64,000 nt of DNA from Acidobacteriota bacterium. GTDB lineage: Bacteria; Acidobacteriota; Terriglobia; Acidiferrales; UBA7541. The translations under genes were made by a program, and so were the position numbers. The notes below the pieces were generated by a model. It searched no databases. It was not told the DNA's origin and was given only the letters and a program-made list of their open reading frames with translations. Below are positions 1 to 64,000 of the stretch, piece after piece (position 1 is the stretch's first letter; each line of letters starts with the position of its first letter). Where the stretch lies: positions 1 to 64,000 of the forward strand of contig QHYZ01000059.1 in assembly GCA_003225295.1 (NCBI GenBank). The letters are read 5' to 3'.

Positions 1-2
1 TT

Positions 3-827
3 GGAATCGAATACAACCACGTTTCCCCAGAATATTTCTCCGTTGTCGGCGTTCCCATCGTGCGGGGCCGCGGATTTCTGCCAGGAGAGACACATGACTC
101 GCCCGGAGTAGTCGTTACAGAATCCACAGCGCGGCGACTTTGGCCCGACGAAGATGCACTGGCAAAAACACTGCGCGAAAGCCGTGGGCGGGAATATTCG
201 GTTATCGGAGTGGCGAGGGACGCACAAGTCGCGCACCTCGGCGATGTCCACACGACGTATCTCTATTTTCCTGCTGGGACGCAAGACAATCTTCGCGTTT
301 ATGTGCTGGTTCGCTATGCAGGAGACTTCCCCGCGACCGCGAAAGGCATTCGCAATGTAGTGCAGTCGCTCGACGCCGACCTGCCCGTCGACGTGACCAA
401 ACTCGAGGACTACCTCGAAGTTTGGCGTCAGCCCTCGCGCATTGTGGCCGCGCTCTCGGGGGCACTTGGCGCCCTCGCGCTTCTGCTCGCTTCGATCGGC
501 GTATATGGAGTGGTGTCTTACAGTGTGAGCCGACGCGTGCACGAGATCGGCGTCCGCATGGCGCTCGGCGCTGACGGCGGCGAAATCATGAACCTTGTCT
601 TGCGGCAAGCCATGCGCCCAGTCCTGGTTGGCGGGCTCGTTGGCGTAGCCGGATGTGCCGTGGTGTCTTGGGTGCTTTCCAGCATGCTTTTCGGTCTTAG
701 CCCGCACGACCCCATAGCATTCATTTCTGTGCCCTTATTTCTGCTGGTTGTGGCCCTGGTCGCGAGCTACATCCCGGCACGCCGGGCCATGTGTGTCGAC
801 CCGATAGTCGCCTTGCGTTACGAGTGA
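3..827 (+). CDS. ADOP-family ABC transporter permease, C-terminal part (cut by window start)
   Basis: The reading frame is open to the left edge, so only the C-terminal 274 residues are seen and the gene begins outside the window. The visible part starts in the second periplasmic MacB-type core (YFSVVGVPIVRGRGF). It then has the FtsX-like four-helix tail with SIGVYGVVSYSVSRR and [11 protein letters not shown], ending ARRAMCVDPIVALRYE. These tails are characteristic of the acidobacterial duplicated orphan permeases, large inner-membrane proteins resembling MacB/FtsX that usually lack a neighbouring ATPase gene; none is seen here. An internal GTG at position 60 is not a credible start because homology extends upstream of it. 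The next paralogue follows after 6 bases. Confidence 0.9.
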   Translation, partial: GIEYNHVSPEYFSVVGVPIVRGRGFLPGETHDSPGVVVTESTARRLWPDEDALAKTLRESRGREYSVIGVARDAQVAHLGDVHTTYLYFPAGTQDNLRVYVLVRYAGDFPATAKGIRNVVQSLDADLPVDVTKLEDYLEVWRQPSRIVAALSGALGALALLLASIGVYGVVSYSVSRRVHEIGVRMALGADGGEIMNLVLRQAMRPVLVGGLVGVAGCAVVSWVLSSMLFGLSPHDPIAFISVPLFLLVVALVASYIPARRAMCVDPIVALRYE

Positions 828-1089
828 GGGCCCGTGTCACTGCTGCGAAGCCTATCAGACGGATTGCGATGGCTGTTCCGAAAGGAACGGGTCAGCAAAG
901 AGCTGGACGAAGAAGTGCGCGGCTTCCTGGAGATGGCCGCCGAAGAAAAGATGAAGCAGGGCATGAGCCGCAAGGATGCGCTTCGCGCCGTGCGGTTGGA
1001 GAGTGGGAATCTCGAGGTTACGAAGGAAATCGTCCGCTCTGCCGGCTGGGAATCTTTTGTCGAGGCACTGTGGCAGGATTTGCGCTTCG
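810..1089 (+). repeat. Long direct repeat, copy 1 (end of one ADOP gene and start of next)
   Basis: These 280 bp match 3390-3669 without gaps and with only scattered substitutions. They span the last codons (LRYE), the stop, the gggccc spacer and the first 85 codons of the following permease. Identity drops abruptly after TTGCGCTTCG. Confidence 0.9.
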
Positions 1090-3407
1090 GCCTGCGCATG
1101 CTGGCCAACAAACCCAGCTTCACCGCCGTTGCGGTTCTCGCTCTTGCCCTCGGCATCGGCGCCAACACCGCCATTTTCAGCATTGTAGATGCCATCCTTC
1201 TGAGAGACCTTCCCTATAAGGATGCCAAGCGTTTGGTGGCTGTCTGGTGTACAGAAATTGGGCAGCCCGGGACAAAGATATTCGCCTCGTATAGGGATTT
1301 TGAGGAATTTAAGGCTCACAGCCATAGTTTGGATGCAGTCGCGGCGCTAACTTGGGCTCGGGCGGGAGAAATTCTCACCTGGCATGGTTCGCCGCACGAA
1401 GTACTGGCAATCCCGGCAAGCGCCGAATTCTTCCCCTTATTGGGAATTTCAGCGGCGCAAGGACGGACGTTTGGGCCGGAGGATGTTCAAAATGGGTGCG
1501 CCGTTGTCCTGACGCATTCGTTTTGGCAGACGGAGTTGGGCTCGCCCACGGGCATCGTTGGGGCGGCCTTGACTCTCAACGGGAAGCCCTGCGCTGTCGC
1601 GGGCGTAATGCCTCACGGATTCGAGTTCTATCCCCAGCGGACCGCGCTATGGGTATTGATCACGCCGGATAGCCAATTCTCCAAACAGCCTTTTAATTCT
1701 GTGGTCGGCATCTTCGGACGGCTCAAACCCGGCGTTAGCATGACTGACGCCGAACGGGAGTTGGTCGCGCTTCATCAACGCGTCGTTCAGGAATCGCCCG
1801 CTGGAAGCTGGGTCGCACGGATCAAACCTATCGTCCGGGACCTGCGGGAAGAGTTCACCTGGATGGCGGGCCGCAATTTGCGCGTGGCGCTGTTCATTCT
1901 GTCCGCAGCGGTTATGCTTCTTCTGCTCATTGCGTGCCTCAATGTCGCCAATCTCCTGCTTGGTCGCTGCGTGGAAAGGCACAGGGAGTTGGCAGTTCGC
2001 TCCGCGCTTGGTTCGGGCCGTTCTCGCCTGATTCGTCAGTTGTTCACCGAGAGCCTCCTTCTTTCGGCGTTCGGAACGCTCGTCGGAATTTTGCTTGCTG
2101 TAGCAGTCGTGCGGTACTTCAATTCAGCGAATTTAGTTGAGCTCCCACCCGGCAACACCGTGGCCATAAACCCACACGTCCTGGGTTTTGCAATTTTCCT
2201 CACGACCCTGACCGGCTTCCTCTTTGGCTTGCTGCCGGCTTGGCGAGCCTCGCAGGTTGACTTAAACGAAGTATTGAAGGAGTCGGGTCGAAGCATTGTC
2301 CGCGGAAACCGGCTCACAAACCAACTCCTGGTCGTCGGTCAAGTGATGCTCTCGATGGTCTTGCTTGCCGGTGCCGGGCTGATGATTCAAAGCATGGTTC
2401 GGTTGGCGTCCGTGCCGCTGGGCTTGCGCCCAGATCATCTTCTGACCGCCCAAGTTGCTCTCCCGCCGGCCACCTATACAAAATTGAGCCAGCGATCCGG
2501 CTTTTACGAAAACTTGATCGCGCGGCTCCGCACGCTCCCAGGCGTCGAAGGAGTGGCTTGGAGCTCAGCCGTGGTGGGCTACGAAGGTGGCCACTCCAGT
2601 GATCTTTCGCTAGCAGGAAAAGCTCAAATAGAAAGTCTGGAAGCTGTCACCCGAGAAGAAATTAGCCTTGATTATTTTCGGGTTCTCGGCATCCCCCTGC
2701 TGCAAGGCCGCCAGTTTGATTCGCGTGACCAAGAAGTGTCGCAGCCTGTTGCCATGGTAAACGACCAAATGGTCCACAGGTATTTTCCGCAGGAAAATCC
2801 TATCGGCAAGCAAATCAAACTCGGCACGTCTGAGGGCAAGGCGCCGTGGCTCACGATTGTCGGAGTTGTTTCAATGATCCTTATGATGCGAGTCGCAGGT
2901 AATCCTATGAGTCTCGGTCCCACGCTACAGGCAGAGATCTCCTCTCTCGATCGCAGCGTCCCCGCCTACGACATCAGAACCATGTCGGCGCGCTACGCTG
3001 AATTCCTGGCTCATCCTCGCTTTCGCGCCATGCTCATGGGAATTCTTGCGGGATTAACTCTATTGCTTGCGGCAATTGGCCTCTACGGTGTTCTCGCACA
3101 AATGGTTTCACAGCGCACCCGGGAAATCGGAATTCGCGTCGCTCTGGGAGCCAACCGTCGCGAGGTCCTGCGTCTTGTCGTGACGGATGGATTGCGGATG
3201 ACGTTCACCGGTGTTGCGGCCGGACTCGCTACGGGAACGATGCTTACGCGGCTTCTTTCAGGGCTGCTCTTCGGCGTAAAGCCCGCCGACCCCTTCACGT
3301 TCGGCACTGCAGCACTCCTACTCTCAGCCGTTGCACTCCTGGCGTGCTACCTCCCCGCTCGCCGTGCCATGCGGGTCGATCCTATGGTGGCCTTGCGTTA
3401 CGAGTGA
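834..3407 (+). CDS. ADOP-family ABC transporter permease with an internal in-frame deletion
   Basis: Inner-membrane MacB/FtsX-like permease of 857 residues with GTG start. Residues 1-95 are the charged ADOP prefix ([17 protein letters not shown]-type helix), then TM1 ([16 protein letters not shown]), a first periplasmic core, an FtsX domain near 345-480, a second core, and a final FtsX domain ending DPMVALRYE. Compared with the two downstream paralogues, the second core jumps from WLTIVGVV straight to [12 protein letters not shown]. About 25-30 residues corresponding to the GDVRHEGL...PEVYIPYGQ stretch of the 3414 gene are missing without breaking the frame. The gene is spaced 6 bases from both neighbours, so co-transcription is likely. 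The substrate is unknown, and no ATPase gene is adjacent. Confidence 0.93.
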
Positions 3408-3669
3408 GGGCCCATGTCACTGCTGCGAAGCCTATCAGACGGATGGCGATGGCTGTTCCGAAAGGAACGGGTCAGCAAAGAGCTGGACGAAGAAGTGCGC
3501 AGCTTCCTGGAGATGGCCGCCGAAGAAAAGATGAAGCAGGGCATGAGCCGCAAGGATGCGCTTCGCGCCGTGCGCCTGGAGCGGGGAAACCTCGAAGTTA
3601 CGAAGGAAGTGGTGCGCTCTGCCGGCTGGGAATCTTTTGTCGCGGCACTGTGGCAGGATTTGCGCTTCG
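3390..3669 (+). repeat. Long direct repeat, copy 2
   Basis: This is the partner of 810-1089, offset by 2580 bp. A third, clearly more diverged version sits at about 6081-6360. Repeats at gene junctions like this can drive unequal crossing-over that adds or removes whole permease genes. Confidence 0.9.
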
Positions 3670-6098
3670 CCACCCGCGTGCTCCGCAAGTCTCCCGGCTT
3701 CGCTGCGGTCGCCGTGCTCACGCTGGCGCTAGGTATCGGCGCAAACACCGCCATGTTTACCGTCGTGAATGGCGTCATCCTGAAGCCTCTGCCATACCCC
3801 CACCCCGACCGCCTGGTGATGCTCTGGGAAAGGCAGCTCTCCGATGGCACTCTAGGGACCGTGGCGCCAGCGAATTTCGTCGATTGGCGTGAGCAGAACC
3901 ACTCCTTTGACAAGATGGCTGCCATCGACCCATATCCGGACTTCATTCTAAACGGCTCCGGCGAGCCGCAACGCTTGACGGGCGCCGCCGTGAGCTCAGA
4001 TTTCTTTTCTCTGCTGGGTGTTCACATGGCCCTGGGCCGCGACTTTCTGCCAGAAGAGGACCGCCCCGGCCATAACCAAGTGGCCATCGTCAGCTACTCC
4101 ACCTGGTTAAATTACTTTGGAGGTCGACCGGATATTGTTGAAAGACAACTCACGCTCAACAATACTGCCTACTCGGTTGTCGGTGTACTCCCGCGCGACT
4201 TTTCGTTGGTTAGTAAAGCTTCTGACTTCCAATCTCGAAACCGGTTCGATCTGTGGACGCCGCTCGCCCTTGCTTCTCCTCCGGAGCCGTGGCAGCGCGG
4301 GACCCATCCATTGTGCGTATTCGCCCGGCTCAAGTCTGGTATTCCGTTAGAGCAGGCTCAAACAGATTTGAATCAAGTAGCCGCCAATCTACAGCACCTT
4401 TACCCGGCTGACGACAAAGAGAGAGGTATTACGGCCGTTCCGCTGGGTCAGCATGTGGTAGCAAACCTGCGTACCGCCCTGTTCACCCTTTTGGCCGCAG
4501 TCGGCATGGTGCTAGTAATTGCTTCGGCCAACATAGCTAATCTCCTGCTCACTCGCGCGGTGACACGCCAAAAGGAAACTGCTCTACGCGTCGCATTAGG
4601 TGCCACCCGTAAGCGACTCGCGCAACAACTATTAACGGAAAGCATGCTTCTTGTCCTATTTGGCGGATCGCTGGGATTGTCGTTTGCATGTCTCGCCGTC
4701 CCTGCTGTGGTGCGTTATTTGCCGGCAGATCTGCCTCGCGCCTCCGAGATCGCCGTTGATGGTCGAGTGCTAGCCTTCACCAGCTTGATCTCCCTCTTCA
4801 CAGGATTTCTTTTCGGCCTGCTTCCCTTGCTTCAGTTTAAGCAAGTAAGCGCTAACGATTCCTTGAAACAAAATGGGCGTGGTATGGCCGCTGGCCAATC
4901 CCGCCTGCGGAGCGCTCTCATCATCGGGCAGGTCGCTGTCGCTCTGGTCCTCCTGGTCGGAGCGGGCCTGATGATCAAGAGCCTTTGGATGTTATTGAAG
5001 GTCTCGCCAGGATTTCCGACCGAGCACATTCTCACTGCTCGCCTTTCACTCCCGCCGCAGTATACGAACGGGAATGTCTTCGGAATCGGCCAGCATCGCC
5101 GGATTTCGGCCTTCCAGTGGGAGCTGCTTGGACGGGTGCGCGGCATTCCCGGTGTGCAATCGGCCGCTTTCACGGCGTACCTACCGCTGAGTGGCGCCGA
5201 CAGTTCCTGGGCGTTTGACATTGAAGGCCGCGCAGCAAAACCCCTCGGCGTGTACGACATAACCAACTACCGGCCGGTGAGCGCCAACTATTTCGAAACG
5301 GTGGGCATCCCGGTGCAGCGCGGACGCAGTTTCGGTCCCACCGATAACGAGGCTAGCCCTATCGTCGTTGTTGTTAATGAGTCCATGGCGCGCACCTATT
5401 GGAACCAGCAGAATCCCGTCGATCAGCGGGCGCGGTTTAGCGACCAGAAGTGGCGGACCATAGTAGGCGTGGTAGGCGACGTTCGCCATGAGGGTTTGGG
5501 AATGAAACCTGAACCTGAGGTCTACATTCCCTATGGCCAGATTGCCAACGTGGAGTCGCGCCCTACGATTGTGTTGCGCACTTCGATTGAGCCAACGAGC
5601 CTAACAAGCGCTCTGCGGAAAGCAGTTTCCGAGGTCGATGCGAATGTGCCCCTGGATCACATCGAAACGATGAAGCAGATTGTTTCCGTTTCGGTTGGGC
5701 AGCCGCGTTTCAGAACAGCGGTGCTTTTGATCTTCGCGATCTTAGCTCTCTTTGTTGCTTCCATCGGCCTATACGGCGTCATGAGCTATTTGATCAGTCA
5801 GCGAACACGAGAGTTCGGCATCCGCGTCGCGGTTGGGGCAAGCAGCGGCGCTCTTCTTCGCCTGGTCCTCGGACAAGCGGCGAAACTGGTCGGTATCGGT
5901 ATTTGTCTCGGCTTAGTCGGAGCCATGCTTCTTGCACGATCGATAGCTAGCCTCCTTTACGGCGTTACGCCGTTCGATGCCGCCACCTTGGCGAGCGTCT
6001 CGCTCCTGTTAGCCGCTGTGGCTTTGCTGGCCAGCTACATCCCCGCGCGTCGAGCCGCGAGCGTTGATCCGACGGTGGCACTTCGTTACGAGGAGTAA
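3414..6098 (+). CDS. ADOP-family ABC transporter permease
   Basis: Full-length paralogue of 894 residues with ATG start directly after a gggccc spacer. The domain order is ADOP prefix (1-95), TM1 with [11 protein letters not shown], MacB-type core, FtsX domain with ANIANLLLTRAVTRQKE, second core with the complete GVVGDVRHEGL / PEVYIPYGQ motif, and a closing FtsX domain with SIGLYGVMSYLISQRTREFGIRVAVGA. Its first 256 coding bases are almost identical to those of the preceding gene, after which the two diverge sharply, which suggests gene conversion or recent duplication of the prefix. ADOP proteins are presumed inner-membrane efflux-type permeases that use ATPases encoded elsewhere; the specific substrate cannot be read from the sequence. 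Confidence 0.95.
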   Translation: MSLLRSLSDGWRWLFRKERVSKELDEEVRSFLEMAAEEKMKQGMSRKDALRAVRLERGNLEVTKEVVRSAGWESFVAALWQDLRFATRVLRKSPGFAAVAVLTLALGIGANTAMFTVVNGVILKPLPYPHPDRLVMLWERQLSDGTLGTVAPANFVDWREQNHSFDKMAAIDPYPDFILNGSGEPQRLTGAAVSSDFFSLLGVHMALGRDFLPEEDRPGHNQVAIVSYSTWLNYFGGRPDIVERQLTLNNTAYSVVGVLPRDFSLVSKASDFQSRNRFDLWTPLALASPPEPWQRGTHPLCVFARLKSGIPLEQAQTDLNQVAANLQHLYPADDKERGITAVPLGQHVVANLRTALFTLLAAVGMVLVIASANIANLLLTRAVTRQKETALRVALGATRKRLAQQLLTESMLLVLFGGSLGLSFACLAVPAVVRYLPADLPRASEIAVDGRVLAFTSLISLFTGFLFGLLPLLQFKQVSANDSLKQNGRGMAAGQSRLRSALIIGQVAVALVLLVGAGLMIKSLWMLLKVSPGFPTEHILTARLSLPPQYTNGNVFGIGQHRRISAFQWELLGRVRGIPGVQSAAFTAYLPLSGADSSWAFDIEGRAAKPLGVYDITNYRPVSANYFETVGIPVQRGRSFGPTDNEASPIVVVVNESMARTYWNQQNPVDQRARFSDQKWRTIVGVVGDVRHEGLGMKPEPEVYIPYGQIANVESRPTIVLRTSIEPTSLTSALRKAVSEVDANVPLDHIETMKQIVSVSVGQPRFRTAVLLIFAILALFVASIGLYGVMSYLISQRTREFGIRVAVGASSGALLRLVLGQAAKLVGIGICLGLVGAMLLARSIASLLYGVTPFDAATLASVSLLLAAVALLASYIPARRAASVDPTVALRYEE

Positions 6099-6104
6099 GG
6101 GCCC

Positions 6105-8732
6105 ATGTCACTGCTGCGCAACCTGTCAGACGGACTCCGATCGCTGTTCCGAAGACAACGCGTCGAAGGGGAGTTGCACGAAGAACTGCGCCGCTTCCTG
6201 GAGATGGCGGCCGAGGAAAAAATGAAGGAGGGCATGAGCCGCCAGGATGCGCTTCGAGCAGTGCGTTTGGAGCGAGGAAACCTCGAAGTTACCAAGGAAA
6301 TCATCCGCTCTGCCGCTTGGGAATCTTTTGTCGAGACGTGTTGGCAGGACTTGCGCTTCGCTCTCCGAACGCTGGGCAAGTCCCCTGGCTTCACCGCACT
6401 GGCCGTCCTCACGCTCGCTCTCGGCATCGGCGCCAACACCGCCGTCTTCACGGTCGTAAATGGAGTGTTGTTGCGACCGATGCCATTCCCGGAAGCGGAC
6501 CGACTGTTCCTCGTTTCATTGGCACCGCGAGGTGGACCCTTTGAATGGCAACCCGGGATTTCAGATAGCGACTACCTGGCGTTTCGCGATCAGGACCAGG
6601 TGTTTGAGAATGTTGCGTCATTTACAAAAGGAACTACGGCAAATCTGACGGGCGCCGGCGATCCCGTCCAGATTCCGGTGGCCTATGTAACCACGCAGTT
6701 TTTTCTAACCCTGCGCACAAAGCCGGAAATCGGCCGCGGATTTCTTGCCGGCGAAGACGAGCCTGGCCGCGACAGCGTCGTTTTACTCAGCCACGAAATC
6801 TGGAAGGAGCGATTCGGCTCGGACTCCGGAATTTTGGGAAAAAGGATCAGACTCGACGGGGTTGACCGCGCCGTGATCGGCGTCATGCCGCCCGGGTTCG
6901 CATTCCCGGGTGCTAAGGCCTGGATGCCACTGGCCATCCGAATCGATGGGCACAATTCGTTTACTCGACCTGTCGTGGGGCGACTGAAACCGGACGTTCT
7001 TCCTCAACAAGCTAAAGCGGAGGTGCAGACCTTCGCGGGGCATCTGCCTCTCGCTCCAGGGGAGAATGAACGGATGCCGCAGATTATTCCGCTAAGGGAT
7101 TTGTTCGTTGCAAAAATTCGTCCCGCGCTTGTGGTTTTCACAGGGGCAGTATCATTCGTGCTGCTGATCGCGTGCGCCAACGTAGCCAGTCTGTTCTTGG
7201 TTCGGGCCGCTGGCCGGGGACAGGAGATGGCCGTACGCAGTGCGTTAGGCGCAGGCCGCTGGCGGCTCGTGCGCCAGTTACTTACAGAAAGCACTGTACT
7301 TTCGCTGGCAGGCGGCGTGGCGGGACTCTTACTGGCATTTTGGGGCGTCCCGGCCCTGCTCGCTTTGGCACCCGCAGGAAAAGTCCCTCGGACGGAAATG
7401 ATCAGGATCGACGGTTGGGTGCTGGCGTTCACTTTTGGCATCTCCACGGTCACTGGCATTCTGTTCGGCTTGGCTCCAGCGTTCCAAGTCCTCAAGCCTG
7501 ATGTCCGCGACTCCTTGAGTTCGGTGGGGCGCCGTGTGACTGGAGGCCACGAAAGACTACGAGGCGCGCTGGCGATCTCCGAAATTGCCCTGGCGCTCAT
7601 GTTACTCACTGGCGCTGGTTTGATGTTGAAGAGCTTTCTGCGGCTTCGGTCCGTTAATCCCGGTTTTGTGTCGCAGAGCGTGATGACCCTGACTGTCGAC
7701 CTCGAAGATTCTACCTATCGCACAGCGGGTCAAATGCAGGCCTTTCACACGCGCACACTCGCAGGGCTTTCCGGTCTGCCCGGAGCTGTTGTTGCAGGCG
7801 CCGTCGATTGGTTACCGCTTGGCGAGGCTTTGGCCATGGGCGATTTCCAAGTGGAAGGGCGCCTCCGGCCGCGCAGTTTCATCGTGGACAAACCCTGTGT
7901 TAGCCCCGGTTACTTCAGGGCTATGGGAATCCGCCTGCAGCGCGGACGTGAGTTCACTGAACGCGATAACAAGACTGCTCCCGGTGTGGTCATCGTGAGC
8001 CAGTCCGTCGCACGAACCCTTTGGCCGGGCGAAGATCCCGTGGGGAAGCGCATCTCGATGGAAGATCATCCCAAACCCGAAGATTGGCTAACGGTGGTCG
8101 GCGTTGTGGATGATCTTAAACAACGAGCGCTAGCCAAGAGTCCGGATCCAGCCATCTACCAACCGTATCTTCAAGTCTCACACCCATTCTTCTTAAGCCA
8201 CATGACGTATGTGCTCAGAACAACGAGGCCTCCAGTAAGTGTCGCTGCGGGGATGCGGGCCGTTCTCAGAAATGTCGACAAGGACCAACCAATATCGATT
8301 GCTTCGATGGACAGCCTGATTTCAACTACCATTGCCGAACCGCAATTCCAGACGCGACTGCTCGCCTCATTCGCGCTGATCGCCTTGATGCTCACTGTCG
8401 TCGGCGTCTACGGTGTGCTGTCTTATTCCGTTCGGCAACGCACCCAGGAAATCGGAGTGCGCATGGCGTTGGGCGCCCAGAATGTGGATGTGTTGCGGAT
8501 GCTGCTTAAAAAAGCGCTGGTCGTCATCTGCGCGGGAATTGTCATAGGAGGGGCGGGTTCGCTGGCCTTTGCGCGCGTGCTCGCGAGATTCCTATTTGAG
8601 GTCAAGCCAAGCGATCCGGCAACCTTCGCTGCAGTAGCTTTGCTGCTAGCCGGTTCGGCACTCTCGGCCTGCTACATCCCCGCCCGGCGCGCCACCGGTG
8701 TCGACCCGCTGGTGGCCTTGCGTTACGAATAG
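6105..8732 (+). CDS. ADOP-family ABC transporter permease
   Basis: Fourth member of the array, 875 residues, ATG start 6 bases after the previous stop (taa gggccc atg). It shows the same architecture: prefix with [21 protein letters not shown]1 with [11 protein letters not shown], two MacB-type cores and two FtsX domains, ending DPLVALRYE. The second core retains the [11 protein letters not shown] / [10 protein letters not shown] region that the 834 gene lacks. Its 5' end is clearly homologous to, but more diverged than, the shared 5' block of the two genes before it, so it was not part of the most recent duplication. It is the last gene of the cluster; no U-tract terminator follows directly. 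Confidence 0.95.
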
Positions 8733-8962
8733 GGGCGCCTGTTTTTGATCCGAGTCTGCTTCCCAATCTGCATTCTCTGGCGAGTCCGGTAAGTTCTTTT
8801 TTCTTGGCCGCGCATTTTCCTGGGACGGCTTCAGGCTAATTCCTGCGTCCGGCAGCTTCGGCTTTCCCTTACACCATGGGGTTCCCTCCCGTAAAGCAGC
8901 CGCTCGCCTTCGAAGCAGAAGCTCTCGCTCGTCGGTGCCCGGGAAAACGGGGCAGGAAAAAG

Positions 8963-8980
8963 GACATTTCAAGAAATGTC
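8963..8980. promoter_or_regulatory. Perfect palindrome in the intergenic region before lpdA
   Basis: GACATTTC-AA-GAAATGTC is a perfect 8-bp inverted repeat with a 2-bp centre. It lies 70 bp upstream of the candidate lpd promoter in a 539-bp gap that otherwise holds no recognisable gene. It could be a dimeric regulator site; no regulator can be assigned. Confidence 0.3.
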
Positions 8981-9049
8981 TTACCTGAGGACTATGTGGC
9001 ACCCGAGGAGCGCGCCAACCAGCTTGCCGCGAAGGCAATCGGGCGGAGG

Positions 9050-9078
9050 TTGCTCGGGGGGCGGGCGACTGTTAAAAT
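9050..9078 (+). promoter_or_regulatory. Candidate sigma70-type promoter of the lpd operon
   Basis: TTGCTC and TAAAAT are separated by exactly 17 bp. The -10 matches consensus at 5 of 6 positions; the -35 is weak. Predicted transcription starts near 9085, giving a leader of about 185 nt before the GTG at 9272. Confidence 0.45.
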
Positions 9079-9097
9079 TTAATGTTTGCTGGGACGC

Positions 9098-9130
9098 AGC
9101 CGTCTGCGCCGTAAGCGCGGACGGCTTTTT
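9098..9130 (+). terminator. Terminator-like hairpin in the lpd leader (possible attenuator)
   Basis: AGCCGTC pairs with GACGGCT around an inner GCGC/GCGC stem and is followed by five Ts. It sits downstream of the candidate promoter and 140 bp upstream of the operon. It is therefore either an attenuator or a terminator for an upstream transcript. Confidence 0.5.
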
Positions 9131-9271
9131 CTCCGTTGGGATGGCGTTCAGAAAGCGAACGTCCGCCGACCCGTCTTATCGGCCTGACCCCCCTGGAGCT
9201 TTTTTCGAGCGTGCTTGCGGTGAGGAGGTCTCAACTCATCGGTTCTGGCCCCTACGGAAGGGAGACTACGA

Positions 9272-10669
9272 GTGGCAAAGTACGATGTAGCGATTATCGG
9301 AAGCGGTCCAGGCGGGTATGTGGCGGCGATCCGGGCGGGCGAACTTGGCCTGAAAACAGTTGTCGTGGAGAAGGATCCCTACCTGGGCGGGACTTGTTTA
9401 CACGTGGGCTGCATTCCGACCAAGGTGCTGCTGCATCACGCCGAAGTTTACGATCAGTTCAAGAATGGCGAGGAGCTGGGGTTCGAGGTCAGCGGGCTGA
9501 AAATCAACTGGGCCAACGTCCTGGCGCGGAAGGACAAGATCGTCAAGAAGCATTCGAAAGGCATCGAGTTTCTCTTCAAAAAGAACCACGTGGAGTGGGT
9601 GCAGGGCTGGGGAAAGTATGAAGGCCCTGGGCGCGTAAGCGTGGAGAAAGACGGGAAGAAAACCGAGCTCGAAGCAGCCAACATCCTGATGGTGAGCGGA
9701 TCGGAGGCGAAATCGCTCCCCGGGATTGCGCCCGACCACAAGACGATTCTCACGAACCGTTCGATTCTTCAGCTTCCGGAGATCCCCAAGACCTTGATTG
9801 TGGTTGGTGCCGGCGCTGTCGGCGTGGAGTTTGCGTCCATCTACAATTCTTTCGGGACCCAGGTGACCATCCTGGAAGCGCTGCCGCGTGTTGTGCCGGT
9901 CGAGGACGAAGAGATTTCCACAGAGCTGACCAAGGCCTTTCAAAAGAAAGGCATTCAGGTGTTCACCAGTTGCGGAGTGGAATCGGTGAAGAAGGACGCC
10001 AAGGGCGTCACGGTGGCGTTCCAGGACCAGGACGGCAAGGCCCAGACGATGCCAGCCGAGAAACTGCTGCTGGCCGTGGGCCGCCAGCCGATGACCGAGA
10101 ATTGCGGTCTGGAGAAATCGAAGGCCAAGCTAGAGCGCGGATTTGTCCAGGTGGGCGACAACATGGAGACGGCCGAGAAGGGGCTGTATGCCATCGGAGA
10201 TATCGTTGCCGGGCTGCCACAACTGGCGCACGCGGCGATGATGGAGGGGATTATCGCGGTAACGCACATCGCCGGGAAGCCGGCTCATCAGATCGTGAAG
10301 ACCCGAATTCCGAACGCCACGTACTGCGAACCGCAAATCGGCTCGATCGGACTAACGGAAAAGCAGGCGCGCGACTCAGGCCACGAAGTAAAGATCGGGA
10401 AGTTCCCGTTTGTGGGGAACAGCAAGGCGACCATTCTGGGGAGTCACGGCGGATTCATCAAAGTGGTTTCCGACAAAGCGTACGGCGAGGTGCTGGGGAT
10501 TCACATCATCGGGCCGCTGGCGACCGAACTTCTCGCGGAGGCGGCGACGGTGTTGAACCTTGAAGGTACCATCGACGACATGATGAACATGATGCACGCG
10601 CATCCCACGGTATGGGAAGCGCTGGGCGATGCTTTTGCCTCGGTGCGAGGGTTGCAGATTAACGTTTGA
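9272..10669 (+). CDS. lpdA: Dihydrolipoyl dehydrogenase (E3)
   Basis: This is the FAD/NAD-dependent E3 component that reoxidises dihydrolipoamide in 2-oxoacid dehydrogenase complexes, in the cytoplasm. At 465 residues it has the normal family length. The FAD-binding IIGSGPGGYVAA is at the N-terminus, the redox disulfide is in GGTCLHVGCIPTK, the NAD-binding VVGAGAVGVEFAS follows near residue 170, and the C-terminal His-Glu dyad is in HAHPTVWEAL. The GTG start is preceded by GGAAGGGAGA and is chosen because the protein begins right before the FAD motif. It leads an operon with lipB, E1alpha, E1beta and E2, so it most likely serves that complex. Confidence 0.97.
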   Translation: MAKYDVAIIGSGPGGYVAAIRAGELGLKTVVVEKDPYLGGTCLHVGCIPTKVLLHHAEVYDQFKNGEELGFEVSGLKINWANVLARKDKIVKKHSKGIEFLFKKNHVEWVQGWGKYEGPGRVSVEKDGKKTELEAANILMVSGSEAKSLPGIAPDHKTILTNRSILQLPEIPKTLIVVGAGAVGVEFASIYNSFGTQVTILEALPRVVPVEDEEISTELTKAFQKKGIQVFTSCGVESVKKDAKGVTVAFQDQDGKAQTMPAEKLLLAVGRQPMTENCGLEKSKAKLERGFVQVGDNMETAEKGLYAIGDIVAGLPQLAHAAMMEGIIAVTHIAGKPAHQIVKTRIPNATYCEPQIGSIGLTEKQARDSGHEVKIGKFPFVGNSKATILGSHGGFIKVVSDKAYGEVLGIHIIGPLATELLAEAATVLNLEGTIDDMMNMMHAHPTVWEALGDAFASVRGLQINV

Positions 10670-10691
10670 CATCTAGCTTGTAGGGCGCAGC

Positions 10692-11435
10692 ATGCCGCGC
10701 CTCTACAAAGAAACTCGGGCGGTGTTGAATAAATTCCTGACCGTCGATTTGGGATTGCTTGGCTATAGGCAAGCTTACGCGTTGCAGAAGCGCGTTGTGG
10801 CGGCGCGGAAAGCCGGCGCAATCGAGGATGTGCTTCTGCTTTGCGAGCATGCGCATGTGATTACCCTGGGGCGAAACGGCAAGCTGGAGAATTTGCTGGC
10901 CTCGGAGCATGTGCTGCGGCAAAAAGGCGTGGAGTTCCATGCCACGGATCGCGGTGGCGACATTACCTACCACGGGCCGGGACAGATTGTGGGATATCCG
11001 ATCCTGAACCTGGGCGCCATCCGGCGCGACGTCGGGTGGTACGTGCGGACGCTCGAAGAGGCCATGATCCGAGCGACCGCGGAGTTCGGGATTACCGCGG
11101 AGCGCGAGCCTGGGAGGACCGGCGTTTGGGTCCAGGCCGGCAAGCTGGCGGCGATCGGGGTACACATCAGCCGCTGGGTTAGTTCACACGGATTTGCATA
11201 TAACGTGTCCACGGATTTGCGGAATTTCGACCTGATCGTGCCGTGCGGGATGGCGGACCGCCAAGCCACGTCGCTCGAGAAATTGCTGGGGCGCAATGTC
11301 CAGGAAAAGGACGTCGCGCCGCGGATTACCAGGCATCTGGGTGCGTTGCTCGGACGGGAGATCCAGGAAGTATCGAGGAAAGAACTGCTTGAGAAGCTGG
11401 AGCACGCCGAGCAGGCCGCCCTGGTTTCCGCATAG
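10692..11435 (+). CDS. lipB: Octanoyltransferase (lipoyl biosynthesis)
   Basis: LipB moves octanoyl groups from acyl carrier protein to lipoyl domains, the first step of de novo lipoylation. The 247-residue protein has the family signature DRGGDITYHGPGQIVGYP near residue 80. The catalytic Lys is in GKLAAIGVHI and the catalytic Cys in LIVPCGM. It lies 22 bases after lpdA and just before the E1/E2 genes, so the lipoylating enzyme is encoded with the complex it modifies (the E2 lipoyl domain at 13734-15098). The first 16 residues precede the conserved core, so a later start is possible. No lipA is visible in the window. Confidence 0.95.
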   Translation: MPRLYKETRAVLNKFLTVDLGLLGYRQAYALQKRVVAARKAGAIEDVLLLCEHAHVITLGRNGKLENLLASEHVLRQKGVEFHATDRGGDITYHGPGQIVGYPILNLGAIRRDVGWYVRTLEEAMIRATAEFGITAEREPGRTGVWVQAGKLAAIGVHISRWVSSHGFAYNVSTDLRNFDLIVPCGMADRQATSLEKLLGRNVQEKDVAPRITRHLGALLGREIQEVSRKELLEKLEHAEQAALVSA

Positions 11436-11450
11436 GAATTGGAGCAGGGG

Positions 11451-12698
11451 ATGAAGAAGGAATTGACGCGGCAACAGTATTTGGATCTGTACTACTACAT
11501 GCGTCTGAACCGTAGTGTCGAGGACATGATGGTGAAGTTGTTCCGCCAAAACAAGATTGTCGGAGGGCTTTACTCCAGTCTGGGCCAGGAAGCGATTTCA
11601 GTGGGAACGGCGTACGCCCTGGAGAAAAAGGACTGGCTGGCGCCAATGATCCGCAACATCGGGGCATTACTGGTGAAGGGCGTGCGGCCGCGCGACATTT
11701 TCATGCAGCACATGGCCAAGTACGATTCGCCGACCAAGGGCAAGGACGGCACGAGCCACTTCGGGGATCTGGACGATCTGCACATCGTTTCGCCGATATC
11801 GATGCTGGGCGATCTAATTCCGGTGATGACCGGCGTGGCCATGGCCGGACGCTATCTGGGCCAGAAAACCGTGGCCATGACCTGGATCGGGGACGGCGGA
11901 AGCTCCACCGGCGTGTTTCACGAAGGGCTGAATTTTGCAGCCACACAGAAGGCCCCGTTTGTTTTGATTCTTGAGAATAATCTGTGGGCCTATTCGACGC
12001 CGGTCCGCAAACAGGTGCCGCTTGCGAATCTCGCGGACCGCGCCAAGGCCTATGGCATCGATAGCTACATTGTCGACGGCAATAATGTGGTCGCCATGTA
12101 TTCCACGGCGAAGGAAGCGGTGGAACGGGCGCGAGCGGGAGAAGGGCCGATTCTGATCGAAGCCAAGAGTTTCCGGCGGATGGGCCACGCGCAGCATGAT
12201 CCGGCTGAGTACGTGCCGAAAGAGATGCGCGCGTATTGGGAAGCACGCGATCCGATAGCGCTCTATGAGAAATTCCTGACCAGCGAAAAACTGCTCGACG
12301 CCAGGGACAAGAAAGAGATCGAGGAGAAGATCAACGCCCTGCTGGCCAAGGAACGGGAGTTTGCTGAGAATTCTCCGATGCCACCGCCGGAATTTGCGGA
12401 GACCGGTGTGTACTGTACGGGAGACGATTGCCACAAGATCCGGGCGAAGTGGGAGCGGCCGATTGCGGAGGTGACGCCGCCCAGATCGAGCGTCGAGGCG
12501 GTTTGGACGGTTCCGGGATTTGGATCTGGTGAAGGCTCCCGAGGAGCGAACGCGCCGATGCACTTCGGCGATACGCAGGCTGCCGAGACGCTACCCGCTG
12601 GGGCGGGCAAGCCCGCGGGGAAGCCGCCAGCGAAAGTGACGCCCCAGAAAACCGTGAAGACCGCCCCGACCGGCGCTTCGAGAAAGGCGCGGAGATAG
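11451..12698 (+). CDS. 2-oxoacid dehydrogenase E1 component, alpha subunit
   Basis: Thiamine-diphosphate-dependent decarboxylase subunit, 415 residues from the ATG at 11451, which has GGAG 6 bases upstream; a TTG 12 bases earlier also fits the frame. The ThDP motif GDG...N is present as WIGDGGSSTGVFHEG to ENNLWAYSTP. Motifs look closer to branched-chain or acetoin-type enzymes than to classical pyruvate E1, but substrate cannot be settled by eye. After the family core (about residue 340) comes a tail rich in Pro, Ala and Lys (GKPAGKPPAKVTPQKTVK) that most E1alpha proteins lack. It is followed after 2 bases by E1beta. Confidence 0.93.
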   Translation: MKKELTRQQYLDLYYYMRLNRSVEDMMVKLFRQNKIVGGLYSSLGQEAISVGTAYALEKKDWLAPMIRNIGALLVKGVRPRDIFMQHMAKYDSPTKGKDGTSHFGDLDDLHIVSPISMLGDLIPVMTGVAMAGRYLGQKTVAMTWIGDGGSSTGVFHEGLNFAATQKAPFVLILENNLWAYSTPVRKQVPLANLADRAKAYGIDSYIVDGNNVVAMYSTAKEAVERARAGEGPILIEAKSFRRMGHAQHDPAEYVPKEMRAYWEARDPIALYEKFLTSEKLLDARDKKEIEEKINALLAKEREFAENSPMPPPEFAETGVYCTGDDCHKIRAKWERPIAEVTPPRSSVEAVWTVPGFGSGEGSRGANAPMHFGDTQAAETLPAGAGKPAGKPPAKVTPQKTVKTAPTGASRKARR

Positions 12699-12700
12699 CC

Positions 12701-13705
12701 ATGCCGGGAACCAATGGAGGCGCGTCGAACGGAACCTCTGTCACGTTTCTCGAAGCTATCAAGCAGGCCATGTTTGAAGAGATGGAGCGGGACCCGGCCG
12801 TCGTGCTGATCGGCGAAGACGTGGGCGTGTACGGCGGGGCATTCAAGACCAGCGAAGGGTTGCTGGAGCGCTTTGGTTGGGAGCGCGTGATCGACACGCC
12901 CATCAGCGAGAGCGCCATTATCGGCGCGGCTTGCGGGATGAGCTACTGCGGCTTGCGCCCCATCTGCGAAATGCAGTTCATCGATTTCATCGTTTGCGCC
13001 TTCAATCAGATTACCAATTTCGTGGCCAAGGGACATTACCTATGGAATGCCCCGGCGCCGATGGTGGTGCGCGGGCCGTCCGGAGGCGGGGTGCATGGAG
13101 GGCCGTTCCACTCGGCGAATCCGGAGATGTATTTTGTCCACACCCCGGGGCTGAAGGTCATCTATCCCTCAACGCCGTACGATGCCAAGGGATTGCTGAA
13201 AGCCGCGGTGCGGGACAATAATCCGGTGCTGTTCTTCGAGCACAAGTTCCTCTACCGCCGCATCAAAGGAGAGGTTCCCGCCGGGGATTACACCGTGCCG
13301 ATTGGGAAAGCTGTGGTGCGCCGCGAAGGGATACACCTGACGATTATTTCCTACGCGGCGATGATGCATACTTCGCTCGAAGCGGCCGAGGCCCTGGCCC
13401 AGGAAGGCATCGAGGCGGAAGTCATCGATCTGCGGACGCTGCTGCCGCTCGATGAAGAGACGATTTTGAATTCGGTGAAAAAGACCAACAAATGTCTGGT
13501 CGTGCACGAAGATACAAAGACGGGCGGAATCGCGGGCGAGATCGCGGCAATTCTATGCGAGAAGGCGTTTGGCGACCTGGACGGGCCGCTCATGCGCGTA
13601 ACCTCGCTCGATACGCCGGTCCCCTACGCGCCGTCGCTCGAGGAGTATTTTCTGCCCAACGCGAAAAAGATTTTTTCTGCCGCCAAGGAACTGGCGCGGT
13701 ACTAG
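12701..13705 (+). CDS. 2-oxoacid dehydrogenase E1 component, beta subunit
   Basis: This is the partner of E1alpha in the heterotetrameric decarboxylase. The 334 residues match the usual E1beta length. Family motifs include VLIGEDVGVYGGAFK, the helix IIGAACGMSYCGLRP with EMQFIDF, RGPSGGGVHGGPFHS and the C-terminal Transketolase_C region (SLDTPVPYAPSLEEYFLP). The ATG lies 2 bases after the E1alpha stop, so translational coupling is likely. The gene order alpha-beta-E2 is that of Gram-positive-type pyruvate and branched-chain complexes rather than the fused-E1 type. Confidence 0.95.
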   Translation: MPGTNGGASNGTSVTFLEAIKQAMFEEMERDPAVVLIGEDVGVYGGAFKTSEGLLERFGWERVIDTPISESAIIGAACGMSYCGLRPICEMQFIDFIVCAFNQITNFVAKGHYLWNAPAPMVVRGPSGGGVHGGPFHSANPEMYFVHTPGLKVIYPSTPYDAKGLLKAAVRDNNPVLFFEHKFLYRRIKGEVPAGDYTVPIGKAVVRREGIHLTIISYAAMMHTSLEAAEALAQEGIEAEVIDLRTLLPLDEETILNSVKKTNKCLVVHEDTKTGGIAGEIAAILCEKAFGDLDGPLMRVTSLDTPVPYAPSLEEYFLPNAKKIFSAAKELARY

Positions 13706-13733
13706 GTTTCTGCACCACCAGAGGAGAGCGATC

Positions 13734-15098
13734 ATGGCCGTGGATATCGTAATGCCCCAGATGGGCGAGAGTATTTTCGAAGGCACCATCACCAAGTGGC
13801 TGAAGAAGCCCGGCGACAAGGTAGAACGCGACGAGCCCTTGTTTGAAATTTCCACCGACAAGGTGGACGCGGAGATTCCATCGCCGTCGGCGGGCGTGCT
13901 CAAGGAAATCAAGGTCGGCGAAGGACAGACGGTGCCGATTCAGACCATTGTAGGGGTCATTGACGCGGCGGGCTCTGCGGCTCCTGCTCCTGTTCCGGCG
14001 AAAACGGTTGCGGCAGCTCCCGCTGCTGCTCCGGCGCCGGCAGCGCCGAAGCCCAGCGCTCCTGCTCCGGCCGCCGCGCCGGTTGCGACTGCACTTGTTT
14101 CCTCGGGCTCCACCGGCGAGCGGATTCACAGTTCGCCGCTGGTGCGGCGTATGGCCAAAGAGCACGGCATCGACCTCTCTACCATCGAGGGCACCGGCGC
14201 GGGTGGGCGAATCAGCAAGCAGGACATCGAGGCCGTGATCGCCTCCGCCGGCGCGCCGGCCGTGGCGGCGCCGGGTTACTCTGCTCCTGCTCCGGCGACG
14301 TCTTCGCGGCCAGCTCCTCCTCCAGCACCGGCAGCCGCACCCGGAGTCTCGGGCGGGCAGGTGCACGTGCTCGAAACTGCCGTGGCACGCGAAAAGATGT
14401 ATTTCGGCAATTACGAAGTCCACCCTATGAGCGCCATGCGACAGCGCATTGCCGAGCACATGGTGGCGTCGAAGCGTGTCTCCGCGCACGTCTACTCCGT
14501 CGATGAAATCGACATGACCAAGGTGGCCGCGCTGCGCGCGAAGTCCAAGGACGAATTTGAAAAGCGCTATGAGACTAAGCTGACCTTCATGCCGTTCTTC
14601 GTGAAGGCCGCGGTCGCGGGACTGCGCGCGTTTCCCACGCTGAACGCCTCGCTCGACGGGATAAACGTGATTCTGCACAAGGAGATCAATGTGGGCATCG
14701 CCGTGGCGCTCGACTGGGGCCTGCTCGTCCCGGTGGTGAAAAACGCCGACGAGAAAAACATTCTCGGTATCCAGCGCAACATGAACGACCTTGCGGAACG
14801 CGCGCGCTCGAAAAAGCTGAAGCCTGAAGAGGTGCAGGAAAGCACATTCTCAATCACCAACCCGGGCACCTTTGGCGGCTTGTTCGGTCTGCCGGTGATC
14901 AGCCAGCCAAACGTGGGCATCCTCGGTCTCGGGGCCATCGAAAAACGTCCGGTGGTGATCAACGATTCCATCGCCATCCGCTCCATGTGTTACGTGACTC
15001 TCAGCTACGACCATCGCGTAGTCGATGGCGCCGTGGCCCACCAGTTCCTGCACAAGGTGAAGGAGACGCTGGAAAACTGGTCGGAGCCAGTACTTTAA
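13734..15098 (+). CDS. 2-oxoacid dehydrogenase E2, dihydrolipoamide acyltransferase
   Basis: This core acyltransferase carries the acyl group on its lipoyl lysine. Domains of the 454-residue protein are one lipoyl domain (about 1-80, lipoyl Lys in EISTDKVDAEIPSP), an Ala/Pro-rich linker, an E1/E3-binding domain (HSSPLVRRMAKEHGIDLSTI) and, after a second Pro/Ala linker, the catalytic domain with active-site SYDHRVVDGA near the C-terminus. The ATG follows AGAGGAGAGCGATC, a good ribosome site. With E1alpha, E1beta and E3 in the same operon, a whole complex is encoded. The substrate (pyruvate, branched-chain 2-oxoacids or acetoin) is undecided. Confidence 0.96.
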   Translation: MAVDIVMPQMGESIFEGTITKWLKKPGDKVERDEPLFEISTDKVDAEIPSPSAGVLKEIKVGEGQTVPIQTIVGVIDAAGSAAPAPVPAKTVAAAPAAAPAPAAPKPSAPAPAAAPVATALVSSGSTGERIHSSPLVRRMAKEHGIDLSTIEGTGAGGRISKQDIEAVIASAGAPAVAAPGYSAPAPATSSRPAPPPAPAAAPGVSGGQVHVLETAVAREKMYFGNYEVHPMSAMRQRIAEHMVASKRVSAHVYSVDEIDMTKVAALRAKSKDEFEKRYETKLTFMPFFVKAAVAGLRAFPTLNASLDGINVILHKEINVGIAVALDWGLLVPVVKNADEKNILGIQRNMNDLAERARSKKLKPEEVQESTFSITNPGTFGGLFGLPVISQPNVGILGLGAIEKRPVVINDSIAIRSMCYVTLSYDHRVVDGAVAHQFLHKVKETLENWSEPVL

Positions 15099-15102
15099 GA
15101 CA

Positions 15103-15118
15103 CGCCTCGAGCGAGGCG
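15103..15118. other. GC-rich palindrome directly after the E2 stop
   Basis: CGCCTCG-AG-CGAGGCG lies 5 bases after the stop codon of the operon's last gene. There is no U-tract, so it may be a weak terminator or an mRNA-stabilising hairpin. The rest of the 305-bp gap to 15404 shows nothing recognisable. Confidence 0.35.
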
Positions 15119-15403
15119 GGCAACAAGTCGCGGGTGCAGCACCACGGCAGTTTCGGGCAGCGCGCGAAGGAAAGCCTCCGTGAATCAGGCTTTTCTTTTC
15201 GCAGTGAACCATTCCAGCTTTCGCGGTGTCCGAAATTGGGACGAGCGTTCCCGCTAGTGGCCAGACTGAGGCGCTCCCGTCTTCCTTCGTTTCGCACAAA
15301 CCATTCACAGGAAAGCCGTTATTTGCAGGCATCGCTGGCAGTCGGGCTGCCCCCAACACTGGAGATAAGACGCTGGTACCCGGGGAGTACGCCGGGGCCA
15401 GTC

Positions 15404-16606
15404 ATGGTGATCGAGATCTCAATGGACCGCGAAACGATCGAGCCGCGCATTCTAATCGCCGATGACCAACAGGACGTTCTTGACGCCCTGCGGCTGCTGC
15501 TCAAAGGGCACGGCTACAGCATCGAAACGGTGAATTCACCGGCGGACTTGCTGGCGGCGGTGGCCCGCCAGGAGTTCGATATTCTCCTCATCGATCTGAA
15601 TTATGCGCGCGACACGACGTCCGGCCGGGAAGGTTTGGACGTGCTCAGTCGGCTGAGGGAGATCGAAGACGCTCCACCCGTCGTGGCCATGACCGGATGG
15701 GCCACCGTGGGCTTGGCCGTGGAGGCCATGCAGTATGGGGTGAGCGACTTTGTCGAGAAACCGTGGACAAACACGCGGCTGCTGGAAATTCTTCGCAAGC
15801 AAATCGGCGTGGGTCGCGAGCAACGCGAATCGCGGCGCCGCGCCGCGGAAGAGGCCCGGGAGGCCCGGATTCATCAGCAGGAGCAGGAACGGGAGATCGC
15901 AGAAGCCAAGGCCATTCAGGAAAAACTTCTGCCGCGCAAAATTCGGCAAATGCCGGGATTTGAAATCGCTAGCGCGTGGCAATCAGCCCGGCTGGTAGGA
16001 GGCGATTATTTCGACATTCTTCCGCTTGATGAGAAAACGCTGGGAATTTGTATCGCCGATGTGGCCGGGAAAGGAATGCCGGCCGCTTTGTTGATGTCCA
16101 ACTTGCAGGCCGCCGTGCGCGGGCTCTCTTCCCCTTCCCTGGCGCCAAATCTGCTTTGCAGCCGGCTGAATTCCATTGTCTACCGCAATACGGACAGCGA
16201 CCGGTTCATCACCTTTTTCTACGCGCAGCTGGACGGCGCCACGCGCCGTTTGGATTATGTGAACGCCGGCCACAATGCGCCGTTCGTGGTGCGCTCTGAC
16301 GGCTCGCACGAGCGCTTGCGGGATGGCGGTAGTGTGCTTGGCGTCTTCGCCACTCGGAATTATGAGATGGGCTCGGCGCAGTTAGCTCCGGGCGATCGAG
16401 TGATTCTGTTTACCGACGGTGTCACGGAAGCTTCGAACGGCGCTGGAGAGGAGTTTGGCGAAGCGCGCCTGCTTTGTTTGCTGACGGATCAACGCGCGTT
16501 GTCCGCCGACCAATTGCAGGCCAAAATCCTGGCGGCGGTAACCGAATTCAGCGGAGGCCGCTGGCAGGACGATGCCACCTTGCTGGTGCTGGCCGTGAAT
16601 GCCTAA
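15404..16606 (+). CDS. Response regulator with PP2C-type (SpoIIE/RsbU) phosphatase output
   Basis: The 400-residue signalling protein has a receiver domain (about 14-135) with acidic pair D20/D21, phospho-acceptor D64 (LLIDLNYARD), T98 and K120. A charged coiled coil (140-185) follows, then a SpoIIE-type serine phosphatase domain starting at VGGDYFDILPL with IADVAGKGMPAALLM. In this family, phosphorylation of the receiver controls dephosphorylation of an anti-anti-sigma factor, regulating a stress sigma factor; no such partners are nearby. The frame is open far upstream, but the protein should begin at the ATG at 15404 or 15422, as sequence before that is unlike any domain. Confidence 0.92.
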   Translation: MVIEISMDRETIEPRILIADDQQDVLDALRLLLKGHGYSIETVNSPADLLAAVARQEFDILLIDLNYARDTTSGREGLDVLSRLREIEDAPPVVAMTGWATVGLAVEAMQYGVSDFVEKPWTNTRLLEILRKQIGVGREQRESRRRAAEEAREARIHQQEQEREIAEAKAIQEKLLPRKIRQMPGFEIASAWQSARLVGGDYFDILPLDEKTLGICIADVAGKGMPAALLMSNLQAAVRGLSSPSLAPNLLCSRLNSIVYRNTDSDRFITFFYAQLDGATRRLDYVNAGHNAPFVVRSDGSHERLRDGGSVLGVFATRNYEMGSAQLAPGDRVILFTDGVTEASNGAGEEFGEARLLCLLTDQRALSADQLQAKILAAVTEFSGGRWQDDATLLVLAVNA

Positions 16607-16758
16607 AGACCTGTGAATAGAGAAACATCTCCCGGCGGCCCCCTGGCCATGATAACGAAAAGCCTCTCACCCCGAGGTCCAGAACTCCGGTCTAGAAGCC
16701 CGGAGCTTTTCGAATCCCTCACTCTCTCTCTCCGGGAGGCGCGATATACCGCAAAATG

Positions 16759-16784
16759 AAAAAGCCGGAACGATAGTCCCGGCC
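16759..16784 (-). terminator. Intrinsic terminator of the histone-like gene
   Basis: Read on the minus strand, GCCGG pairs with CCGGC across a 10-nt loop (further G-C pairs possible) and is followed by CTTTTTCATTTT. It lies 37 bases past the stop of the 16821-17117 gene. Confidence 0.65.
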
Positions 16785-16820
16785 CTTTCCTCACGCGCAT
16801 CTCGGGTTTTCAAAAAAGAC

Positions 16821-17117
16821 TTAGCGTTTCTTTTTCTTCTTCGCCGCCTTTTTCACTTTTTTCTTGGCGGGCTTCTTTTTCGGCTTCGTTTTTTTTGCCT
16901 TTTTCTTCGGCGCGGCTTTCTTCTTGGCTGCTTTCTTGGCCGGCAGCTTGGGCGCAGGCTTTGACGCGGGCGCCTCTTCCTCAGGCTCCTCGCCGACGAC
17001 CACCAGCTCCTCTTCCTCGGTTTCTACGATCTCTTCGGTTTCGCCCGCCAGCTCCTCGTCGTCTTCCAGCCGTGACAGCTCGTTGTCGTCTTCGAAATTG
17101 TCCTTCTCGAAATCCAT
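16821..17117 (-). CDS. Histone H1-like protein with acidic N-terminal half
   Basis: The 98-residue protein is split by charge. Residues 1-48 are strongly acidic (EDDNELSRLEDDEELAGE and similar), and residues 55-98 are a Lys/Ala/Pro tail (KKAAKKKAAPKKKAKK, ending KKKKKR) like eukaryotic histone H1 and bacterial Hc1/AlgP-type tails. The basic part should bind DNA or RNA nonspecifically; the acidic part might mask the tail or bind basic partners (inference). The ATG has GGGGAGGACGGA upstream, and a candidate promoter (17218-17244) and terminator (16759-16784) flank it, so it is a well-formed single-gene unit. Confidence 0.85.
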   Translation of the reverse strand: MDFEKDNFEDDNELSRLEDDEELAGETEEIVETEEEELVVVGEEPEEEAPASKPAPKLPAKKAAKKKAAPKKKAKKTKPKKKPAKKKVKKAAKKKKKR

Positions 17118-17217
17118 TCCGTCCTCCCCTGGGGGAATCTTGGGGCCTCAAAAGGGGTCCCGTGGGTCGCTGTTCTGGCCGGAGTTGCGTTAAATTCCAC
17201 CCCGTCCTTGAGCCGTT

Positions 17218-17244
17218 GTTATCGTACTCGCCGGGCGTTGTCAA
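17218..17244 (-). promoter_or_regulatory. Candidate promoter of the histone-like gene
   Basis: Minus-strand TTGACA (perfect -35) lies 15 bp from GATAAC (4 of 6). It is about 100 bp upstream of the ATG at 17117. The short spacer lowers confidence. Confidence 0.4.
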
Positions 17245-17364
17245 GCTTTCTGCGGTTTTCCTTCTACGAGACTCCCCTGGTGGCCGGGAGCGGGACGGGA
17301 TCAAACTGCCGTGAAGAACCATTCGAAGGACTTAAACCATTGCAATTCATTTATAACAAAGGGT

Positions 17365-19134
17365 TTAATTGTGGTTTGCCGCGACCGCTCCGCCCGCCGT
17401 GTTACCCGTGGCGGCTTGGCCGGGTTTCTTTTTGGACCTGGATCGCGCCCGCGTGGGCGAACTCTCGGGAGCCCCGCCCAGGGTGTAGATGCGCAGCACC
17501 ATGCCGCGACCCACCTTGTTGGATTTCAAGCGATTCCATTTGCGCAGGTCTTCGGCACTCACGCTGAAACGGTCGGCGATTCCGAGGAACGTGTCACCGC
17601 GGCGCACGCGATAACTCACCAGCCGGCGCTTGGTTTCGGATTGCGGCTGTATCGCGGGGATGATCAACTTCTCGCCCGCATCGAGCGCCGCATTGCGTTC
17701 CAGATTATTGGCATCGGCGATGGAGGCAGCCGTCACGCGATACTTCTTGGCGATGGAGGTGAGCGTTTCTCCAGTTTCCACGCGATGACGCCGCCAGCTG
17801 ACCCACTTGTCGGGAGGAATATCCGCGATCTCCGCGGAGAATTTCTGCGCCGTGCCCACCGGCAGACGCAGTTCGAAGGAAGGATCGTCGGGAGTGGCCA
17901 GGCGCAGGAGAGAAGGATTGAGAGCGCGAAGCGTCTCCACGTCGACGTCGATGGTTTCCGCCACCAGCCGCAGATCGATGGCCCGGCCCGGTTTCACGAC
18001 GTCGGTCGGGACCGCGGCCTCCGGCTCCACCTGAATGCTGTAGTGCGCCGCATCCTTGGCGATGAGCGTCAGCGCGATGATGATGGGCACATAGTTTTTG
18101 GTTTCTCGCGGAAGCACGTTGCGCTTGTAGAGCTCCCAGAAATCGGCGTAACCGGTGCGCTCGATGCCCTTCTGCACGTTGCCGGGGCCGCAGTTGTAAG
18201 CGGCCATCGCCAAGTACCAGTCGCCATAAAGTTTGTAGAGATCGCGCAGATGCTGCGCGGCGGCGTGCGTGGCCTTCTCGGGGTCCTGGCGTTCATCGAT
18301 CCACCAGGTGTGCCGAAGTCCGTATTCCTGCCCACGGTAGGCCACGAATTGCCAGATCCCCCGCGCGCCGGCGCGCGAAAGCGCCAGCGGCTGGAAGGCG
18401 CTCTCGGCTTGCGCCAGGTAAATGAGGTCCTGCGGCAGTCCTTCTTCCCGCAGCACACGGGAAATCATCTCGCGATAACGCCCGGCGCGGCGCAGTCCGG
18501 TTTCCACGATGGCACGGCCGCGCGGCGTTTGGAAAAAATTGAGAAAGGAAAGTACCTGATCGTTTACGGTCAGAGGCAAGTCGTGCGAAATGTTTTTGGC
18601 GGCTTCCTCGGCCCGGCCTTTCAGCCGCGGATCGACCGGAAACGTCATCTCCGCCACTTCGTCAATGGCGGCCGGAACCGCGGGAGCCTCGCTGAAGCCG
18701 TCTCCGGCTCGGAAGGCCTGCAGCTCGTAGGCATACACGGTGTCCACCACGCTGTGAAATAGTTCGCTCAGTCTAGGATCACCCGTGGGGTCATAACCGC
18801 TCTCTAGCATCCAGTCGACCGCGTCGTCAAAATCCTTACGCGCGGCTTCCAGATGCCCGGCCTTAAAATTTTGCTCTCCCGAGGAGAATTTCTCCTGGAC
18901 CTTCTGGATCAAGTAATCCTTTCCGGACGGAACGGGGGGCAACAACCAGACATAGTAGCGGCGCGGCGGATTCAATACCGGTAAAGGCGCAAGTTCCACG
19001 GGAGCATGTGGTGCGGCCGCCGGCGCCAGCGCCGTAACCCGCGCCTGCACGGGCTTTTTCCCGGCGTCCTCGCAGCCCAGCAGGCCTGCTGCGAAGAGCA
19101 TGGTACCCGCCGCGACGCTGAGCCTTGGCCTCAC
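17365..19134 (-). CDS. MltD-like membrane-bound lytic transglycosylase with LysM repeats
   Basis: Periplasmic peptidoglycan-cleaving enzyme of 589 residues from the GTG at 19134. This start gives a proper lipoprotein signal, MRPRLS followed by a hydrophobic stretch and LLGC with Cys21; longer starts up to 19203 would bury it. The SLT domain (about 225-345) has the catalytic Glu at E244 (AQAESAFQP), GARGIWQF and AAYNCGPGNV. A diverged LysM-like stretch (about 385-430) and two clear LysM domains (about 450-493 and 508-551) follow, then a basic Ser/Arg/Lys tail. It probably sits at the outer membrane and trims glycan strands. It points away from the frameshifted hydrolase upstream. Confidence 0.92.
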   Translation of the reverse strand: MRPRLSVAAGTMLFAAGLLGCEDAGKKPVQARVTALAPAAAPHAPVELAPLPVLNPPRRYYVWLLPPVPSGKDYLIQKVQEKFSSGEQNFKAGHLEAARKDFDDAVDWMLESGYDPTGDPRLSELFHSVVDTVYAYELQAFRAGDGFSEAPAVPAAIDEVAEMTFPVDPRLKGRAEEAAKNISHDLPLTVNDQVLSFLNFFQTPRGRAIVETGLRRAGRYREMISRVLREEGLPQDLIYLAQAESAFQPLALSRAGARGIWQFVAYRGQEYGLRHTWWIDERQDPEKATHAAAQHLRDLYKLYGDWYLAMAAYNCGPGNVQKGIERTGYADFWELYKRNVLPRETKNYVPIIIALTLIAKDAAHYSIQVEPEAAVPTDVVKPGRAIDLRLVAETIDVDVETLRALNPSLLRLATPDDPSFELRLPVGTAQKFSAEIADIPPDKWVSWRRHRVETGETLTSIAKKYRVTAASIADANNLERNAALDAGEKLIIPAIQPQSETKRRLVSYRVRRGDTFLGIADRFSVSAEDLRKWNRLKSNKVGRGMVLRIYTLGGAPESSPTRARSRSKKKPGQAATGNTAGGAVAANHN

Positions 19135-19277
19135 CTCTTCATGGTAAAGAGCCGCCAGCCAATAGGTCAACGCATTCCCGCGGGTGGGGGGTGACGCTCT
19201 CACTACACCGAGTGCCCTCCCTCGGCGCTGTTCCGGGCGTCCACGGTTTGGGATAGACTCGCGGCGGGGGTGATCCC

Positions 19278-20424
19278 GTGAATAGCAGCGCGAGACTCGC
19301 CAAGGCCAACCTTTTCTGCACGCACGTGGTTTGCCTGATCTCCTTGTTCCTTACCTGCGCTTCGCCCGTCTCCGCCGGGCCGAAGAGCCTCTCCCCGGAG
19401 AACGCGAGGCCATCGAAAAGGCTGTTTCCAGTTTCATGTCGGCCAACAGCGTGCCCGGGATGGGGGTCGCCGTCGTCCTGGAGGGTGAACCCGTCTGGTC
19501 CGCTGGATTCGGCATGGCCGATCTGGAAGATTTTGCTCCGGTGACCTCATCCACATTGTTCCGGCTGGGATCCATTTCCAAACCGATCACCGCCACCGCC
19601 ATTTTGCAACTTTGGGAGCGCGGCAAACTGGACCTCGATGCGCCCGTCCAGAAGTACTGTCCGGCATTTCCACAGAAAGAATGGCCGATCACTGCGCGCG
19701 AACTGCTGGCCCACCTGGGAGGCATCCGGCATTACCACCCGGACGGCAAAGGAGACATTCCGGAAGACAGCGCGCGGCATTTCGCGAGCATGGAGGAATC
19801 GCTGCACATTTTCGCGGCCGACCCGCTGGTGGCGAAACCTGGAACGAAATTCAACGATTCAACCTACGGCTACACGCTGGTCGGGTGCGTGCTGGAGGGC
19901 GCCGCGTCAGAAAAATACGTGGACTATGTACGCGACAATGTCTTCGGGCCGGCCGGCATGGACCATACCCAGGCCGATGATTTTTTCGCGGTCGTTCGAC
20001 ATCGCACGCGCTGGTATCACCAAGACAAATCCGGTGTGGTCCGCAATGCCGGCGTCCTGGACTCCAGCTACAAAGTCCCCGGCGGCGGCCTGATCTCTTC
20101 CGCTGACGACATAGCGCGCTTCGAAGCCGCGATTCTGGCCGACAAACTCGTAAAAAGGGCCACGCGAGACCTGATGTGGACTCCACAGAAAACCACTGAC
20201 GGCAAGTCGACGGGCTATGCCCTCGGCTGGGGCATCTCGGATAAGCTGGGCGTTCTCATGGCCGCCCACACAGGCGGGCAACAAGGCACGAGCACCGCGT
20301 TTGCCGTCGTCCCGACCGGCTCGCCGGGGTCGTCGTGCTGGCCAACATGGATGGGGTGGACGCTGGCCGCCTTGCCGACGATATCCTCAAGCTCGTGGTC
20401 GACCTCCAGGCCACAACTCCCTGA
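19278..20424 (+). CDS. LACTB-like serine hydrolase (beta-lactamase family), two apparent frameshifts
   Basis: The reading needs three frames. A GTG at 19278 (GGGGGTGA upstream) gives a signal peptide ending TCASPVSA. The body is one frame over (AEEPLPGEREAIEKAVSSFM) with the catalytic GSISKP (SxxK), STYGYTLVG and HTGG. After AFAVV the natural ending (DRLAGVVVLANMDG, stop at 20422-20424) is in the third frame. Both shifts fit a missing base in a short run: GGG at 19377-19379 and CCC at 20311-20313. Left uncorrected, the main frame runs on to 20461 into the opposing gene. The family is exported serine peptidases/esterases; the substrate is unknown. It is either a pseudogene or a consensus error. 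Confidence 0.75.
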
Positions 20425-20441
20425 ATGGAGACCGGTCCTCC

Positions 20442-21200
20442 TTACACTTCGGCGCGTTTGAGCAAATATTGCGCCGCCAATGGGAACGCCGCGGTTAGCA
20501 ACACGGCCCGAACCAGGGATCCCCACGGAAACGCGCTCGGCGGGACGAACGGTTTGTTGTTCATCAGCCAAGTCACGGGTCCTGCAAACAGCGGTGGCAG
20601 ATTGAGGTGCAGCGGAACGGTGATGAGTTGTCGAAAGATCAGGTACACGCTCACTATCCCAGCCGTATAGATCAATCCACCCTTCGCGCTGCGCCGCAAC
20701 GCGGTCATCAGCGCGGTCAGCCCCAGCATTGGCAGTCCCACGATCACCATTATCCAGGGAGCAATCATCAGCAATGGAAGGTTCCAGGTTCTTGTCAGTG
20801 TCCCCAATATGGCCGCCGCGAGGTATGTGGGAACGACCGCAACGATGACCATTTCCGCGAGGCAAACCCCCCAGTGTGTCCACGTCAAAGAAGTCCGTGT
20901 CCGCGGTCGCGTCCACAGATATTCAATCGTTCCAGGTTCGATCTCGCTTCCCGGGGCAGTCGCGCCGAGAAACACCGCGGAAAGAAAACCGCTCGGCCAC
21001 AGTACACTGAGAACCATGATACTCACCAGCTGCGACGTCGGCCCCGCATTGTGTAGGTATTCACTCCGATCGAAACGCCACCACCCGTTCTGTTCCGTGA
21101 GGCCCGGGCCGAGCGTTACCAGTAGGGCGGGCACTGTGCATAACATCAAGAGAAAGATGAAACTGGCGCGGGTTTCGCGCCAGCATTTCCAGGCGTACAT
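20442..21200 (-). CDS. ABC-2 type transporter permease
   Basis: This 252-residue integral membrane protein has about six hydrophobic segments (FLLMLCTVPALLVTLGPG, LVSIMVLSVLWPSGFLSAVF, VIVAVVPTYLAAAILG, PWIMVIVGLPMLGLTALM and others), with EPGTIEYLWTRPRTR in a cytoplasmic loop. It is the membrane half of the exporter whose ATPase gene (21146-22087) overlaps it by 55 bases. The ATG follows AAGGAGG with 4-base spacing. With the GntR/YtrA-type regulator it forms a three-gene unit resembling the Bacillus ytr operon, which responds to cell-envelope antibiotics; substrate here is not known. Confidence 0.85.
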   Translation of the reverse strand: MYAWKCWRETRASFIFLLMLCTVPALLVTLGPGLTEQNGWWRFDRSEYLHNAGPTSQLVSIMVLSVLWPSGFLSAVFLGATAPGSEIEPGTIEYLWTRPRTRTSLTWTHWGVCLAEMVIVAVVPTYLAAAILGTLTRTWNLPLLMIAPWIMVIVGLPMLGLTALMTALRRSAKGGLIYTAGIVSVYLIFRQLITVPLHLNLPPLFAGPVTWLMNNKPFVPPSAFPWGSLVRAVLLTAAFPLAAQYLLKRAEV

Positions 21201-22087
21201 ACATCCTCCTTGCGAACCAGGTGCAAAAACAGTTCCCGCAAACCGAGCGACGAAACTTCCAGTATCGTTGCGCCCTGCCCGCGCAATTCCGCTGCAAACC
21301 GCTCGGCCTCCCGCGCCACAACGTAGCGCCGGAACCGCCCATCAGTTGTCGCAGAGACGACATCCGTGGAAGACACCGCAGGCAAGCCTTCGCCAGAAGC
21401 AATCACCAGCCGGAACTCCTGCCTAATTTCTTCTAGCCGCGACTCGAGCAGCAGCCGTCCTTCTTCCAAAATCCCTACCCAGTCGCAAATCTGTTCCACC
21501 TCGCCCAGATGATGGCTGGACACAAATATTGTCCGCCCCTGGCTGACGTGATCTTCAATCAGCGTCCGCAGAATTTCGTCCACCATCACCGGATCAAGCC
21601 CGGCAGTGGGTTCGTCCAGAACCAAGACTTCCGCTTCCTGCGCCAGCGCCAGGAGCAGCGCCACCTTGCTCTGGTTCCCGATCGAAAGTTTCTTAAACTC
21701 CGTCTTCATCGGGATTTCCAGTCGCTGCGCCAGCCGCGCCGCCGCTTCATCCGACCAGCACGAAAAATACGCTTTGTTCATGCGCACCAGTTCCACGGGT
21801 GTCGCCCATCCATAGAGCTGCTTGCGCTGCGGCACAAACGCCACGCGCTCCAGGATGCGCAGCAGCTCCGCCTCCTTCCCCGGATCGAGCCCCAGCACCC
21901 TCGCGCTTCCCTTCGTCGGCCTCACCAGCCCCAGCAACATCCTCATCGTCGTCGTTTTCCCCGCGCCGTTGCGTCCCAGGAATCCGTAAACCGCTCCTGG
22001 CTGAATCTTCAGGTTCAGTTCCGCCACTGCTGCCTGTGTGCCAAACGACTTGCTCAAGCCCTCCGTCAATATGGCCGCTTCGCTCAT
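21146..22087 (-). CDS. ABC transporter ATP-binding protein
   Basis: ATPase of an ABC-2 exporter, 313 residues. Walker A is FLGRNGAGKTTTM (about 37), Walker B is VLVLDEPTAGLDP, and the H-loop is SSHHLGEVEQ. The signature motif reads LSIGNQSKVALLLAL instead of LSGGQ, a variant seen in YtrB/EcsA-like ATPases. The start overlaps the regulator's stop by 4 bases, and its C-terminus overlaps the permease start by 55 bases, so the three genes are translationally coupled. The C-terminal 90 residues are an accessory domain. It should work with the permease at 20442-21200 at the inner membrane. Confidence 0.93.
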   Translation of the reverse strand: MSEAAILTEGLSKSFGTQAAVAELNLKIQPGAVYGFLGRNGAGKTTTMRMLLGLVRPTKGSARVLGLDPGKEAELLRILERVAFVPQRKQLYGWATPVELVRMNKAYFSCWSDEAAARLAQRLEIPMKTEFKKLSIGNQSKVALLLALAQEAEVLVLDEPTAGLDPVMVDEILRTLIEDHVSQGRTIFVSSHHLGEVEQICDWVGILEEGRLLLESRLEEIRQEFRLVIASGEGLPAVSSTDVVSATTDGRFRRYVVAREAERFAAELRGQGATILEVSSLGLRELFLHLVRKEDVCTPGNAGAKPAPVSSFS

Positions 22088-22470
22088 GGCTGGCCTCCCA
22101 GTTTGTCGAGCTCCTCTTCCAGCAGCTTCAAAGTCTCTTCGCGCGTCAGCCGCAATTGCCGCCCTTCTACCGCCAGTTGCCGCGCGTGCGGACGCAGCCG
22201 CTTCACCTTCTCGCTTTTCAGCAGCCCCGGGAGACCGTCCGCCACAAACGTCCCGCCGCCGGGCACGCTCCGCGTCACCCCGTCACGCTCCAGGTCCTGA
22301 TAAGCCCGCGCCACGGTGTTCGGATTGATGCGCAACTCCGCCGCCAGCTTCCGCGTGGAGGGCAGCGCTTCGCCTGTTCGCAAAGCCCCCGCGGCCACCG
22401 CCTGCTTTACCTGTGCTTCCAGTTGCAGGTACACCGGCACGCCCGAGGAGGGGTTGAGGTGCAACAGCAT
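22084..22470 (-). CDS. GntR-family regulator, YtrA subfamily
   Basis: This short (128-residue) GntR regulator has the winged helix at 1-75 (YLQLEAQVKQAVAAGALRTG, LPSTRKLAAELRINPNTV, ARAYQDLERDGV), then only a short helical dimerisation tail, which defines the YtrA type. It is first in the operon with an ABC ATPase and permease and probably represses it. No Shine-Dalgarno lies before the ATG. A candidate promoter ends 6 bases upstream, so the mRNA may be leaderless, and a perfect inverted repeat overlaps that promoter, as expected for autoregulation. Confidence 0.92.
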   Translation of the reverse strand: MLLHLNPSSGVPVYLQLEAQVKQAVAAGALRTGEALPSTRKLAAELRINPNTVARAYQDLERDGVTRSVPGGGTFVADGLPGLLKSEKVKRLRPHARQLAVEGRQLRLTREETLKLLEEELDKLGGQP

Positions 22471-22472
22471 AT

Positions 22473-22492
22473 TGTACTAATACACTAGTACA
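22473..22492. promoter_or_regulatory. Candidate GntR/YtrA operator
   Basis: TGTACTA-ATACAC-TAGTACA is a perfect 7-bp inverted repeat with a 6-bp spacer, starting 3 bases before the regulator's start codon. It covers the predicted -10 element and start site, the expected place for a repressor. Confidence 0.7.
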
Positions 22493-22505
22493 GTTAGCTG
22501 GTCAA
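22477..22505 (-). promoter_or_regulatory. Candidate promoter giving a leaderless GntR-ABC transcript
   Basis: Minus strand: TTGACC (22500-22505), a 17-bp spacer, then TATTAG (22477-22482). The A of the ATG at 22470 is the seventh base after the -10, where transcription normally begins. Confidence 0.6.
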
Positions 22506-22584
22506 GCCCTTTTTTGAAAACGCCCTCTCTTCGCCGCTCCCTGTCCCTAACCCATTGAGCGGATAGGGATAAAAATTTCCCTTG

Positions 22585-22686
22585 CGCAATACCTCGTCTC
22601 GTGGTAGTTTGGTATTGCGTTTGTTGCTCTTGTATCGCCTTTGGGTAGTAAAGCGGTCGCAAGGTCACACTTGCGGCCATTTTTTT
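22585..22686 (+). ncRNA. Candidate small RNA or structured leader upstream of the cold-shock gene
   Basis: The segment opens with a hairpin of perfect 9-bp arms, CGCAATACC (22585-22593) and GGTATTGCG (22611-22619), and ends in a strong intrinsic terminator (22655-22686). It contains no plausible ORF. It could be an independent sRNA or the attenuated leader of the downstream csp gene at 22826. The promoter was not identified with confidence. Confidence 0.4.
22655..22686 (+). terminator. Intrinsic terminator 140 bp upstream of the csp start
   Basis: GGTCGCAAG pairs with CTTGCGGCC (one G-U pair) around a 6-nt loop, followed by A and seven Ts. It is the best-formed terminator in this part of the window. 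Confidence 0.75.
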
Positions 22687-22825
22687 GTTCGCTGGACCGC
22701 TTTGCGGTCTTCCCGAACGAAGCTTGAAGACGGCCGCGGCTCTGTTGAGGGGCTCGGGACTTGGGGCATCAGATAGCTTAATGTTGTGCTCAGTCGTAAC
22801 CCGGCTGACGGAAAAGAGTAAAGCA

Positions 22826-23032
22826 GTGAGTAAAGAACAAGGTACAGTGAAGTGGTTCAATGCCAGTAAGGGCTTCGGCTTCATCCAGCGCCAGAGCGGT
22901 GAGGACGTTTTCGTCCATTTCTCCGCGATCGTGGCTGATGGCTATAAGACGTTGAACGATGGCCAGGCGGTTGAATTCGAAGTTTCCAAGGGCCCCAAGG
23001 GCCTGCAGGCCTCGAACGTACAGCCCCTCTAA
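22826..23032 (+). CDS. Cold-shock protein (CspA family)
   Basis: This single-stranded nucleic-acid-binding OB-fold protein of 68 residues acts as an RNA chaperone in the cytoplasm. RNP1 is KGFGFIQ and RNP2 is VFVHFSAI; it opens [16 protein letters not shown] and ends [10 protein letters not shown]. The GTG at 22826 is chosen because it gives the standard csp N-terminus; upstream in-frame sequence is leader. The long leader with a terminator and competing hairpins (22585-22709) suggests post-initiation control, as is usual for cold-shock genes. A hairpin at 23088-23115 may end the transcript. Confidence 0.96.
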
Positions 23033-23087
23033 TGGACGGCTGATCCCGGCCTAGCCGGGGCCAGCTTCACTTCACAAAAATGCAAAT

Positions 23088-23120
23088 GGGCGTCCCGGTC
23101 GAACTCGGGGCGCCCGTTCT
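23088..23120 (+). terminator. Probable terminator after csp
   Basis: GGGCGTCCCG pairs with CGGGGCGCCC (one G-U) across an 8-nt loop, followed by GTTCTGCTT. The stem is strong and the U-tract weak. The gap on to 23254 holds nothing else recognisable. Confidence 0.55.
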
Positions 23121-23253
23121 GCTTATAGACGCAGCCCCTGGTCGGTGGCACCAGTCATTCCTGTGACCCATCAACTTTCCCCACTGCACTTCTTGCCTCT
23201 TCGGCTAGGCCCTACGTTGCGTCCCTAAATTAGGAAGCGCGACGCGGTAAGAA

Positions 23254-24438
23254 CTAAGCAAGCGCCTGCTTCAAATCTTCGACTAAATCCTCCTTGTTTT
23301 CCAAACCAATCGAAACGCGCACCGTTCCCGGACTGACGGCCGCGCGCTGCAATTCTTCCTTCGTCATGTTGTAGTGCGAACTGTAGATCGGAAGAATAAC
23401 CAGCGACTCAACTCCACCAAGACTCGCTGCCAGCAGGAACAGTCGCACGCGGTCGCAGAAGCGCCGCGCCGCAGGCAGCCCGCCTTTCATGTCGAAGGCC
23501 AGCATGCTTCCGAATCCCCGCATCTGCTTGCGGGCGAGTTGGTGATCGGCATGCGACTTCAAGCCGGGATAATGCACACGCGCGACCTTCGGATGCCTCT
23601 CAAGGAACTTGGCGATGGCGATAGCGTTTTCGCACTGGCGCTCGACGCGCACCCCCAGAGTCTTGAGGCCACGGATAAGGAGATACGCAGCACCGGGGTC
23701 CATCGAGCCGCCAAGATAGATGATCATTTGGCGGACGCGATCCATCCAACTCGAATTGCCGATCGCCACGCCGGCGATGATATCGGAGTGGCCAGCAAGG
23801 GCTTTTGTGGCGCTGTGAACGACCATGTCATAACCAGACGCAATGGGATTCTGCAGAACCGGAGTGGCAAAAGTGTTGTCGATGATGGAAACGAGCTTGT
23901 GTTTCTTGGCAAACGCCACGGCTCTGTGAATATCGACGAGGCGAAGCGTGGGGTTAGTGGGCGTTTCGACGTAAAGAACTTTCGCTCGCGGCGTGACGAG
24001 CTCTTCCAGGCCGGCCAGATCGGTTCCGACTTGGCGGACGGTGATGCCCATGTTGGGGAAAACGTCGCGCATCAGGCGAAACGAACCGCCGTAGAGTTGT
24101 GCTGTGGATATCACTTCATCGCCGGCCTTCAGTGCGGCAAGCAGCGCGGAGGAAATAGCCGCCATGCCGGAAGAGGTGACCACGGCAGCTTCGGCGCCTT
24201 CTAGCGCGGCGATTTTCTTTTCGGCGACGGAAAGCGTCGGATTACCGTAACGGGTGTAGATGTAAGCCTTGTTCTTACCTTGGGCCCAAAGTTTCATTTC
24301 CTCGGTGGAAGAAAAAGTAAAAGTCGAAGAGCGGATAATCTCCGTCACGATGGGGCCGTTGACGCCGCGGCGGTTGGGTTCGCCGCCGTGAATGGCCTGG
24401 GTCTGGGGACCGAGCTTTGTGAGCTTGCTGGTTTTCAT
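23254..24438 (-). CDS. Cys/Met-metabolism PLP-dependent enzyme (trans-sulfuration family)
   Basis: This 394-residue fold-type I PLP enzyme is of the cystathionine gamma-synthase / cystathionine gamma-lyase / methionine gamma-lyase / sulfhydrylase family. The PLP lysine is in SATKALAGHSD (the family usually has SxTKYxxGH). YIYTRYGNPTLSVAEKKIAALEG, SSGMAAIS, VETPTNPTLRLVDI and SLGGVESLVILP are further family motifs. The start MKTSKLTKLGPQTQAIHGG is typical. Members differ in reaction with few changes, so the exact sulfur substrate cannot be assigned. The gene lies 156 bases downstream of a radical SAM gene on the same strand, separated by a terminator-like hairpin. Confidence 0.93.
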   Translation of the reverse strand: MKTSKLTKLGPQTQAIHGGEPNRRGVNGPIVTEIIRSSTFTFSSTEEMKLWAQGKNKAYIYTRYGNPTLSVAEKKIAALEGAEAAVVTSSGMAAISSALLAALKAGDEVISTAQLYGGSFRLMRDVFPNMGITVRQVGTDLAGLEELVTPRAKVLYVETPTNPTLRLVDIHRAVAFAKKHKLVSIIDNTFATPVLQNPIASGYDMVVHSATKALAGHSDIIAGVAIGNSSWMDRVRQMIIYLGGSMDPGAAYLLIRGLKTLGVRVERQCENAIAIAKFLERHPKVARVHYPGLKSHADHQLARKQMRGFGSMLAFDMKGGLPAARRFCDRVRLFLLAASLGGVESLVILPIYSSHYNMTKEELQRAAVSPGTVRVSIGLENKEDLVEDLKQALA

Positions 24439-24467
24439 GGGGAAGAGTGTGCACCTTCTGGACGAAC

Positions 24468-24492
24468 AAAAACAGCCGCCAAATTGGCGGGG
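24468..24492 (-). terminator. Intrinsic terminator between radical SAM gene and PLP gene
   Basis: On the minus strand, CCGCC-AATTT-GGCGG is followed by CTGTTTTTG. It lies just 30 bases upstream of the PLP-enzyme ATG. It either ends the radical SAM transcript or attenuates the PLP gene. Confidence 0.6.
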
Positions 24493-24594
24493 CCTCCGAC
24501 AATTTGGGCTGGCTGTCGTGTCTTAGAAATAGCGCGGGAGAACGCACGGCCAGTAAAGCATGACAAAGAAGAGACCGGGCTGGCGCCCAGAGCG

Positions 24595-26154
24595 TTAGGT
24601 GGCCCCGACTCCCGTTCCCAGGCCTTGGTTGGCCGCCGCGCTGTTGGGCCGGCCGCGCCAAGTGGCGAAACCCTCCCTGACGAGGTTGGAAATGGTACGG
24701 CGGTTGTCATAAATCAATTTCAGCCAGGCCAAAGGACCCATTTGCGGGAAATAGATTCCACGGAAACACACGCGGGCGATGAAAATGTTTATCCGATAGC
24801 CCAACGGCTGGTCCTTAAGCGAATCGACAGCTTGGGCAATGGCTTCCGAGCTGTAAGAACGAGCCCACCCAGCTCTCACCTCGGCATGGGCTTCTGCGAT
24901 GGTCATCTTCAGCGGCGTGTGGGCCATCGCAAAGGGGATAAACTCCTGCCAGTGCTTCGGGCGCGTCAGGCGCCCGGCGGCCTCCAGCCTTTTGTAAAGC
25001 GGCGTCGCGGGCAAAGGGGTGAGCAATCCAAAGATAGGCAGTCCCGCAGGCCAAGTACGAATCTCTTTAAGCGTCCGCTCCGCGACACCTACGGTGTCGT
25101 TGTCCATCCCGAAAATAAAAGACGTGATGGCATAAACGTTACGCTGGGCCAGCCTCTGGAGCACGGCGGCATACTCGCCCGGTTTGTTGAAGCCCTTGTT
25201 TACGTCGGCAAGGTTGGTAGGGTCGATGGACTCCATGCCAATGAAGATCCACTTCCCTCCTGAGGCCGCGATAAGGTCCACGAGTTCCTCGTCGCGCAGC
25301 AGATTGGCGCTGATCTGCGCGACCCAGTGTACCTGGGCGCCTGCGGCGATAATGTCCCGCAGCAGGGACTTGGTTCGTTTGATGTTGATCGCGAAATTAT
25401 CGTCGATGAAAAAGACGGCAATCTGCCCGCCCTCGCTTTTGGCCCGGGCTTTCAGTAGCAGCAGCTCATTGACCACGCTTTCGTTAGTGCGAAAGCGGAT
25501 GGAGTCGCCAAAAAAGCCGGTTACCGTGCAGAACTCGCAGCCATATGGACAGCCGCGCCCAGACTCCATCGGAATGATGCGAAATGTGCCCCAGCCCTCA
25601 CCGATACTCTGGAGTGGGCGTGTGACCATTTTTGGAACGAGATTGAACTGGTCGAGATTTATTTTGTCCCAGGGAATCGCCGGATATTCCTTGAGACTGG
25701 GTTTGCGTTCCTGCCCAAACGCATCCACTGGAGCGTAGATATCCTTGAGCTGGCCGCGTGCGGCATCCTCGACGATCTTGGGCCAAGTTTCATCGGCTTC
25801 ACCAAGAGCCACCGCGTCGGCATGGCGCGGACCGCCGTTTCGACCGAGGGCTTCGTCGGCTTCTTCCGTGACGTGAGGTCCGCCCATCACCACCGGCACC
25901 CCAACGGCTCGGATCGCATCGGCCATGCGGTAGGCCTTGGCGATCATGCGGGTCATCGCGCCGATCCCCACAAGTCCGATGTTTTGTTCGCGCACAAAAT
26001 GGGCGATGCCGGCTTCATCCATGGGTTGTGCGTTGCCGTCAATCAGCACTACTTCGTGGCCCTTGGGAGTCAGCGACTGGAGTAGAAACATCCAAAGATG
26101 GGGCATGAAATTACGAGTGACTCCGTTATCGGGGTTGTACAACAAAATGCGCAT
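24595..26154 (-). CDS. B12-binding-domain radical SAM protein
   Basis: The 519-residue protein has an N-terminal cobalamin-binding Rossmann domain (about 1-140; VLIDGNAQPMDEAG, VPVVMGGPHVTEEADE). A radical SAM domain follows with the [4Fe-4S] cysteines C202, C206 and C209 in SGRGCPYGCEFCTV. The C-terminal region (SYSSEAIAQAVDSLKD... and IFIARVCFRGIYFP) resembles the DUF4070-type tail found in BchE/HpnP-like enzymes. Relatives methylate or rearrange lipids, hopanoids or tetrapyrroles; nothing nearby tells which. Start MRILLYNPDNGV is conserved in style. It is probably a single-gene transcript. Confidence 0.9.
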   Translation of the reverse strand: MRILLYNPDNGVTRNFMPHLWMFLLQSLTPKGHEVVLIDGNAQPMDEAGIAHFVREQNIGLVGIGAMTRMIAKAYRMADAIRAVGVPVVMGGPHVTEEADEALGRNGGPRHADAVALGEADETWPKIVEDAARGQLKDIYAPVDAFGQERKPSLKEYPAIPWDKINLDQFNLVPKMVTRPLQSIGEGWGTFRIIPMESGRGCPYGCEFCTVTGFFGDSIRFRTNESVVNELLLLKARAKSEGGQIAVFFIDDNFAINIKRTKSLLRDIIAAGAQVHWVAQISANLLRDEELVDLIAASGGKWIFIGMESIDPTNLADVNKGFNKPGEYAAVLQRLAQRNVYAITSFIFGMDNDTVGVAERTLKEIRTWPAGLPIFGLLTPLPATPLYKRLEAAGRLTRPKHWQEFIPFAMAHTPLKMTIAEAHAEVRAGWARSYSSEAIAQAVDSLKDQPLGYRINIFIARVCFRGIYFPQMGPLAWLKLIYDNRRTISNLVREGFATWRGRPNSAAANQGLGTGVGAT

Positions 26155-26442
26155 GTGCTCGTCTCCATTTAGAGGGCGCTTTCTTGGCGCTGGGCCGACA
26201 AGCTAAGATCTAAGCGTTCGTTGTCTTGGGCTGCAAGGGGAGCCAACAAACAGGTTCTGACCATATCACTTTGTTGAACTGTTGCTCAGAAAATTTGGGG
26301 GATTTACAGCATTAGTAATCAGGATCGTGGGGGGTCGGGATCCCGCTACGAAGGCGGTCCAGCCGGCCTTCGCTAACGCTCAAGGAAAGTGCCCGCTGGA
26401 GCGGGAGGAAAAAATAGCACTGCACTAGCCTAGCTAGCTAAG
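26155..26442. other. Non-coding flank between radical SAM gene and insertion sequence
   Basis: No ORF is convincing. The segment has a GGTCGGGATCCCGCT stretch, an imperfect GCGG/CCGC-rich block around 26340-26400, and a CTAG-rich tract (CACTAGCCTAGCTAGCTAAG, 26422-26441) abutting the insertion site. Before the insertion this was the 3' flank of the EF-G-like gene. Confidence 0.5.
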
Positions 26443-26446
26443 CTAG

Positions 26447-26480
26447 CCTGGATTTCCACGGACAATAGTTGACCTAAGTG
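26447..26480 (+). repeat. Left terminal inverted repeat of the IS
   Basis: Outer 19 bases CCTGGATTTCCACGGACAA, inner end CTAAGTG. The transposase stop codon (26474-26476) lies inside it. Confidence 0.88.
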
Positions 26481-28240
26481 GCGGACGTGTTTTGGCGCCC
26501 ATCGTAGGTTGTCAGTCGTAAGGATAATCCATCCCACCATGGCACTGCGATGCGTTTTTCCATGAGATCGGACGCCAAAAGGATCGGCAAGTGTGCGCGT
26601 CGGTGAAAGCTGACCTCTACTTCCTTGTCGCTGACGGTAACATCTGCAGGCATATCGATGAGATCGCGGAAAATTTGGCGCGCCTGCGCGTCGGCGTAGC
26701 CGTGCATGCGTTGAGCGATCAGGCGATAAAGACCGCTGGCCAGCACCAGCAAAGCCATGTCGAAATCCACCTTCAGCCCCACCGCTGAGGAGAGCGCATC
26801 AATATGGAAGAAACGCACCGCGTCGGAGAGCGCATTTTCGATCAGCATGCGTTGAGCGTAGCGGGTCAGCAGCGCCTTGGTGGTAGTGTGCCGTTGATTG
26901 GTGAGCAGAATGGTCGGTTCCTCGTGGCCGAGGTCTTGGACAAATAACTGCCGCAGTGACCGTCCGGCCAAGGAGATGGTCTGTTCGTAGACTCGCGGAG
27001 TTCGATATTTGCGAGTGGGAACATCCAACTCAACGGTCCGCCAGGCGGAACGTGGCAGAAGAACGATTTCCTTCAGAAGTTTGGGGGAGCGGCGGCGTAG
27101 GGTGATGAAAGGAATGTTCATCGCATCCAACCGTGCCAGTCCCTCGTGGGTCGTCAGTTTGGAATCGAAAACTAAATGACTGGGAAGCTTGCCGTGAGCG
27201 CGCTTCCAAAAAGCGATGAACTGGAAAATCTCCTCCGCTTCCTCGCCTTTGCGCAGATCCGCATTGGAGTAGCAGAACACGTGGCTGCCGGCATCCTGAG
27301 CGAGAAAGACCAGCACGCTGGGCTGGCTGCGGCTACGGGCCGAGACATAGTGCCGTTCCACCATAGGGTCTTCGCCGTAAAAAGGTACGGAATGAAAATC
27401 CAAATTAAAGGATTCTGCGGGCAGGAGTTTGCTTCCCTGGATGCAGTGGTGCCAAGCAGTCAGGAACCGAGCCGTTTTGCGGTGATCGATTCGGCAAGAG
27501 TATTCCGAAAGATAGCTCTTCTTGGGAAAGGCATTCAGGCCGGCGAATAGGGCCAGCCCTTCATCGGCAATCAAGGCCATCACGTGGCTTTTTCGCTCAA
27601 TCGACCAGAGCTTGAGCGCCAGGCAACATCGCAAGGCCTGATCGGCGGGGATCATCTTGGAGCCTGGCAACCCAGCGGCTTGGGTCAACTTTTGTGTCTG
27701 CAGACGCACCAAGTCGGCGACGAACAGGAACAGCCCGCCGCAGCGAGTGGTGAAGGTGCGCGGGGCCAGGGAAAACAGTCTGACATTGGCCACCGGCTCA
27801 ACGGTGGGGCGGGGTTGCCGTGGTCGTTCTTCATCCAGCCGCCGAGGCAGCGGAGCAAACCCTTCGGCTTTGAGGACTTCCCGCACTCCGGTCGGACTCA
27901 GTGGAGAGTGGCGGTCCTTAAGAATCTGGCTGATCTCATAAACGGAGTGGTTCTGCTTGCGCAGCTTGATGATCAGGTCGCGAGCCGCGGACTTCTTGGG
28001 TTGGGACTGAGGGCCGTGCCGCGGAGAGAGAAAAAAGGTGGGATGAGTTTCTCTGCGAAAATGGTGACAAAGGACGTGGAAGGAGTTGAGGGAGTAGCCG
28101 AAGGCGCGGGCCACGTCTTTGGCGAGACGGCCCTCGACCAGATAAGCGCGCAGGGCCTCGTATTGGCGGTGTTTCGGCAAGCGGGGTTCCAGGAAGAAGC
28201 GGCGGAGTGCACTTACTTCTTTTGGTGCGCCAATAGCCAT
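26474..28240 (-). CDS. IS transposase (DDE type)
   Basis: The 588-residue transposase fills the insertion sequence. The N-terminal 130 residues look like DNA-binding helix-turn-helix segments (EGRLAKDVARAFGYSLNSFH and NHSVYEISQILKDRHSPLS). The catalytic core has candidate acidic residues in FNLDFHSVPFYGE (first Asp) and LVFDSKLTTHEGLARLD (second Asp), plus YAQRMLIENALSD, which fits the Y-x2-R-x3-E part of the IS4-type signature. There is no frameshift or stop, so it may be active. No ribosome site precedes the ATG, and a candidate promoter ends 6 bases before it. Confidence 0.9.
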   Translation of the reverse strand: MAIGAPKEVSALRRFFLEPRLPKHRQYEALRAYLVEGRLAKDVARAFGYSLNSFHVLCHHFRRETHPTFFLSPRHGPQSQPKKSAARDLIIKLRKQNHSVYEISQILKDRHSPLSPTGVREVLKAEGFAPLPRRLDEERPRQPRPTVEPVANVRLFSLAPRTFTTRCGGLFLFVADLVRLQTQKLTQAAGLPGSKMIPADQALRCCLALKLWSIERKSHVMALIADEGLALFAGLNAFPKKSYLSEYSCRIDHRKTARFLTAWHHCIQGSKLLPAESFNLDFHSVPFYGEDPMVERHYVSARSRSQPSVLVFLAQDAGSHVFCYSNADLRKGEEAEEIFQFIAFWKRAHGKLPSHLVFDSKLTTHEGLARLDAMNIPFITLRRRSPKLLKEIVLLPRSAWRTVELDVPTRKYRTPRVYEQTISLAGRSLRQLFVQDLGHEEPTILLTNQRHTTTKALLTRYAQRMLIENALSDAVRFFHIDALSSAVGLKVDFDMALLVLASGLYRLIAQRMHGYADAQARQIFRDLIDMPADVTVSDKEVEVSFHRRAHLPILLASDLMEKRIAVPWWDGLSLRLTTYDGRQNTSAT

Positions 28241-28246
28241 GAGAAC

Positions 28247-28275
28247 AGAATGTCACATACAACATGCAGTGTCAA
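28247..28275 (-). promoter_or_regulatory. Candidate transposase promoter (leaderless)
   Basis: Minus strand TTGACA (28270-28275), 17-bp spacer, CATTCT (28247-28252, 3 of 6). The ATG at 28240 would be at the transcription start. Confidence 0.35.
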
Positions 28276-28473
28276 GAACAATTTGGGCCACCATCTACAA
28301 TTGTCGCTATACTTGCCTATTTATAAGCATTTCTGACGGTTTGAGCATCCTTTTTGTGAAGGTCGTCCTCCGCGTATATTAAATGAGATGCACATAATCA
28401 ATGACTATAAGCGCACCAATATGCTAAGTGACTTCGCCAGGATTTTGGGAAAAAGGGGCCAGGGTCGCCCAAA

Positions 28474-28507
28474 CACTTAGCTGAATAGTTGTCCGTGGAA
28501 ATTCAGG
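28474..28507 (-). repeat. Right terminal inverted repeat of the IS
   Basis: Read from the outside (minus strand) it begins CCTGAATTTCCACGGACAA and ends CTAAGTG. A further CTAAGTG at about 28422-28428 lies just inside it. Confidence 0.88.
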
Positions 28508-30649
28508 CTAGGCTTCTTCTTCGACCAGTTGTTCGCCGTGGACGGCTTTGTGGGCGGCGATCACCTTTTCCGCGAGTTCGTTGGGGACGTAATCATAGTG
28601 CGAGAACTCCATGGAATAGGTGGCGCGGCCTTGCGTTTTGGAAGTGAGGTCGTTGGCATACGACAGCATTTCCGCCAGTGGCACCTGCGCTTTGATGATG
28701 ACGTTGTGGCCGCGGCTTTCGCTGCCGGCGATCCGGCCGCGGCGGCCGCTCAGGTCACCCATCAAGTCGCCGGAGTATTGGTCGGGGGCATAGACTTCCA
28801 CGTGCATGACCGGCTCAAGTAGAGCAGGCCGCGCCTGCTTCATCGCTTCCTTGAAAGCCAGCGAGCCCGCAATTTTGAAGGCCATGTCCGAAGAATCGAC
28901 ATCGTGATACTTGCCATCGTACAGGATAGCGCGGAAGTCCACGACCGGAAATCCCGCCAGGAATCCGCGGGCAGCGGCATCGCGGATGCCCTTCTCCACC
29001 GAAGGAATCCAGTTTTTCGGGATGGCGCCGCCGAAAACATCGTCGACGAACTCCACGCCCTTGCCGCGCTCGACCGGCTCCATCTTGATGCGGCAAACAC
29101 CGAATTGGCCGTGCCCACCGGATTGCTTTTTGTGCTTGCCTTCGACGTCGGCTTTGCCGCGAATGGTTTCGCGGTAGGGGACTTTGGGCGGCTTCAAAGT
29201 GAGATCAACGTGATAACGCTTGTGGAGCTTGGCCACGACGACTTCAATATGTTGCTGGCCGGAGCCGGCCAGCAGAAATTCCTTGGTTTGCGCGTCGCGT
29301 GAAAAACGGAGCGCGGGATCTTCTTCCAGGATCTTATGAATCGACACGCCGATCTTGTCTTCATCGGCGCGCGTCTTCGGCTCGATGGCAAAGGTGATGG
29401 ACGGCTCGGGGAGCTGGGCGGGTGAGTAATAGATGGGCCCAGTTTTGTCGCCAAGAGTTTCTCCGGTAGTGGTTTCCTTCAGTTTGGCGATGGCACCGAT
29501 GTCTCCGGCGTGAAGCTCGCCGACCTCGGTGAGCTGCTTGCCCTGAACAAATTGGATGTGCTGAAAGCGTTCTTGAACGTTGCGATTGTAATTGGTGAGC
29601 GTGGCGTCATTTTTCAAGACTCCGCTCTTTACCTTGAAGTAGTTGATACGGCCAGCGAAAGGATCAGCAAGTGTTTTGAACACAAACAGGGAAAGCGGCT
29701 GGCTGTCGTCGTACTTACGCTCAACGCGGTTGCCCTTGCCACCCGGCTCTTGATAGCCCACCTGGGCGTGCTCATCGGGATGGGGGAAGGCGTCGGCGAG
29801 GAAAGTGAGCAGGCTGGCGGTGCCAATGTTGTGGAGCGCGGAAGTCATCAGGACGGGAAAGATTTTCTCGGCCACGATGGCTTTGCGCACCGCGGGGATG
29901 AGGTCGTGGATGGGAATGGTGCCTTCCCGGAAAAACTCTTCCATCATTTCGTCGTCGCCTTCGGCGATCATTTCAACCAGTTTTTCGTGGGCTTCCTTCG
30001 CGTCGCTGGCAAGGGCGGCGGGAATCTCTTCGATGGAGGGTTTGCCGTCACCATCGGGATTGTAAATGTGCGCCTTCATGGCCACCAGGTCGATGACGCC
30101 ACGGAAGCCTCTTTCCGTGCCGATCGGCAACTGCAGCGCGACGACGTTGCGGCCGAAAACTTGCTCGAGAGACTCCATCGAGCGCTCAAAGCTAGAGAGC
30201 TCGCGGTCCATCCAGGTCAGAACGAAGGCGCGGGGAATGTCGTACTCCGTGCAATAGTCCCAAACCTTTTCCGTGGTGACCTGAGAGCCCACGTGGGCGT
30301 CAACGGTGATAAGCGCGGCATCAGCGGCGATCAAAGAGGCCTTGGCTTCGGTGATGAACGTGGAATAGCCGGGGAGATCGATGAAATTAATTTTGACTTT
30401 CTCGGAAGAACCGGAAGGCCCAGTCGGGGTGGCGGGCCATTCGGCATGGGCAAGACCGGTTTGAATGGAGATTTTTCTGCCGATTTCTTCTTCGTCCCAG
30501 TCGGTGACCGTGCTGCCGTCCGCAACTTTTCCCCAGCGCGGCATCATGCCGGCAGTGAAGAGTAACGACGACACCAGTTGCGTTTTCCCGGTGCCGCCGT
30601 GGCCGACAATGCCCACGTTGCGAATGTCCCTGGTGAGATAGCTCTTCAT
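28508..30649 (-). CDS. Elongation factor G-like translational GTPase
   Basis: This EF-G paralogue of 713 residues starts at the ATG at 30649 (GGAGG-tttgt-ATG); the frame continues upstream without homology. The P-loop is GHGGTGKT (16-23), switch II is DLPGY (D91-Y95, usually DTPGH) and G5 is MTSALHN. The G4 motif, normally NKMD, reads TWMD (T145-D148), so both guanine-reading residues are replaced. Domains II-V follow (PYRETIRGKADVEGKHKKQS; YAPDQYSGDLMGDLSGRRGRI). It belongs with EF-G-like/EF-G2 proteins rather than the housekeeping factor, and no ribosomal genes are near. Its TAG stop is now supplied by the CTAG at the insertion-sequence edge. Confidence 0.93.
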   Translation of the reverse strand: MKSYLTRDIRNVGIVGHGGTGKTQLVSSLLFTAGMMPRWGKVADGSTVTDWDEEEIGRKISIQTGLAHAEWPATPTGPSGSSEKVKINFIDLPGYSTFITEAKASLIAADAALITVDAHVGSQVTTEKVWDYCTEYDIPRAFVLTWMDRELSSFERSMESLEQVFGRNVVALQLPIGTERGFRGVIDLVAMKAHIYNPDGDGKPSIEEIPAALASDAKEAHEKLVEMIAEGDDEMMEEFFREGTIPIHDLIPAVRKAIVAEKIFPVLMTSALHNIGTASLLTFLADAFPHPDEHAQVGYQEPGGKGNRVERKYDDSQPLSLFVFKTLADPFAGRINYFKVKSGVLKNDATLTNYNRNVQERFQHIQFVQGKQLTEVGELHAGDIGAIAKLKETTTGETLGDKTGPIYYSPAQLPEPSITFAIEPKTRADEDKIGVSIHKILEEDPALRFSRDAQTKEFLLAGSGQQHIEVVVAKLHKRYHVDLTLKPPKVPYRETIRGKADVEGKHKKQSGGHGQFGVCRIKMEPVERGKGVEFVDDVFGGAIPKNWIPSVEKGIRDAAARGFLAGFPVVDFRAILYDGKYHDVDSSDMAFKIAGSLAFKEAMKQARPALLEPVMHVEVYAPDQYSGDLMGDLSGRRGRIAGSESRGHNVIIKAQVPLAEMLSYANDLTSKTQGRATYSMEFSHYDYVPNELAEKVIAAHKAVHGEQLVEEEA

Positions 30650-30727
30650 ACAAACCTCCACGAGGCGAGGTCCGCGCGGGAGGAATCGGGCGCGGGCCTG
30701 CGCCGGGCACAAGTTGGAACTCCAGAG

Positions 30728-30804
30728 AGGAGAACGGGGCCTCCCTGCCGGGGTCCCGGTGCGGGGCCGAAGGTCTAAACAAATGATCCCTGGTCCGTTC
30801 TCCT
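30728..30804 (-). promoter_or_regulatory. Structured 5' leader of the EF-G-like gene (candidate cis-acting RNA)
   Basis: On the minus strand, AGGAGAACGG (30795-30804) at the predicted transcript 5' end pairs perfectly with CCGTTCTCCT (30728-30737). This closes a 57-nt core that can form at least one inner hairpin (CCGG-GACC-CCGG). A 10-bp closing stem around a structured core is riboswitch-like. It does not match any class known to me. Confidence 0.5.
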
Positions 30805-30813
30805 GGCGGGCGG

Positions 30814-30842
30814 ATGCTAGCACACCGGAAAGAATGGAGCAA
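30814..30842 (-). promoter_or_regulatory. Candidate promoter of the EF-G-like gene
   Basis: Minus strand TTGCTC (30837-30842), 17-bp spacer, TAGCAT (30814-30819, 4 of 6). The -35 is the same hexamer as before lpdA. Transcription would start next to the long-range stem at 30804. Confidence 0.45.
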
Positions 30843-31153
30843 TCCAAGGCGGATGGAAAAGGTACAGAACTAGATAAAGTAGACCTCCTACTAGAAAAAA
30901 ATTCAAGGTCTAGTACCTGATTGGGGATGCTGGGATTTCATCGCCGGCGCTTACGTGTTGACAGGACGAGATTTAGACAGGAGCGAATATGCCGTCGAAG
31001 CGGTCAGCCCCTTGCGCATGGAAAACGGGGATTGACCTGTCCGTTTCAGGCGGTCCAGCGACAGCCGACGCCGGCTCAGCCGCCAGCTGGCGCAGAAGGT
31101 TGCATCAAATTCGTCCCATCTTCGCGAGAAGAATGAGGCCCCGGAGGATCGCT

Positions 31154-32038
31154 ATGGAAGAGTACCGAGAAAGAACGGAAAGAGAAGAGCCGGAAAAACC
31201 ATCAAGCCCCAACGGCGGCGCCTGGCTTATGCTTGCTGCGGGAACGTCGATCGTAGCCACCTGCCTGGCGATTGGCTACGGTTATCACCAGCAAGCGCTG
31301 GTTGGCCAAATGAATGGACAGCACGAACAGATGAGCGCCACGGTGGCCCAGCTGCACGGGCAAATCGAGACGCTGACGGGAAAGCTGAATGAGCTGTCTG
31401 CCGCGCAGCAGGCTGCCACGGCACAAGCGAACTCGCCTGCGGCCAAGCGAACAGCGGGCACGCGCAGCTCGGTGGAGAGCAAGCGGCTGAAAGAGCTTCA
31501 GGGCCGCATGGAGGAACAGCAAAAGCAGTTGAAGGACACGCAAGACGCGGTCGCCAAGACGCGGTCGGACCTGGAAGGAAACTTGAGCGCCACCCGGGAC
31601 GATTTAAACGGATCCATCGCCAGGACGCACGAGGAACTTGTGGCCTTGCAGAGACGCGGGGAGCGCGACTATGTCGAGTTCAAGCTGCCAAAATCGAAAC
31701 AGTTTCAGCGCTACGGGCCGCTGATGCTTTCACTGCGGAAAGCGGACACCAAGCACAAGAGCTTCGATCTGGCAATGATCGTTGACGACAATGAACTCAG
31801 CAAGAAGAAAGTAAATCTCTACGAACCCATCTGGATCCACCGGACCGACGATGCGCAGCCCGTGCAGGTGGTCATCAACAAAATTGACAGAGATCACGTG
31901 CAAGGATATGTGAGCGCTCCGAAATATGGGAATTCGGAGCTCACTCCAAGCTTGACGCCGGCTTCCCAGAAAATATCGGCGGAAAGCCCCACCGCGGGGG
32001 GACCTCCGACCAATCCCGAGGAGCCTTTGCAGCCGTAA
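31154..32038 (+). CDS. Single-pass membrane protein with long coiled coil, function unknown
   Basis: This 294-residue protein starts at the ATG at 31154 (GGAGG, 7-base spacing). A longer start at 30989 also has an AGGAG and would add 55 residues. A charged N-terminus (EEYRERTEREEPEK) is followed by one transmembrane helix (about 22-45, WLMLAAGTSIVATCLAIGYG). Next is a long Gln/Lys/Glu-rich coiled coil (about 50-165) and a folded C-terminal domain (YVEFKLPKSKQFQRYGPLML, SFDLAMIVDDNELSKKKVNLY) ending in a Pro-rich tail. It is probably anchored in the inner membrane with the coil outside. No family recognised. Confidence 0.8.
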   Translation: MEEYRERTEREEPEKPSSPNGGAWLMLAAGTSIVATCLAIGYGYHQQALVGQMNGQHEQMSATVAQLHGQIETLTGKLNELSAAQQAATAQANSPAAKRTAGTRSSVESKRLKELQGRMEEQQKQLKDTQDAVAKTRSDLEGNLSATRDDLNGSIARTHEELVALQRRGERDYVEFKLPKSKQFQRYGPLMLSLRKADTKHKSFDLAMIVDDNELSKKKVNLYEPIWIHRTDDAQPVQVVINKIDRDHVQGYVSAPKYGNSELTPSLTPASQKISAESPTAGGPPTNPEEPLQP

Positions 32039-32068
32039 ACCCGTAGTAAGAAGAGCCAACCTATAACT

Positions 32069-32099
32069 GGCAGGGCGCTCCGTGAGGGGGCGCTCTGCC
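32069..32099 (+). terminator. Strong hairpin after the coiled-coil gene
   Basis: GGCAGGGCGC pairs with GCGCTCTGCC (one mismatch) 30 bases after the stop, followed by GCATTTCTG, a poor U-tract. The gap from here to 32350 holds nothing else recognisable. Confidence 0.4.
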
Positions 32100-32350
32100 G
32101 CATTTCTGAGGATGGTTCTGGAGGCCGGAATCATCACGGCGTTGAAGTGTGCGTGGACCTTGGCGCACCGGGAAGAGAAGCGCAGCGGGGCGAGGAAGAC
32201 GCCGGTGAGGATTTCTTCGACGAGAGGTGTGCGCGATTCCGGCAAAAAGATGGAAGAGGGAGACGGGCACCCACAGCAGCAGAGGCCGAAGCGGGGAAGG
32301 AAAGAATCCCCCGTTGGCGGTCTAGAAACGCCGGCCCGCGAATTAGTTAG

Positions 32351-32551
32351 TTAGCGTCCGGGCTTCTTCTCGTAGCCGTCGCAGGAGAGCACCGGGAGGC
32401 GGGGATACTTCGGAAAGCGGGGATCGGTGAGGGATAGTTGGCAGAGAAAAAAGACGGAACCGTGGGCGGATCGGACGCGGCGGGAATGCCGGCAATCGCC
32501 ACAGAGGCCAGCACTCCGGGAGTCCTGCGTCTGTTGCTGCGCAGCATGCAT
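32351..32551 (-). CDS. Small Cys-rich protein (CxxC...C...CxGY)
   Basis: This 66-residue protein is easily missed. After a variable N-terminus it has LCGDCRHSRRVRSAHG, then FFLCQLSLTDPRFPKYPRLP and VLSCDGYEKK. The pattern C-x2-C-R-H ... F-x-L-C-x-x-S-x-x-D-P-R-F-P-K-Y-P-x-L-P-V-x-x-C-x-G-Y recalls small conserved hypothetical proteins I know from acidobacterial and other soil genomes. The four cysteines suggest a zinc site. ATG 32549-32551 is the only reasonable start; no clear ribosome site. It is divergent from the barrel gene at 32633, with 81 bp between starts. Function unknown. Confidence 0.65.
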   Translation of the reverse strand: MHAAQQQTQDSRSAGLCGDCRHSRRVRSAHGSVFFLCQLSLTDPRFPKYPRLPVLSCDGYEKKPGR

Positions 32552-32632
32552 GAAAGTAAGGATAGCGCAGTGGGTGGGCGCGGTGATTGTTAGAATGAAA
32601 TGCAGTTCGGACGCGGCGACAAGGATTAGCAC

Positions 32633-33466
32633 ATGCGAATGGCAGTGCGGATGGCACTGGCGGGTTTGGGCCTGCTGGCTACTGGAGTGAACGTGCGCGG
32701 CCAAACACCGGGTACGCCACCGGCCGCTTCACCGAACCCGCAAAAAGATCAAGACGCGAATGAAATCACCGCCGTGCCGAACCGTCCTACCTTTGCGTCG
32801 ACGGCGGAGATGGTGCAGTTCGGAGTATTCGAGATCGAATACGGGTTGGAGGCCGCCAAGGGGCACCAGAACATAAACGGGCTCCTGAAGTGGGGGGCGG
32901 TCAAGAACCTCGAGCTATGGTTTCTCCACAATCCCATCGAGCGGGATGCCGGCACCGCGGGGCTGGGGGACTCCGGAGCGGGCTTCAAGTACAAACTATT
33001 TCCGCAGATGAAGGCGCGCCCCACCGCGGCGATTCTCTACCTGGCGACACTGCCAACAGCCCGGCCCGAGCTCGGCGCCGGAGCGATGGCCCACCTGGTG
33101 CAATTCCTGGTCAGCAAGGATCTTGGCAAGCATCACTTTGACGTCAACCTCGGAATGCAGTTTGTGGGCCGACCCCAGTTGACCGGATTTGACCGCCGAT
33201 ATTTCACGGCGCTCTCTTATTCCCGGCCCCTGAAGGGGAGATGGGGGTACACCGGGGAGATTGCCGGATTCAGCCGGCAGAACGCGGTGACGCCGGCAAC
33301 CATGACGCTGCTGAACGGCGCGACGTACAACCTATCGCCCCGATTGGTGCTCGACGGCGGAGCATACATTGCTGCGTACGAACAATTGCCGCGGTTTACG
33401 GTTTTTGCCGGTGTCACCTATTCCATCGCAAATCTATACCACCTGCATCCCACACACCGGAAGTAA
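32633..33466 (+). CDS. Outer-membrane beta-barrel protein (MetA-pathway/transporter-like)
   Basis: The 277-residue exported protein has a signal peptide (about 1-23, ending NVRGQ). The mature start NRPTFASTAEMVQFGVFEIEYGLE resembles the opening of Phenol_MetA_deg-type barrels (DRPSF...G..Q.E.GY). Alternating amphipathic strands run throughout (AHLVQFLVSKDLGKHHFDVN, YNLSPRLVLDGGAYIAAYEQ), and it ends RFTVFAGVTYSIANLYHLH. It is likely an outer-membrane pore or uptake protein; the substrate is unknown. There is no final aromatic residue, because a short basic tail (HPTHRK) follows. It stands alone. Confidence 0.8.
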   Translation: MRMAVRMALAGLGLLATGVNVRGQTPGTPPAASPNPQKDQDANEITAVPNRPTFASTAEMVQFGVFEIEYGLEAAKGHQNINGLLKWGAVKNLELWFLHNPIERDAGTAGLGDSGAGFKYKLFPQMKARPTAAILYLATLPTARPELGAGAMAHLVQFLVSKDLGKHHFDVNLGMQFVGRPQLTGFDRRYFTALSYSRPLKGRWGYTGEIAGFSRQNAVTPATMTLLNGATYNLSPRLVLDGGAYIAAYEQLPRFTVFAGVTYSIANLYHLHPTHRK

Positions 33467-33689
33467 GGCCGGCCGTGGGAGGAACCCACCGCAAAACCCG
33501 CGAGGACTCCGAATCCTGGCCATTCACACCGGAGGACAAACCTTCGGGCTAGCCGCCCATAGGTCTCTTGGACGCGAGGAATGTATACCATGCCGGTGAG
33601 CACTTACCCCGCCCTCAACGCCGGGGCTATGGCGCTCACCATGGGGTCAACTGGCTAAGAACAGAAAAGTATCGCTCCGCGTAGGACGG

Positions 33690-34484
33690 CTAGTTGGAGA
33701 GTGGAGGACTGGCCGGCGCTGGCGGGGCGGGTGACGGTGGGATGGCTGGGGCCTTCGGTAAAGAGGGTTTGGTGAAGCGAGCATCATCGATTTGCGGATC
33801 AATCTCGATTTTTTCGGCCGTGAGAGTCTGCTTGATGTCCGTGCCCGGACTGCCCTGGTCAATCCTGAAAGGATACTTCAGACCTTGGACCTCGTGGAAG
33901 TCGGAGGAGAAAGACTCCCAGGGGAGGTCCTGGCCTCCGGTCTTGCGGATGCCTTCCCACTTCAAAAGTAAGAAAGAGGAGGCATCAAAAAAGTAAAAAC
34001 GGATATCCCCATTCTTGTTCGTGAGTTTCAGGCGATAGACCGGCTTGTCGTCCAGGATTTCTTTGCCGGCCAGTTCAATCTGGTTGCCTTTGGTCTGGTA
34101 GTCCACGAGCGGACCGTCAAAGTCGGATTCATCGGAGATGTTCTTGAGGTCTTCGGCGGATAGCGGCTGAACGTCATTGCTTCCCGCGAAAGGATTGATC
34201 ATCCAGCCGGAAGACTTACCATCGTAAACGCGGATAATTGTTTGGCCTTCGACCGAGATCTCCACGTGCATCTTCAGAGGGCGCTTGAGCTCCACCACAA
34301 AGGTTCCTTCTACGCCACGCGCGAAGGCGATGCGGCCGGTGACTCGCTCGGATTGCACGGCTTTGAGCTTGTCGACTCCCCCGCGAGCGTCGAGCGCTTT
34401 CTTGACGATTTCGTCGGCGGTCTGAGCAGCCGCGGCCATTGGCAAGAACAAAAGTAAAGTGACGGAGAGGATTCCTGTTTTCAT
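33690..34484 (-). CDS. LolA-like outer-membrane lipoprotein-sorting protein
   Basis: This 264-residue periplasmic protein has a signal peptide (1-20, MAAAAQ). The LolA/LolB-like half-barrel begins TADEIVKKALDARGGVDKLKAVQS and continues through VRVYDGKSSGWMINPFAG-type strands and YFFDASSFLLLKWEG to HEVQGLKYPFRIDQG. A Pro-rich C-terminal tail (about 235-264) is unusual for LolA itself. Many such proteins in Acidobacteriota are paralogues of unknown cargo; there is no adjacent lol gene. It is transcribed divergently from the YncE/phosphoesterase gene at 34703. Confidence 0.85.
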   Translation of the reverse strand: MKTGILSVTLLLFLPMAAAAQTADEIVKKALDARGGVDKLKAVQSERVTGRIAFARGVEGTFVVELKRPLKMHVEISVEGQTIIRVYDGKSSGWMINPFAGSNDVQPLSAEDLKNISDESDFDGPLVDYQTKGNQIELAGKEILDDKPVYRLKLTNKNGDIRFYFFDASSFLLLKWEGIRKTGGQDLPWESFSSDFHEVQGLKYPFRIDQGSPGTDIKQTLTAEKIEIDPQIDDARFTKPSLPKAPAIPPSPAPPAPASPPLSN

Positions 34485-34702
34485 TTGCGACTCGCGGGCC
34501 GCTTTTCAAAAACTGGGGTGGCGCCAGCTTCATCCTAGAAGCAGAAGCGCTGGGGGTCAAATGCGTTGCCAGGCCGGGCCACCCATCAGGTTTATGCGTG
34601 GCATAAACTTTGAGAAACAGTTTTTCCATAGACTCAGGTAGATTAGAGCGGCATCCCAGGACAAAGAAAAGAATAATCTTCGAGGATCGAGGAAACAGGC
34701 AT

Positions 34703-37700
34703 ATGAAATCGCCAAGCACGACCGCTGGTCTTTTTGTGATTTGTCTGGGCTTTTGCGGAAACGCGTGGTGCCAGCAAGAGCCCGCCGCAGAGGGGCGCCC
34801 GATCACACCAGCCGGTGCGCTGCTGATCGATCAAACGACGCATTTACCGGCGGTGGGAGCCATGCCCATGGCCATGCTTGGCAGCCCCGACGCTAGCGGA
34901 CGCGGCGGCAAGGGCCGATATCTCCTAGTGGTGAACAGCGGTTATGGTGTGCAGTTCAGCGAGGACACCAATGAAGCCCAGCAGTCCATTGCGGTCATTG
35001 ACCTCAGCGCAAGTCCCGAGCCGGTGGTGATCCAGAACGTATATTTTCCCACGCCGCAAAGCGCGAATGTGGGACTGGCTTTTTCGCCCACGGCGCGGAC
35101 CGGCGGAAGTTATGAGATGTACGTTTCCGGCGGATTCCAAAACAAAGTGTGGATTTTTCGTTTTGATCCGCAGGCCGCGGCGCCGATCGGGCCGGGCTCG
35201 CCGGGACCGGATACGAAAGTAACGGCGCCTTTCCTGGAGATCAGCAATCCGGGTGAAAAGTCGCCAGCGGATTACAACAAAGGGAAAGCGGCACTCTATC
35301 CGGCGGGACTGGCCATCACGCCGGACGGCACGACGCTGGTCGTTGCCAATAACCTGGGAGATAGCGTGACGATTGTGCGCGGACTCAGCGGGGCACGGCG
35401 CATGGAGAGAGTGGACCTGCACCATCCGGGGAAGGCCGGCGAGAACATTTATCCATATGGCGTCGTCACCATGGGAAGCGGTAAGAATGCGCGAGCCTAT
35501 GTTACTTGCTGGAATGACGCGTCCGTGGCAAGGATCTCGCTGGGTAGCAAGTCAGCGGTCCAAAACTACATCGGTGTTGACCGGCATCCCACGGCGATGA
35601 TCATAAGTGCCGATGGAACTCGGCTTTTCGTCGCCAATTCGGATGCGGACAGCGTTTCGGTGATTGATACTTCGACGGATCAGGAAATCGAGCGAATTGA
35701 CGTACGCCTCGCCGAGAATGCGCTGCCGGGAGCGAGTCCAGAGGGAATAGCGCTCTCCGCCGATGAGAAAACTCTGTACGTAGCGAATGCCCACAGCAAC
35801 GCGATAGCCGTGGTGGCACTCTCCCCCAAGGCCCGCCCCGGGCATGCGGCCGGGAAAATGAAGGAAGACGCGAAATCAAAGATCCTCGGGTTTATTCCGA
35901 CGGGTCAGTATCCCTCCGCAGTTGCCGTGGCAGACGGCAAACTCTTCGTCGGAAATGGGAAAGGCACGGGATTCGAACCATCCTCCATGCGGGTCAGCAA
36001 CAGCGGGTTCACGCCGAATCCACCGAACGCAAAGTTTCCTCCCCAGGAGGAAAAAAACCGACAGGGTGGGCAATACAGCGGCTCGATCGTTTCCGGAAAC
36101 ATCAGCATGGTTTCTCTGCCAGAGGAACCGGCGCTGGCACGCTACACGCAGCAGACCATGCAGAATGACGGCCTCTTGGATTTTGCTCCGCCCAAGCTTT
36201 TTGCGGGCCAGAGCCCGATCAAACACGTCATCTACATTATCAAGGAGAATCGCACCTATGATCAGGTGTTTGGGGACGTGAAAACATCGGGCGATGGGCA
36301 CGTTGCGGACGGGGAACCCGATATTGCGATTTTCGGGAACAGCGACGCCGCGAGACGGCCTCCTGGCACGCAGCAGGCGGTGACTCCCAATCATCATGCG
36401 CTGGCGCAGCGCTTCGGTTTGTTTGACAGATTTTTTGTGAATTCCGAGGCCAGCCCGGATGGCCATAACTGGGCGACGGCAGCCTTCTCGACCGATTATG
36501 TGGATAAGGGGTTCCGTTGGGAGTATTCCAACCGCGGACGCACTTACGACTGGGAAGGATATAACCGGCTGCCTGATTACGAGCCGCCAGGCGACTTGCA
36601 GCTAGGCAAGTTCAAGGGCGATGTGCTGGCGGCACTGGCAGACTTGCTGGAAAAACATCTGCCCTACCGTCAAGGATTCACGGACTTGGCGGAGCCGAAA
36701 AGTCTGTATCTGTGGGACGCGGCTGCGCGGGCCGGTTTGACCTACCGGAATTACGGCGAATTTGTAACCGTGATTTCGACGAAAGACGTCGAAGCCGCCG
36801 GGCAAAAAAAACACAAGAACTATCCCGACATTTCGCAGGCCCAGCGCGCCCTACCCCATAAAGAGACACTGACGAATCATCACAGCCCGAGCTTCCGAAG
36901 CTTTGACGTGACGGCGCCGGACAGCATGACCGTGGACTGCTACAAATCCGCATTGGATCCGTCGGGCTCTTTTGATCCGGCAGTTACACGGGACAACTCC
37001 AATGCGAATTGCCGAGGAAATTCGAGATTCGGAGAATGGCTCGCGGAATTTCGCGTCTTTGTCGCGGAGCGCGAGGCAGGCCATGAGGACTCCATGCCGG
37101 CGCTCAACGTACTGCGATTCCCCAACGATCATACCACCGGACTGAAGACCGGATTTCCGACACCGCAATTCATGGTCGCGGACAACGACTACGCGGTGGG
37201 GCGGCTCGTGGAAGCGGTCTCGGCGAGCGCGTATTGGAAAGATACGGCGATCTTCATCGTGGAAGATGACGCCCAGTCCGGCCCGGACCACGTCGATTCG
37301 CACCGCTCGGTGGGGCTGGCCATCAGCGCTTACAATCGCCCGGGTGCGCTGATCCACAAATTTCACAATACGGTGAGCATGATTCGCACGATGGAAATGC
37401 TGCTGGGGATTCCGCCGATGAACCAACTCGATGCTTCGGCCGTGCCGATGGACATTTTCCAGGAAACGCCGGATTTGACACCGTACAAAGCTCTTTTGCC
37501 GACGATTGCCGCGGACAACCTGATCACTCAGAAACCCAAGGACAAAGCCACTGCCGAGTGGATGAAAAAATCGAACCGCCAGAATTTCGTCCATGCGGAC
37601 ATGGCGGACCCGAAAGTGTTGAATGCGGTCATCTGGTTCGCATGCAAAGGAAACGGATCAGCGGTTCCCCAAACGGCGCAATCGCCGGCGTATCAAGCCA

Positions 37701-37762
37701 TGCGGCTCGGAATCGCCAAAGTGGATGAGCACGAAAGCGTCTCCCAGAAAGACGATGACTGA
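34703..37762 (+). CDS. Exported YncE-like beta-propeller fused to a phosphoesterase
   Basis: The 1019-residue protein has a signal peptide (about 1-23, NAWCQ); the ATG at 34703 is chosen for it. Residues about 50-420 are YncE/40-residue beta-propeller repeats (LAITPDGTTLVVANNLGDSV, DGTRLFVANSDADSVSVIDT, DEKTLYVANAHSNAIAVV). From about 500 comes an alkaline-phosphatase-superfamily phosphoesterase domain (PF04185-like): HVIYIIKENRTYDQVFGD with the nucleophile Thr position, PNHHALAQRFGLFDRFF, DGHNW, and a metal site in EDDAQSGPDHVDSHRS. It probably acts in the periplasm on phosphate esters or phospholipids. The fusion is recurrent in Acidobacteriota; the substrate is unknown. Confidence 0.9.
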   Translation: MKSPSTTAGLFVICLGFCGNAWCQQEPAAEGRPITPAGALLIDQTTHLPAVGAMPMAMLGSPDASGRGGKGRYLLVVNSGYGVQFSEDTNEAQQSIAVIDLSASPEPVVIQNVYFPTPQSANVGLAFSPTARTGGSYEMYVSGGFQNKVWIFRFDPQAAAPIGPGSPGPDTKVTAPFLEISNPGEKSPADYNKGKAALYPAGLAITPDGTTLVVANNLGDSVTIVRGLSGARRMERVDLHHPGKAGENIYPYGVVTMGSGKNARAYVTCWNDASVARISLGSKSAVQNYIGVDRHPTAMIISADGTRLFVANSDADSVSVIDTSTDQEIERIDVRLAENALPGASPEGIALSADEKTLYVANAHSNAIAVVALSPKARPGHAAGKMKEDAKSKILGFIPTGQYPSAVAVADGKLFVGNGKGTGFEPSSMRVSNSGFTPNPPNAKFPPQEEKNRQGGQYSGSIVSGNISMVSLPEEPALARYTQQTMQNDGLLDFAPPKLFAGQSPIKHVIYIIKENRTYDQVFGDVKTSGDGHVADGEPDIAIFGNSDAARRPPGTQQAVTPNHHALAQRFGLFDRFFVNSEASPDGHNWATAAFSTDYVDKGFRWEYSNRGRTYDWEGYNRLPDYEPPGDLQLGKFKGDVLAALADLLEKHLPYRQGFTDLAEPKSLYLWDAAARAGLTYRNYGEFVTVISTKDVEAAGQKKHKNYPDISQAQRALPHKETLTNHHSPSFRSFDVTAPDSMTVDCYKSALDPSGSFDPAVTRDNSNANCRGNSRFGEWLAEFRVFVAEREAGHEDSMPALNVLRFPNDHTTGLKTGFPTPQFMVADNDYAVGRLVEAVSASAYWKDTAIFIVEDDAQSGPDHVDSHRSVGLAISAYNRPGALIHKFHNTVSMIRTMEMLLGIPPMNQLDASAVPMDIFQETPDLTPYKALLPTIAADNLITQKPKDKATAEWMKKSNRQNFVHADMADPKVLNAVIWFACKGNGSAVPQTAQSPAYQAMRLGIAKVDEHESVSQKDDD

Positions 37763-37805
37763 AGAAAGGAAGACTTGACCTTCTCCCCGGCCTAAAGTCA
37801 GTAGG

Positions 37806-37837
37806 GAACGAGGGGATTCCCAGGTTCCGGCACACCG
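37806..37837 (+). repeat. Short dispersed repeat, copy 1
   Basis: GAACGAGGGGATTCCCAGGT and the next 12 bases recur with few changes at 40035-40065. This copy sits between two convergent genes, right before the esterase stop at 37839. Confidence 0.5.
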
Positions 37838-37838
37838 A

Positions 37839-38954
37839 TCAGCGGAAGAGCAGCGCCGTAAATTCCGTCAAGTTGCGCCGCCAGACCATCCAGGTGTGCG
37901 CGCCGGGAGTCTCGATGTCCAGGTGCTTCATATTCTTGGAAGCCAGCCAGCCGCGGAACTTGCGGTTGATGTCGATCAAACGGTCATCCGTTCCGCAGGC
38001 AATCCAAAGCAAGCGAAGTCGCTCGCTGGCCCGGGAGTCCAGCGCGGGGAATTCTTTGTCAAAGTCTTCGGTTAGGCCGCCGGAGCTGAAAGCGCCCACC
38101 CAGCCAAACTTGTCCAGGGTATTCAAGCCCGTCAGTAGGGATTCGGATCCCCCCATGGAAAGCCCCGCGATGGCGCGGGAGTTGCGTTCCTTTGTCACCA
38201 GATACGCGGATTCCACGCGAGGGATCACTTCAGCGAGCAAAGCCTCGCGGAATTTATCAAAGTTGCGATCGGTGATGGCGCGATCGCGCCACACTCCCGA
38301 GTTGGGAAGAAGAACCTCCGGCGCCCCGTAACCGAGGGGCATCGCCACGATCATGGGATTGGCTTTGCCTTGTGCAATCAGATTGTCCAAGATCACGTTG
38401 GCACGGCCCACGGCTGTCCAGGCGCTCGCGTCGTCGCTGAATCCGTGCAGCAGATAGAGTACCGGGTAGGTTTGCTTCCCGCGCGGGTCGTAGCCGGGCG
38501 GCGTGTAAACGAAGAAGTCCCGATCGTCCCCCACAACGCCTGACTTGTAGAAATGATGATGAATCTCGCCATGCGGCACGGCGCCAATCTCCCAGGAAAG
38601 TGATGCCGGTCCGGGCACGTGCAACTCACTCGCTCGATAAAGGAAGTTAGGCTTTACCGCGTGATTCGAAGGATCGAACAAGCCCACGCCATCGGCGATG
38701 ATCGTGTATCCGTAATAGTCCGGAGCGAGCGCCTCGGTGGTCACGCTCCAAACGCCCTGATCGTCTTTCTGCATCGGGAAAGGCTTGGACGCACCCTCGA
38801 GCGAAACGGCAACTTCTTTGACGTTGGGACCTCGAAAGTGGAACGTGACGCGACGATCGGAATGGACCTCGGGAGAGATCAGCGGCGGCGGCGTTTGCGC
38901 TGGAACGGCAGCGGCCAGGAGCAGGATGGCGAGCACCAAGAATGTTCGTTTCAT
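37839..38954 (-). CDS. Exported esterase (feruloyl-esterase/Fes-like, PF00756) with N-terminal CBM48-like domain
   Basis: Alpha/beta hydrolase of 371 residues; the ATG at 38954 has GAGAGG upstream and gives a signal peptide (VLAILLLAAAVPAQ). An N-terminal Ig-like/E-set domain (about 25-120, VTFHFRGPNVKEVAVSLEG) precedes the esterase domain. The nucleophile is in AIAGLSMGGSES, the acid probably Asp in CGTDDRLID and the His in GAHTWMVWR. PVLYLLHGFSDDASAWTAVG is the oxyanion region. The architecture is that of xylan/feruloyl esterases that remove ester side groups from plant polysaccharides, which fits the carbohydrate-active genes further on. Confidence 0.9.
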   Translation of the reverse strand: MKRTFLVLAILLLAAAVPAQTPPPLISPEVHSDRRVTFHFRGPNVKEVAVSLEGASKPFPMQKDDQGVWSVTTEALAPDYYGYTIIADGVGLFDPSNHAVKPNFLYRASELHVPGPASLSWEIGAVPHGEIHHHFYKSGVVGDDRDFFVYTPPGYDPRGKQTYPVLYLLHGFSDDASAWTAVGRANVILDNLIAQGKANPMIVAMPLGYGAPEVLLPNSGVWRDRAITDRNFDKFREALLAEVIPRVESAYLVTKERNSRAIAGLSMGGSESLLTGLNTLDKFGWVGAFSSGGLTEDFDKEFPALDSRASERLRLLWIACGTDDRLIDINRKFRGWLASKNMKHLDIETPGAHTWMVWRRNLTEFTALLFR

Positions 38955-39292
38955 GATTCCTCTCGTTTCCCATAGATGTAGCGCGCTCTCATCCGCGCCT
39001 CGATTTCCAAACGCCTGCGCTTGGGGATAATACAACGGGGCCGGCTCCCTTTGTACGACTGCAACGGTGCGGAGGCGAATGGCTGGTGAGGAAATCCACG
39101 TCCAGTACTCAGCAACCGTCTCGTCGAACGGGAACACCGCCGCGTCTCTTGTCAGCCGCGAATTTGAAAATCTGGGGTAACACTTCTCAGACGCTTTTCG
39201 GGTGTGGAGTCTTTGGCGCTGCTGGCAGAGCTGCCGCTAGCGCTTGGAATCCACTGCCAATAACCGCAGACACGCCTGTCCTGTTCCGAGCC
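38955..39292. other. Intergenic region without recognisable features
   Basis: 338 bp between two minus-strand genes. Only short palindromic words (GGCAGAGCTGCC) stand out; no ORF with family similarity. Confidence 0.5.
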
Positions 39293-39658
39293 TCAGGCGG
39301 GATGCTGGTAGAGGCCGATCACGTTTCCTCCCGGATCGCGGAACCTCGCCGTGGTCTCAGGCGCGTCCGCGCCGATCGGCTGCACGATCTCGCCTCCATG
39401 GGCTAGCACCGTGTCAATGGTCGCGGCCACGCTGTCCACCATGATGTAAAACAGGAGGCCGGGGTTTCCAGCGGCCGGGCGCCCAAGCACCCAAGTGCCG
39501 CTCACTCCGTTGACGGTATCGTCAAAGGAAGTACTGCCATCTCCGCGCTTCCGGATGTTCCAGCCGAAGACGCCCTTGTAGAAGTCGGCCGAGCGCACAA
39601 TGTCGGTGGCAGGCATCTCGAGGTAACAGATTTTCCCGTTCGCAAGCGTGGGAGGCAT
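39293..39658 (-). CDS. VOC-family (glyoxalase-like) protein
   Basis: This 121-residue single-domain vicinal-oxygen-chelate protein starts at the ATG at 39658, which has AAAGGA 6 bases upstream; the frame extends to 39700. The characteristic start is KICYLEMPATDIVRSADFYKGVFGWNIRKRG, the mid-strand is LLFYIMVDSVAATIDTVLAHGG and the end is ARFRDPGGNVIGLYQH. The Glu and His positions of the fold are present. Members range from glyoxalases to antibiotic-binding proteins; this subtype (short, one module, AxDxxxAxxFYxxVFGW) has no assigned substrate. Confidence 0.88.
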   Translation of the reverse strand: MPPTLANGKICYLEMPATDIVRSADFYKGVFGWNIRKRGDGSTSFDDTVNGVSGTWVLGRPAAGNPGLLFYIMVDSVAATIDTVLAHGGEIVQPIGADAPETTARFRDPGGNVIGLYQHPA

Positions 39659-40004
39659 CAGCATTCCTTTCAGGGCGCCGCCATTCTTCTTGCTTGGCAT
39701 GCGTACCGATGTGAGAACAGCTGCTGGGCACGGGTGGCCCGAACGTATGCCGTGGGAACATAAAGGCGTTCCACGACTCCGCCAGCGTCGAACATGACTT
39801 CGCTGGTCACCAGTTGATTTCCCCGTGCTCTTCGTTTTGTCGGACTAGTTTGACGCCGATCGCGGTGCAGCAATCCACCGTGGCGAACATCCGGAACCTG
39901 AATCATCTGAACGACGGTCAGTGACATGACTCACCCGCTGCCGCACGGTGACGTGCGCGGAAATTGCGCTGCTCAGTCTAGCACGCCTCCCTCTTGACGC
40001 ATCC

Positions 40005-40046
40005 TCCCCCTCGTGACGACTCGTGACGACTCGTGAACGAGGGGGA
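40005..40046. repeat. Inverted repeat enclosing tandem decamers
   Basis: TCCCCCTCGT (40005-40014) and ACGAGGGGGA (40037-40046) are perfect inverted 10-mers. Between and overlapping them, CGTGACGACT is repeated in tandem (40012-40031) and followed by CGTGAACG. Confidence 0.7.
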
Positions 40047-40065
40047 TTCCCAGGTTGGGCACACG
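40035..40065 (+). repeat. Short dispersed repeat, copy 2
   Basis: This is the partner of 37806-37837 (GAACGAGGG-GATTCCCAGGTT then GGCACAC), overlapping the inverted repeat at 40005-40046. Confidence 0.5.
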
Positions 40066-40136
40066 GTGGCCGCCGCACGCGCGGCAGCAAACTTTTTCCC
40101 CGACTATCCGCCCACCAAAGTGGCCAAGAAAGAAGA

Positions 40137-41072
40137 TTAGACAGCGGTGAGGAAGGCGCCGTCGGGGGCGACCAGGCCGTGGGCCATGCGCGGGGTGTTG
40201 AAGGCCAAGCCCGGGTTGCCATGGCGGTCGAGGAGGATGAGGCCGCCGGTCGAGTGGGTGCGTTTGGCGAGAAGATGGACGGCTTCGCGGGCGACGAGGT
40301 CGGCGGTGGAGGCTTCGCAGGAAATGTTGGGTGGCGTGTCCACGCAGGTGGCGGGGCGACGGAGAAGATCGACGGCTGATTTGGCCAAGACGACCTTCAT
40401 GATGGCTTCGCCATAGCCAGTGCAGGAGACCCCCCCGGCTTCGGAGTCAGCGTAGCAGCCGCAGCCGATGAGTGGCGAATCGCCGACACGGCCGGGAAGT
40501 TTGCAGCAGGTGCCGCCGGTGGAAGTGGCGGCCCATAAATTACCGTCTCGATCGATGGCCACCGCGCCGACGGTTCCCTGTTCGTGGCCGCGGTGATGGG
40601 CGGCCGCGTGTTTGTCTTCCTTGCACTTCAGCCAGGCTTCGCGCTCGGCTTCGCTGACCATTTCCTCCGGCTGGCAGAGGGGGATTCCCTGATCTTTGGC
40701 GAAGCGCTCCGCGCCTTCCGCGACGAGCATCATGTGCGGGCAATTTTCGAGAATCTTACGTGCCACCCGAATGGGATTTTTGACGCGTTGCAAAGTCGCG
40801 GCGGCTCCGGCGCGAAGCGTTGCGCCGTTCATGACCATGGCGTCGCATTCGACGCGGCCGTCAAGATTGAGGTGCGAGCCGTAACCTGCGTCGAAGACCG
40901 GGTCGTCTTCGAGGGCCACGATGGCGGCTTCGATGGCGTCTAGAGCGGAGCCGCCGCGGGAGAGGATGGACCAACCCGCAGCAAGAGCGCGGTGGCAGCC
41001 GGATTTGCAGGCCTCTAAGGCTTCGTCAGGAATGTCCCACGCGCCGCCATGAACAATGAGGGCCGGTTTCAT
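40137..41072 (-). CDS. Isoaspartyl peptidase / plant-type L-asparaginase (Ntn hydrolase)
   Basis: This 311-residue precursor cleaves itself into alpha and beta chains. The new N-terminal nucleophile Thr is in HEQGTVGAVAIDRDGNLWAA, with TSTGGTCCKLPGRVGDSPL and YADSEAGGVSCTGYGE downstream. The alpha part opens ALIVHGGAWDIPDEAL and contains SALDAIEAAIVALEDDPVFD. It is not secreted: the ATG at 41072 directly precedes the conserved start, so it probably recycles isoaspartyl peptides in the cytoplasm. No clear ribosome site is present. Confidence 0.94.
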   Translation of the reverse strand: MKPALIVHGGAWDIPDEALEACKSGCHRALAAGWSILSRGGSALDAIEAAIVALEDDPVFDAGYGSHLNLDGRVECDAMVMNGATLRAGAAATLQRVKNPIRVARKILENCPHMMLVAEGAERFAKDQGIPLCQPEEMVSEAEREAWLKCKEDKHAAAHHRGHEQGTVGAVAIDRDGNLWAATSTGGTCCKLPGRVGDSPLIGCGCYADSEAGGVSCTGYGEAIMKVVLAKSAVDLLRRPATCVDTPPNISCEASTADLVAREAVHLLAKRTHSTGGLILLDRHGNPGLAFNTPRMAHGLVAPDGAFLTAV

Positions 41073-41090
41073 GAACAAAGAATCGCAGAG

Positions 41091-41111
41091 AAAATGGAAA
41101 ATGGAAAATGG
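41091..41111 (+). repeat. Heptamer tandem repeat
   Basis: AAAATGG occurs three times in direct succession upstream of the isoaspartyl peptidase start. Confidence 0.8.
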
Positions 41112-41208
41112 AAATTCCAAAAGCAAGACTCGAAATATGAAACTGGCAAATGGCCGCGAAAAAACAGACTTAACCGAGAGACGCGGAGTTCGCGGGGAAG
41201 AAAAATCT

Positions 41209-41529
41209 TCACACGAAGAAATCGAGAACGAAGAGAAGGAGGCCGATCAAAAGAAGCACCGGGCCGCCATTGATGGAACTGCGCGGAAGGCGGCTCAGTG
41301 AGTGGAAAAAGGAAGCCGGGATGGCCTTGAAGCGGGATTCCTCGCGGATGCTGTAGAACGGACCCACGGGGGTATAGCGCGAGAAGTTGCGGCGGAACAC
41401 GGAAATCTCGTCCTGAACCCAGACGGAGAACTCGCCACGGTTGCGCCACACCAATGCGGCACCCGCCAGGAATAAGAGATAGCCGGCAACGGCCAGGAGC
41501 CCGAGCGTCGGGCCTTCTCCCCAGTTCAT
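41209..41529 (-). CDS. Small membrane protein, function unknown
   Basis: This 106-residue protein has two hydrophobic helices. One is at the N-terminus (TLGLLAVAGYLLFLAGAALV, about 8-27) and one at the very C-terminus (GPVLLLIGLLLFVLDFFV, about 88-105). A basic/aromatic middle contains VQDEISVFRRNFSRYTPVG. Codon use is normal and the ATG is plausible. It lies 59 bases after greA on the same strand and could be co-transcribed. No family recognised. Confidence 0.7.
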   Translation of the reverse strand: MNWGEGPTLGLLAVAGYLLFLAGAALVWRNRGEFSVWVQDEISVFRRNFSRYTPVGPFYSIREESRFKAIPASFFHSLSRLPRSSINGGPVLLLIGLLLFVLDFFV

Positions 41530-41588
41530 AAGTCCTCACAGGCGGCCCACACGATCTGTTGAATAGGACGCCCGAAACAGCCAGATGG

Positions 41589-42068
41589 TTACTCGCCGTC
41601 GTGGATGGTGGCGAGGCGCACGACTTCAAACTCCTTCTTGCCCGCGGGTGTGGCAACTTCGATTTCGTCGCCCACCTTGCGGTTGAGCAGCGCCTTGCCG
41701 ATGGGCGAGGTGGTGGAGATGAGGCCCTTCTCGGCGTCGGCTTCCTCGCTGCTCACCAGCGTGTATTCGATTTTCGCGTCGCGCTGCACGTCCAGTACGA
41801 CTATGCGTGAGCCATACCCGGAGCGGTCTTTGGGGATATTGCTGAGGTTCAGCATGCTGAGATCGCCCATGCGCTTCTTGAGATGGGTGATCTTGAGGTT
41901 GACGTAGCCCTGGCGCTCCTTGGCGTACTTATACTCGGCGTTCTCGGACAGGTCGCCGTGGGCGCGGGCCACAGCGATTTCCTTGGGAAGCTCGACGCTG
42001 AGCTCGTGCGAGAGCTGATCAATTTCGTCTTGCAGCTTTTTCTTAATCTTGGCTAGTGGGTCGGACAT
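41589..42068 (-). CDS. greA: Transcription elongation factor GreA
   Basis: GreA enters the RNA polymerase secondary channel and stimulates cleavage of backtracked transcripts. The 159-residue protein has the N-terminal coiled coil (DEIDQLSHELSVELPKEIAV, GDLSENAEYKYAKERQ) with the catalytic acidic tip in DLSEN, then the C-terminal FKBP-like domain (VGDEIEVATPAGKKEFEVV). It has its own consensus-like promoter and a leader that forms a strong intrinsic terminator before the gene, a layout comparable to the autoregulated greA leader of E. coli. No obvious Shine-Dalgarno precedes the ATG. Confidence 0.97.
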   Translation of the reverse strand: MSDPLAKIKKKLQDEIDQLSHELSVELPKEIAVARAHGDLSENAEYKYAKERQGYVNLKITHLKKRMGDLSMLNLSNIPKDRSGYGSRIVVLDVQRDAKIEYTLVSSEEADAEKGLISTTSPIGKALLNRKVGDEIEVATPAGKKEFEVVRLATIHDGE

Positions 42069-42091
42069 GGTAGTGGTTTGTCAGTTCATTT

Positions 42092-42142
42092 AAAAAAAAG
42101 TCTGCGGAGTCCGGGACCAACGGCTGGTCTCCCAGACCCCGC
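42092..42142 (-). terminator. Intrinsic terminator/attenuator in the greA leader
   Basis: On the minus strand a 16-bp stem begins GCGGGGTCTGGG (paired with CCCGGACTCCGC), then a 2-nt bulge and ACCA/TGGT with a small loop. AGAC and eight Ts (42099-42092) follow. It starts about 3 nt after the predicted transcription start and ends 24 bases before the ATG, so it must be read through for greA expression. Confidence 0.8.
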
Positions 42143-42151
42143 TAAGGAAAC

Positions 42152-42181
42152 ATTATAGATGCGGGAGAATTGAACTCACAA
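42152..42181 (-). promoter_or_regulatory. greA promoter
   Basis: Minus strand TTGTGA (42176-42181), 18-bp spacer, perfect TATAAT (42152-42157). Start predicted near 42145. Confidence 0.75.
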
Positions 42182-42261
42182 GGGGAAGCGCGCCATGAGC
42201 GGGAATATCTTTTTCCTGGCGTTTCGCAGACCGCGACGCACACTTTAGCAGGGTCCGCCGG

Positions 42262-42750
42262 CTAGCGGACCTTGACTTCCAGGCTCTGGGTGCGCGTGTG
42301 GCCGGCCGCGTCGGCAATGGTCAGCGTGTAGGTAGTTGATTTAGCGGGAGTTACATCAACACAGCGAGAGTACGAGGGCCACACGGGATGGGGCTGCGGT
42401 TCGAGCTTGACGGCCTTGGCGTTGGCTACGCCGTAGCACAACTGTACACTTTCACCGCGGCGAATGGCTCCGGGAGAGGCGTAGAAGCTTTGGATGGCCA
42501 GCTCCTGTCCACCAAATTGCTCTAGGGCGACACGATCCTGCTGCTGCTGCTTCTGGAGGCTTACTTCTTTAGCGTGTCTGTCCAGGTCACGGTTTTCCTG
42601 CCAGCGGGAGAAAAGGATCCAGCCCACGACGAGCGTGCCGATGGCCAGTGCGGCCCTGGAATAAAGGAAGGGATTCTTAAAGACGGATTTGGTTTGGCGA
42701 CCTGGCAGAGCCAGCATGCCGGCACCCCATCGTAACCTGAGCTTCGACAT
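42262..42750 (-). CDS. Membrane-anchored Ig-like domain protein, function unknown
   Basis: The protein has 162 residues from the ATG at 42750; a TTG at 42810 overlapping the upstream stop is the alternative. One transmembrane helix (SRAALAIGTLVVGWILFSRW, about 32-51), a Gln-rich coiled segment (KEVSLQKQQQQDRVALEQFG) and a C-terminal Ig-like beta-sandwich follow (SFYASPGAIRRGESVQLCYG, CVDVTPAKSTTYTLTIADAA). The two Cys could form a disulfide outside the membrane. It follows the deacetylase gene directly and is probably in its operon, but no function can be assigned. Confidence 0.75.
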   Translation of the reverse strand: MSKLRLRWGAGMLALPGRQTKSVFKNPFLYSRAALAIGTLVVGWILFSRWQENRDLDRHAKEVSLQKQQQQDRVALEQFGGQELAIQSFYASPGAIRRGESVQLCYGVANAKAVKLEPQPHPVWPSYSRCVDVTPAKSTTYTLTIADAAGHTRTQSLEVKVR

Positions 42751-42806
42751 TGAAAATAGCGCGGAATGGCGTGCCAAGGAAGGAAAGATGAAGCGAGCCT
42801 CAGGAC

Positions 42807-43748
42807 TCAATGCTGGACGGCGTGGGCCAGTTCCCGCCAGGTGATGAGCTTGATGTCTTGTTCCTGGAGCAACTGCCGGAATGCGGGGCTGGTGAAAAAA
42901 TCGAAATCGCGCTGGCGCCAGGCGGCGCCCCAGGTGTCACGCTCGCGCGTGGCGGCTTTCATTTCGTCATCGGCGAAGGCCAGGTGGATGACGAATTCGG
43001 TGACGCCAGGTTGAAGATTCTTGAGGGCGGTCTTGTAGAAATCGGCCCATTTCTCCGGCGCAACGGCGGGATCGATGGTAACGGTGTGCTCCAGGACGAT
43101 GTCAGCGGCAGTCAGGCCGGATTCCAGATAGGGACGGTCCGCGAACCAGTCCCGCGCGACGAAAACCGGCAAATTGTACTGGTGAGCGACGCGCAGAAGA
43201 ACCTCGAATAGATCTTTGCCATTTTCGAAGAGACGATATTGGTGGGAATCGAGATGCGTGGGCCGGACGCCCATGGCGTAAGCGCGGTCAATTTGCGCGT
43301 GAAGCTCCAAGTCCACCTCTTTCGGATTGATCCTTTTCGCGGCCGTCCAGTCGTGATGGAAATAACCGTTCTCGTCGACCAGGCTTGGAACCATGTCTTT
43401 GGATACGACAGGACCCCAGCGGTAGTAAACCCGCTCGCTCGTCAATGTAAGGTGCAGGCCGAAATCGACATGCGCATGAGATTTGGCGTAATCGGCAATC
43501 TCCGGAAACCACGGGCAGGGCACCATAATGCTGGCGGAGTTGACCAGACCGGTGTCCAGAGCTGTGATGGTCGCCGCGTTCACGGAATGAGTCACGCCGA
43601 CGTCGTCGGCATGTACGATCAGGAGTTTTGCATCAGGAGCGAAGCCCAGCTTTTCTGCCAGAGACTTGCCGTTGATTTGCGCATGCGCTTCGAGGAGAGC
43701 GCCGACAAGAAGAACAAAGAGCCAGGCGGAGACACGCTTTCGATTCAT
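42807..43748 (-). CDS. Exported ChbG/YdjC-family carbohydrate deacetylase
   Basis: This 313-residue YdjC-fold hydrolase has an N-terminal signal peptide (SAWLFVLLVGALLEAHAQ), unusual because ChbG itself is cytoplasmic. Family motifs are LLIVHADDVGVTHSVNAAT (metal Asp), VDFGLHLTLTSE (His) and RPTHLDSHQYRLF (His). ChbG removes acetyl groups from chito-oligosaccharides; related enzymes act on other amino sugars or hopanoids. It lies 51 bases downstream of a GH3 glycosidase on the same strand, so the two may work on the same glycan in the periplasm (inference). Confidence 0.88.
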   Translation of the reverse strand: MNRKRVSAWLFVLLVGALLEAHAQINGKSLAEKLGFAPDAKLLIVHADDVGVTHSVNAATITALDTGLVNSASIMVPCPWFPEIADYAKSHAHVDFGLHLTLTSERVYYRWGPVVSKDMVPSLVDENGYFHHDWTAAKRINPKEVDLELHAQIDRAYAMGVRPTHLDSHQYRLFENGKDLFEVLLRVAHQYNLPVFVARDWFADRPYLESGLTAADIVLEHTVTIDPAVAPEKWADFYKTALKNLQPGVTEFVIHLAFADDEMKAATRERDTWGAAWRQRDFDFFTSPAFRQLLQEQDIKLITWRELAHAVQH

Positions 43749-43799
43749 TGGTTGGACCTTTCCTGCGCTTGCACTCGATTGGGAGTTGGTGCTTAGCCC

Positions 43800-46460
43800 T
43801 CAATCGTCCAAGGTGGCGCTGGATGTGATCGTGAATCTTGTCGGCAAGCCCTTTGTTGGCCGTTGACCGGGCGCGTCGACCGGTTGACCGGCGCCGATCC
43901 AAACCTCGACGGCGCCGGGAACGATGCGGCGAACTCCAGCCTCATCCACGATGCTCAAATCACGGTCGCGCAGCGGAAAATCCACGGTTTCGGAAGCAGC
44001 GGCGTCGAGATGGATGCGCCGAAATCCAGCGAGCGCGCGAATCGGAGCGCCATCGACGCCGGGATGCGCAAGATAAAGCTGCACCACTTCATCCCCGGGG
44101 AAGGAACTGGTGTTCGTGACCCCCACGGAGACGGTGACGGTGCCGTCGGCGGCCACCTGGGCCGGGCTTACTTTCGCGTCCGAATAGCTGAAGGACGAGA
44201 AACTCAAACCATACCCGAAAGGATAGAGCGGCGGCTCGGTGAAATAGCGGTAAGTCCTGCCGGCCATAGAGTAGTTGCCAAACGGCGGGAGCTGCACGAC
44301 GGATTGATAAAAAGTTACCGGCAACCTTCCGGCAGGATTGTATTCGCCGGAAAGGACATCGGCTACGGCGGTGCCACCTTCCTCGCCCGGATACCAGGCT
44401 TGCAGGATAGCGGCGGCGTGTTGCTGCGCCCAATTCACGGCCAGGGCGCTTCCGCTCGTGAGCACCACGATGAGAGGCTTCCCGGTGGCAGCAACAGACT
44501 CCAGAAGTTCTTGCTGAGGCCGGGGAAGGTTGAGGTCCAGACGATCGCCTCCGAAAAAGCCAGGATCGCTTGAATCGCTTTCCTCTCCCTCAAACTGCGG
44601 AGTGATGCCCACCACGGCGATCACCACATCCGCCTTGCGGGCGGCGTTCACGGCTTCTTGAGACAGATTCGGGGGCAACCAGAGAAGCCGTGCGGTGGCC
44701 TCCCACCAGGTGTGGAAGTACTCCATGCGGATCGGGTAAGGGTGGCCCGCCTGCAGGTGAACAAGTGTGGTCATCGTGCGAGCGCCGTGGGGCCCAGAAT
44801 CATCCACAAACTTTTTTCCATCCAGGTAAATGCGATAGCCACCGTCGGTACTCCCGCCCAAGCGGTAGTCACCGTCTACGGGCGGGACCAATTCGCCCGT
44901 CCAGCGCACGGAATAATTCCCCGCCGGAACACCGGGCCCCGGCGAGACATTGTTCCACTCGAAATCCACGTTGGCATCCGTGCGCTTCAGAACCGCACTA
45001 CCTGAAAGGTTGACGTTGGCAAAGTATTCCCCGTTTAAACCAGGTGGGGAGTTCCTGCCGCCGGTGCGAAGGTACTCGGAGGGAAGGATAACCGCGCTTG
45101 TTTCGGTTACCGGAGATCCTAATGCCGTAAGAATCTTCGCGTTGCGAAACCGCCTTCGAAGGCCTTCGAGAATCGTGGTGTAGCTTGATGGGTTGCCGTT
45201 GTAGTTGCCCAGGAGGACAGGCAGTGAATCGGCATTCGGGCCGATGACCGCAATCGTTTTCACCGAAGATTTCAGAGGCAGCGTGTTACGTTCGTTTTTC
45301 AACAGGACCATCGATTTGTGAGCGGCTTCGAGGGCCAGCTGGCGGTGGGCAGGGGTGTCGTTATCGGCGATGGATAGTTTCGACCAAGGCACGCGCTCCG
45401 GCGGGTCGAACATGCCGAGCCGGAACCTTGCTTCGAACAGGCGCTTCACGGCGCGATCGATATCCTCGTTGGCCAGCAGGCGATTCCGAACGGCGAACGG
45501 CAACGCAGCGAATTCGGGGCCGCAGCTCAAGTCCGTCCCGGCCTTCACCGCGAGGGCTGCGGCCTGTTCGAGGGTGAGCACGAAACCGTGGCCTTGATGG
45601 AGGTCACTGATGGCCCAGCAATCCGAGACGACATAGCCGCGGAAGCCCCATTTATTGCGCAGCGTGTCAAAGAGAAAGTGATTTGCGCACGCCGGTTCGC
45701 CGCGCACGGAATTGTACGCGCACATAACCGAATCGGCCCGGCCCTCCAAGATCGTGGCGCGAAACGCAGGAGTGTAGGTGTCCGCCAGATCGTGCGGAGA
45801 TACCGGCACGTTAAAGCGATGCCGCAGAACTTCTGGACCGCTGTGGACGGCATAGTGCTTGGACGTCGAGACCGTTTTCAAGTAGCTCGGGTCGTCGCCT
45901 TGCAGGCCGGTAACGAATGCTACGCCGATGCGGCTGGTGAGGTAGGGATCTTCGCCATAGGTTTCCTGGCCGCGTCCCCAGCGCGGGTCGCGAAAGATAT
46001 TGATATTGGGCGACCAAAAGGTGAGGCCGTAGTAGCGTCCGGTGTTTCCATGTTGGATTGCATCATTGTATTTGGCGCGTGCTTCGGTGGAGATCACATC
46101 GGCGACGCGATGGATCAGATCGGTATCCCAGGTGGCGGCGAGACCGATGGCTTGGGGGAAAACGGTTGCATTTCCGGAGCGCGCGACGCCGTGCAAACCC
46201 TCGTTCCACCAGTTGTAGGCGGGGATGCCCAGGCGCGGAATCGCTGGCGCGACGTCCTGCATCTGCGAAACCTTTTCTTCAAGAGTCATGCGCGAGACCA
46301 GATCGTTTACACGTTCTTGGGTGGGCAGGCTGGCGTCCAGATAAGGAGCGCGCGCCACCTCGTTCACGGCAGAAGCGGTCCGAATTTGTGCCGCGGCGGG
46401 CCATCGACTCAATAGCAATGGCAGAGCCACGAGGCTATATCGCAGAAGCTGCTTGGACAT
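43800..46460 (-). CDS. GH3 beta-glucosidase/beta-xylosidase with inserted PA14 domain
   Basis: Exported glycosidase of 886 residues with signal peptide (1-24, WPAAAQ). The GH3 N-domain (about 40-340) has WWNEGLHGVARSG, SPNINIFRDPRWGRGQETYG, KHYAVHSG and the nucleophile D280 in GYVVSDCWAI. The GH3 C-domain is interrupted around 480-620 by a PA14 module (GLNGEYFANVNLSG, YRIYLDGKKFVDDSG) and closes with a fibronectin III-like domain. The set of motifs is that of xylan beta-xylosidase/beta-glucosidase members. It sits downstream of the LacI gene and upstream of a deacetylase and belongs to the carbohydrate locus. Confidence 0.94.
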   Translation of the reverse strand: MSKQLLRYSLVALPLLLSRWPAAAQIRTASAVNEVARAPYLDASLPTQERVNDLVSRMTLEEKVSQMQDVAPAIPRLGIPAYNWWNEGLHGVARSGNATVFPQAIGLAATWDTDLIHRVADVISTEARAKYNDAIQHGNTGRYYGLTFWSPNINIFRDPRWGRGQETYGEDPYLTSRIGVAFVTGLQGDDPSYLKTVSTSKHYAVHSGPEVLRHRFNVPVSPHDLADTYTPAFRATILEGRADSVMCAYNSVRGEPACANHFLFDTLRNKWGFRGYVVSDCWAISDLHQGHGFVLTLEQAAALAVKAGTDLSCGPEFAALPFAVRNRLLANEDIDRAVKRLFEARFRLGMFDPPERVPWSKLSIADNDTPAHRQLALEAAHKSMVLLKNERNTLPLKSSVKTIAVIGPNADSLPVLLGNYNGNPSSYTTILEGLRRRFRNAKILTALGSPVTETSAVILPSEYLRTGGRNSPPGLNGEYFANVNLSGSAVLKRTDANVDFEWNNVSPGPGVPAGNYSVRWTGELVPPVDGDYRLGGSTDGGYRIYLDGKKFVDDSGPHGARTMTTLVHLQAGHPYPIRMEYFHTWWEATARLLWLPPNLSQEAVNAARKADVVIAVVGITPQFEGEESDSSDPGFFGGDRLDLNLPRPQQELLESVAATGKPLIVVLTSGSALAVNWAQQHAAAILQAWYPGEEGGTAVADVLSGEYNPAGRLPVTFYQSVVQLPPFGNYSMAGRTYRYFTEPPLYPFGYGLSFSSFSYSDAKVSPAQVAADGTVTVSVGVTNTSSFPGDEVVQLYLAHPGVDGAPIRALAGFRRIHLDAAASETVDFPLRDRDLSIVDEAGVRRIVPGAVEVWIGAGQPVDAPGQRPTKGLPTRFTITSSATLDD

Positions 46461-46643
46461 GCGTGAGATTCTCTAACAAGCGGCGGGTTCCGTCCAGATC
46501 AAGCTGGCCGGCAGACAGGTCAGAGGCGGTAATACGAGCACTTCGAGAAGGACAAGAACGCCGACAGCCGTCGGCCGCATTGGTACTCGGTATGGCCGCG
46601 CTACAGATGGCTAACAAGATCTTACCATTCCTGAGGTCATTAC

Positions 46644-47687
46644 TCACAGGCGGCGGACGGTCCCTCGGATCACGAACTCCGTGGGCAGGATTCGATGGCT
46701 GAAGGTCATTCGCGGATGATGCAGCCGCTCGAGCAACATCTTCATACAGGCTTCGCCGATCTCTTCCTTGTGGACCCGCACGGTCGAAAGCGGCGGGTCC
46801 ATCAGAACAGCCTCCTCACGGTCGTCGAAACCCACCAGGCTGATATCGTCCGGCACTTTGATGGCGTGCCGCCGCAGGGATCGCCAAAGCCCGTAAGCGA
46901 TTTCGTCGTTGCCAGCAACGGCAGCAGTGGGTCGCGGCTGCCGGGACAGGATTCGCCCGATGCTCTTTTGACCGAAATCGACGAAGCTCTGAGGACTGCG
47001 GGCCGCGATCAAGACGGCTTTTAGTTTGTTTTCGCGCATTCCTTGCCGGTAGCCTTCGAATCGCCGACGAAGCCAGGGGTAGGAGATATCTCCTCCGGCG
47101 AAGACAATCTGGCGGTGACCCTTGCCGATAAGGTAACGCGTGGCACGGAGCATACCGTTGAAGTCATCAAAGCCTACTTGATCGAATTGCTGCTCGTCGC
47201 TCATTCCCACCACGTTGTTACTGAAGGCCACGAAGGGCATATGGATGGATTCGATCTTGCGGAGCAGATTCGGATAAATGGTCCCCGCCAGAATGAGTCC
47301 GTCAATCAAGCCATGCTCCTGAAGAACGGGAGGCAGGTCGATCCTGTCAGGAGGCGTTCTCGGGGAATAATGCAGAGCGGCGAACAGCACGTGCTGTTTC
47401 AAGCCGCTGGCATAAGATTCGACGCCTTGCAGGATGCGAGCATGAAAGGGATGGAGAAAATCGCGGTTGCTCAGCAGAAAGCAGACCATTTCTGCGCGCC
47501 GCTTGAGAATCCGGCGGGCCTGGGCATTGGGGCGGAACCCCAGACGCCGGATGGTCTCGAGTACCCGCTCACGCGTTTCCCGGCTCACCTGAGAGCTGGA
47601 ATTGAGCACCCGGGAAATCGTTCCAACGCCCACGGCAGCGGCCTGCGCCACTTCGCGAATGGTCGTTTTTCTTGGAACTACTTCCAT
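46644..47687 (-). CDS. LacI-family transcriptional regulator
   Basis: This sugar-responsive regulator has 347 residues. The ATG at 47687 is chosen as it places the helix-turn-helix (TTIREVAQAAAVGVGTISRV) at residues 8-27 and the hinge helix soon after; the frame reaches 47750. The periplasmic-binding-protein-like effector domain follows (LIDGLILAGTIYPNLLRKIE, AVAGNDEIAYGLWRSLRRHA, SLVGFDDREEA). It lies between the GH3 gene (same strand) and the divergent TonB receptor; palindromes in the divergent region at 47834-47858 and 47902-47915 are candidate operators. Ligand unknown, probably a sugar from the locus. Confidence 0.95.
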   Translation of the reverse strand: MEVVPRKTTIREVAQAAAVGVGTISRVLNSSSQVSRETRERVLETIRRLGFRPNAQARRILKRRAEMVCFLLSNRDFLHPFHARILQGVESYASGLKQHVLFAALHYSPRTPPDRIDLPPVLQEHGLIDGLILAGTIYPNLLRKIESIHMPFVAFSNNVVGMSDEQQFDQVGFDDFNGMLRATRYLIGKGHRQIVFAGGDISYPWLRRRFEGYRQGMRENKLKAVLIAARSPQSFVDFGQKSIGRILSRQPRPTAAVAGNDEIAYGLWRSLRRHAIKVPDDISLVGFDDREEAVLMDPPLSTVRVHKEEIGEACMKMLLERLHHPRMTFSHRILPTEFVIRGTVRRL

Positions 47688-47833
47688 GACAATGTGGTCT
47701 CTTGTCGCTTCGGCCTCTCGCCCGCTGCGGCGAGAAACCGGCCCCCTCATCCCTCCGCCAGTCTATCACACCAAAACAGCGGTGGTATTCTCAGCATGAT
47801 CGCGGGATGCGCGCGCTTGTGCCAAGAAGTTGG

Positions 47834-47858
47834 AAAACCAATACAGCCGATTGGTTTT
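47834..47858. promoter_or_regulatory. 25-bp perfect inverted repeat between lacI and the TonB receptor
   Basis: AAAACCAAT-N7-ATTGGTTTT, ending 13 bp before the -35 of the receptor promoter. Good candidate binding site for a dimeric activator or repressor; spacing and length differ from the LacI-type site at 47902. Confidence 0.6.
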
Positions 47859-47871
47859 ACGAGATTCTGAC

Positions 47872-47900
47872 TTGACAGCGGGTTTTCGCTCGGTTAGGGT
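47872..47900 (+). promoter_or_regulatory. Candidate promoter of the TonB receptor gene
   Basis: Perfect TTGACA (47872-47877), 17-bp spacer, TAGGGT (3 of 6). Start predicted near 47907, inside the LacI-type palindrome; the weak -10 suggests activation may be needed. Confidence 0.5.
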
Positions 47901-47901
47901 G

Positions 47902-47915
47902 TGGAACCAGTTCCA
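47902..47915. promoter_or_regulatory. LacI-type operator over the transcription start
   Basis: TGGAAC-CA-GTTCCA, a 14-bp palindrome with the general form of LacI-family operators. Its position over the predicted start fits repression by the neighbouring LacI-type protein. Confidence 0.6.
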
Positions 47916-47978
47916 AGCTTCTTGGGCTCTCATTGCATTTGGTGTGAGGTTCTTTCGAATCGCGTGGGGTGTGAGGTC

Positions 47979-50900
47979 ATGACAAAACCGTCCAGTTGGT
48001 CCTTCCTTGGGTTGTCTCAAGGGGATAAGTCCTCGGCGATAAATGCCCAACGATCTACCGGGCCCGCCGGAACCGCTCTGCTCAAGCGGTGGCATTTCAG
48101 CACCGCCGTACTGCTCGGGACCATGCTCCTTGGATATTCTGCACCGCTCATGGGGCAAGCGGTGAATGCAACTTTGCTCGGAACGGTGACGGACTCGAGC
48201 GGGGCGGCGGTCGCCAGCGTGAAGGTAACCATCACGGAAACAAACACCGGGATTAGCCGTACCTCGCAAACGAACGATAGCGGCAACTATGTATTCCCGG
48301 ACCTGCCGCCGGGCACCTACACCGTCACCGCGGAACAGCCTGGATTCAAACGAGCCTCGAGAGCCGGCTTTGATGTGATCGTGAACACTACCGGGCGCGT
48401 CGACCTTGTCCTTCAGCCTGGAAGCAGCTCGGAAACCATCCTCGTGGAGGCGGAGACGCCCATTCTGCAGACCGAGCGAGCCGACACTGGGCGTAAGCTC
48501 GAAACCGTGCTAACGGAGAACGTACCGCTCGGCACCAATCGTAATTTCCAAAGTCTTCTAAACATTGTGCCCGGCACAACCCGCGCCACTTTCCAGCACT
48601 CGCAGTTCTTCAACGCCAGTAGCTCGTTGCAGACGGAAGTCAACGGCCAACTGCGCCAGGGCAACAACTACCAGATCGAGGGCATCGACGACAACGAACG
48701 CACCGGTCTTCTGCAAATCCTGGTGCCGCCGCTCGAGGCCATCCAGACAGTAGACGTTTCGACGAGCAATTACGACGCGGAGCTGGGCCGTGCCAGTGGC
48801 GCTGTCGTAAACGTTATTTTGAAGTCGGGCACCAACAACTACCACGGCGCTGCCTATGAATTTGTCAGGAGCAATTATTTCAATGCCCGCAACTATTTCG
48901 ATCCCTCCGTGGGGCATCTCGCTTACAACTACTTCGGCGGCAATCTTGGCGGTCCCATCAAGAAGAATAAGCTCTTTTTCTTTGCCGACTATCTGAAAGT
49001 CTATGACCACGAGTCGAATACAAACCGAGTCACCATTCCTACCACGGGTTTGCGCTCGGGCGATTTGAACGTGGCGACTTCATCGTCCACAACGCCGACG
49101 ACAATCTACAATCCCTTTAGCGGCAATCCGGACGGCACGGGCCGCCAGGCGCTGGTGGCCACGTCCGCTCCTGGCGTGGCCACGGTACCCGGTCCTAATG
49201 GGCCAGTAGACGCGTTCAATCCTGTCTGCACCAATGCCGCTGGTTGCGCCAACGTCGTTCCGACGGCCTTGATTAATCCCATCTCCGCGAGGCTCCTGGC
49301 GTTCTTACCGAACACAAATCTTCCTGGCAACACGAACAACTACTTTGCTCTGCTGGCTTTCCACAAAGACACGGATTTCGTGGATGCCAAAGTAGACGCC
49401 AACATTACCGATAAAGATCGCCTGAGCGCGCGATTCAGCTTCCAGCGTCCAGTTACTTTCCAAGCCCCCATATTCGGTTTAGCAGGCGGACCAGCCCAAG
49501 GCAATTTTGAAGGGACCGGGTTTCAAAACACGTATAGCACCGGTCTCAACTACAATCGCTTTTTCTCGAATACTTTGGTTGCGGAGTTCCGCGTGGGTGC
49601 CGGGTGGTACCATAACGAGGCTCACAACACCGATTTCGGCGCGACTACTTCTGAAACCCTCGGTATTCCCGGCGTTAACCTCGATCAGATAACCAGCGGG
49701 ATCGTGGGTATTACGATTAACGGGGGGTTTTCCAATCCGTTGATTGGCTTTTCGGCAAGCCTGCCCTGGATCCGGTCGGAAACCAATATTGACTTTGCCA
49801 ACACCTGGACCAAGATTCTCGGCAATCATACGGTTAAGTTTGGCGCCGACTTTCGCCGGATTCGCGATGCTTTGCTCCAGGAGCAAACGTTCAGCCCGCG
49901 CGGCCTCTATACGTTCAACGATGGCCAGACGGGGCTCAAGTGCACAGCCGTGGTTGTTCCACAATGCCCGAAGGTGGGCACGTCCCCGACCAGTTTTACG
50001 AACGACTTCGCCAGCTTTCTGCTCGACGTGCCCGGTCAGGCAGGACGCGATCTGGCCACTTTCTTCCCGAACTATCGAGCCTCGCAATTCTTCGCCTTCG
50101 TGCAAGATAAGTGGCTGGTCACCTCCAAATTCTCCGCGGACATGGGAGTCCGCTGGGAGTTTTATCCGCCCGCCACACCCGCTGCCCAGGGAGGATTTTC
50201 AAATTACAATCCTGCCGACAATACGCTGGTCGTCAGCGGCATAGGAGGTAATCCGGATGACTTGGGAATCACTACGCATTACAAATACTTCGCGCCGCGC
50301 CTGGGCTTGGCTTACCGTCTAAGGGAATCGACCGTCTTCCGCGCTGGATTCGGGATCAGCTATACCCCGTTTCCCGACAATAGCTACGCTTACAATTTCC
50401 CTGTGCGGGCCAATAACTCCTTCAATCCAGCCGTGGCCAGCTATGGCCCGGCAGTGCTGCCGAGTGGACAAACGGCGACTTTTCAGAATGGTTTTCCCTC
50501 CCTTATTCTCCCGGTGGTTCCATCGAACGGGATCATTACCAACCCGACTGTAGGTTCCGCCTACTTTGTGGTCAATCAGAATTTCAAGAACCCCTATGTG
50601 GAATCGTGGAATGCGGCGATCCAGCGGTCGCTGCCTTGGCGCTTCGTTCTCGATTTAGCTTACGTGGGGAGTCACAGCGTTGACACCGTGGTCAACTACA
50701 ATCTCAACGCCGCTACGGTAGTTGGCCTGGGGAACAAGGGACAGCCGGAGTTTAACTCCTTCGGGCGAACGGCAAACACGAATCTCCTTTTTGCGGGATA
50801 CTCATCCAGCTACAACGCTTTGCAGGTGAAATTCGACCGGCACTTCTCGGGCGGCTTGGCGACCACCACGGCCTACACCTTCGGCAAAGGCATGGGCTTT

Positions 50901-51527
50901 CAAACGGGCGACGATGGCGGCCTGGCATTCTATATCAATCAACGCCGCAATTACGCCCGGAACGACTTCGATCGCACGCATACCTTGGTGCAGAGTATCG
51001 TGTACGATCTGCCGTTTGGAAAGGGCAAACGCTTGGTTTCCTCGGGAGTTGGCGCCGCAGTTCTGGGTGGCTGGCGCATCTCCAGTTTTCTCACGCTGAT
51101 GACCGGTCTTCCGCTTTACTTTAACGCTAGTGGCGCCTCCCTTCTGGCGCCGGGCAACACCCAAACGCCGGATTTGGTTGCTCCCGTACAGATCCTTCAC
51201 GGTATCGGCCCCGGTAATCCTTGGTTCAGCACGTCGAGCTTCGCCGCTCCGGCGGCCGCTACCTTCGGCAATGTGGGGCGGAACTATCTCAGCGGGCCCG
51301 GCTTTTTCAACCTAGATGCGGCGCTCTCTAAGTCGATCCGGTTTACGGAGCGCTACAATGTGGATCTGCGTTTGGAGGCTTTTGGGGCCACCAATACGCC
51401 GCAGTTTTTCTTCGCCTCTAACGGCGGCAACTCGGCGGGGATAACGCTGGGCAGCAATAGCTTCGGCCAGATCACCAGTGCCAGCGGCGGCCGCCAACTT
51501 CAACTGGGCGCAAAGTTCAACTTCTGA
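47979..51527 (+). CDS. Oar-like TonB-dependent receptor with carboxypeptidase-regulatory N-domain
   Basis: Outer-membrane receptor of 1182 residues. The ATG at 47979 has GAGG upstream and gives a signal peptide ending PLMGQ; the open frame from 47901 would put the operator in the coding region. After the signal is a CarboxypepD_reg domain (ATLLGTVTDSSGAAVASVKV, NYVFPDLPPGTYTVTAEQPG), then a plug-like region (VEVNGQ-type QTVDVSTSNYDAELGRASG) and a long barrel ending LQLGAKFNF with terminal Phe. These receptors, expanded in Acidobacteriota, take up glycans or peptides. It heads the + strand arm of the sugar locus. Confidence 0.95.
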   Translation: MTKPSSWSFLGLSQGDKSSAINAQRSTGPAGTALLKRWHFSTAVLLGTMLLGYSAPLMGQAVNATLLGTVTDSSGAAVASVKVTITETNTGISRTSQTNDSGNYVFPDLPPGTYTVTAEQPGFKRASRAGFDVIVNTTGRVDLVLQPGSSSETILVEAETPILQTERADTGRKLETVLTENVPLGTNRNFQSLLNIVPGTTRATFQHSQFFNASSSLQTEVNGQLRQGNNYQIEGIDDNERTGLLQILVPPLEAIQTVDVSTSNYDAELGRASGAVVNVILKSGTNNYHGAAYEFVRSNYFNARNYFDPSVGHLAYNYFGGNLGGPIKKNKLFFFADYLKVYDHESNTNRVTIPTTGLRSGDLNVATSSSTTPTTIYNPFSGNPDGTGRQALVATSAPGVATVPGPNGPVDAFNPVCTNAAGCANVVPTALINPISARLLAFLPNTNLPGNTNNYFALLAFHKDTDFVDAKVDANITDKDRLSARFSFQRPVTFQAPIFGLAGGPAQGNFEGTGFQNTYSTGLNYNRFFSNTLVAEFRVGAGWYHNEAHNTDFGATTSETLGIPGVNLDQITSGIVGITINGGFSNPLIGFSASLPWIRSETNIDFANTWTKILGNHTVKFGADFRRIRDALLQEQTFSPRGLYTFNDGQTGLKCTAVVVPQCPKVGTSPTSFTNDFASFLLDVPGQAGRDLATFFPNYRASQFFAFVQDKWLVTSKFSADMGVRWEFYPPATPAAQGGFSNYNPADNTLVVSGIGGNPDDLGITTHYKYFAPRLGLAYRLRESTVFRAGFGISYTPFPDNSYAYNFPVRANNSFNPAVASYGPAVLPSGQTATFQNGFPSLILPVVPSNGIITNPTVGSAYFVVNQNFKNPYVESWNAAIQRSLPWRFVLDLAYVGSHSVDTVVNYNLNAATVVGLGNKGQPEFNSFGRTANTNLLFAGYSSSYNALQVKFDRHFSGGLATTTAYTFGKGMGFQTGDDGGLAFYINQRRNYARNDFDRTHTLVQSIVYDLPFGKGKRLVSSGVGAAVLGGWRISSFLTLMTGLPLYFNASGASLLAPGNTQTPDLVAPVQILHGIGPGNPWFSTSSFAAPAAATFGNVGRNYLSGPGFFNLDAALSKSIRFTERYNVDLRLEAFGATNTPQFFFASNGGNSAGITLGSNSFGQITSASGGRQLQLGAKFNF

Positions 51528-51531
51528 TCGG

Positions 51532-51560
51532 GCCGGCAGTGACGTTCGGAAGGTGCCGGC
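51532..51560. other. Hairpin after the TonB receptor gene
   Basis: GCCGGCA (51532-51538) and TGCCGGC (51554-51560) are perfect inverted 7-mers flanked by GG/CC extensions, 4 bases after the stop and without a U-tract. It could stabilise the receptor mRNA or act as a weak terminator. Confidence 0.4.
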
Positions 51561-51674
51561 TGGACGGCCCGGAGTGGCCGCTGCGCGACATTCTGACTAA
51601 CGGTTCAGGCAATGTGGAATTGCTGGCAAATTAAGATCCCCACATTAAAATGGCATCGAGGAGGAGGAGCCAAC

Positions 51675-52646
51675 ATGGCGCTTCACGTTTCACGTCGTGC
51701 GTTTCTCAGTGGTCTCGGGGTGATGACCGCCGCGACTGCCCTTCCCGCAGTCCCCGGCTATGCATCTGGGAACCCGCCGCTCTATCCGCCGATGGATTTG
51801 TCTTATTTTGACACGCCGATTTCGCCCGCGCCGGCTGACATTCTCTTCGGATACGCGTCCATCACCTGGGGCGGAAACGACCGGCAGGCCATCGAAGACA
51901 TTCGGTCATTGGGCTTCCGCGGAATTCAATTGCGTGCCAATGTCATCCAGGAATTTGGCGGCGCATCGGAATTGCGGGACTTGCTCGAAAAGCACCAACT
52001 GAAGATGATTGCGCTCTCCAGCGGGGGCGTGCGCATCGACCCGGCACTCCAAGCCGAAGAAATTGCCAAGCACACCGCTAATGCAAAATTTGTGCACGAT
52101 GTAGGAGGGCTGTATCTGCAAGTCACCGACGAGCGTCCTAAAGACCGCGCCATCACCGCGGCGGACTATAAGCGGCTGGGACGGCTGATTTCCGAAATTG
52201 GGAAACGTACCGCCGACCTGGGGGTCTCGCTCGGATATCACAACCACATGGGCTCACTGGGAGAGCATCCCGAAGAAGTGGAGCAAATCCTCGAAGCCGC
52301 GGACCCGCGCTATGCCAAATTGGAGTTGGATGTGGCCCACTACTTCCAGGGGGGCGGCGATCCGGCCAAGGCCATTGAGAAATACAATGACCGGCTGCTG
52401 TTCTTGCATATAAAGGATGTCGAGCCGGCGCCCCCCGACTCGGCCGCCAAGCGTCCCTATCGCTTTGTCGAGCTCGGCCGGGGAAAGGTGGATCTCCCTG
52501 CCGTGTTCGAGGCACTGCGCAAGGTGAATTTCCGGGGCTGGGCGGTCGTCGAGCTAGACGTCGTGCCCGACAAGACACGCACACCCAAAGAGTCGGGAGC
52601 CATTAGCAAGAAATATCTCGAAGAAAAGCTCGGGGTAACCGTATGA
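51675..52646 (+). CDS. Tat-exported sugar isomerase/epimerase-like TIM-barrel protein
   Basis: The 323-residue protein starts at the ATG at 51675 behind a strong GAGGAGGAG site. A Tat signal (SRRAFLSGLGVMTAATAL) precedes the AP-endonuclease-2/xylose-isomerase-type TIM barrel. Visible barrel motifs are SLGFRGIQLRANVI, GVSLGYHNHMGSLGEHPEEV, KLELDVAHYFQGGGD and LLFLHIKDVE, which carry the usual metal ligands. Relatives include inosose dehydratases, sugar epimerases and enzymes acting on 3-keto sugars. Export by Tat implies a folded metalloenzyme working in the periplasm. It overlaps the next gene by 4 bases (ATGA). Confidence 0.9.
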   Translation: MALHVSRRAFLSGLGVMTAATALPAVPGYASGNPPLYPPMDLSYFDTPISPAPADILFGYASITWGGNDRQAIEDIRSLGFRGIQLRANVIQEFGGASELRDLLEKHQLKMIALSSGGVRIDPALQAEEIAKHTANAKFVHDVGGLYLQVTDERPKDRAITAADYKRLGRLISEIGKRTADLGVSLGYHNHMGSLGEHPEEVEQILEAADPRYAKLELDVAHYFQGGGDPAKAIEKYNDRLLFLHIKDVEPAPPDSAAKRPYRFVELGRGKVDLPAVFEALRKVNFRGWAVVELDVVPDKTRTPKESGAISKKYLEEKLGVTV

Positions 52647-53521
52647 ATTCGCCTTTCCGAGTCGCGGTAATTAATGACGAGATCAGCCAGGACTTCGGCC
52701 ACGCCTGCGAGGTGGCCTCGCGGGAATTTGGCATGGAATGGATCGAGCTGCGCGGCATGTGGAACAAGAACCTGCTCAAGCTGGACGCCAAGGAAGTCGA
52801 AGAGGCGCGGCGCATATTGGAAAAAAACAAGTTGCGTGTGACCGATATCGCTAGCCCCCTATTCAAGGTGGATTGGCCGGGCGCACCGAAGTCGAAGTAC
52901 AGCCCTAAGCGCGATCAATTCAACGCAGACTTTACGTTTGAGCAGCAGGATGAAGTGCTGGAACGAAGTATCGAGCTGGCCAAGGCCTTCCACACCGATC
53001 GCGTCCGATTCTTCGATTTCTGGCGGCTCGATGATCAGGCGCGGTATCGCACGGCCATAAATGAAAAGCTGCGGAATGCGGCCGAAGCAGCAGCCAAGAA
53101 GGATGTGATTCTAGTTCTCGAGAATGAACCTGCTTGTAATACGGCGACGGCGGCGGAAGCAGCCAAGGTCCTTGGCGCAGTTCCCTCGCCCAACCTCCTG
53201 CTCAACTGGGATCCCGGAAACGCAGCCACCCAGGGTGAGAAGCCTTACCCGGATGGATATGATCTTCTGCCGAAAGCGCGAATTGGCCACTGTCATTGCA
53301 AGGACGCGGTGAAAAAGCCCGACGGCAAGACGTATGCATGGGCCGCCATGGGACAGGGCATCATCGATTGGGCCGGACAGTTTAGTGCGCTCAAACGGGA
53401 CGGCTATCATTTCGCCGTGAGCCTGGAGACGCACTGGCGCGCAGCGGGCACGCCGGAAGAATCGACGCGGCAGAGTTGGGCAGGGATGAAAAAAGAGCTG
53501 CAAGAGGCGGGAGCGATTTAG
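52643..53521 (+). CDS. Sugar isomerase/epimerase-like TIM-barrel protein (cytoplasmic)
   Basis: This 292-residue second member of the same fold has no signal peptide. Metal-binding motifs are in VILVLENEPACNTATAAEAA (Glu), LLLNWDPGNAATQG (Asp), RIGHCHCKDAVKKPDG (His) and FAVSLETHWRAAGTP (Glu). The start overlaps the upstream stop, so translation is coupled, and 15 bases separate it from the oxidoreductase gene. Having one exported and one cytoplasmic barrel with an exported oxidoreductase suggests two-compartment handling of an oxidised sugar (inference). Confidence 0.9.
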   Translation: MNSPFRVAVINDEISQDFGHACEVASREFGMEWIELRGMWNKNLLKLDAKEVEEARRILEKNKLRVTDIASPLFKVDWPGAPKSKYSPKRDQFNADFTFEQQDEVLERSIELAKAFHTDRVRFFDFWRLDDQARYRTAINEKLRNAAEAAAKKDVILVLENEPACNTATAAEAAKVLGAVPSPNLLLNWDPGNAATQGEKPYPDGYDLLPKARIGHCHCKDAVKKPDGKTYAWAAMGQGIIDWAGQFSALKRDGYHFAVSLETHWRAAGTPEESTRQSWAGMKKELQEAGAI

Positions 53522-53536
53522 GCCAGGAGGCCGAAA

Positions 53537-54781
53537 ATGGCGGAGAACACGAGGCGTAATTTCATAAAACGGAGCGCTTTGGGTAGCGTGGCGATGCTCG
53601 TCTACCCACCTTCGCGAGTGCTCGGCGCAAATGACCGCGTGCGTGTGGGAATGATCGGTGTGGGCGGACGCGGGCAAGAATTGCTCAAACAGGTGCTGGG
53701 AGTTGCCAGCGCTCAACTCGTCGCCATTGCCGACGTTTACACGGGAAGCCGCGAGGCAGCCAAACAGATGGCGCCCGGCATTCAGACCCTTGATGATCAC
53801 CGCCGTCTGCTGGATATGAAGGATATTGACGCCGTCATTGTAGCCAGCCCGCTGCACATCCACTGCCGGCATTTTGTGGATACGCTGGCGGCCGGCAAAG
53901 ACCTTTACTCGGAAAAAACTATGACTTGGTCCATTCCGGAAGCGGAGCAATGCCTGGCAGCGGCGAAGAGTTCCGACCGGGTCGTTCAAATCGGACTACA
54001 GCATGAGAGTTCTGGATCACTGGCGGACACCCGGAAGTGGATCAAGGACGGAATTGTAGGGCCAGTTGCCCAAGTGGAGTCTTGGATGAGCCGCAACACG
54101 CCCCACGGCAGAGGTCAGTGGGTGCGCAAGGTGCCCTCGAACTGCACGGCGCAAAATGTCAATTGGAAAGCTTTTCTGAACGGGCGCCCCGACCGCGAAT
54201 TCGATCCTTTCAAGTTTATCAACTGGAGGTTGTACTGGGAGTTTTCAGGCGGAAACGTGACCGAGAACATGGTGCACCAAATCGCTTGGATTATGACGGC
54301 CCTCGATCTGCCCGAACCCAGCGCAGCGTTTATGTCCGGGGGCGTGTTCTCCGAGAAAGACGGACGCGAAGTGCCGGACACGATTGTAGTTACGCTCGAA
54401 TATCCCGCGGACACAGTTGTCACCTGGCAGTCCACTTTCAGCAACAGCCATTACGGCTTGGGCGAGCGCCTGCTCGGAAGCGACGGCACCATCGAACATG
54501 TATCCGGGGTAACCGACATGGCGACCGGAAGGTCTCGAGAGGTCATTCGTTATTTTCCTGAGAAGGCCAACCGGCGTGAAGGGACTACACTTTCCGGAGA
54601 GACTCCGAATCAAAATCATATGGCCAATTGGATCGATTGCGTGCGTACCCGTAAGATCCCGAATGCGTCTGTTGAGGTTGGCTACCGCTCGGCGATTGCC
54701 GCGCACATGGCGAACATCTCTTATCGCCGCAAAGAGCGCGTCACTCTGGAAATGGCTAAGTCGCTTCGGCCGGAGTCCTGA
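53537..54781 (+). CDS. Tat-exported Gfo/Idh/MocA-family oxidoreductase
   Basis: NAD(P)-dependent sugar oxidoreductase of 414 residues. The Tat signal TRRNFIKRSALGSVAMLV is at residues 5-22, followed by the dinucleotide fold RVRVGMIGVGGRGQELL, ASPLHIHCRHFVDTLAAGKD and YSEKTMTWS. The last stands where the family usually has EKP. A C-terminal substrate domain with HQIAWIMTALDLP and NHMANWIDCVRTRKIP follows. Tat-exported members carry a bound cofactor into the periplasm, like glucose-fructose oxidoreductase. It is last gene of the receptor-isomerase-oxidoreductase run and probably oxidises or isomerises the imported or surface-released sugar. Confidence 0.93.
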   Translation: MAENTRRNFIKRSALGSVAMLVYPPSRVLGANDRVRVGMIGVGGRGQELLKQVLGVASAQLVAIADVYTGSREAAKQMAPGIQTLDDHRRLLDMKDIDAVIVASPLHIHCRHFVDTLAAGKDLYSEKTMTWSIPEAEQCLAAAKSSDRVVQIGLQHESSGSLADTRKWIKDGIVGPVAQVESWMSRNTPHGRGQWVRKVPSNCTAQNVNWKAFLNGRPDREFDPFKFINWRLYWEFSGGNVTENMVHQIAWIMTALDLPEPSAAFMSGGVFSEKDGREVPDTIVVTLEYPADTVVTWQSTFSNSHYGLGERLLGSDGTIEHVSGVTDMATGRSREVIRYFPEKANRREGTTLSGETPNQNHMANWIDCVRTRKIPNASVEVGYRSAIAAHMANISYRRKERVTLEMAKSLRPES

Positions 54782-54917
54782 AGCGTATCGCTCGCCATCA
54801 CATCTGCTCCTGAAGTTTAGCTGCGACGGCTTGGTGAAGGCTGGCTTCGCGAGCATCCCGAGTGCGAACGGATCACCAATGGCGAGCGCAAGCCCGGCAC
54901 TCTAGTGTTTGCCGGAG

Positions 54918-55739
54918 TCAGTCGTCAAACATGGCGTTAATATCGCGGTAGCCTACGGCTTCGTTGGCGAATTCAAACGTGCCGCGCTCGCGCATCTCGC
55001 GGGCGGCGCGCAGGAAGGCTCCGAAGGCGGCGCGTGCTAGGGCACTGCCAACGCTGATGCGCTTGACGTGGAGGGCTGACAAGGCTGCGCGAGACAATTG
55101 CACGCCTTCCAGCCCCATTACCACGTTAACGGGACGATCCACTGACCCCACGACTGCGGCAATGTCATCCTTGGCAGACACGCCGGGGGCGTAAAGGACG
55201 TCGGCGCCCGCCTCTTGGTAGGCTTGCAAACGCTTGATCGTGTCGTTCAAGTCAGGCCTTCCGACGACGAAGTTTTCCGCACGCGCGGTCAAGGTGAAGC
55301 GAAACGGAAGGTGGCGCACCGCTTCCGCGGCCGCGCGGATTCGCTCGGCGGCATGCCCAAGCTCATACACCGTACAATTCACGCGCCCGGACACGTCTTC
55401 AATCGAGCCGCCAACAAGCCCGGCCTGCGCGGCGAGCTTGATGGTTTCCGCTACGATCTGAGGGGTGTCTCCGAAGCCATTCTCGAGATCGGCGCTGACA
55501 GGCAGGTCGGTCGCCGAGACGATGGCGGCCACGTGGGCCATGGTTTCGTCACCACCAACGGTGCTGTCGGGTTGCCCGACGGAGAAGGCATAACCAGCAC
55601 TGGTGGTGGCCAGCGCCTCAAAGCCCAGACGGGTCAGCAGCCGCGCCGTGCCGATGTCCCATGGATTCGGAATGATGAATGCGCCAGCCCGTGCGTGAAG
55701 CGCATGAAAGGCCGCACCCTTTTCAGCTTGCGTCAACAT
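54918..55739 (-). CDS. Isocitrate lyase/PEP-mutase superfamily protein
   Basis: This 273-residue (beta/alpha)8 enzyme is of the ICL/PEPM superfamily. Motifs include AFIIPNPWDIGTARLLTRLGF, ATTSAGYAFSVGQPD, VSADLENGFGDTPQ (metal Asp/Glu), GSIEDVSGR and LTARAENFVVGRPDL. The catalytic KKCGH loop of isocitrate and methylisocitrate lyases is absent, so it is one of the many family members acting on other 2-oxo or phosphono acids (for example oxaloacetate decarboxylase-like). It lies 8 bases downstream of a NIPSNAP gene in a small operon opposite an ArsR regulator. Confidence 0.9.
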   Translation of the reverse strand: MLTQAEKGAAFHALHARAGAFIIPNPWDIGTARLLTRLGFEALATTSAGYAFSVGQPDSTVGGDETMAHVAAIVSATDLPVSADLENGFGDTPQIVAETIKLAAQAGLVGGSIEDVSGRVNCTVYELGHAAERIRAAAEAVRHLPFRFTLTARAENFVVGRPDLNDTIKRLQAYQEAGADVLYAPGVSAKDDIAAVVGSVDRPVNVVMGLEGVQLSRAALSALHVKRISVGSALARAAFGAFLRAAREMRERGTFEFANEAVGYRDINAMFDD

Positions 55740-55747
55740 GTTTGGCC

Positions 55748-56233
55748 TTACGGTGCGGCTGGCAGAGCAGCGGGAACGCCAAAGGTTCCATCGACCACTT
55801 CAACGAAGTTTCTTTCTTCGCGAAGAATGAAGCGTTTTGATTGCGACGTCGCGAAATTCTCACGCCCCTCCGAATCCGCCTTTAGGCGTATTCGGTACGC
55901 CTCATAGGAAGTCAGGCTGTCGAAGGCGATCAACCCCCAGGCAACATCATTCGTTCCTTCATGTGGTAGAAAATACCCGACCAGATGTCCGCCGCATCGA
56001 GGAATGATGCGGCCCCAATTCTCGGCGTACTTCTTGAACGCATCTCGCTGGAATGGATCGATCTGGTAGCGTATGAGGCACACGATCGTCATTGGTATCC
56101 CCTTCATGGCCGGTCTGGCCGGTGCATCGCAGCCAGCGGTCAGCGCCGCGACCGTTGCCAAGATGCCGCCGATGGCTTCGCGGCGGCTGATCGGCACGGT
56201 TGCGGGCTTGGTTGGTTGCATGCGCAGCAGCAT
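55748..56233 (-). CDS. NIPSNAP-family protein with Tat-lipoprotein signal
   Basis: The 161-residue protein has a Tat motif and lipobox ([21 protein letters not shown], Cys at residue 35), implying a folded lipoprotein. The NIPSNAP domain (about 48-125) opens [19 protein letters not shown] and contains [20 protein letters not shown] and [26 protein letters not shown] proteins are usually small cytoplasmic dimeric ferredoxin-like folds of unclear role, so the export signal is unusual. If translation instead starts at the internal MTIVCLI, it would be an ordinary NIPSNAP; the intact Tat motif argues against that. Confidence 0.82.
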
Positions 56234-56238
56234 GCCAG

Positions 56239-56267
56239 TTGCCTGACATGAACGCTTCGTCTACTAT
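56239..56267 (+). promoter_or_regulatory. Candidate promoter giving a leaderless arsR-type transcript
   Basis: TTGCCT, 17-bp spacer, TACTAT (4 of 6), then six bases to the ATG at 56274. There is no ribosome-binding sequence. The minus-strand NIPSNAP start lies 40 bp away, so the promoters overlap. Confidence 0.5.
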
Positions 56268-56273
56268 CAAAGT

Positions 56274-56975
56274 ATGAATGTCGAAGATCATGCGGACCGT
56301 GCGGCCTCCGGAATTGCCGCGGCCATCGGTGAGCCGGCGCGCGCCCGCATGCTGTACTGCCTGGTGGACGGCCGCGCACGAACGAGCACCGAGCTTGCCA
56401 TGGTCGCTCGCGTAACGCCGTCAACCGCCAGCGTGCACCTGCAGCGGCTGAAGTCGCAGCGATTGGTGAAGGTGTTCGCGCAGGGGAAACATCGCTACTA
56501 CAGCCTGGAAGGAGCCAATGTGGCCGTCGCGCTCGAATCCCTGAGCGTGCTGGCCGGCGGATCCCCCGACGTATTTGTGCCGAACACGCCCAATCCGCTG
56601 CGCGCCGCACGAACTTGCTACGATCACATCGCGGGCACGCTGGGCGTCTCGCTGCATGACCGCTTCAAGGCACTGGGCTGGCTGTCAGGCGGCTCAGGTG
56701 CCGATAACCCTTACGACCTCACACCAGGTGGAGTGCAGGCGTTCGAAGCTCTTGGTATTGATATCGAGGCAACTCGGAAACTGCGACGTCGTTTCGCCTA
56801 CGCCTGCGTGGACTGGAGTGAGCGACGACCGCATGTCGGTGGCGCGGTCGGAGCGGCGGTGCTGAACGTCGCCCTGCAACAAGAATGGGTGATCCGCGAT
56901 CTCGATAGTCGCGCGTTGACCATCACCAGAGTTGGCCGACGTGAAATGCAGACTCGCTTCGGCCTTCACGATTGA
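56274..56975 (+). CDS. ArsR-family transcriptional regulator
   Basis: This 233-residue winged-helix regulator is longer than classic ArsR (about 100). The HTH is at 15-90: AAAIGEPARARMLYCLVDGR, TSTELAMVARVTPSTASVHL and the wing KVFAQGKHRYYSL. The C-terminal half (RTCYDHIAGTLGVSLHDRFK, CVDWSERRPHVGGAVGAAVL) is that of the YdfF-like subgroup and may bind an effector; the canonical metal-binding CxC is lacking, so metal sensing is unlikely. It is divergent from the NIPSNAP/ICL pair and a plausible repressor of it. Confidence 0.93.
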   Translation: MNVEDHADRAASGIAAAIGEPARARMLYCLVDGRARTSTELAMVARVTPSTASVHLQRLKSQRLVKVFAQGKHRYYSLEGANVAVALESLSVLAGGSPDVFVPNTPNPLRAARTCYDHIAGTLGVSLHDRFKALGWLSGGSGADNPYDLTPGGVQAFEALGIDIEATRKLRRRFAYACVDWSERRPHVGGAVGAAVLNVALQQEWVIRDLDSRALTITRVGRREMQTRFGLHD

Positions 56976-57202
56976 GACGTCGAGCTCACGCCCGTGGGCC
57001 GCCAGAACTCCTCAACACCGAAGATCGCGGTCCGCTACAGCCACTCGAGCGGGATGAAGGAACGCCATCGTGGTATAACTCCGGGCTATGTTCAGTCTGC
57101 GTTTTTCTGCTTCTCGCCGCGCCCTGCTTCGGCGAAGTTCTGAGAGCGTGTGGGCCGCACCAAGATCAGTCGGGTAGCTATCCAGTAATCCGACTTCCCA
57201 TC

Positions 57203-58192
57203 TCACGGCCAATTCGGAGAAATCGAATCTACCATTCCGCCTGTCCAATACAGATAAAAGCCTTCGTCGCAGGGCCTCATTACATCACCATATTTCTTTT
57301 TCGCGTGGCTGCCCCAGTGGGGTTTCCTGCCGTCGGCGTCGCAGAAACCGTACTCGTCGGACAGCCCCCATGAGCTGAACACCCGCCCCGACTTCTTCGC
57401 AATGTGGGGATCCGCGGCCAGCGCAACCACGGCCCGTCCGCAATACAGCGGCGTCTCGGACTCCTCAAAATTGGGATCCTTCTTCGCGGCCTCCCGCCAA
57501 TTGGCTTCGGTTACACCGAAGTGCTCCAGCATCACTTCGGACCGCAGAAAACCGGGAGTAAGCGCAAGTACTGTCACATTCTTGCGACGCAGCTCACGAG
57601 CCATGGCAAACGCCATGCGGATCACGCTGGTCTTCACCAGATCGTAGAATAAATTCCCCCGGTACTGATACGAATCGCCGTCAGTCACTTCCACGATCAG
57701 GCCCCCGCTCGATTTCTTGGCAGATTCGATGAGCAGGGGAGCGGCAAAATGGCACGTAATGATGTGCGTGTAAAGAGCGCCTTCCATCATCTGGAAGCCT
57801 TTTGGCAGGTCGAGCTGCCAGAAGGGTTTCCCAAATTCCAGGAACGGATCTCCACCCCAGATGTTATTGACTAGGATGTCGAGCTTTCCGTGCTCCTTCT
57901 CGATCCGGGCCATGAGCATCTGGACGGCCCCGCGGTTGGTATGGTCGACGAAGGCCGGGATGCCCAGCCCTCCGCGCAGCGTCACCCTCTCCGCCGTTTC
58001 TTCAACCGTCTCCAGTCTCATCGAAGCGCTTCGCGTCGAATTTCTAGTTGCCCGCGAACTGCGCCCCGTGCAGTACACCGTCGCGCCGGCTTCTCCCAAG
58101 GCTACCGCGATTCCTCGGCCGGCCCCCCGGCTTGCACCTGCCACTAGGGCGACTTTTCCACGCATGTTTGGCGGTGTGTAGGAAGGGGACAT
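57203..58192 (-). CDS. Short-chain dehydrogenase/reductase
   Basis: This 329-residue SDR starts at the ATG at 58192, which has GGAGG 5 bases upstream, rather than the ATG 12 bases earlier. The cofactor motif is VALVAGASRGAGRGIAVALG (TGxxxGxG form with Ala first), then DILVNNIWGG and the catalytic Tyr-x3-Lys in YDLVKTSV with a Ser/Thr in VEVTDGDSYQ. The C-terminal extension (YCGRAVVALAADPHIAKKSG, SWGLSDEYGFCDADG) matches the DHRS1-like group. Substrate unknown. It stands alone, 227 bp from the ArsR gene, in a convergent arrangement. Confidence 0.92.
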   Translation of the reverse strand: MSPSYTPPNMRGKVALVAGASRGAGRGIAVALGEAGATVYCTGRSSRATRNSTRSASMRLETVEETAERVTLRGGLGIPAFVDHTNRGAVQMLMARIEKEHGKLDILVNNIWGGDPFLEFGKPFWQLDLPKGFQMMEGALYTHIITCHFAAPLLIESAKKSSGGLIVEVTDGDSYQYRGNLFYDLVKTSVIRMAFAMARELRRKNVTVLALTPGFLRSEVMLEHFGVTEANWREAAKKDPNFEESETPLYCGRAVVALAADPHIAKKSGRVFSSWGLSDEYGFCDADGRKPHWGSHAKKKYGDVMRPCDEGFYLYWTGGMVDSISPNWP

Positions 58193-58395
58193 GGGTGCCT
58201 CCATACCTGATCGCTCAATCTTAAACTAATTTGTGCGCGTCGCAACGGACCGGAAGGACCATGGCAGCCAATGTAGCAGCAGAAGTGAAAGAGGATCCAT
58301 CCTGAAGAACCGCATGTTCCGAAGGAGTTGGCAGTCGGAAGTGCGCGCGTGTGGATCGCAAGGCCTATGGGGGTTTTGAACCAACACAGCCGAAG

Positions 58396-58752
58396 CTATG
58401 AAATCGGCCTGAGTTGGCTAACGATCTCGCCCAACCAGGCTTCTAGTAGTGACCGCTGGTCGGGCGTCATCTCGGTGAACGCAAGGCCCATCCCAAATCG
58501 CGGGTCGCAGTAGACCACTTTGGCCTTGGTCTCGAAGACGCCCTGATCCCTAAGAATCCGCAACCCCACCAGGGTCCCCTCGGGGAACGGATTTAGCGCG
58601 TCAATATAGCAGCCCCCCAAGCCCAGTTCCGAAGTGCGCGCTGACAGTAGCGCCCCGGAACGCAGCTCGGTCACCTCGGCAGAAGCGACCAGCGGACAGC
58701 GCCGAACGGAACGCTTTTTAGCCGGTTGCAAGGGCTTGTTCCTTTTGATCAT
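58396..58752 (-). CDS. PilZ-domain protein
   Basis: This 118-residue single-domain protein is of the cyclic di-GMP-binding PilZ type. The N-terminal arginine cluster (KKRSVRRCPL) matches RxxxR. The second motif reads RTSELGLGGCYID where D/N-x-S-x-x-G is usual, so one ligand residue differs. Beta-strand motifs GTLVGLRILRDQGVFETKAK and VVYCDPRFGMGLAFTEMTP complete the fold. It may bind c-di-GMP weakly or act as a structural PilZ; no motility or secretion partners are adjacent. Confidence 0.88.
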   Translation of the reverse strand: MIKRNKPLQPAKKRSVRRCPLVASAEVTELRSGALLSARTSELGLGGCYIDALNPFPEGTLVGLRILRDQGVFETKAKVVYCDPRFGMGLAFTEMTPDQRSLLEAWLGEIVSQLRPIS

Positions 58753-58912
58753 GGAGCATCACTTATTCACGGCAATCTCGTCGCAGAAGCTTGTCTAAAT
58801 CAGCTAATGTCGAAGGCTGGCGTATTCCTTCAGCCATATCCAGTCCAAAGCTACCATGACAGCAGCTCCCGTTGCGTCCGGAACATGCCGTCCCCGCTTG
58901 GCCGCCACAAGG
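58753..58912. other. Intergenic sequence upstream of the PilZ gene
   Basis: Between the PilZ gene and the glycosidase remnant; no promoter or hairpin stands out. Confidence 0.4.
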
Positions 58913-59197
58913 TCAGTTCGAGACCGTGGAAAATAAGCCGGAGCGACTCGCCCGGGGCAGTGGCCTCCCTTCGCGGTGGTCCCACTTTATCTGATCGAAC
59001 TGCGTCCACATGTCACCGTTGCGGTCATAGAGCTGCAGTACATTAGGGAGCCACGAGCTCAGATTCTCGCTGAGCCATAACTCCCGGTAGATCCCGCGCA
59101 ACCTCGTGGTGTAGTCGCGCAAGTCGATCAAGGGTCCGTTTATACCCTGTATTTGGAACAATTGCGCATCTATTTCGGAGGGGGCGCGGTTTTCTCT
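58913..59197 (-). pseudogene. Remnant of a glycosidase C-terminus (hexosaminidase-like)
   Basis: The minus-strand frame has no good start; a stop lies just upstream at 59198-59200. It reads LRGIYRELWLSENLSSWLPN, VLQLYDRNGDMWTQFDQIKW and GRPLPRASRSGLF. That pattern resembles the extreme C-terminus of exported beta-N-acetylhexosaminidase-like proteins (IYRELWLxENRPYWLxNVLxRYD ... LP). About 90 codons survive; the catalytic domain is gone. Confidence 0.5.
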
Positions 59198-59353
59198 TTA
59201 GCCAGGATTCCCGAGTAGCGCCGGGAAATTTCGGGCAAATTACTGGCAACGCATTCCGAGAGCAGCAAGCTTCAACGAGGCCAACTCAAAGTATTTCAGG
59301 GGAAATTGAAAGATTGGCCTCGGAAGTCGATTTCCGATAATGCGCTGCAATCA

Positions 59354-59380
59354 GGACTTAAGCTAAGTCCGTGATATAAA
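59354..59380 (+). promoter_or_regulatory. Palindrome and -10 box before the ABC exporter genes
   Basis: GGACTTA-AGC-TAAGTCC (59354-59370) is a perfect 7-bp inverted repeat, followed after 4 bases by TATAAA (59375-59380, 5 of 6). No good -35 is seen, so the site may be an activator or repressor operator within the promoter. Confidence 0.45.
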
Positions 59381-59432
59381 CTTTCGGTCCGGCTCAGTGC
59401 ATCTTAGTGTATCCACGATCCTGCAAACTATC

Positions 59433-60350
59433 ATGCGTCCAGTCATTCAAGTTTCGGGAGTCCGCAAGACCTACGGCAAAACGGTGGCTGTCGACGAGGT
59501 GTCGTTCGAGGTAAACGAAGGTGAGATTTTCGGTTTAATCGGGCCCAACGGCGCGGGAAAAACCACCACGATGGAGTGCATCGAGGGTCTGCGCACGCCC
59601 GACCAGGGCACCATCTCGGTCTTAGGTCTTGATCCCTTTCGTCACGTCTACAAGCTGCAGGACCGCATCGGGGTTCAGCTCCAGCAGGCGCAGTTGCAGA
59701 AGCGGATAAAAGTGTGGGAGGCGCTAGACCTGTGGGCTTTGCTTTACCAGAAGAAAGCGATCGACGGCGAACACTTACTCGAACAACTCGGTCTCGCCGA
59801 TAAGCGGGGCGCCTGGTTCATGAACCTCTCCGGAGGCCAGAAGCAGCGTCTGTTTATCGCCCTTGCACTGATCAACGATCCGGAGGTGGTGTTTCTGGAC
59901 GAGCTGACCACCGGGCTGGACCCGCAGTCCCGGCGGGCAATCTGGGATCTCGTGCGCGGCATCCGCGCCCGCGGCAAGACAGTCTTTTTGACCACTCATC
60001 TTATGGAAGAGGCCGAACGGTTGTGTGACCGGGTAGCAATCATCGAGCACGGACGGATCATCGACATCGACAGGCCGGAGCGGCTCGTCGACCGACACTG
60101 CCCTGAGCGAACCGTGGTTCTCGCCACGGACGACCCCATCGCTGAAGACCGCTTCCGGGCCGTCCCCGGAGTTGAGGCGGTGATCTTGACTGACTTGCGA
60201 TTCACCATTCGCGGTCGAGGCGACGACCTAGTGACCGAGGTGATTCGTTGTCTGTCCGAGAATCGAATCCGGGTCACGGATTTCCGCACGATTCTCCCCA
60301 ACCTTGAGGACGTCTTTCTCAAGCTGACCGGTCACTCGATTCGCGAGTAG
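59433..60350 (+). CDS. ABC transporter ATP-binding protein (ABC-2 exporter)
   Basis: 305 residues from the ATG at 59433, directly before the conserved VIQVSGVRKTYGKTVAVDEV; a GTG at 59397 is the alternative. Walker A is GLIGPNGAGKTTTM, the signature NLSGGQKQRLFIALAL, Walker B VVFLDELTTGLDP and the H-loop LTTHLMEEAERL. A C-terminal domain (about 225-305) has the form found in drug/natural-product and linearmycin-type exporters. The permease gene follows after 8 bases. Substrate unknown; a small molecule is likely from the family. Confidence 0.95.
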   Translation: MRPVIQVSGVRKTYGKTVAVDEVSFEVNEGEIFGLIGPNGAGKTTTMECIEGLRTPDQGTISVLGLDPFRHVYKLQDRIGVQLQQAQLQKRIKVWEALDLWALLYQKKAIDGEHLLEQLGLADKRGAWFMNLSGGQKQRLFIALALINDPEVVFLDELTTGLDPQSRRAIWDLVRGIRARGKTVFLTTHLMEEAERLCDRVAIIEHGRIIDIDRPERLVDRHCPERTVVLATDDPIAEDRFRAVPGVEAVILTDLRFTIRGRGDDLVTEVIRCLSENRIRVTDFRTILPNLEDVFLKLTGHSIRE

Positions 60351-60358
60351 GTTCGATA

Positions 60359-61108
60359 ATGATGCGTGGACTCTGGAAACTGACTTGGATCGAGATCAAG
60401 ATCTTCCTGCGCGAACCGCTTGGCGCATTTGGCACGATCGGTTTCCCTGTTCTGGTTTTCCTCGTGTTGGGCCGTATAGCCGGCCGCAGACTCGCACCAC
60501 CTCCACTCGCTGCCAGCAGTTTTATTCTCGTGAGTCTACCAGTCCTGGCCTCGGTGCTGATCGCCGTCAGCGCTGTGCTTTCGCTGGTCACGATAATCTC
60601 CATTTACCGCGAAGGCGGCATCCTCAAGCGACTACGCGCCACGCCGCTGCGCCCGCAGACGATCCTTACCGCCCACGTGATCGTGAAGCTGATACTCACC
60701 GCGGCCACGCTGGCCCTAATGGTCCTGGCCGGCAAACGCTACTACCCCGTCGACGTTCATGCTCCATTGTTCTCTTTCACGCTCGCGCTGCTAATCAGCA
60801 CTTGGAGCATCCTGTCGATCGGTTTTCTCATCGCCAGCATCGTTCCCACGGCCCGCTTTGCGCAGCCGATCGGCGCCATTATTCTGTACCCCATGATCGC
60901 TGTCTCGGGGCTCTTCGTGCGGGTAGACTCGCTGCCGCCAGTGCTTCACGCGGTGGCGCGAGTGCTGCCGCTGACCTACGCGGTGCCACTACTCCAGGGA
61001 ATCTGGAACGGCGACGCCTGGTCAACCCACGTGGGCGACGTAGCGGCACTGGCCGTGTTGTTTGCCGTTTGCACAGCGCTCTCGGCGAGGGTTTTTCGTT
61101 GGGAGTAG
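60359..61108 (+). CDS. ABC-2 type transporter permease
   Basis: This 249-residue membrane partner of the preceding ATPase has six hydrophobic segments. They include PLGAFGTIGFPVLVFLVLGR, ASSFILVSLPVLASVLIAVS, LISTWSILSIGFLIASIVPT and GAIILYPMIAVSGLFVRVDS. The loop IYREGGILKRLRATPLRPQT is the conserved ABC2_membrane feature, and the end is LAVLFAVCTALSARVFRWE. It overlaps no gene and follows the ATPase after 8 bases; two adjacent ATGs open it. Confidence 0.93.
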   Translation: MMRGLWKLTWIEIKIFLREPLGAFGTIGFPVLVFLVLGRIAGRRLAPPPLAASSFILVSLPVLASVLIAVSAVLSLVTIISIYREGGILKRLRATPLRPQTILTAHVIVKLILTAATLALMVLAGKRYYPVDVHAPLFSFTLALLISTWSILSIGFLIASIVPTARFAQPIGAIILYPMIAVSGLFVRVDSLPPVLHAVARVLPLTYAVPLLQGIWNGDAWSTHVGDVAALAVLFAVCTALSARVFRWE

Positions 61109-61119
61109 CAAGGTTGCTC

Positions 61120-61221
61120 GATGAACAGCATGGAATTCATGAGCCGCTCGACGGCGAAACCCATCGCCAGCCCGATCACCGTTCCCATCCCGACCAGCCT
61201 CCGGTCGACCGTTGGGGTCAT
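61120..61221 (-). pseudogene. Possible remnant of an ADOP/MacB-type permease tail
   Basis: A 34-codon minus-strand stretch reads DRRLVGMGTVIGLAMGFAVE then RLMNSMLF, like the last FtsX transmembrane segment of ADOP proteins (LVGxGxxxGLxGAxxxxRxxxSLLFGV). No further permease sequence flanks it. The short length makes chance similarity possible. Confidence 0.3.
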
Positions 61222-61488
61222 GAAAGCAACTCGAGTCAGAAGTTTTAGGGTTCAGTCCGGTACAGGTTAGGCCAGTTGTCCCGTTCCGGCACAGTTGCCG
61301 ACCTGCGAGCTAAATCATTCAGCCTTCAACCACCTGTATTTCGTTGCTACAACAGGGATTCGAGTTCGTGCCGGCATCTCCGTTGGCCCCTGGCGTGCGC
61401 AGCATTTGGTACCTCCGAGCGCCAACCTGAGATGACTGCAGGGGTACCAATTCCAGCGCGTGGTTCACGATTGCGGGTGAGTTCTCGT
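61222..61488. other. Intergenic region before the hybrid kinase
   Basis: No gene or clear hairpin recognised; the kinase promoter must lie here or upstream. Confidence 0.4.
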
Positions 61489-64000
61489 ATGATGCAGGTG
61501 CAAAAAACGGTCTTAGCAGTTTCTGTCCTCTTAGCCATTCAATTTGCAGCACTCTTCTACTTTGGGAGCCGTCCTCCGGGTCCTTTACTGTCCGACTCGG
61601 TTCAGGTAGTCATCCTAATATTATGTATCGCCGCGTCGTTCAGGGCGGCTCGGCGATCTAGTGCTCTGGGGCGAACATTCTGGCAACTAGCGGTATTTTC
61701 CTTTACATTGATGCTTCTTGCCCAGGTCCTTCAGACTCTAGACGATGTCGTAGGTCTCTCTCCCTTTTGGCAGTGGCTTTCCAGCACGTTGTTTGTGTTC
61801 TGGTATGGGGCCATGAGCATGGCGCTGTTCCTGGATTCAGACTTCGAGCCAGCGCACTTCGACCGACTTAATATCTTCGATTTTATTCAAGCATTTGTGT
61901 TTTGGGCGGCGGTGTCTCTCTATTTTTCCGATATTTCGTCACACTTGCAATCAGCTCCGGAACTCGCCTGGGCCTTGTGGCGGCGTTCACTCATCTATGA
62001 CGCCGTTTTGTCGGGCGCCTTTCTATTGCGCGCGATCTTGGCGGACTCCAATGTTGTTCTTAAGTTGTTCGGAACAATGAGCGCATATTTTTTCTTGGCC
62101 GGCCTCATGGATGCCTATTACACCTACCCGGGCAGGAACCTGCGCTCCGGGAGTTGGTTCGACGTCGTATGGGTGCTCATCAATGTCATACCCCTGATGA
62201 CTGCAACCACGTGGAGCCAGCCTGAAAAATCTGACCGCGCATCCGGGAAATCCGCGGCTCGCAAAGGAATTGTGGCGAAGCAATTATTCGCATTGCTATG
62301 TCCGCTTCTGGTGCTCGGGATGTCCTTGCTTATTATCCGACAGCGCGTCCTCTTGGCTGCGGCGATCATGACCGTTTCTTTTCTTTGTGCCATTGGAAGA
62401 ATGCTGGTGATCCAGAGCAGGCAGAGCAGGGCCGAAATGGAGTTGTTGCAGGCGAAGGAAATCGCGGAGGCCTCTAGCCACTCCAAGAGCGAGTTTCTCG
62501 CCAATATGAGCCATGAAATTCGCACACCGATGAACGGCATCCTCGGTATGACCGACCTTGTTTTGGACACAGAACTAACTGTCGAACAGCGCGATTGCCT
62601 CGGTCTCGTCAAATTCTCAGCCGAGTCACTCCTCACCGTGATTAACGATATTTTGGACTTCTCCAAGGTTGAGGCTGGCAAGCTGGCGCTCGAATCAATC
62701 CCGTTTGATTTGCGCGAGAGTCTCGGCGAAACAATGAAGTCACTCGGTTTTCGCGCGCATCAAAAAGGCCTGGAACTAATTTATGACGTTCGAGCGGACG
62801 TTCCAGAGGCCATCCTTGGAGATCCGGGTAGGATTCGACAGATTCTGATAAATTTGATCGGGAATGCGATCAAGTTCACTGAACGTGGTGAAGTGCTTGT
62901 CACCGTAGTTGAAGAATCCGACGAAGCCGCCATCACCTGCCTGCATTTTACTGTGAAAGACACTGGAATAGGCATCCCCACCGACAAGCAAGTGAAAATC
63001 TTTGAAGCATTCTCCCAGGCCGATGGCTCGATGACCCGAAGATACGGTGGCACTGGGTTGGGACTCACGATCTGCACAAGACTTGTGACCATGATGGGCG
63101 GAGCCATTTGGGTGGAGAGCCAGCTTGACCAAGGCAGTACGTTTCACTTCACACTCCGCTTGGCTGTGCAGGACTCGCCTTCCCTCCGTTCTGATCCCCT
63201 ACAGCCAGAACAGTTGCGTGACCTGCATGCTTTGATTGTGGACGATAACTTCACCAACCGAAGCGTTCTCAACGGGATGCTGACTTGCTGGGGAATGAAG
63301 CCGACCGAGGTCGAAGGTGGCCGAGCTGCGCTTCAGGCGCTCGAAGTCGCAAAAAGCGCCGGTCGTCCCTTTCCCCTTATCCTGTTGGATGGAGAGATGC
63401 CGGAAATGGACGGTTTTACCCTCGCTGAAAGGATACAGAAAGATCCGCATCTGGTCGGCGCCACCATCATGATGCTGACCTCGGCGGGACATCTTGGCGA
63501 CGCGACCCGTTGCCGTGAGCTGGGAATTTCCGCGTACCTTGTAAAACCGATCCGCCAGGGAGAGTTGCTGCAAGCAATATGTAATGTCTTGAATCTTTCG
63601 ACTCACAAGAAAGCTCCATTGGTGACCCGTCATACGCTGCGAGAGGTGCGGAACCGATCGCGAATCCTGTTGGCGGAAGACAACGCGATAAATCAAGCGC
63701 TCGCGGTGCGCCTACTCGAAAAGCGAGGGTACATCGTTTCCGTCGCGGTCAACGGCCGGGAGACACTAGCGGCTTACGATAACAAGAACATTGACCTTGT
63801 GCTTATGGACGTCCAAATGCCTGAGATGGACGGTCTTGAGGCCACTGCGGCAATCCGGCAGAGGGAACGGTCTACGGGTAGGCACACCCCCATCGTAGCC
63901 ATGACTGCACATGCCCTCAAGAGTGATGAGGAGCGCTGCTTGTCAGCAGGGATGGACGCGTACATTTCAAAGCCCATTCGGACAAATGAGCTGTTCGCAA
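61489..64000 (+). CDS. Hybrid sensor histidine kinase with two receiver domains (cut by window end)
   Basis: An open frame from the ATG at 61489 (or 61492) runs off the window; 837 residues are visible. The N-terminal 310 residues hold about eight hydrophobic segments ([38 protein letters not shown]) and no large loop, so the sensor is membrane-embedded. HisKA follows with H342 in [18 protein letters not shown], then HATPase_c ([32 protein letters not shown]), receiver 1 (D634 in [12 protein letters not shown]) and receiver 2 (D774 in [12 protein letters not shown]). A C-terminal Hpt may follow outside. It signals by intramolecular phosphorelay; the cue is unknown. Confidence 0.94.

Follow-up and report, generated by a model that had tools for sequence, protein, structure and literature searches.

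A predicted promoter-proximal terminator in the greA leader of one genus of soil Acidobacteriota, apparently gained independently of E. coli GraL

The gene greA often has a terminator before it, and its product, GreA, acts on the polymerase itself. The E. coli greA leader contains a terminator, yields RNAs of 37–59 nt and allows about one third read-through, and repression of greA needs catalytically active GreA and was seen only in vivo (PMC6829880). In vitro experiments did not reproduce this feedback, which apparently requires a further partner. The window, by which we mean the whole stretch of 64,000 nucleotides that was analysed, contains a greA gene on the minus strand, and an earlier note had proposed that its leader has the layout of the E. 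coli greA leader. The questions raised by this locus are whether the leader is an attenuator, and how it is related to the one in E. coli.

The GreA protein of the window showed 35% identity to E. coli GreA and retained the acidic tip residues D41/E44, a precondition for repression by catalytic GreA. The GreA models of NCBIfam were the best match for this ORF, yet under the curated cut-offs. The genes flanking greA (42262–42810 and 41209–41529, both on the minus strand) were conserved beside it through much of the genus; the first encodes a protein of 182 aa whose N terminus contains a hydrophobic stretch, the second one of 106 aa, and neither product showed a Pfam or NCBIfam match.

The TATAAT box, the 16-bp stem and the eight Ts described before greA in the earlier note were all found where it had placed them, on the minus strand, except that the Ts end 23 nt and not 24 bp before the ATG. 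On this strand the leader was shown to have the order TTGTGA-18 nt-TATAAT-GTTTCCTTA-[GCGGGGTCTGGGAGACCAGCCGTTGGTCCCGGACTCCGC]-AGAC-TTTTTTTT-23 nt-ATG of greA (Table 1).

Table 1. Features of the greA locus, with positions in the window
Feature	Position	Strand	Basis
greA, cleavage-type GreA	41589..42068	-	Pfam PF01272/PF03449 above cut-off; GDLSENAEY tip; ATG at 42068
Leader remainder to ATG, 23 nt	42069..42091	-	sequence
U-tract (T8)	42092..42099	-	sequence; at least five Ts with hairpin in 28/33
4-nt spacer AGAC, stem to U-tract	42100..42103	-	exactly 4 nt in 25/30 leaders
Predicted terminator/attenuator hairpin, 16 bp	42104..42142	-	fold z −4.4; covariation; 28/33 of genus
Predicted transcription start region	42143..42146	-	inferred from −10 spacing
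Predicted short attenuated RNA, about 46–54 nt	42092..42145	-	inferred from anatomy
−10 hexamer TATAAT	42152..42157	-	read in sequence; conserved throughout genus
−35 hexamer TTGTGA	42176..42181	-	promoter scan; genus consensus CTTGTG

The TTGTGA/TATAAT promoter (10/12 match, 18-nt spacer between −35 and −10) was the sole promoter-like site detected by the promoter scan in 40000–45000, and the 23 nt before the ATG in the window are too short for a second promoter; no Shine-Dalgarno sequence was evident in these 23 nt. Transcripts from this promoter would have to cross the hairpin and the U-tract. The hairpin, which starts 9 nt after the −10 box, consists of a basal stem GCGGGGTCTGG / CCGGACTCCGC and a variable apical part, and contains 16 pairs, a 2-nt bulge and a 5-nt loop. 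Its minimum free energy was −28.2 kcal/mol (z −4.4), and 0/200 shuffles were equally stable. It was not listed by the terminator scan, because the rule used there does not accept a stem and a T-run separated by more than 2 nt. A stable GC-rich hairpin followed by a U-tract, with an offset of 4 nt, is thus located between promoter and start codon, which is the anatomy of an attenuator and supports the likeness to the E. coli greA/GraL leader claimed earlier. The short RNA of about 50 nt that had also been proposed is predicted from this anatomy, with a length of 36–59 nt across the intact leaders of the genus. A mini-ORF (ATG-AAC-TGA) behind the T-run of the window was rejected, as it was not conserved.

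Leaders of greA were compared in 34 genomes of the genus (the window's included) and about 70 other distinct loci. The genus is of the "Ca. Acidiferrum" type in Acidobacteriota subdivision 2 ('gp2') and is represented by MAGs, including records named 'Candidatus Acidiferrum typicum'. One leader with Ns (L024) was left out, and 33 were counted. A leader was scored as positive if five or more Ts came after a hairpin at least as stable as −15 kcal/mol. By this measure 28/33 leaders of the genus were positive, compared to 25/660 shuffled leaders; the absence of the hairpin from close relatives, which the earlier note had named as a refutation, was thus not borne out. Outside the genus 7/68 leaders were positive compared to 68/1360 shuffled ones, which is near background. 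One further leader contained the hairpin with T4 (L016), one contained the hairpin with an interrupted U-tract (L007), and two had lost the element (L018 and L029). In L014, about 89 nt before greA, the 5′ arm was gone, and promoter, 3′ arm and U-tract remained; this seems to be a natural deletion of the arm and thereby a natural terminator knock-out. As the element is lost or damaged in four of the 33 species (L007, L014, L018 and L029), it is dispensable. In the greA gene tree the intact form was found across deep branches of the genus with losses scattered among them, a pattern that fits a single gain at the base of the genus followed by several losses.

In most of the genus, a covariance model of the hairpin detected a single strong copy in each genome, located at greA; it gave no strong match in genomes of other genera within a 299-genome sample of the class. 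With a single strong copy in the genome, a genome-wide repeat family or a general terminator cassette was rejected. Among the weak matches found in other genomes, five loci were checked, and none of them adjoined greA. A similar GCGGAGTTC hairpin, also not beside greA, was observed in another family of the class (L145:1050–1180). A record titled 'Betaproteobacteria bacterium' (L082, CAJCHZ010000030.1) contained greA and the leader of the acidobacterial genus and is probably mislabelled or a mixed bin.

The position of the element relative to its neighbours bears on whether it belongs to greA. The upstream gene (42262–42810) runs in the same direction as greA, and about 100 nt separate its end from the −10 box, as in most relatives, so the hairpin could be the 3′ terminator of this gene, adjoining greA by chance. 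However, the hairpin comes after the −10 box, and in intact cases its stem starts 6–10 nt downstream of this box, i.e., 0–4 nt from the predicted RNA 5′ end. The sequence TTGT starts exactly 24 nt upstream of the start of the −10 box in 29/33 members of the genus. The promoter distance is thus constant, whereas the distance to the upstream gene is not; the distance from the start of the U-tract to the ATG covers an about tenfold range (13 to 160 nt). Furthermore, the hairpin was retained in four leaders in which the upstream gene is a different one and divergent (L010, L011, L015 and L017; aldo/keto reductase-like in L010). The fixed distance to the −10 box and the retention beside divergent neighbours indicate that the element is part of the greA promoter and not the end of the upstream gene; the latter reading is contradicted by the divergent neighbours, was rejected, and is considered highly improbable.

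A genome-wide search for similar leaders, using patterns with a perfect TATAAT only, found TATAAT-N(30-58)-T5 at seven places in the 8.1-Mb genome (385 contigs), which was no more than in the reversed control. The greA hairpin was by far the most stable of the seven. As far as perfect −10 boxes tell, such a leader is therefore not a general habit of the organism.

Comparison of 21 distinct stem-arm pairs, a wider set with hand-anchored arms in which the arm register of L032–L034 is ambiguous, showed that 93.5% of the cells pair and that six out of 11 pairs were changed on both sides. The covariation measures were reached by 0/500 shuffles and by no slid control. When only the 19 closest sequences are compared, the basal stem is nearly invariant, so little covariation signal is available there. 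Fourfold-degenerate sites of greA showed an interspecies identity of 49% and the promoter spacer one of 56%, whereas the stem arms reached 78–80%; because the basal pairs hardly vary there may be a sequence constraint beyond pairing. On the basis of these alignments, the leader stem is an RNA structure under selection and not a product of chance.

The conserved arms (GCGGRGTCCGG / CCGGACTCCGC) are located just downstream of +1, where an inverted repeat might also act at the DNA level, as an operator to which a repressor of the greA promoter binds. However, the compensatory changes preserve pairing rather than sequence, and the T-run would be left unexplained. The inter-arm distance varied from about 5 to 18 nt (with a short-stem group of L019, L020, L022, L023 and L025), unlike that of a dimer operator, which argues for a hairpin. 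We regard the operator reading as very unlikely.

Taken from its sequence, the leader probably attenuates greA in cis by means of an intrinsic terminator close to the promoter. A hairpin at the 5′ end of an RNA protects it from 5′-end-dependent decay, as in the ompA leader, and with a stem beginning 0–4 nt from the predicted 5′ end the hairpin could be a stabiliser of greA mRNA without any role in termination. This would leave unexplained why 28/33 species have at least five Ts after the stem, at a constant distance from it, and we consider it quite unlikely as the whole explanation, while a stabilising role may coexist with attenuation for the read-through mRNA. The short RNA could instead mainly represent a trans-acting sRNA gene, as nudE mRNA is a trans target of GraL in E. 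coli (PMC6829880). An Rfam search of the leader at permissive thresholds also showed a weak similarity to RybB (19.7 bits compared to a cut-off of 40); this sub-threshold match looks like generic terminator resemblance and was rejected. The conserved bases are, however, within the stem, and the apical part and the 5′ tail of 0–4 nt vary, leaving no conserved single-stranded seed, and we give an sRNA gene hardly any credence.

The attenuator proposed here has an unusual spacing. The gap between stem and U-tract was exactly 4 nt in 25/30 leaders, compared to 0–2 nt in textbook terminators and 1 nt in the E. coli greA leader as folded here. In other hairpin/T-run pairs in the same loci, mostly due to chance, the gap was 0–8 nt with a mode of 1–2. 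Because the U-tract sits 4 nt from the stem, termination is probably incomplete and may be weak, and the spacer suggests a leaky terminator or a pause-terminator hybrid. It also puts 9–12 nt between the stem and the end of the T-run, similar to the stem-to-3′-end distance of the his pause, as would be expected if the hairpin stabilised a promoter-near pause, with GreA or other factors setting the rate of polymerase escape, and were not a true terminator. However, a GC-rich stem with a U-tract of 5–8 Ts after it is the hallmark of a terminator, and release 7–9 nt past the stem would still be within the T-run. A pause without termination thus appears unlikely to us.

If the leader is a terminator acting in cis, RNA polymerase (RNAP) would start at the TTGTGA/TATAAT promoter, the hairpin would form at the very 5′ end of the RNA, and RNAP would pause on the U-tract, with two possible outcomes, read-through into greA or the release of a roughly 50-nt RNA. 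As no RNA precedes the hairpin, no antiterminator is possible, and the anatomy excludes ribosome-, tRNA- or ligand-controlled antitermination by upstream alternative pairing. What sets read-through must therefore be either the polymerase's own state or a stem-recognising protein. An elongation factor, i.e., GreA itself, NusA or another secondary-channel factor, would be the likeliest candidate for this role and would give homeostatic control of GreA. In E. coli the Nus factors were without effect on the greA leader (PMC6829880), which counts against this model. GreA feedback on its own leader is plausible by analogy, and an attractive candidate because E. coli shows GreA feedback. The sequence itself shows the promoter, the hairpin and the U-tract, their joint conservation, the compensatory pairing and the single copy per genome; termination, the fraction terminated and the regulator are what we infer. 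A more far-reaching proposal, offered tentatively and with considerable doubt, is that a 5′-end hairpin with a U-tract at a fixed 4-nt offset holds RNAP between pausing and release, that GreA or a competing secondary-channel factor decides the outcome, and that two distant phyla have convergently built greA feedback on a promoter-proximal terminator.

GraL of E. coli and other Enterobacteria (PMC6829880, PMC2965389) shares with the leader of the window the gene, a closely spaced promoter, hairpin and U-tract, an RNA of about 50 nt and a cleavage-competent GreA. It differs in having 7–19 nt before the hairpin (0–4 nt here), a stem of 11 bp (16 bp here), a stem-to-U gap of 1 nt (4 nt here), the start codon at +150 (about +78 here) and two overlapping promoters (one seen here). 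The full effect of GreA in E. coli requires the GraL sequence upstream of the hairpin, +1 to +18 (PMC6829880); a counterpart of this segment is absent here, where the stem begins 0–4 nt from the predicted 5′ end. That the sequence is unrelated to the E. coli leader, as the earlier note had stated, was borne out, since no similarity was seen and the Rfam scan of the window gave no match at the gathering score. Comparison of stem, spacer and 5′ segment likewise revealed no homology to GraL. The note had considered a convergent or an ancient origin. Convergent gain fits the data, but an ancient shared origin is not supported, because the element occurs in a single genus and is lacking from the other genera and families of Acidobacteriota. 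The greA attenuator of this genus was thus apparently gained independently of E. coli GraL.

Attenuators of greA are already known as a kind, greA/rnk being the seventh most often attenuated gene family, with predictions in Proteobacteria, Bacilli and Clostridia (PMC2965389); new is the lineage-specific, apparently convergent version in one genus of soil Acidobacteriota. The text of that survey does not mention greA of Acidobacteriota, and hardly any function has been assigned to the attenuators predicted in Acidobacteria (PMC2965389). The greA/rnk-family attenuators contain a terminator in the 5′ leader, as here, but each of their clusters has an antiterminator (PMC2965389), whereas none can form upstream of the stem here. 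The rimP-leader (RF01770) has a conserved stem and no antiterminator; a protein, for instance NusA, probably reads it (PMC2965389). It resembles the leader of the window in its conserved terminator-stem sequence, the lack of a visible antiterminator and its association with a transcription-factor operon (nusA), and differs in gene and sequence; the RF01770 covariance model showed no match in the genome at E ≤ 1. By the tests made, the leader is similar to GraL in its layout and to the rimP-leader in its logic, and belongs to neither.

A second, much simpler greA attenuator would narrow down the parts that matter, as it has a conserved stem and a spacer of fixed length but neither a 5′ tail nor an antiterminator. 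The natural variants across about 33 species, including short stems, a lost arm and a decayed U-tract, provide a ready test bed.

Leaders from other genera of the order (L100–L123, e.g., L103, L104, L115 and L119) were without the hairpin. In many of them the greA promoter, about 75 nt before the gene, had the pattern ATTTGCGG-N-GCGCAAATCCTC-TATAAT, in which ATTTGCGG-N-GCGCAAATCCTC forms an imperfect inverted repeat over the −35 box and the spacer. These sequences hint that greA is preceded by a DNA operator in these genera and by an RNA attenuator in the genus of the window.
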